From Pseudomonas brassicacearum (GTDB taxonomy: Bacteria; Pseudomonadota; Gammaproteobacteria; Pseudomonadales; Pseudomonadaceae): a stretch of 64,000 bases of DNA. A program made the translations under genes and the position numbers. Every line of letters starts with the position of its first letter. Within the stretch, counting starts at the first letter, position 1. Location of the stretch: contig NZ_CP007410.1 in the NCBI RefSeq assembly GCF_000585995.1, positions 1,577,430-1,641,429 on the forward strand, in the 5' to 3' direction. The notes beneath the pieces are model-generated. The model made no database searches, was not told where the DNA came from, and saw only the letters and a list, made by a program, of their open reading frames with translations. This document shows positions 1-64,000 of this stretch, one piece after another.

Positions 1-195
1 ACTCTGGGTCCATTCCTCGGCCTTGCCCTGGGCGTTGTTCGAGTTGGTGAAGTTGCGATTGAAGTAGAAGTTACGCAGGTTCAGCGTGGCTTTCGCGTCT
101 TCGACAAACCCTGATTCCGCGGCCAGGACGGGCAGGGCGGTACTGGTCAGGGCGACGGCAATGAGGCTGGGGAAAAAATGCTGTGTGGGCTTCAT
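1..195 (-). CDS. OprD-family outer membrane porin, N-terminal part only
   Basis: Only the first 65 codons lie in the window; the gene runs off the left edge. The ATG is at 193-195 on the minus strand. Residues 1-25 form a Sec signal peptide (Lys near the start, hydrophobic core, cleavage after ALPVLAA). The mature start ESGFVEDAKATLNLRNFYFN is the characteristic beginning of OprD/OpdX specific-uptake porins of Pseudomonas, the first beta-strand of an 18-strand barrel. Substrate (amino acid, aromatic acid or other) cannot be told from this fragment. The upstream side (196 onward) is a long repeat-filled gap. Confidence 0.85.
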   Translation of the reverse strand, partial: MKPTQHFFPSLIAVALTSTALPVLAAESGFVEDAKATLNLRNFYFNRNFTNSNNAQGKAEEWTQS

Positions 196-457
196 GGGCG
201 TTGTCTCTATTTTTTGTGGACGAAGCGGGTCGTTGCCGCACTTTTTGAAAGTGCAGGCGCTAAGGGTGGAGCCAGGGGCGTCAGGGCGATCGGGGATCAG
301 CCGGGCGAGGCGGGGCGTATGGGCATGGCGTCGAACCTGTTGTTATTGGTTTTGTGCGAGGGATGGTGATGGGCGGGGCGGGAGCGGTTCAATTGCCGTT
401 TGCGGGTTTTGGGCGATTATCGAACAGCAAAACAATGGTTGGATGGACCGGGTAAAT

Positions 458-627
458 ATCCATTGCTGCGGTAACGGCCACTTATGGTTTCGCCCTTACG
501 GCGACTCACTTTCGAAAAGCGCGAAAGTAAGCAAAGCGCTTTTGCCCCACCACTTGGTGCCTCGCCTAGGCTCGGCCATCGTGGTTAACGGGGCGCCGAG
601 ATCAACGTCCACCGCGAGGCGGCCTTA
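458..627 (+). repeat. Long intergenic repeat, short copy
   Basis: About 170 bp that recur, reverse complemented, at 1001-1284. Shared blocks include TGCGGTAACGGCCACTTA, the palindrome TTTCGAAAAGCGCGAAAG, GCCTCGCCTAGGCTCGGC, and the tail ending GAGGCGGCC. This copy lacks about 110 bp that the other copy carries between GGCTCGGC and CCATCGTGG. It contains no plausible gene. Confidence 0.8.
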
Positions 628-739
628 GAGCCGGCCTGACTCTTCCGGTCGTACACCCATCAGACCTGTGGGAGCAAAAGCTTGCTCGCGAAGGCGGCCT
701 TACAGCCGACCTGATTCTGGCATCTGGACTCCGATCCAA

Positions 740-829
740 TGTGGGAGCGAGCTTGCTCGTGAAGACGGCGGCACATCCAACGCTGATGCAGGCTGATCCA
801 CCTCCATCGCGAGCAAGCTCGCTCCCACA
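740..829. repeat. REP doublet (GAGCTTGCTC type)
   Basis: Two REP palindromes facing each other: GTGGGAGCGAGCTTGCTC at the left and its inverse GAGCAAGCTCGCTCCCAC at the right, separated by a variable middle. This is the REPIN-like arrangement typical of P. fluorescens intergenic DNA. Confidence 0.85.
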
Positions 830-873
830 GGAATTTGCGGTGCCCGCAAATCCATAGGTCGTCACTGAGCCAA

Positions 874-963
874 TGTGGGAGCGAGCTTGCTCGCGAAGAC
901 GATGGCGCAGTCGTTGGAGATGTTGAATGCTCCGGCCTCTTCGCGAGCAAGCCCGCTCCCACA
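874..963. repeat. REP doublet (GAGCTTGCTC type)
   Basis: A second inverted pair of the same REP about 45 bp after the first, with a different central sequence and one GCCCGCTCC variant in the right arm. Confidence 0.85.
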
Positions 964-1000
964 GGGAAAACGCGGTCCCACCAAGAACCAGGTCGGCTAC

Positions 1001-1284
1001 TAGGCCGCCTCGCGGTGGATGTTGATCTCGGCGCCCCGTTAACCACGATGGCCGAACGTAGGCATTGTGGAGTGGGCATCCCGGCATGGATGCCGGGATA
1101 GCCGCGCTGGGCCATGGATGGCCCTTCGCGGCGGGCCCACGGAGCAATGCCGGAGTGCGGGCATGCCGAGCCTAGGCGAGGTGCCGAGTGGTGGGGCAGA
1201 AGCGCTTTGCTTACTTTCGCGCTTTTCGAAAGTGAGCCGCCGTCAGGGCGGAACCCTAAGTGGCCGTTACCGCAGGAATGGATA
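1001..1284 (-). repeat. Long intergenic repeat, long copy (inverted)
   Basis: Reverse-complement copy of 458-627 with an additional internal segment of about 110 bp, which itself contains a hairpin (CCCGGCATGGATGCCGGG near 1079-1096). The two copies together form a large interrupted inverted repeat around the REP doublets. Confidence 0.8.
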
Positions 1285-1534
1285 TGTACTCGATCAACAA
1301 TTTTCTGGCCGTAAGGCCGCCATCGCGAGCAAGCTCGCTCCCACAAGATTTGTGGCCGGTCTGACAGACGCGGCGAATTTTCCGACGAGGTTTTAAGGTT
1401 GCTGCTCGGAAGCGGAATCTCTAGCTTGTTTGGGTCGCTGCCAATCCAGCGATCGGGACTGCAAGCCCGCCGAATTTGTTAGGCGCCAGCGCCCGGGCCC
1501 ACGTCTCGGGCTCCATTGATGCAGGAGCGCCGTT

Positions 1535-1885
1535 ATGAAAAAACATCATCCTTCTTCGCCATCAGAGAGCACTTTCCCCTACAACGACCCCGATCCAGAA
1601 AAGCTCCAAGAGGCCGCAGACCGGGCACTCGATTACCATCTGGGCACCCACCCTGATCCCAAACCTAAAACCTCAACACAAGTTTTCACCGTCATCGATA
1701 CCATCGACACCGAATGCCTACTGGCCAATCTCAGCGAAACCCTGGCCTCGGCCAATGCTATGGTCAGTGACCTGGCGTTCGAGTTGGAGGGCTCGCGACG
1801 GCATGTCGCACTTGGCGTGGCGCAGATGATCGAGCTGAGTGAGCTGTTGGCAAACCGAGCGCTGGATATCGTCGACCCGCGTTAG
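1535..1885 (+). CDS. Small DUF6124-like protein of unknown function
   Basis: A 116-residue acidic, soluble protein. Its layout (short Ser/Pro-rich N-terminus, then DPEKLQEAADRALDYHL, a middle linker, then a helical C-terminus with LANLSETLASANAM and a conserved-looking VALGVAQMIELSELLANRALD) matches the small Pseudomonas-restricted proteins catalogued, as I recall, as DUF6124. The start is an ATG preceded by GCAGGAGCGCCGTT, a good ribosome site. It stands alone between repeat-rich gaps. No enzymatic motif, signal peptide or membrane segment is seen, and the function is unknown. The family label is from memory and could be the related DUF3077 group. Confidence 0.7.
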   Translation: MKKHHPSSPSESTFPYNDPDPEKLQEAADRALDYHLGTHPDPKPKTSTQVFTVIDTIDTECLLANLSETLASANAMVSDLAFELEGSRRHVALGVAQMIELSELLANRALDIVDPR

Positions 1886-1963
1886 CCAAGTCGGAGTTGA
1901 AGCAGACACAAACAAAAAGCCCACCTTTCGGTGCAATGCGGTTCATTCAAGAAAAAAGATGGA

Positions 1964-2099
1964 CCTGTGGCGAGGGAGCTTGCTCCCGCTCGGCTGCGAA
2001 GCAGTCGTAAACCGGCAGGTGCGGAGTGACTGATGCTCCCATTTGGCAGGTTTTGGGGCCGCTTCGCGGCCCAGCGGGAGCAAGCTCCCTCGCCACAGG
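1964..2099. repeat. REP doublet (GGAGCTTGCTCC type)
   Basis: Left arm TGTGGCGAGGGAGCTTGCTC and right arm its inverse, GAGCAAGCTCCCTCGCCACA, with GC-rich side hairpins (GCTGCGAAGCAG; GGGCCGCTTCGCGGCCC). The second REP class of the window. It is flanked by two copies of AAAAAGCCCACCTTTCGGTG (1914 and 2130). Confidence 0.85.
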
Positions 2100-2128
2100 T
2101 TTGTGTGTTGAGCTCGGACGCGGTTGAA

Positions 2129-2154
2129 AACAAAAAAGCCCACCTTTCGGTGGG
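2129..2154 (-). terminator. Rho-independent terminator of ttgABC
   Basis: Read on the minus strand, GAAGCCCACC-GAAA-GGTGGGC is followed by TTTTTTG, a stable tetraloop hairpin with a T tract, 27 bp after the outer membrane factor stop codon. Confidence 0.85.
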
Positions 2155-2180
2155 CTTCGTGTTTAGCGTTCAAGCGTCGA

Positions 2181-3638
2181 TCAGAACAGTTTCGTCTCTG
2201 GCGCTTGTTCTTTTACCGGTTCGTTCTTGCCGGTATCGGCATTCCAGCCACCACCCAGTGCCTTGTACAGGTTGACCTCGCTGGTCAGCTGCGAGAGGCG
2301 GTCGGTGATCAGCGATTGTTGGGCGCTGAACAGCTGGCGTTGGGCGTCGAGGAAGGTCAGGTTGCTGTCGACGCCGATGCGGTAGCGACGCTCGGCCAGG
2401 CGGTAGTAGTCCTGGTTGGCGGCGACGAAAGCGGTCTGGGCCTGCAACTGTTCATTGTAGGTCCGGCGTGCGGCCAGGCCGTCGGAAACTTCCTGGAACG
2501 CGGTCTGAATCGACTTCTCGTAATTGGCGACGTTGATGTCTTTCTGGATCTTGGCGTAATCCAGGCTCGCCCGCAGGCTGCCGGCGTTGAAGATCGGCAG
2601 GTTGATTTGCGGGGCGAAGGTCCAGGTGCCCGAACCGCCCTTGAACAGGCCGGACAGGTCCGGGCTCAAGGTGCCGGCATTGGCCGTGAGGCTGATGCTC
2701 GGGAAGAACGCGGCCCGTGCGGCGCCTATGTTGGCGTTGGCGGCCAGCAGGTTGCGTTCGGCCTGGAGGATGTCTGGACGGCGTTGCAGCAGGTCCGACG
2801 GCAGCCCGGCTGGCATTTCGCTCAGCAAGTCATCGCTGAGCGGTTGCGAGTTCAGGTTCGCCGGCAGGCCGGTGCCCAGCAGCAGGGTCAGGCTGTTCTC
2901 ATCCTGGGCCACTTGGCGGGTGTAGCGGGCCAGTTGCACACGGGCGTTTTCCACCGCCGTGCGCGCCTGGCTCAGGTCCAGGGCCGAGGCCACGCCGACT
3001 TCGGCGCTGCGCGAGGTCAGCTTGAGGCTTTGATCGTACGCCCCCAGGGTTTCCTGGGTCAGCTTGAGCAGTTCCTTGTCGGCCTGCCAGGTCAGGTAGG
3101 CGTTGGCGACGCTGGCCACCAGGCTGATCTGGGTGCTGCGGCGGGCTTCTTCGGTGGCGAAGTAGCTTTGCAGCGCTTGCTCGCTCAGGCTGCGAACCCG
3201 ACCGAACAAGTCCAGCTCATAGGCGCTGATGCCCAGGGTGGCCGAGTAGGAACTGCTGATGGCCGCTTCACCGGTTTGCGAAGCCCGGGCCGGCACGCGC
3301 TGGCGACTGCCGGAACCGGTAGCCGAGACCGCCGGGAACAGGTCTGCCCGCTGAATGCGGTACTGCGCGGCGTAGGCGTCGATGTTCAGCGCCGCGACGC
3401 GCAGGTCGCGGTTGTTTTCCAGGGCCACCTGGATCAACTGTTGCAGCGCCGGGTCATGGAAAAACTGTTTCCAGCCCTGCTCGGCGGCGGCCTGGCCAGG
3501 CGCGTTGGCCGACTCGTAGGCCGGGCCTTGCGGGTATTGCGCCGCGACCGGTGCGTCGGGCCGCTGATAGTCGGGGATCAGCGAGCAACCGCTGAGCACG
3601 ACGGCGGCGATGGTCAGGGAGAGGAGCGACTTGCTCAT
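2181..3638 (-). CDS. ttgC: RND efflux outer membrane factor (OprM/TtgC/EmhC)
   Basis: A 485-residue outer membrane channel that docks on the TtgA/TtgB complex to export antibiotics, solvents and aromatic compounds. A lipoprotein signal peptide is visible (hydrophobic stretch, then VVLSGC with Cys18 the lipidation site), followed by SLIPDYQRP as in OprM. Two repeated OEP domains follow, each rich in Ala/Gln/Leu helices; the second begins near [17 protein letters not shown], a hallmark of this family. Length equals that of OprM. The ATG overlaps the stop of ttgB by 4 bp (ATGA), so translation is probably coupled. Last gene of the operon, followed by a terminator. Confidence 0.95.
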
Positions 3639-6600
3639 TGGCCAGCCTCTTTAGAAGTTTCAGGAGTATCGTCCTGGTCGGCATTCTTGCGGCGACCTAT
3701 CGACGACACAGTCACAAAGAACAGGGGAACCCAGAAGATTGCCAGAATCGTAGCGGTCAACATACCGCCGATCACACCGGTACCGATGGCGTGCTGGCTA
3801 CCCGAGCCGGCGCCGGTGGAGATCGCCAGCGGGACCACGCCGAGCACGAACGCCAGGGACGTCATGATAATCGGCCGCAGACGCATCCTACAGGCTTCGA
3901 TGGCAGCTTCCACCAGCGTTCGGCCCTGTTCGTGGAGTTCCTTGGCGAATTCCACGATCAGAATGGCGTTTTTCGCCGCCAGGCCGATGGTCGTCAACAG
4001 CCCCACCTGGAAGTACACGTCGTTGGACAGACCACGCAGGCTGGTGGCCATCAAGGCACCGATGATCCCCAGCGGCACCACGAGCATGACCGCGATCGGG
4101 ATCGACCAGCTTTCATACAGCGCCGCCAGGCACAGGAATACCATCAGCAGCGACAAGGCGTACAACGCGGGTGCCTGGGAGCCCGACAGACGTTCCTCAT
4201 AGGACAACCCTGTCCAGGAAATACCCACACCGGCCGGCAGCTTCTTGGCAATGGCTTCGACTTCGGCCATGGCCTCACCGGTGGAATAACCCGGAGCCGG
4301 AGTACCGAGGACTTCCATGGCTTCCACACCGTTGTATCGAGCCAGCTTCGGTGAGCCGTAGACCCAGTCGCCCTTGGCGAATGCGGTGAACGGCACCATC
4401 GTCCCGGCGCTATTGCGCACGTACCACTTCTTCAGGTCTTCGGGGCTCATGCGAGCACCTGGCTGACCTTGCACGTACACCTTCTTCACCCGACCACGGT
4501 CGATGAAGTCGTTCACATAGCTACTGCCCAAGGCAATCGACAAGGTGTTGTTGATGTCCGAGAGGGTAATGCCCAGTGCGCTGGCTTTCTCGTCATCGAT
4601 TTCCAATTGGTATTGCGGCTCATCGTTAAGACCGTTCGGACGCACCTGGGACAGGATCTTGCTCTGGGAAGCCATGCCCAGGAACTGGTTACGTGCCTCC
4701 ATCAACTTCTCGTGGCCAATGCCGGCGCGGTCCTGCAGGAACACATCGAAACCGGTGGCGTTACCCAGTTCCAGCACCGCTGGCGGAGCGAAGGCGAACA
4801 CCATCGCGTCACGGAAGGTGAAGAAGTGCTGCTGGGCGCGAGCCGCGAGCTTGAACACGCTGTTGTCGGCGTTACGTTCGTCCCACGGCCTGAGCATGAT
4901 GAACGCCATGCCGGAGCTTTGGCCGCGACCGGCGAAGTTGAAGCCGGTCACGGTGAATACCGAGGCCACGGCATCGCCTTCACCGCCGTCCTTGCTCGGA
5001 CGCAGCAGGAACTCACGCATCTTGTCCACCACCGCCTGGGTGCGTTCGGCACTGGAACCGGCCGGTGTCTGCACCTGGGCAAACAACACGCCCTGGTCTT
5101 CTTCCGGCAGGAACGCCGTTGGAATCCGGGTGAACAGCCAGACCATGCCGACCACGATGATGATGTAGGCCAGCAGGTACGGGGCCTTGTGCTTGAGCAT
5201 GTTGCCCACGCCGCGCTCGTAGCTCCTGACGCCACGGTCGAAGGTGCGGTTGAACCAGCCGAAGAAGCCGCGTTTCGGCGTGCCATGCTCACCTTTCGGA
5301 ATCGGCTTGAGCATGGTGGCGCACAGTGCCGGGGTGAAGATCAGCGCCACCATGACCGACAGGGCCATGGCCGAGACGATGGTGATGGAGAACTGCTTGT
5401 AGATCACACCGGTGGAACCGCCGAAGAACGCCATCGGCAGCAGCACCGCCGAAAGCACCAGGGCGATACCCACCAGGGCACCTTGGATCTGGCCCATGGA
5501 TTTCTTGGTGGCTTCCTTGGGCGACAGGCCTTCTTCGCTCATCACCCGTTCGACGTTTTCCACCACGACGATGGCGTCGTCCACCAGCAAGCCGATGGCC
5601 AGCACCATGCCGAACATGGTCAGGGTGTTGATGCTGAAACCGAACGCGGCAAGGATCCCGAAGGTACCCAGCAGTACCACCGGCACGGTCATCGTGGTGA
5701 TGATGGTGGCGCGGAAGTTCTGCAGGAACAGGAACATCACCAAGAACACCAGTACGACTGCTTCGACCAGGGTTTCAACCACCCCCTTGATCGATTCACT
5801 CACCACTGGCGTCGTGTCGTACGGAAACACCACTTCCATGCCTTGCGGAAAGAACGGCTTGAGGTCGTCGATGGTCTTGCGCAGGGCCTTGGCCGTGTCG
5901 AGGGCGTTGGCGCCGTTGGCCAGTTTTACCGCCAGGCCCGAAGCCGGGGCGCCGTTGAACTGGGCACTGACGCTGTAGTTCTCACCGCCCAGGCCGACAT
6001 CGGCGACATCGCCGACGCGCACTTGTGAGCCGTCCGGATTGACCTTGAGCAAAATCGCCTTGAACTGCTCTGCGGTCTGTAAACGGGTCTTGCCGATGAT
6101 GGTGGCGTTCAGTTGCTGGCCGGGCAGGGCAGGCAGGCCGCCGAGCTGGCCGGACGAGACCTGGACGTTCTGCGCGGCGATGGCGTTTTTCACGTCCACC
6201 GGGGTCAGGTTGAAGTTGTTCAACTTGGCCGGGTCGAGCCAGATCCGCATCGCGTACTGGGCACCGAAAACCTGGAAGTCACCGACACCGGCGGTGCGCG
6301 ATATGGGGTCCTGCATGTTGGACACGATGTAGTTGGACAGGTCGTCCTTGGTCATGCTGCCGTCGCGCGACACCACGCCGATCACCATCAGGAAGTTCTT
6401 CACTGACTTGGTCACGCGGATGCCCTGTTGCTGCACTTCTTGCGGCAGCAGCGGGGTAGCCAGGTTCAGCTTGTTCTGGACCTGGACCTGCGCGGTATCA
6501 GAGCTGGTGCCCTGCTCGAAGGTCGCGGTGATGGTCATGCTGCCGTCGGAGTTACTTTCCGAGGACACATAACGCAGGTTGTCGATACCGTTGAGCTGCT

Positions 6601-6799
6601 GCTCGATGACCTGCACCACAGTGTCCTGCACGGTTTGCGCGGACGCACCCGGGTAGGTCACTTGGATGGCAATGGCCGGTGGTGCGATGCTCGGGTACTG
6701 GTTGATCGGCAATTTGAGGATCGATAGAGCCCCGACCAACATGATCACCAGGGCGATCACCCAGGCGAAAATCGGACGGTCGATAAAAAATTTCGACAT
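3635..6799 (-). CDS. ttgB: RND efflux inner membrane transporter (MexB/TtgB/EmhB)
   Basis: A 1054-residue proton-driven drug exporter of the HAE1 family. It starts [14 protein letters not shown], the standard N-terminus with the first membrane helix. The proton-relay pair Asp407-Asp408 is in place in [14 protein letters not shown]. Twelve TM segments and the two large periplasmic porter/docking loops are present. The late helix contains [14 protein letters not shown] with the essential Lys. Full length, with no disruption seen. It lies 3 bp after ttgA and overlaps ttgC. TtgB/EmhB/MexB are the same clade, so the symbol depends on the species convention. Confidence 0.96.
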
Positions 6800-6802
6800 G
6801 GT

Positions 6803-7960
6803 TTACTCCCCTTTGCCGCCGGCTGCTTTATCAGCTGCCTGAGCGGGGGCCGGGTTCTTAGCGCCAACGTTAGTGGCTTCAGTGGCTTTGACTTCCACGC
6901 CTGGCCGTACGTACTGCAACCCTTCGGTGATCAGGCGATCGCCGGCCTTGAGCCCGTCTTCGATCAGCCACTGGCTGCCGACGGTACGGCTGGCCTTGAG
7001 TTGACGCAGTTCGACCTTGTTGTCAGGGCCTACCACCAGGGCGGTTGGCGCGCCTTTGAGGTCACGAGTCACGCCTTGTTGCGGCGCCAGGATGGCCGCG
7101 CTGTTCACACCGGCTTGCAATTGTGCGTGGACGAACATGCCCGGCAGCAGGGTGTGGTCCGGGTTGGGGAACACGGCGCGCAAGGTCACGGAACCGGTGG
7201 TCTGGTCGACAGACACTTCCGAGAACTCCAGCTTGCCTTCATGTGGGTACTGGCTGCCGTCTTCCAGGGTCAGCTTGACCATGGCGGCGTTGTCGCCGGC
7301 CTTCTGCAAGCGGCCACTTTCCAGCTCACGGCGCAGTTGCAGCAGCTCCACCGAGCTTTGCGTCACGTCTACGTAGATCGGGTCCAATTGCTGGATGGTC
7401 GCCAGGGCGTCGGCCTGGCCATTGCTCACCAGCGCGCCTTCGGTGACCGAGGAACGACCGATGCGGCCGGAGATGGGCGCGTAGACCTTGGTGTAGCGCA
7501 CGTTGATCTGGGCGGTCTGCAGGTTGGCTTCCGACTCCAGGCGATTAGCCACGGCAGTGTCGTACTCCTGGCGGCTGACGGCCTGTTCGTCCACCAATTG
7601 CTTGTAGCGATCGGCAATCGACTTGGTGGACCGCAGGTTCGCCTCGGCGCTTTTCAGGGTCGCTTCATACACGGCTGGATCGATCTGGTACAGCTGCTGG
7701 CCGGCCTTGACGTCAGCGCCTTCCTTGAACAGGCGCTTGAGGATGATGCCGTTGACCTGCGGACGAACTTCCGCAACGCGGAACGCACTGGTGCGGCCCG
7801 GAAGCTCTGACGTCAGGGTGAAAGGCTGGGCCTTGAGGGTTACGACGCCGACCTGAGGGGTGGGGGGCGGAGGTGCCGCCTCTTCCTTCTTGCATCCGCT
7901 GAGCAGCGATGCCAGGGCGATGGCGGTAACCAGAGCGGTAACAGCTGGCTTGAATTGCAT
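6803..7960 (-). CDS. ttgA: RND efflux periplasmic adaptor lipoprotein (MexA/TtgA/EmhA)
   Basis: A 385-residue membrane fusion protein linking the inner pump to the outer channel. A lipoprotein signal ends in ASLLSGC (Cys23), followed by KKEEAAPPPP. Then come the lipoyl half-motif (LPGRTSAFRVAEVRPQVNG), the coiled-coil hairpin (about residues 100-170), the second lipoyl half (VYAPISGRIGRSSVTEGALV), and the beta-barrel and membrane-proximal domains. First gene of the operon; its promoter and the TtgR operator lie in 7961-8225, divergent from ttgR. Confidence 0.95.
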   Translation of the reverse strand: MQFKPAVTALVTAIALASLLSGCKKEEAAPPPPTPQVGVVTLKAQPFTLTSELPGRTSAFRVAEVRPQVNGIILKRLFKEGADVKAGQQLYQIDPAVYEATLKSAEANLRSTKSIADRYKQLVDEQAVSRQEYDTAVANRLESEANLQTAQINVRYTKVYAPISGRIGRSSVTEGALVSNGQADALATIQQLDPIYVDVTQSSVELLQLRRELESGRLQKAGDNAAMVKLTLEDGSQYPHEGKLEFSEVSVDQTTGSVTLRAVFPNPDHTLLPGMFVHAQLQAGVNSAAILAPQQGVTRDLKGAPTALVVGPDNKVELRQLKASRTVGSQWLIEDGLKAGDRLITEGLQYVRPGVEVKATEATNVGAKNPAPAQAADKAAGGKGE

Positions 7961-8049
7961 GGAAATCCTCGGGTCCAGGCGCGCAACAGGCGCGCTCGAA
8001 AAGTGGAAAGTGGAAAAAGAGCGCGATAAGCAATTAGTAGGATGCTAAG

Positions 8050-8083
8050 AAATATACTTACGTACATGGTTGTTTGTAAACAG
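8050..8083. promoter_or_regulatory. TtgR/EmhR operator in the ttgR-ttgA intergenic region
   Basis: On the minus strand this reads GTTTACAAACAACCATGTAC followed by GTAAGTATATTTC. It matches, from memory, the P. putida TtgR operator (TATTTACAAACAACCATGAA and GTAAGTATATT). The partial dyad CTTAC...GTTTGTAA is visible. It lies about 90 bp upstream of ttgA and 140 bp upstream of ttgR, so both promoters could be repressed from it. Confidence 0.85.
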
Positions 8084-8225
8084 CCAAATTGCGTACCATC
8101 CGTATTTACAAAAGCCTGACAAAGGCATTCGTAGGTCGGGGACGCGCTCTGAGAAACGCTGCCTCATATTTGTTCAACTGATCCATACGCATTGCTGATG
8201 CATCCTGATTGAGGTGTTTACTGCC

Positions 8226-8858
8226 ATGGTCCGTCGTACCAAAGAGGAAGCTCTGGAGACTCGCAGCCAGATACTTGAAGCGGCCGAAAAAGCCTTCTTC
8301 GAGCGAGGCGTGGCTCGCACGACGCTGGCCGATATCGCGACACTGGCCGGTGTGACGCGCGGCGCCATCTATTGGCATTTCAGCAATAAGGCGGACCTGC
8401 TCCAGGCCATGCTCGATACCTTGCAGGAACCGCTCGATGAGCTGGCCCGCGCCAGTGAGAGCGAAGAGGAGCTTGATCCGTTGGGCTGTATTCGCAAGCT
8501 GTTGGTGCAGTTGTTCCGGCAGGTGGCCCTGGACCCGAAAACCCGACGCATTAATGAAATTCTGTTCCATAAGTGCGAATTCACCGATGAAATGTGCGAT
8601 TTGCGCCAGCAGCGGCGCGAGGTCAGTCTCGACTGCAATGTGCGGATCGTGCTGTCGCTGAGCAATGCGATGAAGCGCGGTCAATTGCCCAATGACCTGG
8701 ACCCCGAAAGGGCGGCGGTTGCCATCCACGCCTATATCGACGGCATTCTCTACCAATGGCTGCTGGCTCCCGACAGTTTCGCGTTGGCCGGTGAGGCTGA
8801 GCGCTGGGTAGACATCGGGCTGGATATGCTGCGCCTGAGCCCAAGCCTGCGCAAATGA
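8226..8858 (+). CDS. ttgR: TetR-family repressor of the efflux operon (TtgR/EmhR)
   Basis: A 210-residue repressor. The N-terminus [13 protein letters not shown], the DNA-binding helix-turn-helix (about residues 25-55, [20 protein letters not shown]) and the C-terminal end [11 protein letters not shown] follow P. putida TtgR almost residue for residue as I recall it. The ligand-pocket region ([18 protein letters not shown]) is likewise conserved. An ATG 12 bp further upstream is in frame, but the MVRR start gives the family length. Divergent from ttgABC, with the shared operator between. It is expected to release DNA on binding of aromatic drugs or phytochemicals. Confidence 0.93.
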
Positions 8859-9009
8859 AACAAAATGCGTAATTGCGTCGGTTTGTGTCAATAGCTGATC
8901 GATAAAGACACCGCCGGGCCTTGATCCCGCCGAGTCCTTTTTTAGATGAAGCACAGGCGCCATGCAGGCACCTGTGCGGGTAGTGTCATCCTGTGACCCG
9001 CCCCTTGGA

Positions 9010-9522
9010 CTATTCGATAATCAGGCGCACGGTATAGCTGAAGGGTGGTTCGAGCATTTTCTGGGAAACTTCGGACCGGCAGGTGTATTCGCCATTGCCG
9101 GTGTATGCGGTTTTGCTTTTCCAGTTTGGCCTGTAGCGAGACTCCAGGACACCGAAACCGATGGGGGCTTCAAACAGGGTTTGCATCTGACAGCCGAAGT
9201 TGAAGTTGCTCATTTGATAGGACAGAACCAGCTCAATAGGTTTGATTTTTCTCTGCGTCGGTTGCCAGCCAGCGGCAGGGTAGGTGAATCTCCTGTCATG
9301 AACGAAATATAGTTCGCTGGCGGTTTTCGCGGGAACGCCATAAGCGCTCAAGGAAAAATCCGAGGGCGTGGGCACCTCAGTTAGAATGTTGGTCATTTCC
9401 ATGGCGTTGGAAGTGTTGTTTATGATTTCCACGGTGATGGCTGTGTTGGCCAGGCTGGTGGCAACGGCTAAGGGCCCCAGGAGCAGGCCGAGAATCAGGT
9501 TTTTCATAATGTTCATTGTCAT
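9010..9522 (-). CDS. Secreted protein of unknown function
   Basis: About 170 residues. A signal peptide is clear: MTMNIMKNLILGLLLGPLAV followed by ATSLANT, with cleavage near SLA-NT. The mature part begins AITVEIINNTSNAMEMTN and looks beta-rich, with two Cys (CQMQ and YTCR) that could form one disulfide. The start at 9522 is chosen because GAGAGA lies just upstream; 9516 or 9506 are alternatives. It is flanked on its 5' side by unusually AT-rich DNA (9550-9790). I do not recognise the family. The fold type (beta-sandwich, NNTSN motif near the N-terminus) resembles small secreted or fimbria-associated proteins, but this is a guess. Confidence 0.7.
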   Translation of the reverse strand: MTMNIMKNLILGLLLGPLAVATSLANTAITVEIINNTSNAMEMTNILTEVPTPSDFSLSAYGVPAKTASELYFVHDRRFTYPAAGWQPTQRKIKPIELVLSYQMSNFNFGCQMQTLFEAPIGFGVLESRYRPNWKSKTAYTGNGEYTCRSEVSQKMLEPPFSYTVRLIIE

Positions 9523-9842
9523 ATGTCTCTCATGAATGCGAGGCACGCTAAAGCCTGCATAAGATTATTGTGCGTGATTGAAGTTGTTTGGTTGGGTGTG
9601 GTTTTAAAGGTTTGAAGTTACTTATTGAAAATAATAGAGGTCGATTGAGTCCATTCAATGGGTGGGTTGTTGTGCGGGCTTATTATTAGCGTTGTTGAAT
9701 CTATTAATCCATGGCAAGTCAGTGTTGTGTTGTTATTTGATGTTTCGACTTCTGAGGGGTTGTATTGAAGTTGAAGTGTGCGGATATAAAAAAGCCCCGG
9801 CTCTTTCGAGTCGGGGCTTTTTTACAAGGTTAGGTTTTCGAT
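9523..9842. other. AT-rich intergenic region
   Basis: About 320 bp between the secreted-protein gene and xenB. It is much richer in A/T than its surroundings, especially 9570-9780, with no supported gene. It should carry the promoter of the secreted-protein gene, and it ends in a bidirectional terminator at 9788-9823. Confidence 0.6.
9788..9823 (-). terminator. Rho-independent terminator of pyeR-pyeM-xenB
   Basis: AAAAAAGCCCCG...CGGGGCTTTTTT, a strong stem with an A tract on one side and a T tract on the other, 20 bp past the xenB stop codon. It could work in both directions. Confidence 0.9.
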
Positions 9843-10892
9843 TTACATCACCGGATAATCGATATAACCCACTGGGCCTTTCCCATAGAACGTTTCCGGA
9901 TGAGGCTCGTTCAGCGGCGCATCAGCTTGCAAACGTGCCGGCAGGTCCGGGTTGGCAATGAACGGCACGCCAAAGGCGACGGCATCTGCCTTGCCCTCGG
10001 CCAGCCAGGCATTGGCGCTGTCCTTGGTGAAACGTTCGTTGGCGATGTACGGGCCGCCAAAGGCTTGCTTGAGTTGCGGGCCAATGCTGTCGTCACCTTC
10101 CTTCTCGCGGGAGCAGATGAAGGCGATGCCGCGCTTGCCCAGCTCGCGGGCCACGTAGCTGAAGGTTTCCAGACGGTTCTCGTCGCCCATGTCATGGGAG
10201 TCGGCCCGTGGCGCCAGGTGCATGCCAACCCGGCCGGCGCCCCAGACTTCGATGACCGCGTCGGTCACTTCCAACAGCAGGCGAGCACGGTTTTCCAGGG
10301 AGCCGCCGTACTGGTCGGTACGCTGGTTGGTGCTGCTTTGCAGGAATTGGTCGAGCAGGTAGCCGTTGGCGCCGTGGATTTCCACACCGTCGAAACCGGC
10401 GGCCTTGGCGTTCTCGGCACCTACGCGGTAGGCATCGACGATGTCGGCGATCTCAGCGGTTTCCAGCGCGCGCGGCGTCGGGTAGTCGGCCAGCGGGCGC
10501 ACCAGGCTGACGTGGCCTTTGGGCTGGATAGCGCTAGGGGCCACCGGGGTTTCACCGTTCAGGTACGACGGATGAGAAATCCGGCCCACGTGCCACAGTT
10601 GCAGGAAGATCTTGCCGCCGGCGCCGTGGATCGCCTTGGTGACGTTGCTCCAGCCGCGCACCTGGTCGTTGGACCAGATGCCCGGGGTGTCCGGGTAGCC
10701 GACGCCCATCGGCGTGACAGAGGTCGCTTCGCTGAGGATCAGGCCGGCGGAGGCGCGTTGCACGTAGTACTCAGCCATCAGTGCGTTAGGCACGCGGCCC
10801 GCGTCGGCGCGGCAGCGGGTGAGCGGGGCCATGATGATGCGGTTTTTCAGCTCGATGTCGCCAAGTTTGATCGGATCGAAAATAGTCGTCAT
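9843..10892 (-). CDS. xenB: Xenobiotic reductase B, old yellow enzyme family
   Basis: A 349-residue FMN- and NADPH-dependent ene/nitro reductase acting on electrophilic alkenes, N-ethylmaleimide, nitroaromatics and nitrate esters. The TIM-barrel motifs of the family are visible: MAPLTRCRA near the N-terminus, LQLWHVGRISHPSY, GFDGVEIHGANGYLLDQFL (His/Asn substrate-binding pair), NQRTDQYGGSLENRARL, and the FMN phosphate loop VAFGVPFIANPDL. The sequence follows P. fluorescens/P. putida XenB closely from memory. Last gene of the pyeR-pyeM-xenB operon, 38 bp after pyeM. Cytoplasmic. Confidence 0.93.
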   Translation of the reverse strand: MTTIFDPIKLGDIELKNRIIMAPLTRCRADAGRVPNALMAEYYVQRASAGLILSEATSVTPMGVGYPDTPGIWSNDQVRGWSNVTKAIHGAGGKIFLQLWHVGRISHPSYLNGETPVAPSAIQPKGHVSLVRPLADYPTPRALETAEIADIVDAYRVGAENAKAAGFDGVEIHGANGYLLDQFLQSSTNQRTDQYGGSLENRARLLLEVTDAVIEVWGAGRVGMHLAPRADSHDMGDENRLETFSYVARELGKRGIAFICSREKEGDDSIGPQLKQAFGGPYIANERFTKDSANAWLAEGKADAVAFGVPFIANPDLPARLQADAPLNEPHPETFYGKGPVGYIDYPVM

Positions 10893-10930
10893 GAATTACA
10901 ACCTCGTCAGAATCAGGGAGTGGTTAAAAG

Positions 10931-12097
10931 TCAGTGAGTCGCCGGAGCCAGTTCGGCATTGCCGCCCTGGCGGAAAGTGATCAGGGTGACCAGCAGCGCC
11001 AGCACGGCCAGCGCGCCGGCGGCCAGGGGCACGGAAGTCAGGCCCAGGCCGTGGTCGATGACGCTGCCGCCGACCCAGGCGCCCAAGGCGTTGCCGATGT
11101 TGAAGGCGCCGATGTTCAGGGTGGACACCAGGTTCGGCGCGGCTTTGCCGAAGGTCACTACGTTGACTTGCAGCGCTGGTACAGCGGCGAAGCAGGCGGT
11201 GGCCCAGAGGAACAGGGTGATTTCGGTCGGGATCAGCGCCACGCTGGTCCAGCTCAACACGGTGGACACCACGGCCATGGTGAGGAAGACGCCCATCAGT
11301 GTGTTGGCCAGGCTCTTGTCCGCCAGTTTGCCGCCGATGATGTTGCCCAGGGTCAGGCCCAGGCCGATCAGTACCAGGGTCCAGGTCACGCCACGGGGCG
11401 ATACCCCGGTGACTTCGCCCAGCAGCGGGGCGACATAGGTGAACAGGGTGAACACCGAGGCGGAGAACAGCGCGGTCATGCTCAGGGACAACCACAGGCC
11501 CGCGCCCTTGAGGGCGACCAGCTCCGAGCGCATGTCGAGTTTTTCTTCATCGCGCTTGGCCGGCAGGAAGCGGATCAGGCCGATCAGAGCAATCACACCG
11601 ATGACGGTCACGGCCCAGAAAGTCGAGCGCCAGCCCGCTTCCTGGCCCAACGCGGTGCCCAGCGGGACGCCAAGCACGTTGGCGAGGGTCAGGCCGGTGA
11701 ACATCAGGGCCACGGCCGAAGCGCGCTTGTTGGGCGCCACCAGGCCGGCGGCCACCACTGAACCGATACCGAAGAACGCGCCGTGGCACAGGGCCGTGAC
11801 GACCCGGGCGAACATCAGCACGTTGTAGTCGCTGGCGATGGCGCAGAGCAGGTTGCCGATGATGAAAATCCCCATCAGCGCCACCAGGGCCGCCTTGCGT
11901 GGCAGCCGTGCGGTAGCCAGTGCCATGAACGGCGCACCGATGGCCACGCCCAGGGCATAGCCGGTCACCAGCCAACCGGCACCGGGGATCGATACACCGA
12001 GGTCGGCCGCCACTTCGGGCAACAGGCCCATGATGACGAACTCGGTGGTGCCGATAGCGAAGGCGCTCAGGGCCAGGATGAGGAGTGAGAGAGGCAT
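10931..12097 (-). CDS. pyeM: MFS exporter of the DHA1 family (PyeM-type)
   Basis: A 388-residue, 12-TM major facilitator. It starts MPLSLLILALSAFAIGTTEF, the typical first helix of the AraJ/YdhP-type drug:H+ antiporters (the GTTEFVIMGLLPEVA motif is diagnostic). It has the loop 2-3 motif (ALATARLPRKAAL) and the antiporter motif region GVPLGTALGQEAGWRSTFW. It sits between the ArsR-family regulator (17 bp) and xenB (38 bp). The order matches the P. aeruginosa pyeR-pyeM-xenB operon (PA4354-PA4356, from memory). Substrate unknown; probably an electrophilic or quinone-like toxin shared with XenB. Confidence 0.88.
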   Translation of the reverse strand: MPLSLLILALSAFAIGTTEFVIMGLLPEVAADLGVSIPGAGWLVTGYALGVAIGAPFMALATARLPRKAALVALMGIFIIGNLLCAIASDYNVLMFARVVTALCHGAFFGIGSVVAAGLVAPNKRASAVALMFTGLTLANVLGVPLGTALGQEAGWRSTFWAVTVIGVIALIGLIRFLPAKRDEEKLDMRSELVALKGAGLWLSLSMTALFSASVFTLFTYVAPLLGEVTGVSPRGVTWTLVLIGLGLTLGNIIGGKLADKSLANTLMGVFLTMAVVSTVLSWTSVALIPTEITLFLWATACFAAVPALQVNVVTFGKAAPNLVSTLNIGAFNIGNALGAWVGGSVIDHGLGLTSVPLAAGALAVLALLVTLITFRQGGNAELAPATH

Positions 12098-12114
12098 GTC
12101 GGGTCCTTGTCAGA

Positions 12115-12417
12115 TCAGAGCTCTTGGCTCATTTGCTTGAGGAACTGCTGGATCACTTCCTCGTTGCGTTTGAAGAAATGCCATTGACCGACCTTCTGGC
12201 TGGTGATCAGTCCCGCCCGTTGCAATACCGCCAGGTGGGCGGAAACCGTGGACTGCGACAGGCCGCAACGTTGGTCGATCTGCCCAGCGCAGATGCCGAA
12301 CTCGTGGTTGTGCAACTGTTCGGGGAACTGGAGCTTGGGGTCTTTGAGCCAGTTGAGGATGTCTCGCCGTACTGGGTGTGCCAGGGCTTTTATTATTTCG
12401 TCGAGGTCAAGGGGCAT
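12115..12417 (-). CDS. pyeR: ArsR-family repressor (PyeR-type)
   Basis: A 100-residue winged-helix repressor. MPLDLDEIIKALAHPVRRDI starts the fold; the recognition helix is CGLSQSTVSAHLAVLQRAGL and the wing follows (VGQWHFFKR). It lacks the classical ELCVCDL metal box, as expected for the non-classical PyeR. Cys residues at GICAG and QRCG are candidates for redox or electrophile sensing. The ATG at 12415-12417 is chosen because the protein begins as in PyeR; an in-frame TTG lies 27 bp upstream. First gene of the operon; likely autoregulated through the dyads just upstream. Confidence 0.88.
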   Translation of the reverse strand: MPLDLDEIIKALAHPVRRDILNWLKDPKLQFPEQLHNHEFGICAGQIDQRCGLSQSTVSAHLAVLQRAGLITSQKVGQWHFFKRNEEVIQQFLKQMSQEL

Positions 12418-12453
12418 GGGGGGCAGCTCGTGATGGGCTTGCAATGGATAAAA

Positions 12454-12556
12454 CGCTATATCGCGATGAGGCGAACTTTAAATCGTTATTTCGCGATATA
12501 CAAATATGGATTTGATCTGAATGCCGAACGAATCGCTATATCGGGTTATAACGATA
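12454..12556. promoter_or_regulatory. Candidate PyeR operators in the pyeR-acpH intergenic region
   Basis: Three related motifs sit in about 100 bp: CGCTATATCGCGAT (12454), CGTTATTTCGCGATATA (12484), and the imperfect dyad ATCGCTATA-N6-TATAACGAT (12532-12555). The region is AT-rich against the background. The third lies just before acpH, the first two just before pyeR. ArsR repressors bind such dyads, which makes PyeR the natural ligand; this is inference. Confidence 0.7.
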
Positions 12557-12584
12557 TTGGCGCAACGGTGCTAAGCTGCGGGCC

Positions 12585-13169
12585 ATGAACTATCTCGCGC
12601 ACCTGCACCTCGGCGGCCCTGGCCGGGAACAACTGCTCGGCAGCCTCTACGGCGACTTCGTCAAAGGGCCGCTGCAAGGGCAGTACGATCCACAGATCGA
12701 AGCGGCGATTGCCCTGCATCGGCGCATCGACATGTACACCGACCGCCATCCCTTGGTGGACATCGCCCTGTCGCGTTTTTCCACCGTGCGGCGGCGGTAT
12801 GCCGGGATCGTGCTCGACGTGTTCTTCGACCACTGCCTGGCTCGGGACTGGACGCTGTACGGCGAAGGACCGCTGGTGGACTTCACGTCTCGTGTGTATC
12901 AGGTACTCAGTGCCGAACCCCAGCTGCCGGGGCGTTTGGCGCAGGTCGCGCCGTATATGGCGGCGGATGACTGGTTGGGGTCTTATCGGCAGTTCGAGGT
13001 GCTGGGGCAGGTACTGCGCGGTATTTCCCGACGCCTGTCGCGGCCGGAGGAACTGGCGGGGGCGATGCAGGAGTTGATCGAGCTCTATGAGCCGTTGAGC
13101 GAAGATTTCCGACTGTTCTATCCGCAGTTGCAGGATTTTGCACAAAACCAAGCCACGCCGCAGATCTAA
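12585..13169 (+). CDS. acpH: Acyl carrier protein phosphodiesterase
   Basis: A 194-residue enzyme that removes the 4'-phosphopantetheine arm from holo-ACP. The start MNYLAHLHL and the conserved GSLYGDFVKG, IALHRRIDMYTDRHP and LDVFFDHCLARDW segments are those of AcpH (YajB), an HD-like metal-dependent fold with metal ligands in the D/H-rich stretches. Length matches E. coli AcpH. Divergent from pyeR, ending just before a REP doublet. The order pyeR / acpH / olsAB resembles P. aeruginosa PA4350-PA4356 (memory). Confidence 0.9.
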   Translation: MNYLAHLHLGGPGREQLLGSLYGDFVKGPLQGQYDPQIEAAIALHRRIDMYTDRHPLVDIALSRFSTVRRRYAGIVLDVFFDHCLARDWTLYGEGPLVDFTSRVYQVLSAEPQLPGRLAQVAPYMAADDWLGSYRQFEVLGQVLRGISRRLSRPEELAGAMQELIELYEPLSEDFRLFYPQLQDFAQNQATPQI

Positions 13170-13170
13170 T

Positions 13171-13260
13171 GGTGGGAGCGGGCTTGCTCGCGAAAGCGGT
13201 GGCACATTCAACCTCTCTACTGAATGTTCAACCGCTTTCGCGAGCAAGCTCGCTCCCACA
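13171..13260. repeat. REP doublet (GAGCTTGCTC type)
   Basis: Inverted pair GTGGGAGCGGGCTTGCTCGC ... GCGAGCAAGCTCGCTCCCAC between the convergent acpH and olsA genes. Confidence 0.85.
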
Positions 13261-13281
13261 AGGGCTGCGCAGAAATCCGGG

Positions 13282-14076
13282 TCAGGCCGCAATCGCCGCA
13301 GGCCGCATCGGCGCTTGCTGCTTCTCGGGGATCGTGCCGAACAACGCCTTGTGCACCGCCTGTTGCGCCTGGAACGCCAGCGCCGCGCGCTCCTGGCCGT
13401 GGCAGGCGATGGGGTGCAGCAGGTGGATGTGTACGTCGCCGCGATCGTGGGCAAACAAGCGCATGAGGTGCGACAGCAAGTCATCGTCGCCAATGAACGG
13501 TGCCAGCGAGTCAGGTTCACCGTCGCGCAGGTAACGAATCGCCACCGGTTGCAACGCCACATCGGCATCGATGGCAGCGGATAACAAGCGACCATGGAAA
13601 GTCCGCAAGGAGCGGCCATCGGTGGTGGTTCCTTCGGGGAACATCAACAGCGGATGGGCCTGTTCCAGATGGCGGCTCATCTGCTTGCGGATCAACTGGC
13701 TGTCACCCGAGCCGCGGCGGATAAACAGGCTCCCTGCCTTGGCCGCCAGCCATCCGGCCACCGGCCAGGTGCGCACTTCGGCCTTGGACAGGAACGACAG
13801 CGGCGCGAGCATGCCCAGCAGTGGGATGTCGGTCCAGGACACGTGGTTGCTGACCCACAGCATCGGCCGTTGCGGCAGTTGGCCATGGACGGTCACGGAA
13901 AAGGGCAGGGCACGGCTCAGTCGTGCCATGAAGAACCGTGACCAACGTTGGCGGCGGACCATGGAATTGGCGATACCCAGGCGCTCGAACAGGCCGAACA
14001 GACCGGCCATGCTCAAGCCCAACGCGACCACCAGCACCACGCGCGCAATCCGCGCATACACCCGTAGCCGGCTCAT
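13282..14076 (-). CDS. olsA: Lyso-ornithine lipid O-acyltransferase (PlsC family)
   Basis: A 264-residue membrane acyltransferase that adds the second fatty acyl chain to lyso-ornithine lipid. An N-terminal TM segment (VVLVALGLSMAGLFGL) precedes the catalytic HX4D motif HVSWTD and the glycerolipid-binding motif FPEGTTTDGRSL. The ATG overlaps the stop of olsB by one base (TGATG), so the two are translationally coupled. The basis for OlsA rather than a general PlsC is the pairing with olsB. Confidence 0.9.
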   Translation of the reverse strand: MSRLRVYARIARVVLVVALGLSMAGLFGLFERLGIANSMVRRQRWSRFFMARLSRALPFSVTVHGQLPQRPMLWVSNHVSWTDIPLLGMLAPLSFLSKAEVRTWPVAGWLAAKAGSLFIRRGSGDSQLIRKQMSRHLEQAHPLLMFPEGTTTDGRSLRTFHGRLLSAAIDADVALQPVAIRYLRDGEPDSLAPFIGDDDLLSHLMRLFAHDRGDVHIHLLHPIACHGQERAALAFQAQQAVHKALFGTIPEKQQAPMRPAAIAA

Positions 14077-14831
14077 CACACAGCCGCCTTGAAATGGCGA
14101 GCGTAGCGCGGGCAGAGTTCGTCGCGCTTGAGCAGGATGAACACGTCGGCGACCTGGAAGTCTTCGTCCCAGCACGGCTCGCCGCAGATCTTCGCGCCCA
14201 GGCGCATATAGGCCTTGAGCAGCGGCGGCATTTCGGCGATGACGTTGGACGGCACGTCCAGGGCAGGCAGCGGTTTTTTCGGCACGGCTTGCAGGTGTTC
14301 GGTGCACAGGTAGCGTTCGCGCAGGCGCTGCATGATCGCCTGGGCCTGGATACCGCCATCCTGCATTGGGATGCTCGCGCAGCCCATCAGGTAGCTGTAG
14401 CCGCCTTCGTTCAGCACTTCGGCCAGCTCGCCCCAGAGCACCGCGATGGTGCCGCCGTTGCGGTAGGCCGGGTCGACGCAAGTGCGGCCGATTTCCAGGA
14501 TGGGGCCCTTAAGGTGGACCAGGCCGTTGAGGCTGAATTCTTCTTCGCTGTAGAACCGGCCCAGGCTGCTGGCGGCCTGATGGTCAAGCAGGCGCGTGGT
14601 CGCCACGAGACGGCCGGTGTTCAGGTCGCGTACGCCGATGTGGGCGCAGTGAACATCATAATCATCCATGTCCAGACCCACTTCCGCGCCTTTGAGCTTG
14701 GCGTTGAATTCGCCGCTGAAGACGTTGAAACGCAGGGCCTGGGCTTCTTGCAGAGCGTTGGCGCCAATCAGGCGTTCGGCTTGCAGGCGGCGTTCATTGC
14801 CGGTGTCGCTGATGCGGGCGATCTGGGTCAT
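14076..14831 (-). CDS. olsB: Ornithine-acyl-[ACP] N-acyltransferase
   Basis: A 251-residue GNAT-like hydroxyacyltransferase that makes lyso-ornithine lipid, the first step of phosphorus-free ornithine lipid synthesis. Visible motifs: [10 protein letters not shown] near the N-terminus, LVATTRLLD, and the acyl-transfer core [17 protein letters not shown]. The start at 14829-14831 has GGAG seven bases upstream; an earlier in-frame start lacks one. Operon olsB-olsA. In other pseudomonads this pair is induced by phosphate starvation; no clear Pho box was picked out in 14832-14975. Confidence 0.92.
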
Positions 14832-14975
14832 AGCGAATCTCCGTGCGGGCTGTTCAGTTGCAGCCAATCGACTTTCTTTATGCAGCCATGTTGTGCAAAG
14901 TCAGGCTATGTAGCCCCGGTGTCATCGCCATGAAGCTTTGGTGATGCTTATATGACAGCCCTCGAGGAGCCTCCT

Positions 14976-15848
14976 ATGCCCTGGCAAACCCTGATCGAAC
15001 GCGGCGAGCGCCTGCCGGCCCATCCGGACCTGGCCGAAGGTTATGCAACCTTGCTGCAACGCCTGGGGCCGGTGACACCGTTCGAGCTGGCGGTGACTGG
15101 AGCACGGTTGATGGCCACGCCGGGGCTGGCTTTCCTGGTGGGGTATCAGGCGGCGCTGCGGGTGCTTTGGCCGAGCGCACCGCAGAGCCTTGGCGCCCTG
15201 TGTGCCACCGAACAGCGCAGCCTGCGCCCGGCGGACATGCGGACCCGCCTCAGCGATTTGCGCTTGAGCGGACGCAAGGATTTCGTCACCGCCGGCGATG
15301 CCGCCGAATGGCTGCTCATCGCCGCTCGCAGCGAAGCACCCGGTGAAACGCCACGACTGAACCTGGCCGTGGTCTATCCCGGCGAGCCCGGCGTAACCCT
15401 GGAAAAACTCCCGGCCATTGCCTTGATGCCAGACGTCAGCCATGGCCGCGTCCTGCTCGACGACGCGTTGTGCGAGTTGCTGGCGGGGGACGGTTGGGAT
15501 GCGTACGTCAAACCGTTTCGCACGCTGGAAGATCTTTACGTGCTCAGCGCCATGACCGCCTGGCTGTATGGCGTGGGGCAGGAATGCGCCTGGCCCCAGG
15601 CGTTGCAGTTGCGTCTGCTCGCGTTGCTGGCCGGTTGCGCGGAGGTGAGCCGGCACAACCCGTCCAGCGCGGCCGGGCATGTGCTGCTGGGCGGGTTGTT
15701 CGCGCAGTTCGACGGGCTCGATGGCGAGCTGAACACTGCACTGGCCAACGGGCCTGGGTCGTGGCGCGAGATGTGGACGCGGGATAAAGCGGTGATGGAG
15801 ATGGCGGCGGGCGCGCGGGCCAAGCGGTTGGCCAAGGCGTTGGGTTAG
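14976..15848 (+). CDS. Acyl-CoA dehydrogenase-related protein
   Basis: A 290-residue protein. MPWQTLIERGERLPAHPDLAEGYATLLQRLGP begins a helical N-domain, with a middle section (FVTAGDAAEWLLIAARS...GETPRLNLAVVYPGEPGVTLEKLP) that looks like the beta domain of acyl-CoA dehydrogenases, and a helical C-terminal section. It is shorter than a full dehydrogenase (about 380 residues), and the usual catalytic Glu region is not evident, so it may be a divergent or non-catalytic member. The start is set by GAGGAG seven bases before the ATG. Divergent from olsBA. Function unknown. Confidence 0.75.
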   Translation: MPWQTLIERGERLPAHPDLAEGYATLLQRLGPVTPFELAVTGARLMATPGLAFLVGYQAALRVLWPSAPQSLGALCATEQRSLRPADMRTRLSDLRLSGRKDFVTAGDAAEWLLIAARSEAPGETPRLNLAVVYPGEPGVTLEKLPAIALMPDVSHGRVLLDDALCELLAGDGWDAYVKPFRTLEDLYVLSAMTAWLYGVGQECAWPQALQLRLLALLAGCAEVSRHNPSSAAGHVLLGGLFAQFDGLDGELNTALANGPGSWREMWTRDKAVMEMAAGARAKRLAKALG

Positions 15849-15868
15849 CCCTCCAAACGACCACCCCC

Positions 15869-15957
15869 TGTGGGAGCGAGCTTGCTCGCGATATCGCCGG
15901 ATCAATAACAATGATGCTGGCTGACACTCCGCCATCGCGAGCAAGCTCGCTCCCCCA
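15869..15957. repeat. REP doublet (GAGCTTGCTC type)
   Basis: TGTGGGAGCGAGCTTGCTCG ... CGAGCAAGCTCGCTCCCCCA, with one decayed base in the right arm. Confidence 0.85.
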
Positions 15958-16029
15958 GGGGGCCACACAAACTCAAATTGTCATCAAGTCTGCATAGGCT
16001 CTGAAGGTTCAACCCTGCGAGCCCCAAGC

Positions 16030-17124
16030 ATGTCCAAAGGCTGGTTCCTGATCCCGCTGCTGATACTCAACCTGAGCGTCCAGGCCGAAGACTGGCCCGG
16101 CGAGCAATGGCCAAGCGGCCCGACTCCGAGCGGGCCGGCCATCGAAGCGTTGGAGCAATACGCCTTCCCGCCCCGGGACGATGCAACCCGCCAAGGCATC
16201 CGCACCGACGCGCTGCTGGTGATCCAGGACGGTCGGCTGGTCTACGAACGCTACGCCGGACCGACCACCGCCGAGACCCCGCACCTGACCTGGTCCATCA
16301 GCAAAAGCCTGATGGCGACGGTGTTCGGCGTGGCCTACGGTGAAAAACTGTTTGGCCTGCAAGACCCGGCCGCCCAGTACTACCCGGCGTTGGGCAAGCA
16401 CCCGGGCCTGACCCTGGCCGATCTTTTCCACTGGGCTTCGGGCCTGGATTGGCAGGAAGACTACGAATATGCGCCGCTCAATTCCTCGGTGGTGGCGATG
16501 CTGTATACCCGGGGACGCCGCGACATGGCGGGGTTCACTGCGCAGCACGAAAGTTTCAGCCCGCCAGGGCAGGTGTTCCGTTATTCCAGCGGCGACAGCA
16601 ACCTGCTGGCCGCCGCGCTGAAAAACATCGTCGGCCCGCAGCGCTATCCCGATTACCCCTGGACGGCCTTGTTCGAACCGCTGGGCATCCGCCGCGCCAT
16701 TTGGGAAACCGACGCCAGCGGCACATTCGTTGGTTCGTCCTATGCCTACCTCACGGCGCGGGACCTGGCGCGTGTCGGGCTGTTGATGCAGCGGGACGGT
16801 CGCTGGGGCGAACGGCAGTTGATCCCCAGGGATTGGGTCGCGTTCAACCGCGAGCCTTTCGCCCGATTCCAGGTCGGCCAGGACGAAGCCGTGCCCGGCG
16901 GCCATTGGTGGCTCAACCGCGCCGCCGACCCAGCGATCCGGCCCTGGCCTGACGCGCCGCCAGATACCTTCGTCGCGCTGGGGCACTGGGGCCAGGCGTT
17001 GTACATCATCCCCAGCGCCAAACTGGTGATCGTGCGCTACGGCGACGACCGCGACGGCAGCTATCGCCACAACGAACTGCTCAAACGAGCCATGGCGGCG
17101 TTCGCCGGGGCGGTGCAGCCATGA
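16030..17124 (+). CDS. Periplasmic serine hydrolase, class C beta-lactamase fold
   Basis: A 364-residue protein with a signal peptide (MSKGWFLIPLLILNLSVQAE, cleavage after VQA). The active-site SxxK is Ser89-Ile-Ser-Lys92, the second motif is Tyr185-Ser-Ser, and a terminal His319-Trp-Gly321 stands where KTG lies in penicillin-binding proteins. This is the pattern of beta-lactamase-fold esterases and D-aminopeptidases rather than of AmpC (no KTG). Substrate unknown. The stop overlaps the start of the next small gene (ATGA), giving a two-gene operon. Confidence 0.85.
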   Translation: MSKGWFLIPLLILNLSVQAEDWPGEQWPSGPTPSGPAIEALEQYAFPPRDDATRQGIRTDALLVIQDGRLVYERYAGPTTAETPHLTWSISKSLMATVFGVAYGEKLFGLQDPAAQYYPALGKHPGLTLADLFHWASGLDWQEDYEYAPLNSSVVAMLYTRGRRDMAGFTAQHESFSPPGQVFRYSSGDSNLLAAALKNIVGPQRYPDYPWTALFEPLGIRRAIWETDASGTFVGSSYAYLTARDLARVGLLMQRDGRWGERQLIPRDWVAFNREPFARFQVGQDEAVPGGHWWLNRAADPAIRPWPDAPPDTFVALGHWGQALYIIPSAKLVIVRYGDDRDGSYRHNELLKRAMAAFAGAVQP

Positions 17125-17432
17125 GGCGCAGGTGGCTGTTCACGCTGGTGTCGGTGCTGCTCGTTGCCCTGTTGAGCTGGATCTGGCTCGAGCGGGTGGC
17201 GCTGCGGGCCTTTCCCGACATCATCAGTGCCTACACCGCCAAGGAGTATTGCTCGTGTCGCTACGTGATGGAGCAACCGGCGGACTACTGCCGTGGCTAT
17301 GTGAAGCAGTCGGTGCCCATCAGCGACTTTCTCGAGACCCCTGACGCGAAACGCATCACCGTCAGCGGGTTGGGGCGTAGCCACAGTGCGCGGTGGCTGG
17401 GGCGCGGCAGGGGTGTCGGTTGGAGTAATTAA
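17121..17432 (+). CDS. Small single-pass membrane protein, partner of the serine hydrolase
   Basis: A 103-residue protein. A basic start MRRRW is followed by one TM segment (LFTLVSVLLVALLSWIWL), so the rest should face the periplasm. A short Cys-bearing motif, EYCSCRYV...DYCRGYVKQ, suggests disulfides. It overlaps the serine hydrolase gene by 4 bp. Family not recognised. The C-terminus (ARWLGRGRGVGWSN) is low complexity. Confidence 0.7.
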   Translation: MRRRWLFTLVSVLLVALLSWIWLERVALRAFPDIISAYTAKEYCSCRYVMEQPADYCRGYVKQSVPISDFLETPDAKRITVSGLGRSHSARWLGRGRGVGWSN

Positions 17433-17448
17433 AGAACGGTGCGAACCT

Positions 17449-17577
17449 TGTGGCGAGGGGATTTATCCCCGTTGGGCCGCGCAGCGGCCCTATAGCTGAC
17501 AATGAGGTCTATCAGACCGCATCGCCTGTTTTTGGGGCTGCTACGCAACCCAACGGGGATAAATCCCCTCGCCACAG
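17449..17577. repeat. REP doublet, variant core GGGGATTTATCCCC
   Basis: Same flanks as the TGTGGCGAGG class (TGTGGCGAGGGG ... CCCCTCGCCACA), but the palindrome centre is GGATTTATCC instead of GGAGCTTGCTCC. Both arms carry the change, with an inner GGCCGCGCAGCGGCC hairpin. Confidence 0.85.
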
Positions 17578-17675
17578 GATCATCTGTGTTTCTGGCCGTT
17601 GTTGAAACAGACAGTTTGCAAGCGCCCTCGGCGCGGTTAAGGTTCGCCACAGGTTTATCTGCCCCCCGAGTGTGT

Positions 17676-18266
17676 ATGTTCAAGCGGTCTTTCTCTCTCG
17701 CTGTCGCGAGCTTATTGCTGGCCTGCGCCGCGTTGCCGGCCCAGGCCGATTGGTACCTGGACGGCGAATCGTCGCGGCTGTCGTTTATCAGCAGCAAAAA
17801 CGGCAATGTCTCCGAGGTCCAGCGGTTCCTGGTGCTCCACGGCCAAGTCCAGCCCGAGGGGCTGGCACGCCTGGAAGTGGAGCTGGAGTCGATCAACAGT
17901 GGCATTCCCTTGCGGGACGAGCGCATGCGCACTGAGCTGTTCGAGATCAAGCAATTTGCCGAAGCCACCGTCACCGCGCAGCTCGATCTCGCGCCGATCC
18001 AGGACCTGGCCAACGGTGCGCAGTTGGAGTTGCGCCTGCCGCTGACGGTGAACCTGCACGGCAAGTCGCATGAATACAACGTCGAACTGCTGGCGACGCG
18101 CCTGGATGAACGTCGCTTCCAGGTGGTGACCCTGGAGCCGGTGGTGCTCAACGCCGCGGATTTCGATTTGGCGCCGGGCCTGGAGAAATTGCGAAACCTG
18201 GCCGGGTTGTCGGCCATCAGTCTGTCGGTGCCGGTGAATGCGGTGCTGATTTTCACGGCTCGCTGA
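17676..18266 (+). CDS. YceI-family periplasmic protein
   Basis: A 196-residue protein with a signal peptide (MFKRSFSLAVASLLLACAAL, cleavage near AQA-DW). The mature part is the YceI lipocalin-like beta-barrel: DWYLDGESSRLSFISSKNGNV at the start, then FLVLHGQV, LEVELESINSGIPLRDERM and LTVNLHGKSHEYNV, as in isoprenoid-binding YceI proteins. The start is fixed by the signal peptide. It precedes clsB by 1 bp and is likely co-transcribed. The ligand is unknown. Confidence 0.88.
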   Translation: MFKRSFSLAVASLLLACAALPAQADWYLDGESSRLSFISSKNGNVSEVQRFLVLHGQVQPEGLARLEVELESINSGIPLRDERMRTELFEIKQFAEATVTAQLDLAPIQDLANGAQLELRLPLTVNLHGKSHEYNVELLATRLDERRFQVVTLEPVVLNAADFDLAPGLEKLRNLAGLSAISLSVPVNAVLIFTAR

Positions 18267-18267
18267 C

Positions 18268-19425
18268 ATGAGCGGCCCGGTATTCCCCTGGCGTGAAGGC
18301 AATCGCTTCGAGTTGTTGGTCGACGGCCCGCAGTTCTTCCCGCGCATGTTGGTGGAAATCGCCCGTGCCCAGGAACAGGTTGAGCTGGAACTGTACTTGG
18401 TAGAGGCGGGGGCCTGCGCCGAGGCGATGGTCCAGGCCCTGGTCCAGGCCGCCGAGCGCGGCGTGCGGGTGCGCTGCCTGTTCGATGACTACGGCAGCCT
18501 GGCGTTTACCCTGGGCCTGCGCAACCGCCTGACCGAGGCCGGCGTGGAGTTGCGGTTCTACAATCGCTTGAGCTGGCGCCGCTGGGTGCGCAACCTCTAC
18601 CGGGATCACCGCAAGTTGTTGTTGGTGGATCAGCGTTTGGCCGTGGTCGGCGGCACTGGGGTGACCGATGAATTCTGGAACCCCCTCGATGACCACTGTG
18701 AGTGGCACGAAGTGATGGTGGAAATCGTCGGGCCGCTGGTGCTCGACTGGCAGTTGCTGTTCGATCGCCAATGGCTCGCCAACCGTCATCGACGTGCCTG
18801 GAAGCCGGCGTCCAACTTTGGTTTGCCACGCTTGCCCCGCGTGCCGCCTATGGGTGAGGGCATGGGGCGGGTGGCGTATGCCGACGCCCGCCAGCATCGC
18901 GACATCCTGCAATCGCTGTCCCGGGCGTTAAACAGCGGCCAGAAGCGGATCTGGATGGCGACGCCGTATTTCCTGCCGACCTGGAACGTCCGCCGCTCCC
19001 TGCGCAAGGCCGCGGCCCGGGGCATCGATGTGCGCCTGTTGCTGACCGGCCCGCGCACCGACCATCCGTCCGTGCGCTACGCCGGGCACCGTTACTACCC
19101 AAGGCTGCTCAAGGCCGGCGTGAAAATATTCGAATACCAACCGTGTTTCCTGCACCTGAAGATGGTGCTGGTGGACGATTGGGTCAGCATTGGTTCCTGC
19201 AATTTCGATCACTGGAACCTGCGTTTCAACCTTGAGGCGAACCTCGAAGCCCTCGACCCGGCCCTCAGTGCCGCGGTGGCGGCGAGTTTCGAACGGGACT
19301 TCGCCCAGAGCCTGCAAGTCAGCCTCGACGCCTGGCAGCGTCGGCCGCTGTGGAAGCGGGTCAAGCAGCGGTTGTGGGGATGGGTGGATCGGTTGGTGGT
19401 GAATCTGTTGGATCGGCGGGGTTAG
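18268..19425 (+). CDS. clsB: Cardiolipin synthase B-type phospholipase D
   Basis: A 385-residue member of the phospholipase D superfamily that condenses phospholipids to cardiolipin. Two HKD motifs are complete: His114-Arg-Lys116-x4-Asp121 with GGTGVTDEFW after it, and His296-Leu-Lys298-x4-Asp303 followed by IGSCNFDHWNLRFNLEAN. There are no N-terminal TM segments, which fits ClsB rather than ClsA. It begins 1 bp after the YceI gene. ClsC-type activity with another partner is an alternative. Confidence 0.88.
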   Translation: MSGPVFPWREGNRFELLVDGPQFFPRMLVEIARAQEQVELELYLVEAGACAEAMVQALVQAAERGVRVRCLFDDYGSLAFTLGLRNRLTEAGVELRFYNRLSWRRWVRNLYRDHRKLLLVDQRLAVVGGTGVTDEFWNPLDDHCEWHEVMVEIVGPLVLDWQLLFDRQWLANRHRRAWKPASNFGLPRLPRVPPMGEGMGRVAYADARQHRDILQSLSRALNSGQKRIWMATPYFLPTWNVRRSLRKAAARGIDVRLLLTGPRTDHPSVRYAGHRYYPRLLKAGVKIFEYQPCFLHLKMVLVDDWVSIGSCNFDHWNLRFNLEANLEALDPALSAAVAASFERDFAQSLQVSLDAWQRRPLWKRVKQRLWGWVDRLVVNLLDRRG

Positions 19426-19441
19426 GCTCACCGCAAGCCCG

Positions 19442-19531
19442 TGTGGGAGCGGGCTTGCTCGCGAAGGGGGCATAACAGTCAACATCTCCGTTGGTTGTTA
19501 AACCGCTTTCGCGAGCAAGCCCGCTCCCACA
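19442..19531. repeat. REP doublet (GAGCTTGCTC type)
   Basis: TGTGGGAGCGGGCTTGCTCG ... GCGAGCAAGCCCGCTCCCAC between convergent clsB and bglX; compensating changes are present in both arms. Confidence 0.85.
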
Positions 19532-19554
19532 CTGGTTTTTGTGGTGTTCGGGAC

Positions 19555-21846
19555 TCAGAGCAACTCAAAACTCTGCTGCTTCACATCCTGGGAGTCCAGG
19601 CCGATCTGCACGTTGAACTTGCCCGGCTCCGCCGCGTACTTGAGCTGGGCGTTGTAGAACTTCAGGTCGTCTTCGGTGACGGTGAAGTGGACGACTTTCT
19701 TCTCGCCGGCCTTGAGCATCACCTTGCGGAAGTTCTTCAGCTCCTTCACTGGGCGGATGATCGAGCCGGTGACGTCCTGAATGTACAGTTGCACCACGGT
19801 TTCGCCGTCACGCTTGCCGGTGTTTTCCACCGTGACGCTGGCGTCGAGCTTGCCGGTCTTGTTCAGTGTGGTGGACGACAGGGCCATGTCCGACAGGCTG
19901 AACTCGGTGTAGCTCAGGCCATAGCCGAACGGATAGAGGGGACCTGTGGTGTCATCGAAGTACTGCGAGGTGTAGTTGCCCGGCTTGCCCGGGGTGAACG
20001 GCCGGCCGATGCTCAGGTGGTTGTAGTAGGTCGGAATCTGCCCTACCGAGCGTGGGAAGGTGATGGGCAGCTTGCCCGACGGGTTGTAGTCGCCGAACAA
20101 CACATCGGCGATGGCGTTGCCGCCCTCGGTGCCGCTGAACCAGGTTTCCAGGATCGCGTCAGCCTGTTGCTTCTCGTCCAGCAACGACAGCGGTCGGCCA
20201 TTCATCAGCACCAGCACCAGCGGCTTGCCGGTGGCCTTCAAGGCCTTGATCAGCTCGCGCTGGCTGGCGGGAATGTTCAGCTCGGTGCGGCTCGAGGATT
20301 CATGGGACATGCCACGGGACTCACCCACGGCCGCCACCACCACGTCAGCGTCCTTGGCGGCTTTCACCGCTTCGTCGATCAGCACTTGGGCCGGGCGCGG
20401 GTCGTCCACCACTTCCGGGGCGTCGAAGTTGAGGAAGTTCAGGTAGTCGAGCACCTTCTTGTCGCCGGTGATGTTGGCGCCACGGGCGTAGACCAGCTTC
20501 GACTCGGCGCCCAGGGCGCGGGTCATGCCGTCGAACAGGGTGACCGACTGCGCTGGACGCCCAGCGGCGGCCCAACTGCCCATCATGTCGATCGGTGCCT
20601 TGGCCAGCGGGCCGACCAGGGCGATTTTCGCGGTCTTCTTAAGAGGCAGGGTCTGGTTGCGGTTTTCCAGCAGCACCAGGCTGCGGCGTGCCACGTCACG
20701 GGCATCGGCGCGGTGCAGGCGGCTTTCGGCGTAAGTGTCGGCCGGATCGTCTTCGGCTTTGCCGATGCGCAGGTACGGATCCTTGAACAGGCCCATCTCG
20801 TATTTGGCCGCGAGCACTTCCCGGACCGCGTTATCGATGTCGCTCTGCTCGATCTCACCGGCCTTGAGCAAGCCTGGCAGTTCCTTGCCGTAGAGCGAGT
20901 CGTTCATGCTCATGTCGATGCCGGCCTTGATCGCCAGCTTCGCCGCTTCCCGACCGTCCTGGGCGACGCCGTGCTTGATCAGTTCGAAAATGGCGCCGTG
21001 GTCACTGACGGCCAGGCCCTTGAAGCCCCATTCCTTGCGCAGCAAATCGTGCATCAGCCAGGTGTTAGCGGTGGCGGGCACGCCGTTGATGGAGTTCAGC
21101 GCGACCATCACCCCGCCGGCTCCGGCGTCGATGGCGGCGCGGTAGGGCGGCAGGTAGTCCTGGTACATTTTCACCGGGCTCATGTCCACGGTGTTGTAGT
21201 CCCGGCCGCCTTCCACCGCGCCGTACAGGGCGAAGTGCTTGACGCTGGCCATGATGCTGTCGGCGGCGTTGGCGCCGTTGCCCTGGAACGCCTTGACCAT
21301 CACTCCGGCGATGCGTGACACCAGGTAGGTGTCCTCGCCAAAACCTTCGGAGGTCCGGCCCCAGCGCGGGTCGCGGGAAATGTCGACCATCGGTGCGAAG
21401 GTGATGTCCAGGCTGTCCGCCGCAGCTTCCTGGGCGGCGATCCGGCCGGAACGGTAGATGGCGTCCATGTCCCAGCTGGAGGCCAGGGCCAATGGAATCG
21501 GGAAAATGGTGCGGTGGCCATGGATCACGTCATAGGCGAAGAACATCGGGATCTTCAACCGGCTGCGCATGGCCGCGTCCTGCATCGGACGGTTTTCATC
21601 ACGGGTGATGGAGTTGAACGTACCGCCGATGTTGCCGGCGGCGATTTCCTTGCGGATCATCTCCCGGGGCATTTCGGGGCCGATGCTGATCAGGCGCAAT
21701 TGGCCGATCTTTTCATCGAGGGTCATCTGCTTCATCAGGTTGCTGATGAACGCGTCCTTGTTCTCCATGGGGGCTGGCAGGTTGTCGGCAAATACGGATT
21801 GACTGGCCAGAGTGACAAACAGGCCCAGCAAACACAGCTTCTTCAT
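19555..21846 (-). CDS. bglX: Periplasmic beta-glucosidase, glycoside hydrolase family 3
   Basis: A 763-residue exported enzyme that cleaves beta-glucosides. Signal peptide MKKLCLLGLFVTLASQSVFA. The TIM-barrel domain holds the nucleophile Asp282 in KGLAVSDHGAIFEL and the substrate loop KHFALYGAVEGGRDYNTVD. The alpha/beta sandwich domain (LVLLENRNQTLPLKK onward) and a C-terminal fibronectin-III-like domain (about residues 660-763) complete a full-length BglX. Divergent from lemA across 250 bp with no obvious regulator. Confidence 0.93.
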   Translation of the reverse strand: MKKLCLLGLFVTLASQSVFADNLPAPMENKDAFISNLMKQMTLDEKIGQLRLISIGPEMPREMIRKEIAAGNIGGTFNSITRDENRPMQDAAMRSRLKIPMFFAYDVIHGHRTIFPIPLALASSWDMDAIYRSGRIAAQEAAADSLDITFAPMVDISRDPRWGRTSEGFGEDTYLVSRIAGVMVKAFQGNGANAADSIMASVKHFALYGAVEGGRDYNTVDMSPVKMYQDYLPPYRAAIDAGAGGVMVALNSINGVPATANTWLMHDLLRKEWGFKGLAVSDHGAIFELIKHGVAQDGREAAKLAIKAGIDMSMNDSLYGKELPGLLKAGEIEQSDIDNAVREVLAAKYEMGLFKDPYLRIGKAEDDPADTYAESRLHRADARDVARRSLVLLENRNQTLPLKKTAKIALVGPLAKAPIDMMGSWAAAGRPAQSVTLFDGMTRALGAESKLVYARGANITGDKKVLDYLNFLNFDAPEVVDDPRPAQVLIDEAVKAAKDADVVVAAVGESRGMSHESSSRTELNIPASQRELIKALKATGKPLVLVLMNGRPLSLLDEKQQADAILETWFSGTEGGNAIADVLFGDYNPSGKLPITFPRSVGQIPTYYNHLSIGRPFTPGKPGNYTSQYFDDTTGPLYPFGYGLSYTEFSLSDMALSSTTLNKTGKLDASVTVENTGKRDGETVVQLYIQDVTGSIIRPVKELKNFRKVMLKAGEKKVVHFTVTEDDLKFYNAQLKYAAEPGKFNVQIGLDSQDVKQQSFELL

Positions 21847-22098
21847 GAATAGTTTTCTCGCAAGCCTAAAGGGCGGTGATCAGGACACGCCGGTCAGCCA
21901 AAATGTGAGGAGCGGCTATTGTTGTTCAGTTAAATGCAGCACACTTTCGAACCCATTGGGCTGAACTTAGTTTCGCACTGCGCATCTTTTAGCCCATCGA
22001 CCCGATTCAATCCAGTGCGGCGGCAGATTATGCCCCAGACGTCGGTGAGATAGGTGGCAGTGTTTTATCCAATGTCATGCAAGGGAGCGCTTCATCCC

Positions 22099-22707
22099 AT
22101 GAATCTACGACTGAACCCCCGCATAGGCCTGCAAATGCTGGCCCTGATGCTCTTCTCCACACTGCTGGCCGGTTGTGGCATCAACAACATCCCGACCCTG
22201 GACGAACAGGCCAAGGCCGCCTGGGGCCAGGTGCAGAACCAGTACCAGCGGCGCGCCGACCTGATTCCCAACCTGGTGGAAACCGTCAAGGGCTACGCCC
22301 AGCACGAGCAGGAAACCCTGACCGCGGTGATAGAAGCACGGGCCAAGGCGACGTCGATCCAGGTCGATGCCAGCACCCTGGATAACCCGGAAAAACTCAA
22401 GCAGTTCCAGCAGGCGCAGGATCAATTGACCGGCGCGTTGAGCCGGCTGATGGTGGTGTCCGAGCGTTACCCGGACCTCAAGGCCAACCAGAATTTCCTG
22501 GCCTTGCAATCGCAGCTTGAAGGCACCGAGAACCGCATCGCCGTGGCCCGCCGCGACTTCATCCTGGCGGTGCAGAAATACAACACCGAAATCCGTACCT
22601 TTCCGGGCCGCCTGTGGCACAGCGTGATGTACAGCAACCTGCCGGTGCGCGAAACCTTCGAGGCCACCAGCCCCAATGCCGAGAAAGCGCCGGAAGTGAA
22701 GTTTTGA
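22099..22707 (+). CDS. LemA-family lipoprotein
   Basis: About 202 residues. The N-terminal membrane stretch (LQMLALMLFSTLLAGC) carries a lipobox LLAGC. The LemA helical core follows: AAWGQVQNQYQRRADLIPNL, VETVKGYAQHEQ, VIEARAKA, and YPDLKANQNFLALQSQLEGT. It is adjacent to two TPM-domain genes, the usual lemA-ygcG neighbourhood. The ATG at 22099 is chosen so the signal sequence starts directly; GGGAG lies rather far (12 bases) upstream, and 22072 is an alternative. Role in the envelope is unclear. Confidence 0.9.
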   Translation: MNLRLNPRIGLQMLALMLFSTLLAGCGINNIPTLDEQAKAAWGQVQNQYQRRADLIPNLVETVKGYAQHEQETLTAVIEARAKATSIQVDASTLDNPEKLKQFQQAQDQLTGALSRLMVVSERYPDLKANQNFLALQSQLEGTENRIAVARRDFILAVQKYNTEIRTFPGRLWHSVMYSNLPVRETFEATSPNAEKAPEVKF

Positions 22708-22729
22708 TCAATTCGGCAGTTTGAAGCGT

Positions 22730-22820
22730 TGTGGGAGCGAGCTTGCTCGCGATGGCGGCGGCACATTCAGCATTGCTGCAAGCTGACCCACCGCTATCGC
22801 GAGCAAAGCTCGCTCCCACA
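22730..22820. repeat. REP doublet between lemA and the TPM gene
   Basis: TGTGGGAGCGAGCTTGCTCG ... CGAGCAAAGCTCGCTCCCAC; the right arm has one extra A. It lies inside the presumed lemA operon, between genes on the same strand. Confidence 0.85.
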
Positions 22821-22831
22821 CAGGAGTTGCG

Positions 22832-23587
22832 ATGCGAGTGTTGAAAATTGGCCTGGTGCTGTTGCTCTGGGTGTTTGCAGTCACGGCCCAGGCCGAATTG
22901 AAGTTTCCGGCGCTGACCGGGCGCGTGGTGGACACCGCCCAGATGCTCGACCCGTCGGTGCGCGGGCAACTGGATGCGCAGCTCAAGGCCCATGAACAGG
23001 CCACCGGCGAGCAAGTGGTGGTGGTCACACTGGCGGACCTGCAAGGCACCAGCATTGAAGACTTCGGCTATCAGTTGGGCCGGCATTGGGGCATCGGGCA
23101 AAAGGATAAAAACAACGGTGCGCTGCTGATCGTCGCCCGGGATGACCGTAAACTGCGCATCGAAGTGGGCTACGGCCTGGAGGATCGCCTGACCGACGCC
23201 CAGAGTTCGGTAATCATCAACCAAGTGATCACCCCGGCCTTCAAGACCGGCAACTTCAACAAAGGCATCAGCGACGGTGTGGCGGCGATGCTGGTGGTGT
23301 TGGGCGGCAGCCCGCTGGACGAACCGGCCCCGGTGTACAGTGCGGACGGGCAGCAGGAAGAGAGCGATTTCGTCGGGCGTCATCCATGGCTTTTCGTGCT
23401 GTTGGTGATGCTGTTTATCATCACCGTGATGGTTTGCCAGGTGCTCGGTATCCTGCCGTCTGGAGGCGGCGGTTCCAGCAGCTCCGGCCGGGGAGGCTTT
23501 GGCGGCGGAGGTTCCGGCGGCGGTGGCGGTGGCTTCAGCGGGGGCGGGGGCAGTTTCGGAGGCGGCGGTTCGTCGGGCGGCTGGTGA
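22832..23587 (+). CDS. TPM-domain membrane protein, YgcG-like
   Basis: A 251-residue protein. Signal peptide (LVLLLWVFAVTAQA), then a TPM domain (about residues 25-155) with LTGRVVDTAQML, GEQVVVVTLADLQG, NNGALLIVARDDRKLRIEVGYGLE and the conserved acidic residues. A TM segment follows (LFVLLVMLFIITVMVCQVLG), then a Gly/Ser-only tail from about residue 215 to the end. The start has AGGAG seven bases upstream. Probably part of the lemA cluster, though a REP separates it from lemA. Confidence 0.88.
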   Translation: MRVLKIGLVLLLWVFAVTAQAELKFPALTGRVVDTAQMLDPSVRGQLDAQLKAHEQATGEQVVVVTLADLQGTSIEDFGYQLGRHWGIGQKDKNNGALLIVARDDRKLRIEVGYGLEDRLTDAQSSVIINQVITPAFKTGNFNKGISDGVAAMLVVLGGSPLDEPAPVYSADGQQEESDFVGRHPWLFVLLVMLFIITVMVCQVLGILPSGGGGSSSSGRGGFGGGGSGGGGGGFSGGGGSFGGGGSSGGW

Positions 23588-23615
23588 CAATAATAATGAG
23601 CGGGCGTTTCTAACC

Positions 23616-24233
23616 ATGGCACTACTGACTGAACACGAACAACGCAAGGTCGCCGAGGCCATCGCCCGGGTCGAGCGGGACACCGACGCCGAACTGGTCA
23701 CGGTGCTCGCCGCCCGTGCAGACGACTACGCCTATATTCCCCTGTTGTGGGCCAGCCTGCTGGCCCTGGTACTGCCCGGCGTGGTGCATTACCTCACGGG
23801 CTGGCTGACCCTGCACAGCCTGTTGCTGGTGCAATGGGTCAGTTTCATCGTGCTGTGCCTGGTGTTCCGCATTCCCAGGGTCACCACGCACCTGATTCCC
23901 CGTTCCGTGCGTCACTGGCGGGCCTCCAACCTGGCGCGTCGACAGTTTCTCGAACAGAACCTGCATCACACGGTGGGCAGTACGGGGATATTGATCTTCG
24001 TTTGCGAGGCCGAACGCTATGTGGAAATCCTGGTGGACGAAGGCATTTCCAAGCGCCTCGACAACAAGAATTGGGACGCCATCGTCGCCGCGTTCACCCA
24101 GCAGGTTCGCCAGGGGCAGACGCTGGAGGGGTTTGTGACCTGCATCGAAGCCTGCGGCGAATTGCTCAAGGTGCACGTGCCGGTGACTCACGAGCGCAAT
24201 GAACTGCCGAATCGGTTGGTGGTGTTGGGCTAA
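23616..24233 (+). CDS. Second TPM-domain membrane protein
   Basis: A 205-residue protein. LLTEHEQRKVAEAIARVERDTDAELVTVLAARADDY begins a TPM domain, interrupted by two TM helices (YIPLLWASLLALVLPGVV; LLVQWVSFIVLCLVF). The TPM domain then resumes (GSTGILIFVCEAERYVEILVDEGI...W). This split arrangement is the COG3762 type. It begins 28 bp after the first TPM gene, in the same operon. Start taken at the ATG opening MALLTEHEQ, as earlier codons read through the Gly-rich tail of the previous gene in another frame. Confidence 0.85.
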   Translation: MALLTEHEQRKVAEAIARVERDTDAELVTVLAARADDYAYIPLLWASLLALVLPGVVHYLTGWLTLHSLLLVQWVSFIVLCLVFRIPRVTTHLIPRSVRHWRASNLARRQFLEQNLHHTVGSTGILIFVCEAERYVEILVDEGISKRLDNKNWDAIVAAFTQQVRQGQTLEGFVTCIEACGELLKVHVPVTHERNELPNRLVVLG

Positions 24234-24313
24234 GAAATTTCCCGTGCCCTCACCCCCCATCCCCCCTAAAATACCCGCCATTCCCGATTCGCCCGCCCCG
24301 AGGCCGCTTTTTC

Positions 24314-25528
24314 ATGTCCGCCACCGCAACTCCCGTCCGTCCCGCGCCGGATCACCACGCCCAGTTCATCGCGCTGCTGCAGGCGAGCCTTGAGCAGAAT
24401 GCGTTCATCAAGCTGGTGCTGGCCAAGTACGTGGGTGACGAAGCGGACCTGCAACGGCTGATCATCAAGCAGCTGACGGTCAAGGACCAGGCCTGCCTGT
24501 CTTTCGTCTACCGCTACAAGACCCGCGACATCACCAAGAATTTCCCGCTGGCCGAGGGCGTGGAAACCATCGCCGCGCTGTTGCCGGCGTCGTTCAAGAA
24601 CGCGCATTTGCTGGCGGTCACCGACGAGGCGCAGTTGGAGTACAGCAAGAAAGGCAAGAGCTCGTTGTTCAAGAGCAAGCCCCAGCAACTGCGTGAAGTG
24701 CCTTCTGCCGAGCACAACCGTGAGAAAAACCGCTTTCTTGACCTGAACCGGCCGTTCCTGGCCGATTTGGGGGTGACCAACCACGAGCACGAGCTGATTC
24801 CGGCGATGTCGCGCAAGTGGAAGCAGATCAACAAATTCATCGAAGTCTTCAGCCATGCGCTGACGTCTTCGCCACTGGCTCTGGACAAGCCGGTGCGGGT
24901 TTCGGATTTCGGTTCGGGCAAGGGCTACCTGACCTTCGCCATCCACGATTACCTGCGCAACACCTTGCAAGCCGAAGGCGTGGTGACCGGCGTCGAGCTG
25001 CGCGAAGACATGGTCAAGCTGTGCAACGAAGCTGCCGCGCGCTTGGAACACCCGGGCTTGAGCTTCCAGCACGGCGACGTACGCAGCGTGGCGCCCAGCG
25101 CGGTGGATGTGATGATCGCCTTGCACGCCTGCGACATCGCCACCGATTACGCGATCCACATGGGCATCCGCTCGGGCGCCTCGATCATCATGTGCTCGCC
25201 GTGCTGCCACAAGCAGATCCGCCTGCAGATCCAGAGCCCGGCGCTGCTCAAGCCAATGTTGCAATACGGCCTGCACCTGGGCCAGCAGGCGGAAATGGTC
25301 ACCGACAGTCTGCGGGCGCTATTCCTGGAGGCGTGTGGCTACGAAACCAAGGTGTTCGAGTTCATCTCCCTTGACCACACCAACAAGAACAAGATGATCC
25401 TGGCGGTCAAGCGCGCCGAACCTGCGGACCCGACCGAACTGCTGGCGAAGATCCAGGCACTCAAGGCGTTCTACCACGTCACCGAGCATTGCCTGGAAAC
25501 CTTGTTGCGGGCTGATGGTTATCTCTAG
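24314..25528 (+). CDS. SAM-dependent methyltransferase (Methyltransf_32 type)
   Basis: A 404-residue cytoplasmic protein. The N-terminal 190 residues are a helical domain with no recognised motif (AQFIALLQASLEQNAFIKLVL). The C-terminal Rossmann methyltransferase has motif I SDFGSGKGYLTFAIHDYL, GVELREDMVKLCNEAA, GDVRSV, the motif IV region DVMIALHACDIATDYAI, and the distinctive CSPCCHKQIR. The CCHK motif is seen in GSTCD-like/Methyltransf_32 proteins. Substrate unknown; RNA is plausible. Confidence 0.82.
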   Translation: MSATATPVRPAPDHHAQFIALLQASLEQNAFIKLVLAKYVGDEADLQRLIIKQLTVKDQACLSFVYRYKTRDITKNFPLAEGVETIAALLPASFKNAHLLAVTDEAQLEYSKKGKSSLFKSKPQQLREVPSAEHNREKNRFLDLNRPFLADLGVTNHEHELIPAMSRKWKQINKFIEVFSHALTSSPLALDKPVRVSDFGSGKGYLTFAIHDYLRNTLQAEGVVTGVELREDMVKLCNEAAARLEHPGLSFQHGDVRSVAPSAVDVMIALHACDIATDYAIHMGIRSGASIIMCSPCCHKQIRLQIQSPALLKPMLQYGLHLGQQAEMVTDSLRALFLEACGYETKVFEFISLDHTNKNKMILAVKRAEPADPTELLAKIQALKAFYHVTEHCLETLLRADGYL

Positions 25529-25540
25529 CACTGAGCCCCG

Positions 25541-25629
25541 TGTGGGAGCGAGCTTGCTCGCGATGGAGCGATGACGCGGTGTGCCTGAGAGACCACATCG
25601 CCTGAATCGCGAGCAAGCTCGCTCCCACA
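25541..25629. repeat. REP doublet (GAGCTTGCTC type)
   Basis: TGTGGGAGCGAGCTTGCTCG ... CGAGCAAGCTCGCTCCCACA between two same-strand genes. Confidence 0.85.
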
Positions 25630-25753
25630 GACTGTCCTGCCACTTCTTTTTTGTGCAGCCCGTCAGGTAATGATGGGTTATCGCTCATCCGTCGACTTAC
25701 CGGACTACCTTTAATGCGTTCACCCCTCACGCATTTCCAAAGGAGCCCAACCC

Positions 25754-26335
25754 ATGGCCGCCAAGAAAATCCTGATGCTGGTCGGCGATTACGTCGAAGA
25801 CTACGAAGTCATGGTGCCGTTCCAGGCGTTACAGATGATCGGCCATACGGTGCACGCGGTGTGTCCGGATAAAACGGCCGGGCAGACCGTGCGCACGGCG
25901 ATCCACGACTTTGAAGGCGACCAGACCTACAGCGAGAAACCAGGGCATCTGTTTGCCCTCAATCATGACTTTGCCGGTGTCGAAGCCGCCGACTACGACG
26001 CGTTATTGGTGCCGGGCGGTCGGGCGCCGGAATACCTGCGCCTGAATGAAAAAGTCCTGCAACTGGTGCGCGATTTCGACCTGGCGGGTAAGCCGATTGC
26101 CGCAGTGTGCCACGGTGCGCAATTACTGGCGGCGGCGGGCATCCTCGAAGGGCGCGAATGCAGCGCCTACCCGGCCTGCGCACCGGAAGTACGCCTGGCG
26201 GGCGGGACCTATATCGATATTCCTGTGACGGAAGGCCACGTCCAAGGCAACCTGGCGACCGCGCCGGCCTGGCCAGCGCACCCGAACTGGCTGGCGGGAT
26301 TCCTCACCCTGTTGGGCACGGCCATCACTTTGTAG
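25754..26335 (+). CDS. DJ-1/PfpI family protein
   Basis: A 193-residue protein. The nucleophilic elbow is [10 protein letters not shown] with Cys119-His120; the conserved Glu lies in [12 protein letters not shown], and [11 protein letters not shown] follows the family. Members act as proteases, glyoxalase-like or deglycase-like stress enzymes; which activity this one has cannot be told. A strong ribosome site (AAAGGAGCCCAACCC) precedes the ATG. Confidence 0.88.
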
Positions 26336-26419
26336 CGCACTGCGGGGCCGACTGGCAGAACAAGCGCAGCGGGTCTTTACTGCTTGAGCGACATTTTGCG
26401 CGCCCAGAGGAGAACCCCT

Positions 26420-26764
26420 ATGTCTGGATGGTACGAAATCAGCAAAAGCAGCAACGGCCAGTTTCGGTTTGTACTCAAGGCGGCCAATGCCGAAACGATT
26501 TTGACCAGCGAGCTGTACACCACCCGCAGCGGTGCTGACGGTGGCATCGCGTCGGTACAGAAAAACAGTCCGCTGGCTGAACGCTATGAGCTCAAAAGCA
26601 CCAAGGACGGCCATCCGTACTTCAACCTCAAGGCCGCCAACCACGAAGTGATCGGCAGCAGCGAGGCCTACGCCTCGGACGCCGCCCGAGACAAAGGCAT
26701 CGCCAGCGTCAAGGCCAACGGCCCGACGACGGTGATCAAGGACAAGACCCTGGCAGCGCTTTGA
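26420..26764 (+). CDS. yegP: YegP-like DUF1508 protein
   Basis: A 114-residue protein made of two tandem DUF1508 repeats: WYEISKSSNGQFRFVLKAAN...GGIASVQKN and YELKSTKDGHPYFNLKAAN...KGIASVKAN. The length and double-repeat layout match YegP (UPF0339). The ATG has GAGGAGAA just upstream. Soluble; function unknown, often with stress-associated genes. Confidence 0.9.
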   Translation: MSGWYEISKSSNGQFRFVLKAANAETILTSELYTTRSGADGGIASVQKNSPLAERYELKSTKDGHPYFNLKAANHEVIGSSEAYASDAARDKGIASVKANGPTTVIKDKTLAAL

Positions 26765-26790
26765 GTTCATCCCTGTGGAAGCGAGCTTCC

Positions 26791-26900
26791 TGTGGCGAGG
26801 GAGCTTGCTCCCGCTGGACTGCGAAGCGGTCCCATCGATCTTCAACACTTCGCAAATGACGACTGCTGCGCAGCCGAGCGGGAGCAAGCTCCCTCGCCAC
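26791..26900. repeat. REP doublet (GGAGCTTGCTCC type)
   Basis: TGTGGCGAGGGAGCTTGCTC ... GAGCAAGCTCCCTCGCCAC between convergent genes. A decayed REP (GTGGAAGCGAGCTTCC) lies immediately to the left. Confidence 0.85.
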
Positions 26901-26908
26901 GGTTGAAG

Positions 26909-27928
26909 CTAAACCTCCACCGGCACCGACAACTTCGGATTGCCCAGCGGATGGCTCTTGGCATCGAAGAAGCGCAATTGAACATCCAAGCCGTGAAACA
27001 CCTTGGCGTAATGCCGCTTCTGGTGCTGGATAAACGCCTGGCTGCGCGGATAGATCGAAATCGCCACTGTTTTCGGCGCTGCCTGCCGCAAGGCTTGGAC
27101 AATGTGTTGGTCCTGCTCGCCCAGGGCATGGCCGAACAGGCACAGGTTGTCGCCGTGGTGCAGTAACTGGTCATAGCAGAACGACAGGTAGTCGGAGCTG
27201 CGGATGGTCTTGAGCTTGTCCGAGCTCGGGCCTTCATTGACGAACAGCGGCACGTCGTCGAGGGTCTTGATCGTGTTGTTGATAGCGAAACTGCCCAACA
27301 GCGTGCCTTCGGTGGAAGTGAGCTTGCGCGCCGTGCCGTCCTGGTTGCGCACCAGGTGCAGGCCACCGTGCAGATACAGCAGGCGCGGTTTGTCCGTGGC
27401 CACCTGGCTCAGATCAAAACTGTGATCGACGCCGAAGAACAGGTCGGTGAGGGCCTCGGGCGCGTGCTGGATCGCCCAGTAGTTGAGCAAATCGTAGTTG
27501 GTGGTGAACACCGTGCGGTAGTGGCTCATTTCCTGGTTGAGCGTCGCCAGGGTCGATGGCTGCACCAATCGCCACGGGATATGCACCGCGTGCACGGTGT
27601 TGATCAGCGCTTCCTTGATCGCGTAATAGCGATTGCGCGGCGCGGCCGAGCTGACGGCCAGGGCCTTGTTGACCCGGCTGGTGGTTTTCAGCGCGCCGAG
27701 CACTTGTTCGAAACTGCGCGTCTGCATCGCGTCAAACACACTCAATTCAGACGGACTCAACGGCTTTTCTTCAACGGTGCGGGCGTTTTCGAACAACGAG
27801 TCGTAGCCGAAATCGTCCCATACGGCGCGGCTGGCACCATTGCCCACCAGCAAGCCGCTGAAGGTGGTGTTGGCACGCAAGGCCTCCCAGTCTTCGAGCC
27901 GGGCGTCATGTTCCTGGAAATCGGTCAT
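26909..27928 (-). CDS. DUF4917 protein with SIR2-like motifs
   Basis: A 339-residue soluble protein. It shows the order of motifs seen in SIR2-like domains: an N-terminal Gly/Asn loop GLLVGNGASRAVWDDFGYDS, a central TVFTTNYDLLNYWAIQ, LLYLHGGLHLV, and a late CLFGHALGEQDQHIV. In SIR2 proteins these positions bind NAD or ADP-ribose. The family label DUF4917 is from memory. Enzyme activity is unproven; SIR2-like NADases occur in anti-phage systems, but no partner gene is adjacent. The start could be 27940 or 27928. Confidence 0.78.
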   Translation of the reverse strand: MTDFQEHDARLEDWEALRANTTFSGLLVGNGASRAVWDDFGYDSLFENARTVEEKPLSPSELSVFDAMQTRSFEQVLGALKTTSRVNKALAVSSAAPRNRYYAIKEALINTVHAVHIPWRLVQPSTLATLNQEMSHYRTVFTTNYDLLNYWAIQHAPEALTDLFFGVDHSFDLSQVATDKPRLLYLHGGLHLVRNQDGTARKLTSTEGTLLGSFAINNTIKTLDDVPLFVNEGPSSDKLKTIRSSDYLSFCYDQLLHHGDNLCLFGHALGEQDQHIVQALRQAAPKTVAISIYPRSQAFIQHQKRHYAKVFHGLDVQLRFFDAKSHPLGNPKLSVPVEV

Positions 27929-28069
27929 TGCGAAGCTCATCTCAAAATGTGGCAAAAGGCAGGGCGCGACTTTATCACGACCCAATCTTGAGCCAGATCA
28001 AGATACGCCGTGACTACTCGGTCATTCTGTAGGCCCTGCCGATCCGGCCTCTTCCTGGAGCATGACCCC

Positions 28070-29218
28070 ATGAGCAGTACTTTTTTCATTCCCGCCGTGA
28101 ACATCATGGGGCTGGGTTGCCTCGAGGAGGCCATGGTCGCCATCCGTAACTATGGCTTTCGCAAAGCGCTGATCGTCACCGATGCGGGGCTGGCCAAGGC
28201 CGGCGTCGCGAGCATGGTGGCCGGGCAACTGGCGTTGCAGGACATTGATTCGGTGATTTTCGACGGTGCCAAGCCCAACCCGAGCATTGCCAATGTCGAG
28301 CTCGGACTGGGGTTGTTGAAGGAGAGCCAGTGCGATTTCGTGGTGTCGCTGGGCGGTGGTTCCCCCCACGACTGCGCCAAGGGCATCGCGTTGTGTGCCA
28401 CTAACGGCGGTCAGATCCGCGACTATGAAGGTGTCGACCGCTCGAGCAAGCCACAATTGCCGCTGATCGCCATCAACACCACGGCCGGCACCGCCAGCGA
28501 GATGACCCGTTTCTGCATCATCACCGACGAGACGCGTCATGTGAAAATGGCGATTGTCGATCGCAACGTGACCCCGTTGATGTCGGTGAACGATCCGGCG
28601 TTGATGGTGGCAATGCCCAAGGGCCTGACGGCCGCCACGGGCATGGATGCGCTGACTCACGCGATCGAGGCTTATGTGTCCACCGCCGCCAACCCCATCA
28701 CCGATGCCTGCGCCTTGAAGGCTATGACCCTGATCAGCAATAACCTGCGCCTGGTTGTGCGCGACGGCACCGATCTGACGGCGCGGGAGAACATGGCCTA
28801 CGCACAGTTTCTGGCCGGGATGGCGTTCAACAACGCTTCGCTGGGTTTCGTCCACGCGATGGCGCATCAACTGGGTGGTTTTTACGACTTGCCTCACGGC
28901 GTGTGCAACGCAGTGCTGTTGCCTCACGTGCAGAGTTTCAACGCCTCGGTGTGCGCTGCTCGCTTGACCGACGTGGCCACTGCCATGGGCGTCGATACAC
29001 GTGGGTTCAGTTCGGAAGAGGGTGCCCAGGCCGCCATTGCGGCGATTCGCAGCCTGGCCCTTGACGTGGACATTCCGGCCGGTTTGCGTGACTTGGGCGT
29101 ACGCCTCAACGACGTACCGGTACTGGCCGCCAACGCCTTGAAAGATGCTTGCGGCCTGACCAACCCGCGAGCGGCTGATCAGCGGCAGATCGAGGAGATT
29201 TTCCGCAGCGCGTTTTAA
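28070..29218 (+). CDS. Iron-containing alcohol dehydrogenase
   Basis: A 382-residue group III alcohol dehydrogenase of the YiaY/AdhB kind. The NAD-binding loop is [18 protein letters not shown]. The metal-binding segments [14 protein letters not shown] and [20 protein letters not shown] supply the Asp and three His ligands. FDGAKPNPS is typical of the family. The start [11 protein letters not shown] has GGAG nine bases upstream. It is not next to the exa regulatory genes, so a specific ErcA role is not supported. Substrate: short-chain alcohols or aldehydes, by family. Confidence 0.9.
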
Positions 29219-30381
29219 GCCACCCGGGGCGGCATGAACCTTACGCATAGCATCGCCGCCGCCCCCAGCAGCGCGCACAACGCTGCCAGCGGCCAGGCCT
29301 GTTGGCTCAACAACAGACTGGCCATGGCGCCGATCACGGACGCCATCAGTTGATGCAGGAAACCGCTCAATGCCATGGCGTAGGCGCCGGCTATCGGTGA
29401 ACCCTCGTTGGCCAAGGACAGGCTGATGGGGTAGTTCAACGACTGGCCGAACACCGCGAAGCAATACGGCAGCCAGAAGAGCAACGCGATACTGCTCAGG
29501 GTGAGGCTGCCTACTAGCATGGTCGCGCTCCCGCCCAGCACCAGTGCGATGCCCCAACCCATCATCCGGCGTTGACCGGTGCGCAACACAAAAGCGTTCA
29601 CCGCCAGCGCGCCCAGCAGATACGCGGCACTGATTGGCCAGCCCAGCAAACCGTACTCAATGGGCGACCAGTGAAAGCTTTCCTGCAGAATCAACGGCGC
29701 TGCGGTATTGAAGGCAACGATCACTCCGTAACCCAGCCCTCCTGCCAAGGCTGGCAGCAGAAAACCACGGCGCGTGAGGATTTGCCCGTAAATGCGCCAC
29801 GCCGATTGCCCGTTGCCGGTTTGCGCCAATACCGCAAATCTGGCCCTGGACACTGCGGCCGCCATGGCCAGGCTGACTGCGCCCACGCCATAGAAAATCG
29901 CCTCCCAGCCGAACGCAGCCTGGATCAGCGAGCCCAGGTACTGGCCGATGCCGAGGGCAATCACGAAAGCGATCGATATCCAGGACAGCGCCTTGGCCAA
30001 CAGGTCGCCGCTGAAGCTGTCGCGAATCAACACCCGCGCCATCACCGAAATACCGCTGGCGCCGATGCCCTGGATCAACCTGAGGGTCAGGAACCCTTCC
30101 ACTGTCGTGCCCAGCGGCAGGGCCAGGTTGCCCAGGCCGTACAACCCCAATGCCGCCAGCAAGACCGGTTTGCGCCCCAGGCGCTGGCTCAGGCTGCCCC
30201 ACAGCAACATGGGCAGCGCCATGCCGATCAGGTATACCGCCAGACCCCAGGACACCCGGGACGCGTCGGCCCCGAGATCCCGGGCGATATCAGGCAGGGC
30301 CGGCAAGTAGATGCTCATGCCCAGTTGCGCCAGGAAGACGGTGGTGCAGGTGACGATCAGGGTTGTACGGTTCTTCATCAA
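29215..30381 (-). CDS. MFS exporter paired with the oxoamine synthase
   Basis: A 388-residue, 12-TM transporter of the DHA1 (Bcr/CflA-like) type. It starts with [20 protein letters not shown], then [13 protein letters not shown] and the loop 2-3 motif [34 protein letters not shown] is the antiporter motif C region. It begins 9 bp after the stop of the oxoamine synthase, so the two form an operon, suggesting export of that enzyme's product. It overlaps the end of the convergent dehydrogenase gene by 4 bp. Confidence 0.85.
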
Positions 30382-30390
30382 CGACTCGTT

Positions 30391-31626
30391 TCAAGGGCGG
30401 ATGTCACGCCCGTGTGCCAGCAGCAGCTCGGTAATCCGTTCGCAAAATGAGCGAATCACGTCCGGCTCCATATCGGCGCGCAGGGTAACGCGGATAGCAG
30501 CCTTGCCTTGCGGCACCACGGGGAAAAAGACCGCTGAAGTGAAATACCCCAGCTCGGCCAGTTCGACCGCCAGGCTATTGGCCAGGGCTGCTTCGCCGCA
30601 GGCAACCAGGCGGATCGCCATGGGGCTGGCATGCTGCTCGGTACGGACCAGGCTGTCGAAGAGGCGAATATTAGCCTGCAAACGCTCCTGCAAGGCGCTG
30701 AATTCTCGGCTGCGGTGCAGGCGGATCGAGGCCATGCCTGCGCCGATCGCTGCTGCGTTCAGGCTTTGGGACCAATTGCTTGGGCCGCCGTAGCGTTGCA
30801 CCAGGGCTTTGTGCCGTTCGCTACCGAACAGGGTCAATCCACCACTGGCCCCGAATGACTTGGCCAGCGAGGCGACGATCAAGATGCGCTCGTCCATCGC
30901 ATGCAGGCGCGGCCGGGCCAGGCCCGCGCCGCATTCGCCGACGGCAGACAGCGCGTGGGAGTCGTCCAGATACAGAAACAGGCCGTAACGCTGTTTGAGG
31001 TACAGCAGGCTGTCCAGGTCCGCCATGCCGCCCATGCTATAGGCGCTGTCGGCCACATACGCCACGTTGCGCTGTCGTTTGCACAGGTCTTCGATGAAAT
31101 CCATGTCGTTATGCGGGCACGTGATGACCTGGGTTTCATCGGCGCAAGCAGCCTTGAGGTGGTTCATCGAATAATGGGCGTATTTGTCGAACACCATGAC
31201 GGGCGGCCGATTGTCGGTGAAGGCGCCACTGGCCAGCAGCGGCAGGATCCCCGCGCTTGCGGCACTGCAAGACAGGGCACTGAGGCAGCTGGCACCAAAC
31301 AATTCCGACAACTGGGTTTCGTACTGGTCCAGGATCGCCAGCTTGCAGCGATTTTTTGAGTTGGCGACACGCAGGGTGCCGGTTTCCCACAGGGCGGTCA
31401 TGGCACCGTCGAGCAGCGCGGGGTGGTAATCCAGGCCCAGGTAGGAGGTGGTGCAGAAGTGATGGAAGGTCCGACCGTATTGGTCGACCAGGACATTGGG
31501 TGTCTTGACCTCGACATTCAGGCCCGAGATTTTTCCGATCTCGGCGTTCTTCCAATCCTGGTCTGCCAGGGAAATGACCTTACGGTAGTTGGTGAACTGA
31601 TGAGTCGATTGTGCGGTAGGGTTCAT
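30391..31626 (-). CDS. Alpha-oxoamine synthase-family PLP enzyme
   Basis: A 411-residue fold-type I PLP enzyme related to KBL/BioF/CqsA, which join an amino acid to an acyl thioester. The catalytic Lys256 is in VASLAKSFGASGG, Asp222/His224 in YLDDSHALSAVGECGAG, and His151 (ring-stacking) in FDKYAHYSMNHLK. SYLGLDYHPALL is the substrate-loop signature. The usual N-terminal glycine-rich S-G-S-R loop is replaced by GTLRVANSKNRCKL, so it is not a standard BioF or KBL. No biotin, threonine or heme genes are adjacent. First gene of a two-gene operon with an MFS exporter; divergent from fosA. A CqsA/LqsA-like signal synthase or a toxin-biosynthesis enzyme is plausible. Confidence 0.85.
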   Translation of the reverse strand: MNPTAQSTHQFTNYRKVISLADQDWKNAEIGKISGLNVEVKTPNVLVDQYGRTFHHFCTTSYLGLDYHPALLDGAMTALWETGTLRVANSKNRCKLAILDQYETQLSELFGASCLSALSCSAASAGILPLLASGAFTDNRPPVMVFDKYAHYSMNHLKAACADETQVITCPHNDMDFIEDLCKRQRNVAYVADSAYSMGGMADLDSLLYLKQRYGLFLYLDDSHALSAVGECGAGLARPRLHAMDERILIVASLAKSFGASGGLTLFGSERHKALVQRYGGPSNWSQSLNAAAIGAGMASIRLHRSREFSALQERLQANIRLFDSLVRTEQHASPMAIRLVACGEAALANSLAVELAELGYFTSAVFFPVVPQGKAAIRVTLRADMEPDVIRSFCERITELLLAHGRDIRP

Positions 31627-31892
31627 AGTGCGATTACATTCCTTGGTTAACGATGCTGTCCGTGGGGTGTTTCAATAATCGGTGTGTTTCCAGACTTTAC
31701 AGATCGTTGGGCAGGGCTTTGAATCGGCTATTTCCGGCATGTTTGAGTGTTACCGGAGACTTCTGTGTAGGATCTTGCCTAGGAGCTTGGGCGGGGAATC
31801 CATTTGCGGTGTCGGAGCTTGGCAGCGCTATGTCTTTGACCCCTAGGCCTGTTGCGTTTGGCCTATCATTGTTTTCCAGAGGTTACCCACGG

Positions 31893-32309
31893 ATGCTCTC
31901 AGGCTTCAATCATCTGACCCTTGCCGTCACGGACCTGGACCGAAGCGTGGTTTTTTATGGCGAGCTTTTGCAGCTTCGTATAGAGGCCAAGTGGGACCGC
32001 GGGGCCTATCTGTCGTTGCCTGGATTGTGGTTGTGCCTGGCTCTTGACCCGTTGCGCAAGGCCGCGCCGGCGGCGGACTACACCCATTACGCCTTCAACA
32101 TCAGTGCCGAGCATTTCCCCCAACTTGTGGCGCGGCTGAATGCAGCCGGGGTGGCGTCGTGGCGGGACAACCGTAGCGAGGGCGATTCGTTTTACTTCCT
32201 CGATCCGGACGGTCACAAGCTTGAAATCCATGTGGGAGACCTGGCCTCCAGGCTGAAGGCTTGTCGGCAGGCTCCGTATCCCGCCATGGAGTTCTTTACC
32301 GATCCGTGA
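31893..32309 (+). CDS. fosA: Fosfomycin resistance glutathione transferase
   Basis: A 138-residue metalloenzyme of the VOC fold that adds glutathione to fosfomycin. The Mn2+ ligands His7 (FNHLTLAV), His65 (ADYTHYAF) and Glu111 ([11 protein letters not shown]) are all in place, as are Thr9 and the [15 protein letters not shown] loop that binds K+ and substrate. CRQAPYPAM ends it as in P. aeruginosa FosA. Length matches (135 in P. aeruginosa). Start chosen at the ATG opening [10 protein letters not shown]; a longer upstream reading is not FosA-like. A chromosomal copy, not on a visible mobile element. Confidence 0.92.
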
Positions 32310-32458
32310 AGCGTGAACGGGCGCCGCGTCGTAACGAATAACGACACCAAGGGCCTCGCCCAGATCTATCCTGACCGCATACGCTATCCTCATGGGTACC
32401 AGGCTCTGCGTCGCGTACCACCCCCACGCAAGGTTCCGCTCACTTCTGCATCATACGG

Positions 32459-33823
32459 ATGACCTCCAGCCCCATGGACACTCGAAGTTCCGCGCCGTTG
32501 GCCAGTTACATCGACCTTCTGCTGGACGCCGTGTGTGCCGTCGACGGTCAAGGGCGTTTCGTGTTTGTCAGTGCCGCCTGCGAACGCATTTTCGGTTACA
32601 CCCCGCAGGAGCTGATCGGCCAGCCGATGATCGAGATGGTGCACCCTGCCGACCGCCAGCGAACCTTGGAGGCGGCGAGGGAGGTCATGGGCGGCGAACC
32701 CAAGCTCAATTTCGAGAACCGCTACCTGCGCAAGGACGGTCGGGTCGTGCACATCCTGTGGTCGGCGCGTTGGTCACCGGTGGATCAATTGCGGATCGCC
32801 GTGGCGCGGGACATTACCGAGCGCAAGCAGGCCGAGTCCCGACAAGCGGCGCTGTACGCGATTTCCGAGGCGGCCCATGCCGCGGCGGATCTGCTGGCGT
32901 TGTTCAAGCGCATCCACCTGATCATTGGCGAGTGGCTGCCGGCGCTGAATTTTTCGGTGGCGCTGTATGACGAGCAATGCGCGCAACTTAATTTTCCTTA
33001 CCACGTCGATGACTCGGAACGGCAACCCGAATTACCCGGCACGATCACGGGGCGTCTGTGCGCCGAGGTGATTCGCAGTGGCCAACCCATCCTGTTGACG
33101 CCCGGTTGCAGCGAGCTGACGCCGGGGTTTTGCGACCTTGTGGCGCTGCCGGACGCGCCCTGTTGGCTGGGCGTGCCGCTGAACTCGCAGAACGGCACGA
33201 TTGGCGCTCTGATCGTCAAGAGCGCGCCGAACAACGCACGTTATACCGAGCAGGATAAGGAACTGCTGCAATACGTCTGTGCGCAAATCACCACCGCTAT
33301 CGAGCGCCAGCAACTGCACGCCCGGTTGCAGCACATGGCGCAGTATGACCAATTGACCCAGGTGCCCAACCGCGAATTGCTGCGTGACCGCTTCAAGGCG
33401 GCGCTGGCCACCGCCCGGGCCGCATCGGGGCGCATGGCCCTGCTGTATATCGATCTGGATCGCTTCAAGCAGATCAACGACACCTACGGCCATGGGGTGG
33501 GCGATATGCTGTTGCAAGCGGTGGCCAGCCGACTCAAGGGGTGTGTACGTGATACCGACACCGTGGCACGCATTGGTGGGGACGAGTTTGTGGTTCTACT
33601 CCATAGCATTCAGGTTCTGGAAGATGCCCACCGCGTGCAGGAAAAAATCCGTCATGCGTTGGCCCAACCGCTGCGCCTGGACGGGCATTGCCTGAGCATT
33701 GAGCCGAGCATTGGTGTCGCCTGTTTTCCCGAGGATGGCACCGAAGACGTGGCGCTGTTCCGCCACGCTGACGCGGCGATGTATGCCGCCAAACGCCACA
33801 ATCACAAGGTGTTCGGTATCTGA
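32459..33823 (+). CDS. Diguanylate cyclase with PAS and GAF domains
   Basis: A 454-residue cytoplasmic c-di-GMP synthase. PAS domain at residues 15-125 (ACERIFGYTPQELIGQPM...RDITERKQAE), GAF at 130-285, and GGDEF at 295-450. The active site is intact: Gly373-Gly-Asp-Glu-Phe377. An inhibitory I-site RxxD (Arg364-Asp-Thr-Asp367) is placed five residues before it, so product inhibition is expected. There is no EAL domain. Start could be 32459 or 32474; neither has a strong ribosome site. Monocistronic; signal unknown. Confidence 0.9.
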   Translation: MTSSPMDTRSSAPLASYIDLLLDAVCAVDGQGRFVFVSAACERIFGYTPQELIGQPMIEMVHPADRQRTLEAAREVMGGEPKLNFENRYLRKDGRVVHILWSARWSPVDQLRIAVARDITERKQAESRQAALYAISEAAHAAADLLALFKRIHLIIGEWLPALNFSVALYDEQCAQLNFPYHVDDSERQPELPGTITGRLCAEVIRSGQPILLTPGCSELTPGFCDLVALPDAPCWLGVPLNSQNGTIGALIVKSAPNNARYTEQDKELLQYVCAQITTAIERQQLHARLQHMAQYDQLTQVPNRELLRDRFKAALATARAASGRMALLYIDLDRFKQINDTYGHGVGDMLLQAVASRLKGCVRDTDTVARIGGDEFVVLLHSIQVLEDAHRVQEKIRHALAQPLRLDGHCLSIEPSIGVACFPEDGTEDVALFRHADAAMYAAKRHNHKVFGI

Positions 33824-34169
33824 CTGCGCGCCACCGTTCGTCGTGGCGCCGGATGTTTAATCAAACCTTTGAGCCCTTGATCCTTTCAAATGCCAGGCGA
33901 GCCCGCTTGCCCCTATCCGTGAAGCGGGAGGGCCAAACCACGTCCGGTTCACGAGGCGATGACCCAGGAAACATCGCCCACGATCGAACGAAGGTGTCTG
34001 AAACGGGTCGCAAAAGTGGGAGAACCACTACTTCGACCGACGAGATTCCCGGTGGAAAACCAAAATCGGTCGTAAAACCGAGTCGGATTTTTTTACTGGA
34101 ACGTCTCACGTGGTTCTGATTCATGGGCGGGAAAACCTGCCGCAACTTTTTTCAGAGGAGGGCGTGATC
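33824..34169. other. Structured 346 bp gap, possible small RNA
   Basis: No gene is supported. A short hairpin (GCGCCAC...GTGGCGC, 33828-33849) follows the cyclase and may help terminate it. The middle part is rich in complementary blocks: CGACCGA near 34036 pairs with TCGGTCG near 34069, CCGAC pairs with a later GTCGG, and a T tract (ATTTTTTTAC) stands at 34087-34096. An unannotated small RNA or leader is possible; this is inference. Confidence 0.4.
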
Positions 34170-34673
34170 ATGAGCCGGATGGCCATCTTTTTACGCACCA
34201 GCAGTCTCGTCGTGCTGATGGGCCTGGGTGCCAATAGTGCCTGGGCCCAATCGCCTGCCGAATTCATCAACGATGCGTCGGCCAAAGGCATGGCCGACAT
34301 CGAGGCCAGCCGCATGGCCCACGGGAAAGCCGAATCCAGGGAGGTCAAGGATTACACCATCATGGTGATCAACGACCGCACCACCGCCAATCAACATCTG
34401 GCGAAGATCGCGAAAAAGCTCGACTTGCCTGTCGCGCCTCGAGAGGAGGTAGCAGACAAGGCCAAGACGCTGATGCCGCAGGTACAGGAGGGCGAGTCCT
34501 TCGAAGCTGCTTATGCAGCCAGTCAGGTCAAGGCCACCGAGGAAGCCATCGCGCAAATCGAGCAGCAAGCCCAGACCACCGAAGTACCGGAAATCAAGGC
34601 GTTTGCCGATGAGACCCTGCCTAAATTGCAGACCCATCTTGAAATGGCCAGGGCGCTGCAAGCCAGTCGCTGA
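34170..34673 (+). CDS. DUF4142 periplasmic protein
   Basis: A 167-residue protein. Signal peptide MSRMAIFLRTSSLVVLMGLG with cleavage after SAWAQ. The mature part is a ferritin-like helical DUF4142 domain: FINDASAKGMADIEASRMA, EVKDYTIMVINDRTTANQHLAKIAK, and a C-terminal EIKAFADETLPKLQTHLEMA. The start has AGAGGAGGGCG upstream. Family members associate with outer membrane stress; function unknown. It precedes the SDR gene by 75 bp. Confidence 0.88.
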   Translation: MSRMAIFLRTSSLVVLMGLGANSAWAQSPAEFINDASAKGMADIEASRMAHGKAESREVKDYTIMVINDRTTANQHLAKIAKKLDLPVAPREEVADKAKTLMPQVQEGESFEAAYAASQVKATEEAIAQIEQQAQTTEVPEIKAFADETLPKLQTHLEMARALQASR

Positions 34674-34748
34674 TTCGCACCCCTTCTTACATCAAGACCA
34701 GGGCGTTCGCGTCCTGGCTCATCTTGCCCGCCGAAAAGGAGAAGTTCG

Positions 34749-35657
34749 ATGTCCACACGCCGAGAACCCAACCAATACGCGATGCAGAACCCACTGACCC
34801 AATATCCGCGCCCACCCTTTCCTGACCAGCCGCAGTCGCCACCGGGCATTGACCAGGACATGGTGCCCAAGCCCGATCATGGTGAAAAAAGTTACCAGGG
34901 CTTCGGGCGTCTGGAAGGGCGCAAGGCACTGGTCACCGGTGGTGACTCAGGTATCGGTCGTGCCGCCGCCATCGCCTATGCCCGCGAGGGTGCGGATGTC
35001 GCGATCAACTATTTGCCCAGCGAAGAGCGTGATGCGCGGCAAGTCATAGAATTGATCGAAGCCGAAGGCCGCAAGGCGATCGCGATTCCTGGTGACCTCA
35101 AGGACGAAACCTTTTGTGTGCAATTGGTGAAGAGTGCCCACGAGCAATTGGGCGGCCTGGATATTGTGGTGAACGTCGCCGGTAAGCAGGAGGCGCAAAA
35201 AGACATTGCCGACATCACCACCGCGCAATTCGACGACACCATGAAAACCAACATCTATGCGATGTTCTGGATCTGCAAGGCGGCGGTGCCACTGATGCCG
35301 GCGGGAGCGACGATTATCAATACCGCCTCGATCCAATCCTACGATCCGTCCGCGACGCTGTTGGATTACGCCACCACCAAAGCGGCCATTGTGGCGTTTA
35401 CCAAGGCGCTGGCCGGGCAGGTCATCAGCAAGGGCATCCGGGTCAATGCCGTGGCACCGGGGCCGATCTGGACCGTGCTGCAACCCAGCGGCGGCCAACC
35501 GCAGGAGAAAATTCCTACCTTTGGTGCCCAGGTGCCGATGAAACGTCCAGGCCAACCGGCCGAATGTGCGCCGCTCTATGTATTGCTGGCATCCCAGGAG
35601 TCGAGTTACATCACCGGGGAAGTGTTTGGCGTGACAGGTGGCAACCCACTGCCTTGA
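34749..35657 (+). CDS. SDR oxidoreductase of the YghA/general stress type
   Basis: A 302-residue short-chain dehydrogenase. The roughly 50-residue N-terminal extension ([20 protein letters not shown]) is typical of YghA/GsiB-like enzymes. NAD(P)-binding [30 protein letters not shown] in place of NNAG, the catalytic Ser in NTASIQSY, and the YxxxK in YATTKAAIV are all present. Ends with [13 protein letters not shown]. Strong ribosome site AAAAGGAGAAG. Likely a stress-associated aldehyde/alcohol reductase. Confidence 0.9.
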
Positions 35658-35671
35658 TGCTTGGCCGAAGC

Positions 35672-35698
35672 GCGCGAGTGGCACGTCACCACTCGCGC
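35672..35698. terminator. Hairpin between convergent genes
   Basis: A perfect 10-bp stem GCGCGAGTGG / CCACTCGCGC with a 7-base loop, placed between the convergent SDR and small membrane-protein genes. There is no T tract, so it is only a candidate terminator. Confidence 0.5.
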
Positions 35699-35703
35699 AT
35701 CTC

Positions 35704-36108
35704 TCAGCACTGGTTCAGGTCGATCTTGCTTTTCGCTTCCAGGCCTTCAAGGCTTTTGACCTCGTCGTTGCCCATGGCTTGGTAGTGCTTTCTCAACGCC
35801 TCCAGTTGCTTGAGGTCCAGGGATTCGAGCCCGAGCATCGCGTTTTGTGCCTCCTTGGTCGCTCGCAACAACTCATCGATCTTCAGGTGCAAGATGTCTG
35901 TATCGCGGTTCTGCGTGTTCTGGATCAGGAACACCATGAGGAAGGTGATGATGGTGGTCGAGGTGTTAATGATCAATTGCCAGGTGTCGTTGAAACCGAA
36001 GAAAGGTCCGCTGGCTGCCCACAGTGCCAACAACACGATGGCCCCCAGGAATGTCTTGGGGCTCCCCGCCCAGAGGGCTAGTTTTTGAGCGATTTTTGCG
36101 AACGTCAT
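35704..36108 (-). CDS. Small membrane protein, low-affinity iron permease family
   Basis: A 134-residue protein with two TM segments (FLGAIVLLALWAASGPFFGF; LIINTSTTIITFLMVFLI) and a helical cytoplasmic tail containing QNTQNRDTDILHLKIDELL. This sequence is the signature of the Fet4-like/iron permease-related family (PF04120, from memory). Despite the name, transport by bacterial members is not established. Well-placed start at MTFAKIAQKLA. Confidence 0.82.
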   Translation of the reverse strand: MTFAKIAQKLALWAGSPKTFLGAIVLLALWAASGPFFGFNDTWQLIINTSTTIITFLMVFLIQNTQNRDTDILHLKIDELLRATKEAQNAMLGLESLDLKQLEALRKHYQAMGNDEVKSLEGLEAKSKIDLNQC

Positions 36109-36284
36109 TGCCGTGTTTCCTTATGGGATGCACCTGTCTGGTGTGACAGCAACGAGGCGGTGAAAATTCTACTTACATTTCAGTCGCCAACATCCGTCGA
36201 CGTTCATCGTCCGGCACGATGACAGTCGCAACCATTACCGCTCTCGCAGGTCACTGCTCAAAGCCCTCGGCATCGGAGTACATC

Positions 36285-36431
36285 ATGAATCTCGCCCGCA
36301 CTTTTTGCCTTGCCTGCTGCTTGTTCGCCCTGCAAGGCTGTTTCGACAACTCGGATAACGAGACCAAGGACAACACCGACGGCACCAAGTCTTCGGTGCA
36401 GATGCAGGAGTCCGGGGCGGAGAAAAAATAG
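36285..36431 (+). CDS. Very small lipoprotein
   Basis: A 48-residue protein. MNLARTFCLACCLFALQGCF gives a lipoprotein signal with lipobox LQGC (Cys19). The mature part is only about 30 residues, hydrophilic and acidic (DNSDNETKDNTDGTKSS). A longer upstream in-frame start exists, but the lipoprotein signal decides for this ATG. Function unknown. Confidence 0.6.
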   Translation: MNLARTFCLACCLFALQGCFDNSDNETKDNTDGTKSSVQMQESGAEKK

Positions 36432-36470
36432 ACGGCCCGCAGCCACCGGAGCGGTGACTGCAAAACCCCA

Positions 36471-36558
36471 GTGGGAGCGAGCTTGCTCGCGATGGCGTCA
36501 GATCAGCAGCATCCAGATTGGCTGACAGGGCGCTATCGCGAGCAAGCTCGCTCCCACA
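36471..36558. repeat. REP doublet (GAGCTTGCTC type)
   Basis: GTGGGAGCGAGCTTGCTCGC ... GCGAGCAAGCTCGCTCCCAC. Its right arm is the start of the 37-bp sequence that recurs at 41051. Confidence 0.85.
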
Positions 36559-36574
36559 AACGTTCACCGCCCTT
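36538..36574 (+). repeat. 37-bp direct repeat, left copy
   Basis: Identical to 41051-41087. It consists of a REP arm (GCGAGCAAGCTCGCTCCCAC) followed by AAACGTTCACCGCCCTT. The last 14 bases equal the 3' end of hicB (its stop codon and final Gly-Arg codons) plus upstream bases. Together the two copies bracket the RTX gene region. Confidence 0.9.
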
Positions 36575-36965
36575 AGGGCGTCATCAGCACGCTACGCTTC
36601 CCTGGGTACCGGGCCTCTTGTGTAAAGAGATATTGTCGTGCTATCACTCACGCAAGGACGCTCAGTGCCCAGTTAACTTCCCGATAGGGAGAAGGGCCTT
36701 GGATGGAGCTCAGCATGGACCGGCTGCGCCAGCACGCAATTGATCGTAAGAAAATCAAACATATCCCGTTTTTTCAAATCGGGCGGTTATGTCGTGCCTG
36801 AAATCTAATAAATGACACCTTAATTGCCCATTTTTTCTAGGCGAAATATCCGCTCAAGCTTCACTGGCCACAGCCGAAAAACACCGCAGAGATTCTTGCT
36901 TCAGTTTTGTAAACAAGCACTGATTTTACGAGACCTCCTCTACCATCCTTAAACAGGGAAGAAAA
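36575..36965. other. AT-rich leader region of the RTX gene
   Basis: About 390 bp with no supported gene. It becomes AT-rich from about 36750 and ends in AACAGGGAAGAAAAATGG, giving the RTX start a ribosome site. A promoter is expected here; none could be pinned down by eye. Confidence 0.6.
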
Positions 36966-39900
36966 ATGGCCGTTATCAATGGAACAGCTGGCGCAGATGC
37001 ACTAATTGGCACCGCCGGGGATGATGAGATCAACGCTCTGGGCGGGAACGATGTAATTAAGGGCACTGCTGGCGCAGACAAAATTGACGGCGGTGCTGGT
37101 ATAGATACTGTTGATTATTCGGCATCGACTGAAGGTATCAGTATAGATTTGCGCCAGGGAACTGGACTTGTTGGACGGGGTGGCGACGCAGAGGGGGATA
37201 CGCTCATTGGTATCGAAACCGTCATAGGCTCTGCCTTCAACGACGTGCTCTCCTCTGGCCCGTACACCGTAATCCCAACGGTACGGCTGGAAGGGGGGGC
37301 TGGCGACGACATCTACAACATCAATCTGGGGCTGACCCCCTACATCATCGAACAGGCCGGTGGCGGCAACGATGAAGTCCGCGTGTCGGTGATCAATGCC
37401 AACGGCACGGTCCTGGCGGCAAACGTCGAGCGCCTGACCTACGTCGGCACTGGCGCATTCACCGGTTATGGCAACGACAGCGACAACATCATTACTGGTG
37501 GTTCGGGTAACGACACACTGTACGGTGGCGCGGGAGCGGATCAGTTCATCGGCGGTGCCGGCTATGACATAGCGGGTTATACCGACAGCAAAGAAGCTGT
37601 GACCATCAACCTCAAGACGGGTGTGCATACCGGGATCGCGGCAGGTGATACCTACACCGGTATCGAGGCGATCAGAGGATCGAATTTCAACGACACGTTC
37701 GTTGGCGATGGTAGCGGTATGGATTTCGACGGCGGTGCCGGGATCGACACGGTTGACTACTCGGGCTCGACTGCGGGGGTAAACGTCGATATCCGTACCG
37801 GGACGGGAACGGCAGGAACGGGCGGAGATGCCGAAGGCACCATTTTAGCGAATATCGAAACCGTCATAGGCTCTGCCTTCAACGACGTGCTCTCCGCTGG
37901 CCCGTACACCGTAGCCCCAACGGTACGGCTGGAAGGGGGGGCTGGCGACGATGTCTACAACATCAATCTGGGGCTGACCCCCTATATCATCGAACAGGCC
38001 GGTGGCGGCAACGATGAAGTCCGCGTGTCGGTGATCAATGCCAATGGCACGGTCCTGGCGGCAAACGTCGAGCGCCTGACCTACGTCGGCACTGGCGCAT
38101 TCACCGGTTATGGCAACGACAGCGATAACATCATCACCGGCGGTTCGGGTAACGACATACTGCACGGCGGCGCGGGAGCTGATCAGTTAATCGGCGGAGT
38201 TGGCTACGACGTAGCGGGGTATCTTGACAGCAAAGAAGCTGTGACCATCAACCTCAAGACGGGTGTGCATACCGGGATCGCGGCAGGTGATACCTACACC
38301 GGTATCGAGGCGATCAGAGGATCGAATTTCAACGACACGTTCGTTGGCGATGGTAGCGGTATGGATTTCGACGGCGGTGCCGGGATCGACACGGTTGACT
38401 ACTCGGGCTCGACTGCGGGGGTAAACGTCGATATCCGTACCGGGACGGGAACGGCAGGAACGGGCGGAGATGCCGAAGGCACCATTTTAGCGAATATCGA
38501 AACCGTCATAGGCTCTGCCTTCAACGACGTGCTCTCCGCTGGCCCGTACACCGTAGCCCCAACGGTACGGCTGGAAGGGGGGGCTGGCGACGATGTCTAC
38601 AACATCAATCTGGGGCTGACCCCCTATATCATCGAACAGGCCGGTGGCGGCAACGATGAAGTCCGCGTGTCGGTGATCAATGCCAATGGCACGGTCCTGG
38701 CGGCAAACGTCGAGCGCCTGACCTACGTCGGCACTGGCGCATTCACCGGTTATGGCAACGACAGCGATAACATCATCACCGGCGGTTCGGGTAACGACAT
38801 ACTGCACGGCGGCGCGGGAGCTGATCAGTTAATCGGCGGAGTTGGCTACGACGTAGCGGGGTATCTTGACAGCAAAGAAGCTGTGACCATCAACCTCAAG
38901 ACGGGTGTGCATACCGGGATCGCGGCAGGTGATACCTACACCGGTATCGAGGCGATCAGAGGATCGAATTTCAACGACACGTTCGTTGGCGATGGTAGCG
39001 GTATGGATTTCGACGGCGGTGCCGGGATCGACACGGTTGACTACTCGGGCTCGACTGCGGGGGTAAACGTCGATATCCGTACCGGGACGGGAACGGCAGG
39101 AACGGGCGGAGATGCCGAAGGCACCATTTTAGCGAATATCGAAACCGTCATAGGCTCTGCCTTCAACGACGTGCTCTCCGCTGGCCCGTACACCGTAGCC
39201 CCAACGGTACGGCTGGAAGGGGGGGCTGGCGACGATGTCTACAACATCAATCTGGGGCTGACCCCCTATATCATCGAACAGGCCGGTGGCGGCAACGATG
39301 AAGTCCGCGTGTCGGTGATCAATGCCAACGGCACGGTCCTGGCGGCAAACGTCGAGCGCCTGACCTACATTGGCACTGGCGCATTCACCGGTTACGGCAA
39401 CGACAGCGACAACATCATCACCGGCGGTTCGGGTAGCGACACACTGTACGGTGGCGCGGGAGCGGACCAGTTAATCGGCGGTTCGGGTAACGACACATTG
39501 TACGGCGGCGCGGGTGCGGATCAGTTGATCGGCGGTGTTGGCTATGACATAGCGAGCTATCTCGACAGCAAAGAAGCCATGACCATCAACCTTAAGACAG
39601 GTGTGTATTCCGGGACCGCGGCAGGTGATACCTATACTGGTATCGAGGTGATCAGGGGATCGAATTTTAACGACGTTTTCTATGGCGGTAGTTCGTCCAT
39701 GATGGAGGATGGCGCGGGTGGCGTGGATCTAGTCACTTATGAACAGTCTGACAGCGGGGTGACGATCGACCTGACCAACGGCACCGACATAGGGGGGGCT
39801 GCTGGCCACACCTACGCCAACATTGAGTTTTTTCAAGGCAGCAATTTTAACGACACACTATCAGGCTCTGGTTTGAAGGAGATCTTCATTGGTGGAGCCG

Positions 39901-40751
39901 GGGCAGATGTAATCGATGGTCGCGCAGGTTTCGACAGTGCTTTTTACATTACAAGCACAACAGGAGTCTCGATCAACTTGCAGACTCAAATCAATCAAGG
40001 TGGCGATGCCGAAGGTGATGTATTGCTCAACATCGAACACGTGTTGGGTAGTCACTTCAACGATGTCTTGGTTGGAGACACGGGTGTTAACTATCTGGAG
40101 GGTGGATTGGGCAACGACGTCATCGACGGCGGGGACGGCGATGATTTCCTCTATGGTGGGCTGACTTCGTGGATAGAGCCTTTCAAAGTCGATAGCTCGG
40201 CGAATGGGCCGCAGGCAGACATCTTGTACGGCGGCGGCGGTAACGACACCATCGTCACGGCTGCCAGTGACGAGGGTACTCAGGCCTACGGTGAGGCCGG
40301 AAGTGACACGATCACTGTGATACATGGCATGGCTGATGGTGGGGATGGCAACGACCTGCTGACCGGTAGAGGCGTGGGCTTTTCATTGTCGGGAGGTCAG
40401 GGGGATGACAGACTGATATTGCAGACCGGCGGTTTTGCTAACGGTGGTGAGGGTGACGATATCTACACCATCGATACTCCAAAGTTAGTGACAATTCGGG
40501 ACGATGGCATCAGCAGCGGCGACAAATTGATTTTGTCCTATATTGGCAGCGATGAACTGTTGGCTGATCGCATCGGTGATGATCTCTATCTGCATCGATC
40601 AAGCTTCGCTCCAGGACAGACACCGCAAGAAGGTGTGCGCCTCCAGGATTGGTTTGCAGGTTACGACACCATCGAACAGATCCAGACAGCTGATATGCAG
40701 CTCGTCAGTCTGTCGGGCATCAAGGGGTTTGCCGATGATCTGTTTTCCTAA
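36966..40751 (+). CDS. RTX-type calcium-binding repeat protein, probably type I secreted
   Basis: A 1261-residue acidic protein with no N-terminal signal peptide. The N-terminus is itself repeat-like (NGTAGADALIGTAGDDEINALGG). Four units of 214 residues follow from about residue 41, each with GGAGIDTVDYSGSTAGV, an IETVIGSAFNDVL strand-turn, GGGNDEVRVSVINANG, and classic nonapeptide repeats (GGSGNDTLYGGAGADQ). The fourth unit has an extra 18-residue RTX pair. The C-terminal third has further GG-x-G-x-D repeats, and the last 60 residues (VRLQDWFAGYDTIEQIQ to GFADDLFS) resemble the haemolysin-type C-terminal region used for type I secretion. No catalytic domain and no T1SS genes nearby. It may be an adhesin or S-layer-like protein. 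Confidence 0.85.
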   Translation: MAVINGTAGADALIGTAGDDEINALGGNDVIKGTAGADKIDGGAGIDTVDYSASTEGISIDLRQGTGLVGRGGDAEGDTLIGIETVIGSAFNDVLSSGPYTVIPTVRLEGGAGDDIYNINLGLTPYIIEQAGGGNDEVRVSVINANGTVLAANVERLTYVGTGAFTGYGNDSDNIITGGSGNDTLYGGAGADQFIGGAGYDIAGYTDSKEAVTINLKTGVHTGIAAGDTYTGIEAIRGSNFNDTFVGDGSGMDFDGGAGIDTVDYSGSTAGVNVDIRTGTGTAGTGGDAEGTILANIETVIGSAFNDVLSAGPYTVAPTVRLEGGAGDDVYNINLGLTPYIIEQAGGGNDEVRVSVINANGTVLAANVERLTYVGTGAFTGYGNDSDNIITGGSGNDILHGGAGADQLIGGVGYDVAGYLDSKEAVTINLKTGVHTGIAAGDTYTGIEAIRGSNFNDTFVGDGSGMDFDGGAGIDTVDYSGSTAGVNVDIRTGTGTAGTGGDAEGTILANIETVIGSAFNDVLSAGPYTVAPTVRLEGGAGDDVYNINLGLTPYIIEQAGGGNDEVRVSVINANGTVLAANVERLTYVGTGAFTGYGNDSDNIITGGSGNDILHGGAGADQLIGGVGYDVAGYLDSKEAVTINLKTGVHTGIAAGDTYTGIEAIRGSNFNDTFVGDGSGMDFDGGAGIDTVDYSGSTAGVNVDIRTGTGTAGTGGDAEGTILANIETVIGSAFNDVLSAGPYTVAPTVRLEGGAGDDVYNINLGLTPYIIEQAGGGNDEVRVSVINANGTVLAANVERLTYIGTGAFTGYGNDSDNIITGGSGSDTLYGGAGADQLIGGSGNDTLYGGAGADQLIGGVGYDIASYLDSKEAMTINLKTGVYSGTAAGDTYTGIEVIRGSNFNDVFYGGSSSMMEDGAGGVDLVTYEQSDSGVTIDLTNGTDIGGAAGHTYANIEFFQGSNFNDTLSGSGLKEIFIGGAGADVIDGRAGFDSAFYITSTTGVSINLQTQINQGGDAEGDVLLNIEHVLGSHFNDVLVGDTGVNYLEGGLGNDVIDGGDGDDFLYGGLTSWIEPFKVDSSANGPQADILYGGGGNDTIVTAASDEGTQAYGEAGSDTITVIHGMADGGDGNDLLTGRGVGFSLSGGQGDDRLILQTGGFANGGEGDDIYTIDTPKLVTIRDDGISSGDKLILSYIGSDELLADRIGDDLYLHRSSFAPGQTPQEGVRLQDWFAGYDTIEQIQTADMQLVSLSGIKGFADDLFS
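37086..39707 (+). repeat. 642-bp tandem repeat array inside the RTX gene
   Basis: Units start at 37086, 37728, 38370 and 39012, exactly 642 bp apart; the fourth is 696 bp long owing to a 54-bp internal duplication. Units 2 (37728-38369) and 3 (38370-39011) are identical in every base I compared, including third codon positions. Unit 1 differs at scattered sites, and unit 4 differs towards its 3' end. Confidence 0.92.
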
Positions 40752-41076
40752 ACAGCTGAGTCGGCGTTTCTTGCCGCTTCATACTGGTCACGGTAGGGAA
40801 ATGCACTCAATGGCAATCACGCTTTCCTAATCAGTCTTGAATGTGTCGCTTTTGCCCGGTATTGCTTGAGCCGGGCAAAAGTTTTCAACCCTGCACCCTG
40901 TGGAGAGAAACGTCGCCCGAATTGACTACAGCGGTGAAGACACACGTTTGAAGACAGGCTGCGGCAGGAAGCCAGATGTATCCGTCCAGCCAACACACCT
41001 TCCTGACTCCAACACCAAAGACGATGGTCTAATCGCGGGGTAAGACGTAAGCGAGCAAGCTCGCTCCCACAAACGT
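40752..41076. other. Intergenic region after the RTX gene
   Basis: About 325 bp holding the terminator at 40849-40885 and, at its right end, the right copy of the 37-bp direct repeat with a lone REP half. Nothing else is recognised. Confidence 0.6.
40849..40885 (+). terminator. Rho-independent terminator of the RTX gene
   Basis: Stem CTTTTGCCCGG / CCGGGCAAAAG with an 11-base loop followed by TTTT, about 100 bp after the stop codon. Confidence 0.85.
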
Positions 41077-41087
41077 TCACCGCCCTT
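41051..41087 (+). repeat. 37-bp direct repeat, right copy
   Basis: Same 37 bases as 36538-36574. Here the REP arm stands alone without its partner, and the final bases continue into intact hicB, which suggests this copy holds the original hicB end. Confidence 0.9.
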
Positions 41088-41487
41088 GCTGCAATACCTT
41101 CAGAGCGGCAGAAGCGAGGAACCCAGACCGGCTTTTCTCTTCAGGATGGTGCAACACATATTCATCAATGCGATTGAGCAGATAGCCTGGCAGCGTGATG
41201 TTGAGCTTCTGCGCCTTACCCAGGTATTTGGTTACATCAATGTCCACCAGCGCCCAAGTACAACCGGCGTATTTTGGATTGGCCGCGTGCAAGGTAACGG
41301 TGTTGGCCGGCGGAATCGCCGAGCCGTCCTCAGCCAGAATTTCGAAGTGCCCCTCAATGGCCTCTCGCGCCATCGCCATGGCGTCGTCCAGATCGTCGCC
41401 TGCGGAGAAGCAACCGGGAATATCCGGCACTTCAACACCCCAGGCGTGCTTGTCATCGCCCATGGAAATCGCAATCGGGTAAAGCAT
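41077..41487 (-). CDS. hicB: HicB antitoxin
   Basis: A 136-residue antitoxin. The N-terminal degenerate RNase H-like domain is MLYPIAISMGDDKHAWGVEV then PDIPGCFSAGDDLDDAM and AREAIEGHFEILAEDG. The C-terminal ribbon-helix-helix DNA-binding domain contains LNITLPGYLLNRIDEYV and SRSGFLASAALKVL. The start at 41487 has GGAGG at good spacing; 41493 would leave only 3 bases. It overlaps the end of hicA by 35 bp, coupling the two. The stop codon lies within the 37-bp repeat. HicB neutralises HicA and represses the operon. Confidence 0.92.
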   Translation of the reverse strand: MLYPIAISMGDDKHAWGVEVPDIPGCFSAGDDLDDAMAMAREAIEGHFEILAEDGSAIPPANTVTLHAANPKYAGCTWALVDIDVTKYLGKAQKLNITLPGYLLNRIDEYVLHHPEEKSRSGFLASAALKVLQQGR

Positions 41488-41704
41488 ATTCATCGTCCTC
41501 CGGGAACGCAGGGCAACGGGCCGGCTGGAGCAGCGCCTGTTGCAAGATACTGATGGCCGTTTTCTTGAGCAGGTCCTTCTTCGGATGAGGAACCGTGACC
41601 AATCCCGGTTTGGTCGGGTGCTTGAAGTGATGATGACTGCCCCGAACCCGCACCAGATACCAACCGTCCGCAATGATCTGGCTTATCAAAAATCGGCTAT
41701 TCAC
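41453..41704 (-). CDS. hicA: HicA mRNA interferase toxin
   Basis: An 83-residue toxin with a dsRBD-like fold. MNSRFLISQIIADGWYLVRV leads into RGSHHHFKHP, where His24 is the catalytic His of the family, then LVTVPHPKKDLLKKTAISIL. The tail runs about 25 residues longer than a minimal HicA because the frame continues into hicB. GGAGG lies eight bases upstream of the ATG. Toxin-first order, as usual for hicAB. Confidence 0.92.
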   Translation of the reverse strand: MNSRFLISQIIADGWYLVRVRGSHHHFKHPTKPGLVTVPHPKKDLLKKTAISILQQALLQPARCPAFPEDDEYALPDCDFHGR

Positions 41705-41894
41705 AACACCTCCGTGTGGCGTGCTTGGTGGGTACTATACCTACTGAAATTTAATGATCAACACCATAACCACCAAGAGTGAGGCTTGCGGGTGTGTGAT
41801 TTGATTGCATCGAAGTGTAGAAGCCGCCCCCGGCAAGGATTGCTGGGAGGCAAACGGGGTTATTGCGGGATGTAAAAGATGGCAAAAATACGCC

Positions 41895-41938
41895 CGTGGC
41901 GAGGGAGCTTGCTCCCGCTGGGCTGCGTAGCAGCCCCC
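41895..41938. repeat. Single REP (GGAGCTTGCTCC type)
   Basis: GTGGCGAGGGAGCTTGCTCC followed by the hairpin GGGCTGCGTAGCAGCCC; the opposite arm is missing. It sits in the 290 bp gap between hicA and the LysE gene. Confidence 0.8.
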
Positions 41939-41996
41939 GGTTTCAGCCCAGTTCGCTTCGCTCCAGGTGTCCGTCCGACCAGCTTATCCACAGGCA

Positions 41997-42626
41997 TTAG
42001 GCCTGCTGCACAAACGTCAGCCGCACCGCAAACCCAATCAAAAGACTGCCAAACAACCACTGTTGCACGCGCTGGGCCGAAGGGGAGCGCTGAAGCCAGC
42101 GCCCAAGCGCGACACCTACCAGCGCGTAGGCGCTATCAAACAACAAACCAACGCTGACCAACACCACGCCCAGAGTCGCAAACTGCCCCAACACCGGTCC
42201 GCCCTTTGGATCAATAAACTGGGGCAGTAACACCGAGCAAAACAACAATGCCTTGGGATTAAGCAAATTGGTCAGCAGACCGCGCCGAATTGCCTGGTAC
42301 CAACGCCGCTTTCCGGCCTCGATACCGGCTCCTTCAAAACTCGGCAACAACGTGGTCCTTAGGCATTGAAAACCGATCCATAACAAATAGGCAGCCCCGG
42401 CCAGGCGTACCGCATCAAACGTCCAGGGCGCAGTCTTGAACAATGCCGAAAGCCCCAATGCGGCCAGTGCGACATGACATCCCCGGGCAACGCCCAAGCC
42501 CACCGCCGTCGCCAGCGCCGCGCCCTTGCCCTGGCGGGCACCGGTTTGCAGCAACAGAATCATGTCCGGCCCAGGCAGCAAATACGCCACCATCAAGGCC
42601 ATCAGGAACAACCAGAGCTCTGCCAT
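41997..42626 (-). CDS. LysE/RhtB-family amino acid exporter
   Basis: A 209-residue, 5-6 TM exporter. MVAYLLPGPDMILLLQTGARQG is the N-terminal signature (PGPDM), followed by GLGVARGCHVALAALGLSAL and NLLNPKALLFCSVLLPQFI. It is divergent from an Lrp/AsnC regulator with 145 bp between, the common arrangement for amino acid-induced exporters. Substrate unknown. Confidence 0.9.
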   Translation of the reverse strand: MAELWLFLMALMVAYLLPGPDMILLLQTGARQGKGAALATAVGLGVARGCHVALAALGLSALFKTAPWTFDAVRLAGAAYLLWIGFQCLRTTLLPSFEGAGIEAGKRRWYQAIRRGLLTNLLNPKALLFCSVLLPQFIDPKGGPVLGQFATLGVVLVSVGLLFDSAYALVGVALGRWLQRSPSAQRVQQWLFGSLLIGFAVRLTFVQQA

Positions 42627-42771
42627 GCCACACCTCCCTTCATCGACGATTCGGTCGTGCCAGTCTAGGGCCGAGGGGCAGGGCAGGTGGTTGCGAAGTC
42701 AGCTTCTAAGGCTTATGAAATTGGCATAATCTGCTAGGTATTAGTCTCATTGAATCGGAAAATGCCAATCC

Positions 42772-43248
42772 ATGAAACTCGACGCCTTCGACCGCAAAAT
42801 CCTCGCCGCGCTGCAACGCGACGGTCGCCTGAGCAACGTGCAACTGGCCGAAGAAATCGGCCTGTCCGCCTCCCCGTGCCTGCGCCGCGTGCGGATGCTC
42901 GAAGAAGCCGGAGTGATTCGCGGCTATCAAGCCGTCCTCGACCGCGACGAAGTAGGCCTCGGGCTGACGATTTTTGTCGGCGTGAAAGTCGAGCGGCACA
43001 ACGACGAACGAGCCGAAGCATTTCGCCAGGCGGTCACGGCATTGCCGGAAGTGATTTCGGCGTTCCTGGTGTCAGGCGAGTCGGATTTTCTGTTGCAAGT
43101 CGTGGTGCCGGACTTACGCGCCTATGACCGCTTCGTCACCGGGCATTTGTTGAAGCTGCCGGGCATAAGTGACATCCGCAGCAACTTCGCGATTAATACG
43201 GTGAAGACGCCGGGGGCGTTGCCGTTGGGGCATTTGCCTGGGGGCTGA
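42772..43248 (+). CDS. Lrp/AsnC-family regulator
   Basis: A 158-residue regulator. The N-terminal HTH is LDAFDRKILAALQRDGRLSN then VQLAEEIGLSASPCLRRVRML. The RAM ligand domain contains GLGLTIFVGVKVERHN, LPEVISAFLVSGESDFLLQVVVPDL and the final LPGISDIRSNFAINTVK. It probably activates the divergent lysE-type gene in response to an amino acid. A terminator follows 26 bp after the stop. Confidence 0.9.
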   Translation: MKLDAFDRKILAALQRDGRLSNVQLAEEIGLSASPCLRRVRMLEEAGVIRGYQAVLDRDEVGLGLTIFVGVKVERHNDERAEAFRQAVTALPEVISAFLVSGESDFLLQVVVPDLRAYDRFVTGHLLKLPGISDIRSNFAINTVKTPGALPLGHLPGG

Positions 43249-43274
43249 GCCATGTATGACACCAGGCAAGATAC

Positions 43275-43313
43275 AAAAAGCCCCGCTGCGAAAAACGCCG
43301 GGGCTTTTTGTTT
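43275..43313. terminator. Bidirectional rho-independent terminator
   Basis: AAAAAGCCCCG ... CGGGGCTTTTTGTTTT between the convergent Lrp-family and DUF3077 genes. Confidence 0.9.
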
Positions 43314-43362
43314 TGTCGTTAGATGGGAATCTTGCGGTTCCCATTCTCAACGTACTGTCTAT

Positions 43363-43662
43363 CTATTGTTTCTCGGCTTTTTTTCTAACTTCAATTTCCG
43401 GTCTAGGCGTGATGACTTTTACAACGTCATCAATCACCGCCTTGCTCATCTCCAATAAAAAATGCGCAGCCCAGGCGTAGCGGTCGGTGCTCTTCTCAAA
43501 CGCCGCGTCTTCGGCAAGCCGGTGAGCGAGATGCAAAAGATCCGATGCCCGTTCCAATGCCTCTTGGATAGGGACGCCGCCGTTGACACGGAACAGTGCT
43601 CGATCAGCGGAATAGTTGAAGGGGGTGTAGCCGATGGTTTTGAGCGTCGTATCTTCGTTCAT
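43363..43662 (-). CDS. DUF3077 protein
   Basis: A 99-residue protein. Its pattern LFRVNGGVPIQEALERASDL, HLAHRLAEDAAFEKSTDRYAW and AAHFLLEMSKAVIDDVV matches the DUF3077 family, small Pseudomonas proteins of unknown function. The start is set by GGAGG seven bases upstream of the ATG at 43662; a longer reading has no ribosome site. The structured region 43789-43937 lies upstream. Confidence 0.85.
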   Translation of the reverse strand: MNEDTTLKTIGYTPFNYSADRALFRVNGGVPIQEALERASDLLHLAHRLAEDAAFEKSTDRYAWAAHFLLEMSKAVIDDVVKVITPRPEIEVRKKAEKQ

Positions 43663-44262
43663 GGCCTGCCTCCGTTGATGACGAGGCAGTGAGGCCGAGA
43701 GTTGAACAAATGATTGAAAAGCGAGTTGCTGTGCATTGTCTAGCTCCTTGACGTCTGGAGCTGCCACTTTCGTTCCAAGCGAATGGGTGGCAGCTGTGCG
43801 CAGGTTGGAAACCGGGAGTCAAGGAAACCGGCACGCCCAAAGGCGTCCCACGCACAGCCGCCAAAAACACAAGTTTACAGGCGTAAAACTACCTCTGCAC
43901 TTGTGAAGGCGTGCGGTTTCGTGACTCACGGGTTTCCAAGCCCGATCGCTGATTTGCAGCGACATCTGGAGAGTAGCCATCGAAGGGCAAGGGCAACAAG
44001 GCGAAAACTCGCCGAAAAGCAAAGTAAGCGCACCCCCTACGCAGTTTTCGGATTCTGCCTACAAATTTCCCGGGGCGTACGCAACTCTCTGAGTTTGCCT
44101 ACAAATTCAGGAGGAGCCGCCCGCTATCCACAACTGCGTAGATAGGAAATAGTGCTCCGTACGGACTATTCGATTGGCATTGCGATTGACGTTCGACAGA
44201 TTTTGCCGGCTGCGCAGAAAGCGACGCTTAGGGCGATGGCTTAAACCCTGGAAGGATGATCA
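43663..44262. other. 600 bp gap with a structured element
   Basis: No gene is supported. The block 43789-43937 is full of paired sequences: GGCAGCTGTGCG with CGCACAGCCGCC, GGAAACCGGGAGTCAAGG (43807) with an imperfect inverse copy at 43915-43937, and AGTTTAC with GTAAAACT. It could be a leader RNA of the DUF3077 gene or a mobile repeat. 43940-44262 shows two related stretches (ATTCTGCCTACAAATT and GAGTTTGCCTACAAATTCAG) and presumably the promoter of the next gene. Confidence 0.5.
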
Positions 44263-44457
44263 ATGCTTCAGAACGATCGCGATAATTTAGAGCTCGATAA
44301 ACTATTGATCGAAACCCGAAAGTTGTTGGCTGAGACTCGCAAGCTTACGGCCGAAGAAACGAAGCTGAAGCACGAAGCCTTCTGGTACCCATACGCAGTA
44401 GGGGCTGGGGTAGTGACCGCCATAGTCGCCTTTACGAGTGTTTGGGTTAAGATCTGA
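44263..44457 (+). CDS. Small coiled-coil plus TM protein
   Basis: A 64-residue protein: an N-terminal charged helix with repeated heptad-like LLIETRKLLAETRKLTAEE (the E-T-R-K-L unit occurs twice) and a C-terminal TM segment (YAVGAGVVTAIVAFTSVWV). Good ribosome site (GGAAGGATGATCA). Family not recognised. It is followed by a similar small gene at 44558. Confidence 0.65.
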   Translation: MLQNDRDNLELDKLLIETRKLLAETRKLTAEETKLKHEAFWYPYAVGAGVVTAIVAFTSVWVKI

Positions 44458-44557
44458 GTGCTGGATCGCAACAATGCGTCAATCTCACACGGCACAGGAT
44501 TGCTAGAAATGTTTCACCGACTCAGCAGGGCGCCGCGACCTCGGAGGAGAAAAAGAC

Positions 44558-44743
44558 ATGTCCACACATCGAAGTCATCAAGCAAGCATTGAGCAATTAC
44601 ATCGAGAGGTAGAGGCTTTAGCAGAAGAAATGAGGCGCCCGGCCCCGACCACATTCCGCGTTACGTGGTTGCCGTTCAGCATCGGTGCAGCGTTCGCTCT
44701 GACCGTGTTTGTCGTCGTCGCTTTTGTCGCTAAGCATGTTTGA
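44558..44743 (+). CDS. Second small coiled-coil plus TM protein
   Basis: A 61-residue protein: a short charged helix (SIEQLHREVEALAEEMRRP) and one TM segment (LPFSIGAAFALTVFVVVAFV). Strong ribosome site (CGGAGGAGAAAAAGAC). Same layout as the gene at 44263 but without clear sequence identity. Not recognised. Confidence 0.65.
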   Translation: MSTHRSHQASIEQLHREVEALAEEMRRPAPTTFRVTWLPFSIGAAFALTVFVVVAFVAKHV

Positions 44744-44951
44744 TGCTCTATTGCTGAGATACCTCTTTTCGGCGATGCCGTGGCGGTAGCCGGCTCAAGG
44801 CGTTTTCGGCTTGCAAGGGGGGCTTTCTCGATAACGTCGAGGGTGTGGAGATGGGGGCGTGTGGAAATGGGGACGTATTTATTTTGGACGGAGACGGGGA
44901 GCCATCTATCTACGCTCGGAGATCACCTCATATTTCCCCAAATATCAGCCA

Positions 44952-44990
44952 TAAAAAAACCGGCCACCAAAAGCCGGTTTTTTCATATCC
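44952..44990. terminator. Bidirectional rho-independent terminator
   Basis: AAAAAAACCGGC-CACCAAAA-GCCGGTTTTTT; both A and T tracts present. It lies between the small genes and the tRNA, so it could end transcription from either side. Confidence 0.88.
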
Positions 44991-45026
44991 CCCGTCAAAT
45001 CACATGACGTGAGACCAGAATTCGAT

Positions 45027-45100
45027 TGGAGCGGGTGAAGGGAATCGAACCCTCGTTATCAGCTTGGGAAGCTGGAGTAATGCCATTATACGACACCCGC
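45027..45100 (-). tRNA. tRNA-Gly(CCC)
   Basis: Minus-strand cloverleaf: acceptor stem GCGGGTG / CACCCGC, anticodon loop TTCCCAA (anticodon CCC), T-loop GGGTTCGATTCCC, and encoded CCA end. It resembles E. coli tRNA-Gly(CCC). No integrated element is seen at either end. Confidence 0.95.
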
Positions 45101-45202
45101 TCAGAGCGGCTGACTTTGTACCAGATGTGGCCACGGATTTGAAGTTTTTCTTTACGTACGGCGAGGTCACTCGTCTACGCAAGCCTCAAACCAGAGCGGT
45201 CG

Positions 45203-45255
45203 TTCGCGGGCAAGCCCCATTTGCCAAAAAGCGCAGGGTGGGGCTTGCTCGCGAG
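45203..45255. repeat. Degenerate REP pair
   Basis: TTCGCGGGCAAGCCCCA ... TGGGGCTTGCTCGCGA, a compact inverted pair with decayed cores, immediately after the phaG stop codon. It may act as its transcription end. Confidence 0.65.
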
Positions 45256-45264
45256 GACTCGGTT

Positions 45265-46149
45265 TCAGATAGCCAGTGCATGGTAGCCCTGCACGTAGTT
45301 GTAGCGCGGTCGACTTTCGTGGTGGGCCGGTTTCAGGAAGTCCATTAAAGCGTTGCGGCTGTCCCGGCAGGCGGCTTTGTGTTCCATGTCCAGGAAGTGC
45401 CCGGTGGCTTGCAGTGTGCTGAAGCTGCTCTGCTGCACATGCTCGGCAAAAAGCTTGGCGTCGTCGGCCGCGGTGTACTCGTCCCATTCGCCGTTCAGGA
45501 ACAGCACCGGCACGTTGATTTTTTTCGCCGCGTTGACGTAGCACAACCGGTCGCTGTGGAGCACATCGCTGATATGGAAGTGCATCTGCCCGTATTCGTG
45601 CTCCGCCAGGCTGCTGACGTGGCGATGGTTGAAGCGCTTGAACAGCGGCGGCAGGTGTTTGCCAATGGTGCTGTTGACCAGGTGCCCGACACGGTCGCCG
45701 TCCAGGCTGCCGAGGTAATCCACGCCGCGCTCCAGGTAGTCGCGCATCGGCGCATTGAGTACCGGTGAGAACGAGCTGATGACTGCTTTTTCGATGCGTC
45801 GTGGGCGCTGCGCCAAGGCGGTCAGCGTGGCGGCGCCGCCCCAGGAAAACGACAGCACATGCTCGGCGGCAAAGTGATCGATCAGTTCCAGGAGGATCTG
45901 GCCTTCGACCTCTTTTGTCAGCATGGTCTCATGCCGGTTGTGGGCTTTGGACTTGCCCGCGTAGGGCTGGTCGTAGAGCACGACGTTGAATTGCGGGTAG
46001 AGGTTTTTGGCGGTCTGTGCAAACGACGCAGTGGTGGCCATTGAGCCGTTGACCAGAATGATGGTCTTTTGTGCGGCGTCTGCGCGATAGAACTCCGTGT
46101 AAACCCGATACTGACCCTGTATATCCAGCACAGCGATTTCTGGCCTCAT
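45265..46149 (-). CDS. phaG: 3-hydroxyacyl-ACP:CoA transacylase-type protein (PhaG)
   Basis: A 294-residue alpha/beta-hydrolase-fold enzyme that channels (R)-3-hydroxyacyl groups from fatty acid synthesis to medium-chain polyhydroxyalkanoate. From memory the sequence follows P. putida PhaG nearly throughout: MRPEIAVLDIQGQYRVYTEF, VNGSMATTASFAQT, VVLYDQPYAGKSKAHNR, nucleophile-region LSFSWGGAATL, and GHFLDMEHK. RhlA (rhamnolipid precursor enzyme) is the close relative, but the N-terminus and length favour PhaG. The start is at MRPEIAV; longer readings are not PhaG-like. Monocistronic; pha synthase genes are not nearby, as usual. Confidence 0.92.
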   Translation of the reverse strand: MRPEIAVLDIQGQYRVYTEFYRADAAQKTIILVNGSMATTASFAQTAKNLYPQFNVVLYDQPYAGKSKAHNRHETMLTKEVEGQILLELIDHFAAEHVLSFSWGGAATLTALAQRPRRIEKAVISSFSPVLNAPMRDYLERGVDYLGSLDGDRVGHLVNSTIGKHLPPLFKRFNHRHVSSLAEHEYGQMHFHISDVLHSDRLCYVNAAKKINVPVLFLNGEWDEYTAADDAKLFAEHVQQSSFSTLQATGHFLDMEHKAACRDSRNALMDFLKPAHHESRPRYNYVQGYHALAI

Positions 46150-46460
46150 GTCATAAGACTCCTGGCAAGCGGGTATGCGCGCAATGAGATTGCACGAGCA
46201 ATGTGACAGGTAGGCATACGCCTGAAAGATAAGGCCCATGTCGATCCAAGGAAGACGGTCGACGGGTGTTGTTATAGGCGGGCAGTTTGCCGAATGGATA
46301 AGGCGGAACCTGAGGGTTCTGGCCGGCAAAAAGTTTCTTGGAAGTATGTTGTGACTCATCGGTCACATTTCGGCCGACGGTTTGATTCAAGCAGGGGGGC
46401 GAGCGTTGTGCAAGTGCCTATTTGAAAATTGTTCGACACTTCTGCCCGACGGTCATCGAC
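46150..46460. other. phaG promoter region
   Basis: 311 bp between phaG and the convergently placed 3' end of rsuA; both genes are on the minus strand. It must hold the phaG promoter. No terminator hairpin of note was found after rsuA, and no operator was recognised. Confidence 0.5.
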
Positions 46461-47153
46461 TCAGATCAGATCGATCTCTTCAGGCGTCAAGGCACGGTAT
46501 TGACCGGGCTCGAGGTTGGCGTCCAGCAGCAGTGGCCCCATGCGTTCACGGTGCAGGCGCAGCACCTTGTTATCGAAGTGGCCGAACATGCGCTTGACCT
46601 GGTGATAGCGCCCTTCAACGATGCTCAGTCGCGCCGATTTTGACCCCAGCAACGTCAGCTCCGCGGGCTGGGTGGTGAGGTCTTCGAAGGCGAAGTACAG
46701 GCCGCGAGCGAAGAGGACGGCATATTCGGCGGTGATGGTTTGCTCGGTTTCGACGTAATAGACCTTGGGCAATTTGGTCTGCGGTTGGGTCAGGCGCCGC
46801 GACCAGCTGCCATCGTTGGTGATCAGCATCAGCCCGGTGGTGTTGAAATCCAGGCGCCCGGCAATGTGCAGGTCATCCTTGTCCGGCTCGTGCAGCCAGT
46901 CGAGCACAGTGGGGTGCTGCGGATCGCGAGTGGCACTGACGCAGCCGGGTGGTTTGTGCAGCATGAAGTAGCGCGCCGGTCGGCCCGCTTGCAGCACGTC
47001 GTCGTCGACCTCGACACGGCTGAACTCACGCACTTGCGCGTGGGGATCGCTGACGATCTGGCCATCGATCCGCACTCGACGTTCCACCAGCAACAGTCGA
47101 ACCTGTTGGCGATTGAAGCGCGGCAGATTACTGAGGAAGCGGTCAACACGCAT
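46461..47153 (-). CDS. rsuA: 16S rRNA pseudouridine(516) synthase
   Basis: A 230-residue enzyme. The S4-like N-terminal domain (MRVDRFLSNLPRFNRQQVRL) is followed by the catalytic motif AGRLDFNTTGLML with Asp102, the same position as in E. coli RsuA. KVYYVET and EGRYHQVKRMF are also typical. Start at the ATG opening MRVDRFL. Third gene of the run GGDEF-like / Cys-rich / rsuA, 35 bp after its neighbour. Confidence 0.93.
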   Translation of the reverse strand: MRVDRFLSNLPRFNRQQVRLLLVERRVRIDGQIVSDPHAQVREFSRVEVDDDVLQAGRPARYFMLHKPPGCVSATRDPQHPTVLDWLHEPDKDDLHIAGRLDFNTTGLMLITNDGSWSRRLTQPQTKLPKVYYVETEQTITAEYAVLFARGLYFAFEDLTTQPAELTLLGSKSARLSIVEGRYHQVKRMFGHFDNKVLRLHRERMGPLLLDANLEPGQYRALTPEEIDLI

Positions 47154-47188
47154 GGGCAGTTCGGGCAGCAGAGCGGAGGGCGCGCATC

Positions 47189-47407
47189 TTACGCGATTGG
47201 CAAGGGCTTGGCGCGCAACGCGTCTTGGACCTGGGCGCAACGCGGGCATAGGCAAGATTGATCGCGCAGTTCGGCCGGCAAGGCCTCCAACACGGCCGGA
47301 TCGATACTCACGCCGTAGCACCAGCAGGCCTGGTCGACGGTTTTCGGATTGGCCAGGGTGCAGTCGTTGACGCCGCCGCAGGCAGGGCAAAGTTCAGGTT
47401 TATTCAT
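47189..47407 (-). CDS. Small cysteine-rich CWC protein
   Basis: A 72-residue protein with eight Cys in metal-binding-like spacing: CPACGGVNDC at the start, ACWCYG in the middle (the CWC motif) and CLCPRC near the end. The ATG at 47405-47407 lies inside the 3' end of the upstream GGDEF-like gene (8 bp overlap). Often found beside rsuA. Probably binds zinc; function unknown. Confidence 0.85.
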   Translation of the reverse strand: MNKPELCPACGGVNDCTLANPKTVDQACWCYGVSIDPAVLEALPAELRDQSCLCPRCAQVQDALRAKPLPIA

Positions 47408-48146
47408 AGCTGGAGTGAGGAAATTCCACGCAGGTTCGGTTGCACCCGGTCTGCCGAGCGCGTTGCAGCGCATGATCGGTCCGCAACAGCAGACTGTGCA
47501 AGACGTCTTCGTCCTGCAAGGTGGTGAGGCCGATGCTGACGGTCACCAACAGTTGTTTTCCACTGCAGAAGTAGCGTTGTGTTTCGATGCGTTGGCGAAT
47601 TTTCTCGGCGATGTTCAGGCCGGTCTTTCCATCGGTGTCCTTGAGCAGCACGACAAAGGCCTCGGCACTCCAGCGACACACAATGTCTGATTGGCGCAGG
47701 CTTTCAGTCAGATCGCGAGCGAGCCCGGTCAGCAGTTGATCGGTGGCGACGTGACCGTGACTGGCGTCCAACCGCTTGAAATCATCGAGCTCCAGCAACA
47801 ACGCGGTCATCGGTTTGGGTTCGCGCTGGGCTTCATGCAGGGCTTGCACCGCCAGCAGGTCGAAACCGCGGCGGTTCGGCAGTTCGGTCAGGCTGTCGAG
47901 AATGGTTTGGGCGTCAATGCGGCGTTGGTAGTCATTGATCATTCGATGCAACACGGCCAAAACCGCCAGCGTCACCAGCAGACCCAGCAAAAGATTCAGG
48001 TACAACACCTTGAGCGTGTTGTCCCGTGCCGAGGTATTGGCTGCGTAATAGCCCAACAATGAAATGATCAGGAAGCTTGTACCAAGCAGCGCCACTACGG
48101 CCAGCAGCGGCTTGCGCTGGGAATACAACGGCGAACGAAGCGACAT
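47400..48146 (-). CDS. Membrane protein with a degenerate GGDEF domain
   Basis: A 248-residue protein: two TM helices (VVALLGTSFLIISLLGYY; LYLNLLLGLLVTLAVLAV) and a GGDEF-fold domain from residue 80 (DSLTELPNRRGFDLL, LLLELDDFKRLDASHG). The signature is broken: residues 160-164 read Ser-Ala-Glu-Ala-Phe instead of Gly-Gly-Asp/Glu-Glu-Phe, in CRWSAEAFVVLL. No RxxD at the I-site position. It cannot be expected to make c-di-GMP and may bind GTP or c-di-GMP, or be a structural remnant. First of a three-gene operon. Confidence 0.88.
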   Translation of the reverse strand: MSLRSPLYSQRKPLLAVVALLGTSFLIISLLGYYAANTSARDNTLKVLYLNLLLGLLVTLAVLAVLHRMINDYQRRIDAQTILDSLTELPNRRGFDLLAVQALHEAQREPKPMTALLLELDDFKRLDASHGHVATDQLLTGLARDLTESLRQSDIVCRWSAEAFVVLLKDTDGKTGLNIAEKIRQRIETQRYFCSGKQLLVTVSIGLTTLQDEDVLHSLLLRTDHALQRARQTGCNRTCVEFPHSSYE

Positions 48147-48229
48147 GGCGATTCCCTTGGCTAGGACCCAATGGAGTCAGTTTAGTGGCCTTGTGGGAAA
48201 AGACAGTCGAATTTGCAGGTTTGCAAGAT

Positions 48230-48318
48230 TGTGGCGAGGGAGGTTGCTCCCGTTGGGCCGAGAATCGGCCCAACGCGTCTGCTTCGAAGCCGAGCGGGAG
48301 CAAGCTCCCTCGCCACAG
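48230..48318. repeat. REP doublet (GGAGCTTGCTCC type)
   Basis: TGTGGCGAGGGAGGTTGCTC ... GAGCAAGCTCCCTCGCCACA, with one mismatch (G for C) in the left core. Follows the guanidine operon 3' end. Confidence 0.85.
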
Positions 48319-48326
48319 GTTCAGCT

Positions 48327-50105
48327 TTATTCCAGGCTACGCAGATAAGCCCGCCATCCCCCCAGATGGCTGATGTCCCGTGCGCCCTCCAGGCCATACG
48401 ACTCACAGATGAATCCGCTCTCCCAGCGGCCATCGGCCAGTTGCACCTTGCCTAGCCCCAACGGTGCGGGAATGCCAGCCAGGAACGAGCCCAGTTCGCT
48501 GCTCGGCAGTTCCCAGACCTCAACCTCGATCGCCACGCCGCCCTCACTGACCCGAAGCATGCCGGGGCGCAGGGGTGGGCCGCCGGCCAAGGCATGGAGG
48601 CGGTAATCCGCTGAGCTTTGGGTGGCTTCGATCAGACGGGCGCCGCGCTGCTTGAGCTGCCAGTTCAGCGCCAACCCGTCCAGGTGCGCGCCACACACCA
48701 CCAGCCGCGCTCGGTCGTGGCGCGCCGGGTGGGTGGGAACGGGCAAGGCCTTGTTCTGTTGACGCTGCAAGGCATCGGCCACGCTCAAGAGGTATTGATC
48801 GGTGAACGCTCGACCGAACAGCGTCACGCCCCAGGGCAAACCATTGGTCATGAACGCGCTGGGAACGGCGACGGCGGCGTAGTCCAGCAGGTTCATGAAA
48901 TTGGTGTAGTAACCCAGTTCTGAGTTGCGCAGCACCGGTTCGGCGGTGAGTTCGGCGAGGGTCACCGGGCGCCCGATGGTCGGTGTGAGGACGCAATCAA
49001 GCGCGTCCATGGCCTGGTCGCATTGGGCTTTGAGTGCTTGCAAACGGTAGCGGGCGCGGAAGGTTTGTACGCCATCCACCGTAGGCGCTTTCGCCAATAC
49101 GGCGCGGATGACGGGTAGGACGGCGTCGGGCTCGCGCTCCATCAATGGGCCGGCAACGCTGTAGCGTTCGGCCACCCAAGGGCCCTCATAAAGCAGTCGG
49201 GCGGCTTCCAGGAACGGCGACAGGTCCAGTTCCACGGCTTCGCCGCCCAGACGTTCGAGTCGCTCGATGGCATCCAGAAACAGTTGCGGACCTTCAGGAC
49301 AGCCAAAAAACTCCAAGTCTTGCTGGCGCGGCACACCGAAGCGAAAGCGCCGAGGCGCGCCGAACGCGGCGCCATCGTTCCACTGCGGGTTGTGGCGGCT
49401 GTAGTCGTCACGAGGGTCTCGACGGGCCGTCAGCGCCAACAGCTGGCTGGCTTCCTTTGCTGTCGCCGTAAAGGTCGTGACGCAGTCCAGCGTGCGACAG
49501 GCCGGGACTACGCCCGCCGTGGAGAGCAACCCCAGGGTGGCTTTCAATCCCACCAGATTGTTCAGCGCGGCTGGCACCCGACCGGAGCCGGCGGTATCAG
49601 TGCCCAAGGCAAAACTTGCCACGCCCAAGGCCACGGCCAGTGACGAGCCGGCGCTCGAACCGCCTGCCGGATAGCCGGGCAGCACGCTGTTGCGGCAGGC
49701 GCCGTAGGGCGAGCGAGTGCCATTGAGCCCGGTGGCAAATTGGTCGAGGTTGGTCTTGCCCAGGGGGATCGCGCCCATCGCCAGCAACTGTTCGACGATG
49801 GTGGCCGAACGTGGCGGCACATAGGCAAACGCCGGGCAGGCTGCCGTGGTCGGAATGCCGGCCAGGTCGATGTTGTCCTTGATGGCAAAAGGTACGCCGT
49901 ACAGCGGCAGGCTCTCCAGGTCGCGGCCTTCCAACGCGGCCAGGTAAGGTTCCAGTTCCTCAACCGTCAGCAGGTGGATGAACAGGTGATAGTCCGGGTT
50001 CAGCGCCGCGGCTTTTTCCCGCAGGTCCAACAGCAATTTGCGAGGTGTCAGTTCGCCGCTGCGGTAGGCATTGCGCAGGTCGTCCAAGCGAAGAGAGAGG
50101 TTCAT
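48327..50105 (-). CDS. atzF: Allophanate hydrolase
   Basis: A 592-residue amidase-signature enzyme that splits allophanate into ammonia and CO2, the last step of guanidine/urea breakdown. The triad is intact: Lys76 (VPFAIKDNID), cis-Ser150 (AGGSSAGSS) and nucleophile Ser174 (TDTAGSGRVPA); the spacing of 74 and 24 residues equals that of AtzF. The C-terminal AtzF-type domain (from about residue 465, LVVCGAHLDGLALNWQL...GFICESYGLEGARDISHLGGWRAYL) is present. 22 bp after the carboxylase, in the same operon. Start at MNLSLRLDDLR. Confidence 0.94.
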   Translation of the reverse strand: MNLSLRLDDLRNAYRSGELTPRKLLLDLREKAAALNPDYHLFIHLLTVEELEPYLAALEGRDLESLPLYGVPFAIKDNIDLAGIPTTAACPAFAYVPPRSATIVEQLLAMGAIPLGKTNLDQFATGLNGTRSPYGACRNSVLPGYPAGGSSAGSSLAVALGVASFALGTDTAGSGRVPAALNNLVGLKATLGLLSTAGVVPACRTLDCVTTFTATAKEASQLLALTARRDPRDDYSRHNPQWNDGAAFGAPRRFRFGVPRQQDLEFFGCPEGPQLFLDAIERLERLGGEAVELDLSPFLEAARLLYEGPWVAERYSVAGPLMEREPDAVLPVIRAVLAKAPTVDGVQTFRARYRLQALKAQCDQAMDALDCVLTPTIGRPVTLAELTAEPVLRNSELGYYTNFMNLLDYAAVAVPSAFMTNGLPWGVTLFGRAFTDQYLLSVADALQRQQNKALPVPTHPARHDRARLVVCGAHLDGLALNWQLKQRGARLIEATQSSADYRLHALAGGPPLRPGMLRVSEGGVAIEVEVWELPSSELGSFLAGIPAPLGLGKVQLADGRWESGFICESYGLEGARDISHLGGWRAYLRSLE

Positions 50106-50127
50106 GGGGTTAATCCTTTGATTGAGT

Positions 50128-53100
50128 TCATTCACGTTCCAGCACCACGACGCGCTGTCCGGCGCGCACCGCCGAACCGGGCTGGACGCGCACCTCGCGC
50201 ACCACGCCGGCCGAGGGCGCAAGCACCGGGATTTCCATCTTCATCGACTCCAGAATGACCAACACATCGCCGGCGGCGACCCGAGCACCAACCTCCACCT
50301 GAACCTGCCAGAGGTTACCGGCGATGTGGCTGTCGACGCTCAGTTGAGTCTCGGTCAGCAGCGAATCTTCGCTCGGCGCGATAGCCGGTTCTTCGCTGTC
50401 GAAGTGCGCCTGGCCACTGGCGATCCAACGCTCGCGCTCGGCGTCGAAGGCGCCTTGTTGCCGCTGCCGGAACGCGGCGATGCTGTCAGCCTCCTGTGCC
50501 AGGAAACGCTGGTAGTCAGCGAGGTTGAGTTGGCTATCCTCAATCTCCAGGTCGAAGCGGCCCAGCGGGAAGTCCCGGCGGATGCGCAACAGTTCATCGG
50601 CGCTGACCGGGTAAAAGCGGATCTGGTCGAAAAACCGCAGCAGCCAGGGCTTGCCGTCGAATGCGGCGACGTCCCGATATCGATTCCACATCTGCAACGT
50701 GCGCCCGACGAACTGATAGCCGCCCGGGCCTTCCATGCCGTACACGCACATATAGGCGCCGCCAATGCCCACCGAGTTTTCCGCGGTCCAGGTCCGGGCC
50801 GGGTTGTATTTGGTGGTCACCAGCCGATGCCGTGGGTCCAGTGGCGTGGCGACCGGCGCGCCAAGGTAGACGTCCCCCAGGCCCATCACCAGGTAGCTGG
50901 CGTCGAACACCGTGCGCTGCACTTCATCGAGGTTGGGCAGGTCATTGATGCGTCGGATGAACTCCAGGTTGCTCGGGCACCAGGGTGCGTCCTTGCGCAC
51001 GGTGGTCATGTATTTCTCGATGGCGAGTTGGCAAGCCGGATCGTCCCAGGACAATGGCAGGTGGACGATGCGCGACGGCACTTGCAGATCCTGCGCGGCG
51101 CACACCGCGTCCCATTCCCCGGCGACGATGGCCAGCAGATCGGCCAGGGGCAGTTGCTCGGGTTGATAGTGCACTTGCAGCGAGCGAATGCCCGGCGTCA
51201 GGTCGATCACACCGTGCAGTTGTTTGTGTTCCAAAGCCTGCATCAAGGCGTGGGCGCGAAAGCGCAGCACCAAGTCGAGTTCGGGGGCGCCGATTTCCAG
51301 CAGCAGGTGGGTGTCGCCGGACAATCTCGCCACCAGGCGCGTATCGTCCTGGCCGATATCCAATACCACAGGCGACCCCCATTTCTGTGTGCACCCAAAA
51401 CCTGTGGCGAGCGAGCTTGCTCGCGCTGGGTCGCGAAGCGGCCCCAACTCTTTATCGGTAGGACCATGGTCTGGCGAGTGCTGCGCACTCGAGCGGGAGC
51501 AAGCTCCCTCGCCACAAGGGATGTGTGTCGCCAATGAGCGGGCGGTCGATACATCCACCGGCACAAACCGCACCTTGTCCCCAGCCTTGAGCTGCCCCAA
51601 TTGCCAAAGGTCCGCCTCGATCACCGTCACCGGGCAGACGAAACCGCCCAGGCTCGGGCCGTCGGGGCCGAGGATGACGGGCATGTCGCCGGTGAAGTCC
51701 ACGGCGCCGATGGCATAGGGATTGTCATGGATGTTGGAAGGGTGCAGGCCGGCCTCGCCACCGTCGGCGCGTACCCATTCAGGTTTCGGCCCGATCAGTC
51801 GTACGCCAGTGCGGCTGGAGTTGAAATGCACTTCCCACGCCGTGTCGAAGAAGGTCTGGATGTAGCGCTCGGTGAAATATTCGGGTGCGCCGTGGGGGCC
51901 GTAGATCACGCGGATCTGGCGCACGCTTGGCAATTCGAGGATCGGCGCGCTGGTTGGCGCCGGGGTCGTGTGCTCATCCAGCGGTGCCAGGTGCAATACA
52001 TCGCCGGTGCACAACGCCCGTCCGCCATGACCGCCAAACTGGCCGAGGGTAAAGGTGCTTTTACTGCCCAGGTAATCCGGCACTTGTACGCCGCCTTGCA
52101 AGCACAAGTAACTGCGCGCCCCGGCCCCCGAGATGTTGCCGATCGCCAGGGTGGCGCCGGCACGAATCGACAACGGAGTGTTCATCGGCACGGCTTCACC
52201 GTCGAGAGCGAGGGCAATCACCGCGCCAGTCACGGCGACCCGGGCATCGCAGTTGAAGCGCAGCAGCGGCCCGTTCATGGTGATTTCCAACGCCGCGGCC
52301 CCTTCTTCATTGCCCAGCAAGCGATTGCCCAGGCGCAACGAGCGGCTGTCCATCGGTCCCGACGGTGGCACCCCCACCGCCCAATAACCGAGGCGGCCGG
52401 GATAGTCCTGGACGCTGGTCTGGGTGCCGGGGCTGAGCACTTCAACGGTGTGGGCGCGATAAACCAACGCCTCCAGGCAACGGGTCCAGGGCTGGCCGTT
52501 GGCAAACGGTGCATCGAGGAGAATCTGTTGCAGGTAGCCGCGATTGGTTTCGACGCCGTACAGCAGGCTTTCATCCAGCGCTTGATGAAGGCCCAGGCGC
52601 GCTTGCTCGCGAGTCGGCGCCCAGCGAATGACTTTTGCGATCATCGGATCGAAGTAGGGCGGGATCTGGCAACCGGCCTCGACCCAGGTGTCGATGCGCA
52701 GCTGTTTGCCGTCGGCGTCCGGGAATTTCACGGCGGTCAAAAGCCCAGGGCTTGGCTGGAAATCCCGGCCTGGATCTTCGGCGTACAGACGTGCCTGAAT
52801 CGCGTGGCCCTCGGCTTTTAAACCCTCGCTCAACTCGTTCAGTGGCGGTAGGTCTCCGGCAGCCAGTTGCACCATCCAGCGCACCAGGTCCACGCCCCAC
52901 ACCTGCTCGGTGACGCCGTGCTCCACTTGCAGGCGGGTGTTCACTTCCAGGAAGTAAAAGCGCCCCGCGTCGCTGTCGAACACGAACTCCACGGTGCCGG
53001 CGCTGCGGTAGTTCACGGCCTTGGCCAGTTGGATCGCCGCCGCGCAGAGCGCGTCGGCCATGCCCTCGGGCAGGTTGGGGGCTGGGGTTTCCTCGAGGAC

Positions 53101-53808
53101 TTTCTGGTTGCGCCGCTGCACCGAGCAGTCGCGCACGCCCAAGGCGATCACCTGGCCCTGGCCGTCGCCGAACACCTGTACCTCAAGATGCCGCGCGCGT
53201 TCGATGTACTTCTCGATGAACACCCCGGCATCGCTGAAGTTGTTCTGGCCCAGGCGCTTCACCGCTTCGAAGGACTCGCTCAGTTCGGTGGCGCTGCGGC
53301 ACACGCGCATGCCGATTCCGCCGCCGCCGGCGGTGCTTTTGAGCATCACCGGATAGCCGATCTGTGTGCCGGCCAACAGCGCGGCGTCGAGGCTGTCGAG
53401 CAGTTCGGTGCCTTCGAGCAGGGGCACGCCGTGTTGCCGCGCCAGGTCGCGGGCGGTGTGCTTGAGACCGAACACGCGCAGTTGTTGTGGCGTCGGACCA
53501 ATGAAGGCGATCCCGGCCGCCTCGCAGGCTTCGGCGAAGGCTGCGTTTTCCGAGAGAAAGCCGTAGCCGGGATGAATCGCCGTCGCGCCGCTGCTTTTGG
53601 CAATCGCCAGGAGTTTGTCCACCGCCAGATACGTATCGACCGCCGCGCCTTCGCCCAGGCTGTGGGCTTCGTCGGCCTGCAAGATATGCAGGCTGGCGGC
53701 GTCGGCTTGGGAATACACCGCGACGCCTTGGACCTTCAGTTCGCGCAGGGTGCGCAGGATGCGACAGGCGATGGCGCCACGGTTGGCGATGAGGATTTTT
53801 TCGAACAT
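50128..53808 (-). CDS. Guanidine (urea-type) carboxylase, with REP-encoded insert
   Basis: A 1226-residue biotin-dependent, ATP-dependent carboxylase. Biotin carboxylase domain at residues 1-445 (FEKILIANRGAIACRI; ATP loop STAGGGGIGMRVC). KipA/AHS2-like domain about 470-760 (GYWAVGVPPSGPMDSRSLRL). Then a foreign segment (about 764-803) encoded by a REP doublet, followed by a KipI/AHS1-like domain about 810-1040. Biotinyl domain at the C-terminus with Lys1190 in VILESMKMEIP. Pipelines would call it urea carboxylase, but the riboswitch and deiminase genes point to guanidine. The frame stays open through the REP, so the enzyme may work with a loop at the AHS2-AHS1 junction. Confidence 0.9.
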   Translation of the reverse strand: MFEKILIANRGAIACRILRTLRELKVQGVAVYSQADAASLHILQADEAHSLGEGAAVDTYLAVDKLLAIAKSSGATAIHPGYGFLSENAAFAEACEAAGIAFIGPTPQQLRVFGLKHTARDLARQHGVPLLEGTELLDSLDAALLAGTQIGYPVMLKSTAGGGGIGMRVCRSATELSESFEAVKRLGQNNFSDAGVFIEKYIERARHLEVQVFGDGQGQVIALGVRDCSVQRRNQKVLEETPAPNLPEGMADALCAAAIQLAKAVNYRSAGTVEFVFDSDAGRFYFLEVNTRLQVEHGVTEQVWGVDLVRWMVQLAAGDLPPLNELSEGLKAEGHAIQARLYAEDPGRDFQPSPGLLTAVKFPDADGKQLRIDTWVEAGCQIPPYFDPMIAKVIRWAPTREQARLGLHQALDESLLYGVETNRGYLQQILLDAPFANGQPWTRCLEALVYRAHTVEVLSPGTQTSVQDYPGRLGYWAVGVPPSGPMDSRSLRLGNRLLGNEEGAAALEITMNGPLLRFNCDARVAVTGAVIALALDGEAVPMNTPLSIRAGATLAIGNISGAGARSYLCLQGGVQVPDYLGSKSTFTLGQFGGHGGRALCTGDVLHLAPLDEHTTPAPTSAPILELPSVRQIRVIYGPHGAPEYFTERYIQTFFDTAWEVHFNSSRTGVRLIGPKPEWVRADGGEAGLHPSNIHDNPYAIGAVDFTGDMPVILGPDGPSLGGFVCPVTVIEADLWQLGQLKAGDKVRFVPVDVSTARSLATHIPCGEGACSRSSAQHSPDHGPTDKELGPLRDPARASSLATGFGCTQKWGSPVVLDIGQDDTRLVARLSGDTHLLLEIGAPELDLVLRFRAHALMQALEHKQLHGVIDLTPGIRSLQVHYQPEQLPLADLLAIVAGEWDAVCAAQDLQVPSRIVHLPLSWDDPACQLAIEKYMTTVRKDAPWCPSNLEFIRRINDLPNLDEVQRTVFDASYLVMGLGDVYLGAPVATPLDPRHRLVTTKYNPARTWTAENSVGIGGAYMCVYGMEGPGGYQFVGRTLQMWNRYRDVAAFDGKPWLLRFFDQIRFYPVSADELLRIRRDFPLGRFDLEIEDSQLNLADYQRFLAQEADSIAAFRQRQQGAFDAERERWIASGQAHFDSEEPAIAPSEDSLLTETQLSVDSHIAGNLWQVQVEVGARVAAGDVLVILESMKMEIPVLAPSAGVVREVRVQPGSAVRAGQRVVVLERE
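51403..51516. repeat. REP doublet inside the carboxylase reading frame
   Basis: TGTGGCGAGCGAGCTTGCTC ... GGGAGCAAGCTCCCTCGCCACA: the left palindrome has a GAGCGAGCTTGCTCGC core (mixed between the two REP classes) with flank GTCGCGAAGCGGCCCC, the right arm is the GGAGCTTGCTCC class. 114 bp, a multiple of three. Minus-strand translation gives CGEGACSRSSAQHS ... DPARASSLATG, without a stop codon. Confidence 0.92.
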
Positions 53809-54111
53809 GGCATTGCCCCCTCAGGCTTGCGTGCTGCCTGAACTGGGATGCGGGCCGTCCCGCAGTTTTCGATGGCCGCCGGGGTCGTCCCTGGCGGCGA
53901 AACTTCCAAACATCACTGCGCCCCTTGTGGGAGCGAGCTTGCTCGCGATAACGGTGGTACATCCAACATCAATGTGACTGACAGACCGCTATCGCGAGCA
54001 AGCTCGCTCCCACAGGGGATGGGTGGTGTTCATGAATCTGTGTTTATTTGATGCACTGCCCCGACCGGCTCTGGCACAACGCAAACAACCAGCGCCGCAG
54101 GCGGGTGAGTT
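53809..54111. other. Gap inside the guanidine operon
   Basis: 303 bp between the second deiminase gene and the carboxylase, unlike the very short spacings elsewhere in the operon. It holds the REP doublet 53926-54014. The remainder shows no supported gene. Confidence 0.6.
53926..54014. repeat. REP doublet (GAGCTTGCTC type)
   Basis: TGTGGGAGCGAGCTTGCTCG ... CGAGCAAGCTCGCTCCCACA within the operon gap. Confidence 0.85.
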
Positions 54112-54753
54112 TCAGTTCCATATCAGCAGCTCCGCAGGCGTCGGGTTGTAGGCGTTGCACGGGTTGTTCAGTTGCGGGCAGTTGGAGATCAACACGATCA
54201 CGTCCATCTCGGCCCGCAGGTCGACGTATTTGCCCGGCGCCGAGATCCCGTCTTCGAAGGTCAGGCCGCCATCGGCGGTGACCGGCACGTTCATGAAGAA
54301 GTTGATGTTCGGCCCGATGTCGCCCTTGCCCAGTCGACCGTCGTGGGCGCAGGCCCGCAGGTAGTTGTCACGGCAGCTGTGCATGTAGCGTTTTTCCAGG
54401 GCGTAGCGCACGGTGTTGCTTTCCTGGGCGCAGGCGCCGCCGAGGGTGTCGTGGCGTCCACAGGTGTCTTCGACGATGGTCAGCATCGGGTGGCCGAGGT
54501 TGGAATACAGCACGCTGCCGGTGCTCAGGTAAACGCTGTTTTGTCGGCGCAGGGTGCGTTGCACGTCGTAGCGTTCCTTGGGGTTGGCCAGGCTGTAGAA
54601 CAACGTATCGACGGCTTGGTTGCCTTCCAGGTCGAGAATGCGCAGGGTCTGGCCTGCCTTGACCTCCACCAGCCACGGCTCCCCGGCGGGAATGGTGGCG
54701 CGGTAGATAGCGGTGTCAGGCTGCTTGTGTACGGTGGCGATGGCGAGTGACAT
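54112..54753 (-). CDS. cgdB: Carboxyguanidine deiminase subunit (UAAP2 / DUF1989)
   Basis: A 213-residue DUF1989 protein long annotated as urea carboxylase-associated protein 2. Conserved signatures: [48 protein letters not shown], and [20 protein letters not shown]. With its paralogue it is now known to hydrolyse carboxyguanidine to allophanate and ammonia. The A/B letter is assigned from gene order and memory and could be swapped. 11 bp after the partner gene. Confidence 0.88.
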
Positions 54754-54764
54754 GGCGGCGATCC

Positions 54765-55490
54765 TCAGGCGAACAGGCGGTCGGTGTTGATGAAGCCGCG
54801 CTGGTTTTCCGGGCGCGAAAGGCGGCAGTGCTCGGCGACGCTGGCGTCAGCATTCATCCAACTGAGCTTGAGCGGTTGCGGGGCGTAGTGCGGGTTAGGG
54901 TCCATCGGGTGTTGCAGTGCGGTCAGCACCACCAGGGTGTCCATCGGCGCGTACAGCTCGATGTAGTCGCCGGTCAGGGAGTTGCCCTCGACGAAGTGAA
55001 AGTTTCCCGCCTCATCGACATCGACCCGGCTGAACAGGTTGAGGGTCATCAGCAGGTCGGACAGGCCCAGTCCCCATTTGCCCAGTTCCACCAACAGGTT
55101 GTCGGTGCCGTTGCGAAAGAAGCCGTTGCGCAGTTCCTGGTAGCGGCCCTGACCGTATTTTTGCGCGACTTCCTCGGCGCAGAGCACGCCGCCCAGGCTG
55201 TCACTCCAGCCGCAGGTATCGGCGGTGATTGCCGCCAGTACCCGGCCCATGTCCGAGTACAGGCAATGGCCGGCGGTGAGTTTGGCGGTGTGTTGGCATT
55301 TGAGGCTGTCGGGCAGGTTCAAGCGTTCGGTTTTCTCGTTGGCATTGAGCAGCGTCAGGCTCACGTTGGCCCCGCCGCGCAGATCGGTCAGGCGCAGCAG
55401 TTGGCCGCGCTTGAGTACGAAAGAACGGTGGCCGCCACCGGGCAGCAGTTCTTCGGCGAAGGGCGTAAACAAGCGGGTCGAGTCGGTCAT
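54765..55490 (-). CDS. cgdA: Carboxyguanidine deiminase subunit (UAAP1 / DUF1989)
   Basis: A 241-residue paralogue of the next gene with the same DUF1989 motifs: [56 protein letters not shown] and the late [17 protein letters not shown]. The start at 55490 has AAAGGAG eight bases upstream and gives the family length; a longer in-frame reading is unsupported. 13 bp after the ATPase gene. Expected to act with the other subunit on carboxyguanidine. Confidence 0.88.
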
Positions 55491-55503
55491 GGAAAAACTC
55501 CTT

Positions 55504-56292
55504 TCAAGCGATACGCAAGGTGCCGGCCAGTTCGGCGGGCAGGGCGTCGACGGCGGCACGGGCGGTGCGGCGGTCGCTGTTCAATGGAATGTCGTAGGTG
55601 ATGCGGGCGCCATAGGCGCCGGGGGCGTGCGGGTCGACACGAACCTTGTCGAACACCAACAGGCGTGTGCCGAGGCTGAAGCCTTCGGACAGGTCATGGG
55701 TGACCATGAACACGGTCAGCCGGGTTTCGCGCCACAGCTCCAGCAACAGGGCGTGCATGTCTTTGCGAATGCCCGGGTCGAGGGCGCCGAAGGGTTCGTC
55801 CAGCAGCAGGACCCGCGGCTTCATGATCAGTGCCTGGGCGATAGCCAGTCGCTGTTGCATGCCCCCGGACAGTTGCGCCGGGTATTTATCCAGCGCATGA
55901 CCCAGGCCGACCTTGCCCAGCAGATGCGCTGCGTCTTCCCGGGCCTGGCGTTTGGCGTTGCCGAACAAGCGGCCCAGCAGCGGCGAGCGCGGCAACTCCA
56001 GGCCCAGGGTGACGTTGTCCAGGACCGTCAGGTGCGGGAACACCGAATAACGCTGGAACACCACGCCCCGGCTGGCATCCGGCTCACCGGCCAAGGGCTC
56101 GCCATCCAGGAGAATCTGTCCGCGACTGGCGCGCTCCTGGCCCAGTAGCAATCGCAGGAAGGTCGACTTGCCGCAACCCGACGCCCCCACCAGCGTGCAG
56201 AACTCCCCCTCGGCGACCCTCAGGTTCAAGCGCTCGAGCACCACCTGATCGGCGTACTGCTGCCAGACGTTGTTCACGGTAATGAAACTCAT
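55504..56292 (-). CDS. ABC transporter ATP-binding protein (guanidine operon)
   Basis: A 262-residue ATPase of the SsuB/TauB kind. Walker A GASGCGKST, signature LSGGMQQRLAIA, Walker B RVLLLDEPFGALD and the switch His in MVTHDLSEGFS are all in order. It overlaps the permease gene by 4 bp. With the neighbouring permease and binding protein it forms an importer; the substrate is inferred to be guanidine from the riboswitch and catabolic genes. Confidence 0.93.
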   Translation of the reverse strand: MSFITVNNVWQQYADQVVLERLNLRVAEGEFCTLVGASGCGKSTFLRLLLGQERASRGQILLDGEPLAGEPDASRGVVFQRYSVFPHLTVLDNVTLGLELPRSPLLGRLFGNAKRQAREDAAHLLGKVGLGHALDKYPAQLSGGMQQRLAIAQALIMKPRVLLLDEPFGALDPGIRKDMHALLLELWRETRLTVFMVTHDLSEGFSLGTRLLVFDKVRVDPHAPGAYGARITYDIPLNSDRRTARAAVDALPAELAGTLRIA

Positions 56293-57104
56293 GCCTTCGC
56301 CCCTTCATACCAAGGGAACGCTTGCCGGGTCAGGCGCTTGAGGCCCCAGTCCATCAGCCAGGCGAGCAGGGTGATCCACACCACGTACGGCAAGATCACG
56401 TCCATCGCCAGGTAACGTCGCACGAGGAAAATCCGATAACCCAGCCCATCGGTGGAGGCGATGGCTTCGGCGGCGATCAGAAACAGCCACGCCGAACCGA
56501 GCATCAGCCGCAGGGAAATCAACAGGCGCGGCAGTAATTGCGGCAGCACCACCCGCAGCATCAGCGTCCAGGTCGAAGCACCGAGGGTCTGGGCCTTGAT
56601 CAGCAGTTCGGGCGGAATTTCCCGGGCGCGCTGTTCCAGGTCCCGGGCCAGGCACGGTGTGATGCCGATGACGATCAGCATCACTTTCGACAATTCTCCC
56701 AGGCCGAAGACGATGAACAGGATCGGCAGAATGGCCAGCGGCGGCACCATCGACACCACGGTGAGCAACGGCGATAACGGCGCGCCCAACAGCGGCAACG
56801 TGCCAGCGGCAATGCCCAGGCACAGTCCGGCCAGGGCGCTGATGCCCAGGCCGATGGCCAAGCGGCGCAAGCTCGACGCGGTGTCTTGCCAGAGCAAGTA
56901 ATCGCCACTGCGGGCGTCGGCCGTGAAGGCCAGGCGTTTCACCGCATCGGCCATTTGCACGGCGCTGGGCAGCAGCTTGTCGTTGGGGTTGTCCGTCAAC
57001 CGTTCGGCCGAGCCCATGAAGTAGGCGAACAACACCAGCGCGAAGGGCAGGATTACCAGCAACAAGCGGCTGGGGCGATCCGGGTAGCGGTTGATCAGGC
57101 GCAT
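56289..57104 (-). CDS. ABC transporter permease (guanidine operon)
   Basis: A 271-residue inner membrane protein with about six TM helices, starting MRLINRYPDRPSRLLLVILP. The cytoplasmic coupling (EAA-like) loop is AQTLGASTWTLMLRVVLPQLLPRLL. BPD transporter inner membrane family (SsuC/TauC-like). 15 bp after the binding-protein gene. Confidence 0.93.
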   Translation of the reverse strand: MRLINRYPDRPSRLLLVILPFALVLFAYFMGSAERLTDNPNDKLLPSAVQMADAVKRLAFTADARSGDYLLWQDTASSLRRLAIGLGISALAGLCLGIAAGTLPLLGAPLSPLLTVVSMVPPLAILPILFIVFGLGELSKVMLIVIGITPCLARDLEQRAREIPPELLIKAQTLGASTWTLMLRVVLPQLLPRLLISLRLMLGSAWLFLIAAEAIASTDGLGYRIFLVRRYLAMDVILPYVVWITLLAWLMDWGLKRLTRQAFPWYEGAKA

Positions 57105-57119
57105 GCCAGGTCCTCCGGT

Positions 57120-58187
57120 TTACAGCTTGGCGTCGGCGGCCAGCTGTACGTAGGTCGGGTCAAAGCGCAGCTTGAGGTTGGCCTTGTCGCCACGGGTCAC
57201 GCCATTGGCGAACGCCATGCCGACCGCGTTGGTGTCCTTGGCACCTTCGCCCAGCAAGCCGTGTTGGAACGAGAACTCGGCCACCTTGCCCATGGTGGCG
57301 GGCAGTTGCTCGCTGGTGGCGAAACCCAGGGCTTCCTTGGGCGTGGCGAACAGCTTGGTGGTGTCCAGTTGCGACTGGAAACCGGCCAGGTCGGTGCCCG
57401 AGGCCTTGGCCATGTGTTCCAGCGCCGTCTTGCTCGCGGCGTTTTTCGCGTTCATCAGCGCCACCACTTCAAACCAGGCGCCGGTCAACGCTTTACCCAG
57501 GGCCGGGTTGTCCTGCAGGGTCTGGGTGTTGACCACCATCATGTCCATGATCTCGCCAGGGACCTGGCTGGAGTTGAACACTTCGGTCACGCCGGGCTGG
57601 GCCTTGATGTCCGAGAGCATCGGGTTCCACGTGGTGACGGCTTTGACCTGGTCGGTGTTGAAGGCGGCGGAGATATCGGCGTCGGAGGTGTTGACGACTT
57701 TCAGGTCTTTCTCGGTAAGGCCAACCGAATCCAGGGCGCGGGCGAGCAGGTAATGGGACACCGACAGTTCCACCAGGTTGACGTCCATGCCCTTGAGATC
57801 GGCCACTTTCTTGCCTTCGCCCTTGAGGACGATGCCGTCGTTGCCGTTGGAGAAATCGCTGACGATCAGTGCGGTGCTGTCCACGCCACCGGCGGCGGGG
57901 ATGGTCAGGGCGTCCATGTTGGTCATGGTGCAGCCGTCGAACTGACCGGCGGTGTACTGGTTGATGGATTCGACGTAATCGTTGAGCTGCACGACATCGA
58001 TCTTGATGCCGTATTTTTTCGCCCATTTGTCGACGATGCCTTGGCTGCCGGCGTATTCCCAGGGCATCCAACCGGCGTAAATGGTCCAGCAGACGCTGAA
58101 GTGGTCTTTTTGTGCGGCGGCGGATGAGAAGCTCACGAGGGCCGAAAGAGCGGCGAGGAGCAGGGCGGACAGACGAAGCTTGAACAT
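57120..58187 (-). CDS. ABC transporter substrate-binding protein (guanidine operon)
   Basis: A 355-residue periplasmic protein, NMT1/SsuA-like. Signal peptide MFKLRLSALLLAALSALVSF with cleavage near SAAAQ. Mature N-terminus KDHFSVCWTIYAGWMPWEYA, then the hinge-type repeat NDYVESINQYTAGQFDGCTM and SFQHGLLGEGAKDTN near the end. The start at MFKLRLS follows CTGGAGAACCACC. First gene of the operon, directly behind the riboswitch. Confidence 0.93.
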   Translation of the reverse strand: MFKLRLSALLLAALSALVSFSSAAAQKDHFSVCWTIYAGWMPWEYAGSQGIVDKWAKKYGIKIDVVQLNDYVESINQYTAGQFDGCTMTNMDALTIPAAGGVDSTALIVSDFSNGNDGIVLKGEGKKVADLKGMDVNLVELSVSHYLLARALDSVGLTEKDLKVVNTSDADISAAFNTDQVKAVTTWNPMLSDIKAQPGVTEVFNSSQVPGEIMDMMVVNTQTLQDNPALGKALTGAWFEVVALMNAKNAASKTALEHMAKASGTDLAGFQSQLDTTKLFATPKEALGFATSEQLPATMGKVAEFSFQHGLLGEGAKDTNAVGMAFANGVTRGDKANLKLRFDPTYVQLAADAKL

Positions 58188-58244
58188 GGTGGTTCTCCAG
58201 TTGATCAAGGGCGGACAGGAGCAACGCGGCACCGCGAACGGTGG

Positions 58245-58345
58245 CTTGTCTCCCGGGCTTTTGTCCCGCCGTGTAACCTCAACTGGAGGTCGCCAACTCT
58301 CGGACCAGCCACTCGCCAGAAGCGAGCCGGAACCCTAGTCAGCCA
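58245..58345 (-). promoter_or_regulatory. Guanidine-I riboswitch (ykkC class)
   Basis: Read on the minus strand, the region carries the conserved pieces in the right order: CTAGGGTTCCG, then GGCTGGTCCGAGAGT, GACCTCCAG, and finally ACACGGCGGGACAAAAGCCC followed by GGGAGA. These match the guanidine-I (ykkC) consensus as I know it. It lies about 60 bp ahead of the binding-protein start, so it should switch the whole operon on with guanidine. The boundaries are approximate. The 58346-58653 stretch upstream has no supported gene; it presumably holds the operon promoter and that of the divergent lipoprotein gene. Confidence 0.93.
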
Positions 58346-58653
58346 TTGCAAATTGTGGTGCCGCGAACCTGTGATGACTCCTGCACGGAGTTTGTTAAAG
58401 CGAGAGCCGTGCCAATTACGGCAAAGGCCCGGGCCAGAGAGGGCAGGTGTCGGGGAAGGAGGATTGAGGGCGGATTTATGCTTGCTTGTGGTGCTGTCGC
58501 GCACCGGAACAGGGCGACGAGCGACATGTTTCTAGTTGTTGCCAGGTCGCACCAGATTCCGATTTTGCTGTCTGAGTAGTTGTCAGTCACACAACGTTGA
58601 CTGCCGCCCATCAGCGTCGCTGATGTGGCTCATTCGCGGTCCAGGAGGCCGCC

Positions 58654-59043
58654 ATGTATCGACGACTGCTCCTCATTGCGTTTCTCGGTTTGACTCTTTC
58701 GGCATGCGTGCCTTATTACGACGGAGACTCGAGCTACTACCGTTCCGAGGTCTACACCTCACCGGCACCAGTCTATTACGGTGGCGGGAGCTACTATTCG
58801 GCACCGCGTGGCTATTACGCACCGCGGTATTACCAACCGGCGCCACGCTATTACTCGCCGCCGCGCTACTACCAGCAAGGCCCACGCTATTACTCGCCAC
58901 CGCGAGCGGCGTATCGGTCTTATCCAAATCGGGGTGGCTGGGACGGCCGTGACCGGGGCGGTTGGAATGATGACCGACGGGGTCGAGGCGGACGTGATCA
59001 TCGGGGACGCGGTGATCATGACGGAAGGGGCAGCCATCGCTGA
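58654..59043 (+). CDS. Tyr/Pro- and Gly/Arg-rich lipoprotein
   Basis: A 129-residue protein. MYRRLLLIAFLGLTLSAC is a lipoprotein signal (Cys18). The mature part is low complexity: repeats of the type RYYxPPRYY (residues 45-85) then an Arg/Gly/Asp-rich tail (GGWDGRDRGGWNDDRRG). A conserved terminator follows. Similar Tyr-rich small lipoproteins occur in Pseudomonas; no function known. Confidence 0.82.
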   Translation: MYRRLLLIAFLGLTLSACVPYYDGDSSYYRSEVYTSPAPVYYGGGSYYSAPRGYYAPRYYQPAPRYYSPPRYYQQGPRYYSPPRAAYRSYPNRGGWDGRDRGGWNDDRRGRGGRDHRGRGDHDGRGSHR

Positions 59044-59057
59044 TCCCAGGGCAACAG

Positions 59058-59087
59058 AAAGCGGCGCATAAAGCGCCGCTTTTTTTG
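59058..59087 (+). terminator. Rho-independent terminator
   Basis: AAAGCGGCGC-ATAAA-GCGCCGCTTTTTTT, immediately after the lipoprotein gene. Confidence 0.9.
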
Positions 59088-59117
59088 TGCCTGCAATAAA
59101 CCCGATGGGATAACCCT

Positions 59118-59206
59118 TGTGGGAGCGAGCTTGCTCGCGATGGCGTCGGGTCCGCCAGCATGGATGTGTCCGATATACCGCTATCGCGAGCAAGCTCGCT
59201 CCCACA
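59118..59206. repeat. REP doublet (GAGCTTGCTC type)
   Basis: TGTGGGAGCGAGCTTGCTCG ... CGAGCAAGCTCGCTCCCACA between convergent genes. Confidence 0.85.
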
Positions 59207-59225
59207 GGTTGCTCTTCCTGGCTCG

Positions 59226-60338
59226 TTACTCGTTAGACAAATCCGCCAGCGGATGCCGACCTTCCCACGCCTTGTGAAAATGCGCCTCGACCGCCGCCTC
59301 GGGCACATGATTGATGTCCGGCCAATGCCAGTGGGGTTTGTGGTCCTTATCGATCAGCCGCGCCCGCACGCCTTCGCTGAATTCCGGATGACGGCAGCAA
59401 TTGAGGCTCAGGGTGTATTCCATCCGAAACACACCGGCCAAGGACAAATGCCGCGCCCGGGTGATCTGCTCCCAGACCAGATGAGCGGTCAGCGGTGAGC
59501 CTTCGGTCATGGTCTTGGCTGCGCGGGCGATCAATGGGTCCGAGTGGTCCACCAGCAGGCTGAGGGCTTTCCAGGCGCAGCGTACATCGCTGACATCCAG
59601 CCACTCGTCGATTTTCTGCCGACGTGGCAGCCATTGGGCTTCGGGCATCTGGCCGATCGCTTCCTGCTGCAGGGCCTTGAGCAGGCTGTTGAGCTGCATG
59701 TCGGTCTGTTCCTGCCAGTTGAGTTGCAACAGGCCTTCGATCAGGTCGTCCTGCTGTTCATCCAGTAAAAAGCGGTCGGCCAGGCCCAGGTCGATGGCAT
59801 CCCGGGCATTCATGTGGGCACCGGTCAGGCCAAGAAACAGGCCGAGCTTGCCCGGCAGGCGCGCCAAAAACCAACTGGCGCCAACGTCCGGGTACAGGCC
59901 GATGCTGATTTCCGGCATCGCCAGGCGACTGCTCGGCGTGACGATACGTGTGCTGGCACCTTGCAGCAGCCCCATGCCGCCGCCCAGGACATAGCCGTGG
60001 CCCCAGCACAGCAAGGGTTTGGGGTAGGTGTGCAGGTTGAAGTCCAAGCGGTATTCCGCCGCGAAAAATTGCGCCGCCAAGGGCGGTACTTCACCGGGGT
60101 TGGCACGGCAGGCTTCCACCAGGCTGCGGACTTCACCGCCGGCGCAGAAGGCCTTGGCACCATTACCACGCAATAACACACAAACGATTTGCGGTTCTCT
60201 GGCCCAGGCATCGAGACGATCGCGCAGGGCGTTGATCATCGGCAAGGAAAGGGCGTTCAGGGATTTTTCAGCATCCAGCGTGGCAATGCCGACGCGGGCA
60301 CCGTCGATGCCGGTGAGTTCTTCGAAGTGCAGATTCAT
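59226..60338 (-). CDS. Enoyl-CoA hydratase/3-hydroxyisobutyryl-CoA hydrolase family protein
   Basis: A 370-residue crotonase-fold enzyme of the ECH_2/HIBCH type. KAFCAGGEVRSLVEA is the first oxyanion-hole region, GYVLGGGMGLLQGASTRIVT the second, and MPEISIGLYPDVGASWFLAR is the HIBYL-CoA hydrolase signature with its catalytic Glu. Length matches HIBCH (about 360-380) rather than a plain enoyl-CoA hydratase. A role in valine breakdown is by family; no valine genes adjoin. Confidence 0.88.
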   Translation of the reverse strand: MNLHFEELTGIDGARVGIATLDAEKSLNALSLPMINALRDRLDAWAREPQIVCVLLRGNGAKAFCAGGEVRSLVEACRANPGEVPPLAAQFFAAEYRLDFNLHTYPKPLLCWGHGYVLGGGMGLLQGASTRIVTPSSRLAMPEISIGLYPDVGASWFLARLPGKLGLFLGLTGAHMNARDAIDLGLADRFLLDEQQDDLIEGLLQLNWQEQTDMQLNSLLKALQQEAIGQMPEAQWLPRRQKIDEWLDVSDVRCAWKALSLLVDHSDPLIARAAKTMTEGSPLTAHLVWEQITRARHLSLAGVFRMEYTLSLNCCRHPEFSEGVRARLIDKDHKPHWHWPDINHVPEAAVEAHFHKAWEGRHPLADLSNE

Positions 60339-60469
60339 CGTGACCTCGATCAGAAAATTGAATGATCAGTATGACCGCTGCGTAGGAAAGTGCCGGTTCT
60401 GCGTCAGATCAATTGACAAGCTATGTAGGCTTTCCTAGGGTGCGCCCATTGTTTTTACCGGATGCAACC

Positions 60470-61162
60470 ATGACTGCTGACGACCGTATCAAACTCGAAC
60501 CGAGCTGGAAGCAGGCACTGCGTGCCGAGTTCGACCAGCCCTACATGGCAGAGTTGCGCGAATTCCTGCGGCGGGAATACGCCGCCGGTAAGGAGATTTA
60601 TCCACCAGCACCGTTGATTTTCAATGCCCTCAATTCCACGCCGCTGGACAAGGTCAAGGTGGTGATCCTCGGCCAGGATCCGTACCACGGCCCGGGCCAG
60701 GCCCATGGCCTGTGTTTTTCGGTGCAACCGGGGGTGCCGGCGCCGCCGTCGCTGGTCAATATCTACAAGGAATTGAAGCGCGACCTGAACATCGACATTC
60801 CCAACCACGGCTATCTGCAAAGCTGGGCCGACCAGGGCGTATTGTTGCTCAACACCACCATGACCGTGGAGCGCGCCACCGCCAACGCCCATGCGGGCAA
60901 GGGCTGGCAGCATTTCACCGACCGAATCATCGAAGTGGTCAGCGCCCATCAGCCGCACCTGGTGTTCCTGCTGTGGGGCGCCCATGCGCAGAGCAAGCAG
61001 AAGCTGATCGACGCCACCAAGCACCTGGTGCTGACCTCGGTCCACCCGTCGCCGCTGTCGGCTTATCGTGGCTTCCTGGGCTGCGGGCATTTCAGCCGGG
61101 CCAACAAGTTTCTCGAGCAGCAGGGCGAGACGCCGATCGATTGGCGGTTGCCGCCGGTTTAA
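60470..61162 (+). CDS. ung: Uracil-DNA glycosylase
   Basis: A 230-residue base-excision repair enzyme that removes uracil from DNA. The water-activating motif GQDPYH (Asp70) and the minor-groove loop [11 protein letters not shown] (His192) are complete, as are [10 protein letters not shown] and [11 protein letters not shown]. Length equals that of bacterial Ung. Start at [12 protein letters not shown]. Confidence 0.96.
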
Positions 61163-61181
61163 GTGGTCGGCAGTCAGGCCC

Positions 61182-61253
61182 CATCGCGAGCAAGCTCGCT
61201 CCCACAGGTTCAGGGCAACACTAATCCCCTGTGGGAGCGAGCTTGCTCGCGAT
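61182..61253. repeat. REP pair, outward arrangement
   Basis: ATCGCGAGCAAGCTCGCTCC first, then GTGGGAGCGAGCTTGCTCGC: here the palindrome arms face the other way from the other doublets, with a 26-bp spacer. Between convergent ung and the abrB-type gene. Confidence 0.85.
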
Positions 61254-61270
61254 GAAGGCGCCGCGGACGA

Positions 61271-62308
61271 TCAGACCGAACCCGGCTTGCGCATCCAATA
61301 CCTGAACAACGGCTCCGCCAGAAACAGCACGAACAGCAGTCGCATCACCTGCAACGCCGTCACCAGTGGCACCGACAGTTGCAGCGTCTCCGCCGTCAGG
61401 CTCATTTCGGCAATGCCGCCGGGCATCATGCCCAGTGTCAGCGACCGTAAATCCAGATGGGTCAGGGTGCTCAGGCCCAAGGCGGCGAGCGTGGCGATCA
61501 GCATCGTCAGCACTGTGCCGACCAGGGTGCGCCCCATGAATGATGGCGCCCGGCGGAAGAACTGCCGATTGAAATGACAGCCCAATCCACTGCCGATCAG
61601 CCACTGACCGATCTGGCTGGCGCCATTGGGCAGGCCGATGTGCAGGTCCCAGCCGACGCTCACCGCCGCGCTCACCAGCAACGGCCCGAACAACCACGGG
61701 TTCGGTTGATGCAAGCGTTGCCAAATCCAGGCGAGCAGGGCGCCCGCCGGGAACAGGATCGCCAGCCACAGCCAGTCCACCGTGGTGGCGTGCTGTGCCG
61801 GGGTGCCTTCGCCCAGCAGATACTTGAAGGCCGCCGGCACGCACAGCACCACTACCAGCACCCGCAGGCTCTGGCCTGCAGCGACGCGACTGAGGTCCGC
61901 GCCGTTGCGGGCGCCGAGGTTGACCATTTCGCCGGAGCCGCCCGGCATGCTGGAGAAGAAGGCGGTGGCGCGGTCCTCGCCGGTACGGCGCATCAACCAC
62001 ACACCCACTACGCTGGACACGCTGGTGATCAACGCGCCGAAAAAGATCAAGCCGAAGTGGCTCAGGACTTGTTCCATCACCACTGGGGTGAAGTGCAGGC
62101 CGATACCGATGCCTACCACCCATTGGCCGCATTTACGGCCGCCGGGGATTTCCATCAGTTGCCACGGCGTCAGGCAGCGCACCAGGATGATCGCCAGCAA
62201 CGAGCCGACCATCCAGGGCAACGGCCAGCCGATCAGGCTGGCCAGGTAACCGCCGGCCAGACCGACCAGCGGTGTTCCCCACCAATGTCTGAAGGTCGCC
62301 TCAGACAT
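61271..62308 (-). CDS. AbrB-family membrane protein (duplicated AbrB domain)
   Basis: A 345-residue integral membrane protein with about nine TM helices. Two related halves, each with a GxPxPWM- or LGxPxG-type turn and the SMPGGSGEMVNLGARNGAD / MMPGGIAEMSLTAETLQLS pair, mark the AbrB duplication family (PF05145). Its start overlaps tctA by 8 bp, so it is translated with it. Function (possibly ammonia-related or tricarboxylate-associated) is uncertain. Confidence 0.85.
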   Translation of the reverse strand: MSEATFRHWWGTPLVGLAGGYLASLIGWPLPWMVGSLLAIILVRCLTPWQLMEIPGGRKCGQWVVGIGIGLHFTPVVMEQVLSHFGLIFFGALITSVSSVVGVWLMRRTGEDRATAFFSSMPGGSGEMVNLGARNGADLSRVAAGQSLRVLVVVLCVPAAFKYLLGEGTPAQHATTVDWLWLAILFPAGALLAWIWQRLHQPNPWLFGPLLVSAAVSVGWDLHIGLPNGASQIGQWLIGSGLGCHFNRQFFRRAPSFMGRTLVGTVLTMLIATLAALGLSTLTHLDLRSLTLGMMPGGIAEMSLTAETLQLSVPLVTALQVMRLLFVLFLAEPLFRYWMRKPGSV

Positions 62309-63815
62309 TGGCCAGGGCGCGACGTTGTGCGGCGCGGCGACGCCAGATCCGCAGCAATGGCATGAACAGCATGATTGCCGTCAGGATCCAGCAACCGAAG
62401 GTGATCGGGCTCGACCAGAGGATTTCCAGCGCACCGTTGGAGATCGACAGCGCACGACGCAGGTTCTGCTCCATCAGGCCGCCTAGGATGAAGCCCAGCA
62501 GGACCGGCGACAGCGGGAAATCCAGCTTGCGCAGGATGTAGCCGAAGATGCCAATGCCGATCATCAGGAACAGGTCGAACGTCGTGGCATGCACGGCGTA
62601 GACGCCGATCCCGGTGATGATCGCAATGACCGGTACCAATGCCCAGTTCGGCACGGCCAGGATGCGGGTGAAGATGCGGATCATCGGGATGTTGAGGATC
62701 ACCAGCATGATGTTGGCAACGAACAACGAGGCGATCAGGCCCCAGACGATGTCCGGCTGTTGCTGGAACAGCAGCGGACCCGGCGTGATGTTGTACAGCG
62801 ACAATGCGCCGATCATCACCGCCGTGGTGCCCGAGCCGGGAACACCGAGGGTCAGCATCGGCACCAGCGCCCCGCAGGCGGCGCCGCCAATGGCGGTTTC
62901 CGGAGCGGCGAGGCCGCGCTTGTCACCCTGGCCGAACTTGCCACTGGCACCGGCGATACGCTTCTCGGTCATGTAGGCCACGGCACTGGCCAGGGTCGCC
63001 CCGGCACCGGGTAACACGCCCATGATGAAACCGAGCACGCCGCAACGCAGGTTCACAGTAAAGACCGATGCCGCTTCCTTGAAGTTGAACATCATCCGCC
63101 CGGTAGCTTCTACCGCTTCCTGGCCGCGATGGGTTTTCTCCAGCAGCAACAGGATTTCACTGATGGAGAACAAACCCAGCACCAGCACGACGAACTGAAT
63201 TCCGTCGGTCAGGTGGATGTTGTCACCGGTGAAACGGTAGACGCCGCTGTTGGCATCGATCCCGACACTGGACAGGAACAGCCCGATCAACGCCGCAATG
63301 AACGTCTTGAGCGGTCGGTCGCCGGCCATGCCGCCCAGGCAGACAATGGCGAACACCATCAGGACGAAATATTCCGCCGGTCCGAAGGCAATCGCCCATT
63401 TGGCCAATAGCGGCGCGAACAGCACCATGCCACAGGTGGCGATGAACGCGCCGATGAACGAACTCCACGCCGACAGCGACAGCGCCACCCCGGCCAAGCC
63501 CTGGCGGGCCATCGGGTAGCCGTCGAGGGTGGTCATCACGGTGGAGGCTTCTCCCGGGATGTTGAGGAGGATCGAGCTGATGCGCCCGCCGTACTCACAA
63601 CCCAGGTACACCGCCGCCAGCAGGATCAGCGCTGATTCAGGCGGCAGGCCGAGGGCGAACGCAATCGGGATCAGCAGCGCCACGCCGTTGATCGGGCCCA
63701 GGCCCGGCAGCAGGCCGACCACAGTGCCGATCAGCGTACCGGTCAACGCGGTGACCAGGTTGTACGGTGTCAGTGCTACGCCAAAACCCTGGCCGAGATA
63801 ATTCAGGGTATCCAT
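62301..63815 (-). CDS. tctA: Tripartite tricarboxylate transporter, large permease TctA
   Basis: A 504-residue membrane subunit of a TctABC importer for citrate-like acids. Characteristic stretches: GLLPGLGPINGVALLIP near the N-terminus, YGGRISSILLNIPGEASTV, GVLPGAGATLASAVAYMTEK, and VLNIPMIRIFTRIL. Full length, about twelve TM helices. It follows tctB by 1 bp and overlaps the AbrB-type gene. The binding protein TctC is presumably outside the window. Confidence 0.93.
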   Translation of the reverse strand: MDTLNYLGQGFGVALTPYNLVTALTGTLIGTVVGLLPGLGPINGVALLIPIAFALGLPPESALILLAAVYLGCEYGGRISSILLNIPGEASTVMTTLDGYPMARQGLAGVALSLSAWSSFIGAFIATCGMVLFAPLLAKWAIAFGPAEYFVLMVFAIVCLGGMAGDRPLKTFIAALIGLFLSSVGIDANSGVYRFTGDNIHLTDGIQFVVLVLGLFSISEILLLLEKTHRGQEAVEATGRMMFNFKEAASVFTVNLRCGVLGFIMGVLPGAGATLASAVAYMTEKRIAGASGKFGQGDKRGLAAPETAIGGAACGALVPMLTLGVPGSGTTAVMIGALSLYNITPGPLLFQQQPDIVWGLIASLFVANIMLVILNIPMIRIFTRILAVPNWALVPVIAIITGIGVYAVHATTFDLFLMIGIGIFGYILRKLDFPLSPVLLGFILGGLMEQNLRRALSISNGALEILWSSPITFGCWILTAIMLFMPLLRIWRRRAAQRRALANV

Positions 63816-63816
63816 A

Positions 63817-64000
63817 TCAATTCTCCAGGACGTCGAGCAGGCCCAGGGGCAGCGGCACGTCCATCAGCTTGTCGAACAACAGATAAAGACCGATGGCCAT
63901 CAGGCTGATGATCACCACGCTCGGCACCCAGCGCCCGCCATACAGGCGCGCCATCGGCACGCCGATCAGGATGCTGGCGACAATGAAGCCCAGGGGTTCG
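63817..64000 (-). CDS. tctB: Tripartite tricarboxylate transporter, small subunit TctB (3' part)
   Basis: The last 60 codons of the gene, running off the right edge. They encode two hydrophobic stretches (EPLGFIVASILIGVPMARLY; VPSVVIISLMAIGLYLLFD) and end LLDVLEN. The position immediately before tctA, with one base between, and the four-TM-like character fit TctB. Confidence 0.85.
   Translation of the reverse strand, partial: EPLGFIVASILIGVPMARLYGGRWVPSVVIISLMAIGLYLLFDKLMDVPLPLGLLDVLEN

Follow-up and report, generated by a model that had tools for sequence, protein, structure and literature searches.

REPs are normally intergenic, and those of Pseudomonas are treated as extragenic in the available text of the studies that describe them (PMC3116915, PMC3686654). 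In the stretch of 64,000 nucleotides from Pseudomonas brassicacearum analysed here (the window), however, a complete REP pair stands inside the reading frame of a carboxylase gene. This raises the question whether the pair is a lesion of the guanidine pathway or a tolerated linker insertion, the two readings offered by the original prediction, and whether this place in the gene was struck only once.

The 114 bases at 51403-51516 make up codons 765-802 of the minus-strand CDS at 50128-53808, in frame and stop-free, between the CT_A_B and CT_C_D domains, which bears out the predicted in-frame, translated REP pair at this position. The 38 residues that they encode include 6 Ser, 5 Ala and 2 Cys (for all coordinates see Table 1). 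The arms were assigned to classes by comparison with the 22 published P. fluorescens REP classes, PF1-PF22 (table in PMC3686654), and both belong to PF17, with 0 and 2 mismatches; PF17 is listed there with a RAYT of SBW25. Since REPINs are same-class REPs in inverted orientation with a high genomic copy number, the insert is a REPIN on both counts: the genome of the window holds 656 exact PF17 heads, and the insert as query gives at least 83 matches in it, counted over 40 scored places out of 1087 candidates. It departs from the usual extragenic location, which is typical of REPINs and not a sequence criterion. As far as the REPINs of fluorescent pseudomonads are described in the available text of PMC3116915 and PMC3686654, the window insert is like them in its PF17-type arms, inverted pairing and many copies; it differs in being intragenic and translated, and in that its orthologous sites carry different classes. 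The RNA of the insert with short flanks (51398-51522) folds at -69.6 kcal/mol (z -6.4).

Table 1. Features of the carboxylase locus, in positions of the window.
Feature	Position	Strand	Basis or remark
Guanidine (urea-type) carboxylase, 1226 aa, TIGR02712	50128..53808	-	profile match; Asp704
REPIN (PF17-class REP pair)	51403..51516	-	codons 765-802, translated CGEGACSRSSAQHSPDHGPTDKELGPLRDPARASSLAT
First REP arm in gene direction	51492..51515	-	exact PF17 consensus
Second REP arm, inverted	51404..51427	+	PF17, 2 mismatches
Inter-domain linker (the slot), residues 752-811	51376..51555	-	ortholog alignments
CT_A_B domain (PF02626), residues 478-750	51559..52377	-	domain search
CT_C_D domain (PF02682), residues 828-1047	50668..51327	-	domain search
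Codon 704 (Asp)	51697..51699	-	opposite Asn1330 of K. lactis urea amidolyase (5i8i) in the alignment
Guanidine-II riboswitch, preceding the carboxylase gene	53850..53896	-	RNA family match
Guanidine-I riboswitch, upstream of ABC transporter ATPase gene (55504-56292)	58248..58349	-	RNA family match
Allophanate hydrolase	48327..50108	-	gene of the operon
UAAP2 / DUF1989 (TIGR03424)	54112..54753	-	family and domain match
UAAP1 / DUF1989 (TIGR03425)	54765..55559	-	family and domain match
Intergenic PF8 REPIN pair, between UAAP2 and Guanidine-II riboswitch	53927..54013	.	REP class matching
Intergenic PF17 REPIN pair, 3' of allophanate hydrolase	48231..48316	.	REP class matching

The operon had also been described as hit three times. 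The two neighbouring REPs are real, but both are ordinary intergenic REPINs, and the carboxylase REPIN alone is intragenic. Among the 18 REP elements in the window, 17 were judged intergenic. Three of these (741-962, 13172-13259 and 22731-22753) are spanned by an open reading frame that was judged spurious by its neighbouring genes, two of them also lacking a Pfam hit. No other intragenic PF17 doublet was found in the genome among 41 doublets in 34 stretches, one of which lies in the window. Six of the 41 have an open reading frame reaching at least 60 codons on both sides (8 frames). A Pfam scan of three of these frames and of two window frames gave a single hit, wholly to one side of the REP, and the remaining five were dismissed on visual inspection as antisense frames or genes starting after the REP. 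In the gene next to the carboxylase, one REP match was found in 98.5 kb (55 loci), which was counted as intergenic because such REPs directly follow the stop of the allophanate hydrolase.

Orthologs were collected from whole Pseudomonas genomes and from named records, by similarity to the window protein and not at random. A match was found in 217 of 398 genomes at the cut-off, of which a subset was fetched, and removal of identical copies left 234 distinct sequences from 291 loci; homologs from outside the genus (7 with Asp704) are excluded from the counts. A set of 200 sequences, which includes 8 identical pairs, served for inverted repeats, residue 704, dN/dS and pair comparisons, and the main counts were repeated with the set of 234.

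The gene in which the REPIN lies belongs to the TIGR02712 family (1911.5 bits, cut-off 1303.85) and encodes a biotin carboxylase domain, CT_A_B, CT_C_D and a biotin carrier domain. Its residues 761-822 are unaligned to the K. lactis urea carboxylase (3va7), and the insert falls within this stretch. The orthologous gene in relatives carries the name 'urea carboxylase'. Residue 704, which we take to be the specificity-determining position meant by the published Asp/Asn rule, is Asp in 200/200 orthologs and Asn in all seven homologs of the other type (six of them Pseudomonas, one of another family); the linkers of these seven have a constant 39 residues and are without REPs. According to the available text of PMC12186494, the substrate residue is Asp in guanidine carboxylases and Asn in urea carboxylases. 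The genomic context likewise is that of a guanidine carboxylase, with a guanidine-II riboswitch in front of the gene, and DUF1989 (carboxyguanidine deiminase) genes and a guanidine-I riboswitch upstream. The two riboswitches and the gene content match the guanidine carboxylase operon published in PMC12186494, as does the Asp at the presumed specificity residue; the linker REP present here is unmentioned in the available text of that paper.

The window gene is thus predicted, from its sequence, to encode a working guanidine carboxylase. The core of the protein is under purifying selection (dN/dS 0.05-0.09 in 12 ortholog pairs), and the linker gathers nonsynonymous changes freely (e.g., dN of 0.24 between L009 and L040, vs 0.03 in the core). 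Among the genome matches listed in the screen, no stops were found in the carboxylase. One genome, 78% complete (G351), has an internal TGA in its carboxylase match and an open linker. Plasmid records gave 28 matches, and among the five listed only the conserved carboxylase part is represented, in Pantoea. A normally intergenic element in a catalytic gene could point to damage, newly acquired by this strain, to the guanidine pathway. We attach practically no probability to such a lesion, since the frame is open, selection is purifying and related species have a similar PF17 element at the corresponding position; a pseudogene reading was rejected on dN/dS and open frames. The other reading of the original prediction, a tolerated linker insertion, is supported by the position of the insert between the two CT domains of an enzyme under purifying selection.

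A comparison across the genus shows that the idea of an isolated hit was wrong. A published REP class is found in the same linker of 164 of the 234 distinct Pseudomonas orthologs (at most 4 mismatches, 22 classes), mostly of classes other than PF17. The number falls to 136 with at most one mismatch and to 106 with exact matches, and both arms have at most one mismatch in 88. Loci from drawn genomes alone give 134/189 distinct sequences with a REP. In total, the 234 linkers hold 309 class matches in 32,184 bp, vs three in the remaining 815,253 bp of these CDSs, all three weak, at 4 mismatches; chance is therefore ruled out for the linker REPs. This recurrence in independent genomes also excludes an assembly error. 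The classes in ortholog slots include PF3, PF4, PF8-PF14, PF18 and PF19, where labels among near-identical classes (PF8/PF10, PF3/PF14) hinge on tie-breaking. Homologues in unrelated strains with the same residues at this place had been named as evidence against an insertion. Such evidence exists in part: closely similar PF17 residues do occur at the same linker site in relatives (L039, L040, identical to L065 of P. thivervalensis, and the proteins P0001-P0007), and most other sampled Pseudomonas have a REP of another class there.

Some linkers (L107, L113, L116, L128, L194, L198, L201 and L202) carry another palindromic family, outside the 22 PF classes, which translates as SPLPLAGEGPGER or alike and SPSPQPSPxxGRG. 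In one genome (G308), the contig C365 with locus L347 stops at the slot, so that the intragenic repeat may break draft assemblies.

The linker is also richer in REPs than the 350 nt in front of the gene. At no more than 2 mismatches, 78 named loci have 95 REPs in 11,574 bp of linker (52/78 loci), a sparser 75 in 27,300 bp of the 350 nt upstream (43/78 loci) and none in the remaining 273,201 bp of the CDSs. When up to 4 mismatches are allowed, 90/119 linkers and 76/119 of the 350-nt regions upstream of the carboxylase start are occupied. In 30 of the 74 loci with both REPs present, the best class is the same upstream and in the slot. In 153 of 200 orthologs, no inverted repeat of the gene is stronger than the one in the linker. 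Linkers with a REP have a median length of 47 residues, and those with neither a REP nor a strong inverted repeat 29.5, within a range of 11 to 76 residues. The REPIN might be kept for a function, either as an mRNA hairpin that would slow ribosomes between the domains or as a linker of useful length, in line with the strong fold of the window hairpin, the higher occupancy of the linker than of the upstream region, and a REP or strong inverted repeat in 194/234 orthologs. Yet 40/234 have neither, classes and lengths vary freely, and nonsynonymous changes build up in the linker. We consider such a function very unlikely.

A change of occupant can be seen in close orthologs, in which the linker may differ strongly while the remaining gene is conserved. 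Between L097 (PF3) and L161 (PF8), core identity is 97.0% and linker identity 0.70; a few flank substitutions aside, divergence starts inside the outer TGTRGGAGC and ends at its mirror image. Similar class changes separate L022 (PF14) from L182 (PF10; core 95.7%, linker 0.71) and L010 (PF9) from L043 (PF8; core 95.6%, linker 0.75), and L052 (PF17, 66 aa) and L064 (PF4, 40 aa) have a linker identity of only 0.43 at a core identity of 95.6%. Of 48 close pairs (core identity at least 93.5%), 13 fall below a linker identity of 0.70, with a mean core of 0.943 and 300-nt flanks of 0.938/0.924, and the other 35, at 0.70 or more, average 0.81. On the rest-of-gene tree, 145 tips require no fewer than 77 class changes, vs 102 with shuffled labels, and 234 tips 24 changes of occupancy, vs 61. 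The changes are fewer than in the shuffled sets, yet many, which indicates descent plus high turnover.

Occupants are stacked and lost as well as replaced. The 117-residue linker of P. viridiflava L101 (isolate p4.B4) has four stacked same-direction arms besides a first arm, and that of P. avellanae L118 a pair plus one more arm. The stacked arms of L101 are about 72 nt apart and are translated as repeated SRASSLLQG-like blocks. Near-empty linkers of 22-24 residues occur in four sequences known as proteins only (P0072, P0073, P0087, P0089), whose relatives at 92.6-94.5% identity have occupied linkers of 47-60 residues. The exact empty site that had been predicted for close relatives was not found among the fetched loci, and the 15 nearest orthologs (core identity of at least 0.876) all carry REPs.

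A single old insertion in the common ancestor of the genus, with arms mutated in place under retained complementarity and class differences due to drift, could account for part of this pattern. Of 130 gene-strand REP arms (at most 2 mismatches), 124 begin in one common codon phase, some loops (e.g., EVDAVSD..APS) are found with more than one kind of arm, and the class labels keep a phylogenetic signal. Drift from one founder is difficult to reconcile with pairs at 95-97% core identity whose arms, loop and length may all be different (L052/L064), with arms that exactly match published classes in 106/234 orthologs, and with differing arrangements, such as the reversed arm order in L103, L105 and L115 and the stacked arms of L101. 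Hence a single old insertion appears very improbable.

The class in the slot follows the REP population of the host. We counted six REP heads in 64 hand-picked genomes of the P. fluorescens complex. A single degenerate pattern covered PF3 and PF4, and the six do not include PF11 and PF18, among others; 12 genomes whose slot lacked an exact match to any of these heads were dropped. Among the remaining 52, the slot class is the commonest of the six counted classes in 37, vs a mean of 10.3 and a maximum of 22 in 10,000 shuffles. Relatedness was controlled for with 18 disjoint pairs of relatives that differ in slot class (core identity at least 0.88, picked greedily from the most similar down), whose counts favour the own slot class in 17/18 (sign test, p 0.00014). 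The one pair that deviates is that of the window's genome and G196 (log-odds -0.19); PF17 ranks only second of the six classes in the window's genome. The slot element of G288 has a full-length copy of 94% identity elsewhere in its genome. Its sister G244 holds a 91% copy of the same G288 element, so copies are not strictly genome-specific. The best full-length copy of the slot element of G244 in its own genome reaches 82%; not all slot occupants are young.

This tracking of the host REP population does not by itself tell the mechanism of the swaps. Class differences could alternatively come from homologous recombination of the orthologous segment between species instead of copying within the genome. 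The window and L039 (core identity 88.0%) share PF17, and the nearer L041 (93.8%) has PF8; as a weak hint in the same direction, the window and L039 linkers differ at 13/180 bases, compared with 12% in the core and 9-10% in the adjoining 150-nt windows. Residues beside the PF17 element are also common to the window and L039, a weak hint either of exchange or of loss in L041. Exchange of whole segments fits poorly with 300-nt flanks near core identity in class-switched pairs, with a slot class that goes with the own genome's REP counts in 17/18 pairs, and with the near copies of the G288 element within the G288 genome. We regard between-species recombination as an unlikely general source of the class differences.

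We interpret the window insert, with considerable confidence, as a REPIN in the length-tolerant linker of a working carboxylase, a standing slot in which REPINs are gained, replaced, stacked and lost, and which usually holds a class abundant in the host. A linker between separately folding domains would tolerate inserts of widely ranging lengths; it is probably disordered, and the insert neutral. With hundreds of REPs per genome, such a linker may be struck, refilled and sometimes emptied while the frame is kept open. Frame-breaking inserts would be lost, and the broken genes would rarely enter an ortholog sample. Insertions elsewhere in coding DNA are presumably mostly purged, and hence the slot would stand out. 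The swaps may occur by copying from the genomic REPIN population, either by a RAYT transposase or by recombination between dispersed copies, to which exchange between species may add. A more specific scenario, which appears distinctly unlikely to us, would be a semi-domesticated docking site: an element-specific REPIN exchange that recognises the outer TGTRG ends would repeatedly convert the site to the ruling REPIN, the linker would evolve by cassette exchange, and the hairpin would possibly be kept as an aid to domain folding during translation.

Intragenic REPs as such are already known. The available text of PMC3733652 on intragenic GTAG/CGTC REPs reports REP dimers within ORFs, names flexible linkers as neutral places, and mentions different REPs at about the same recB site in two Xanthomonas species, one of them X. 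campestris. The window insert resembles these as a REP dimer in the tolerant linker of an ORF; it differs in that one slot is traced here through 234 orthologs within a genus, and that its class is replaced in line with the host REPs. The words 'carboxylase' and 'urea' are absent from the main text of that paper. The Rickettsia palindromic elements noted there, with in-frame insertion in likely functional proteins, are likewise palindromic and in frame, but belong to other organisms and element families and are an analogue only. Intragenic slots are unmentioned in the available text of PMC8049555, and no report of a recurrently refilled REP slot was found in the literature searched, which consisted largely of papers outside subscription.

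REPIN turnover is hard to trace, as intergenic sites align badly over long times. In the carboxylase, conserved coding flanks fix the position of the slot across species, so that a tree can give the order in which elements arrived, were replaced by other classes, were stacked and disappeared, and the spread and replacement of REPINs become testable. The slot is also a case of a protein segment supplied by mobile palindromes and differing between species in an enzyme still under selection. Variation in such a linker can reflect the history of the element and not protein adaptation, which is to be kept in mind when linkers of this kind are compared.

Elsewhere in the window, a C4 antisense RNA with an a1/b1 target element was observed near a tRNA (43783-43976 and 45030-45100). 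RNAs of this kind occur in P1/P4-like phages and satellites.
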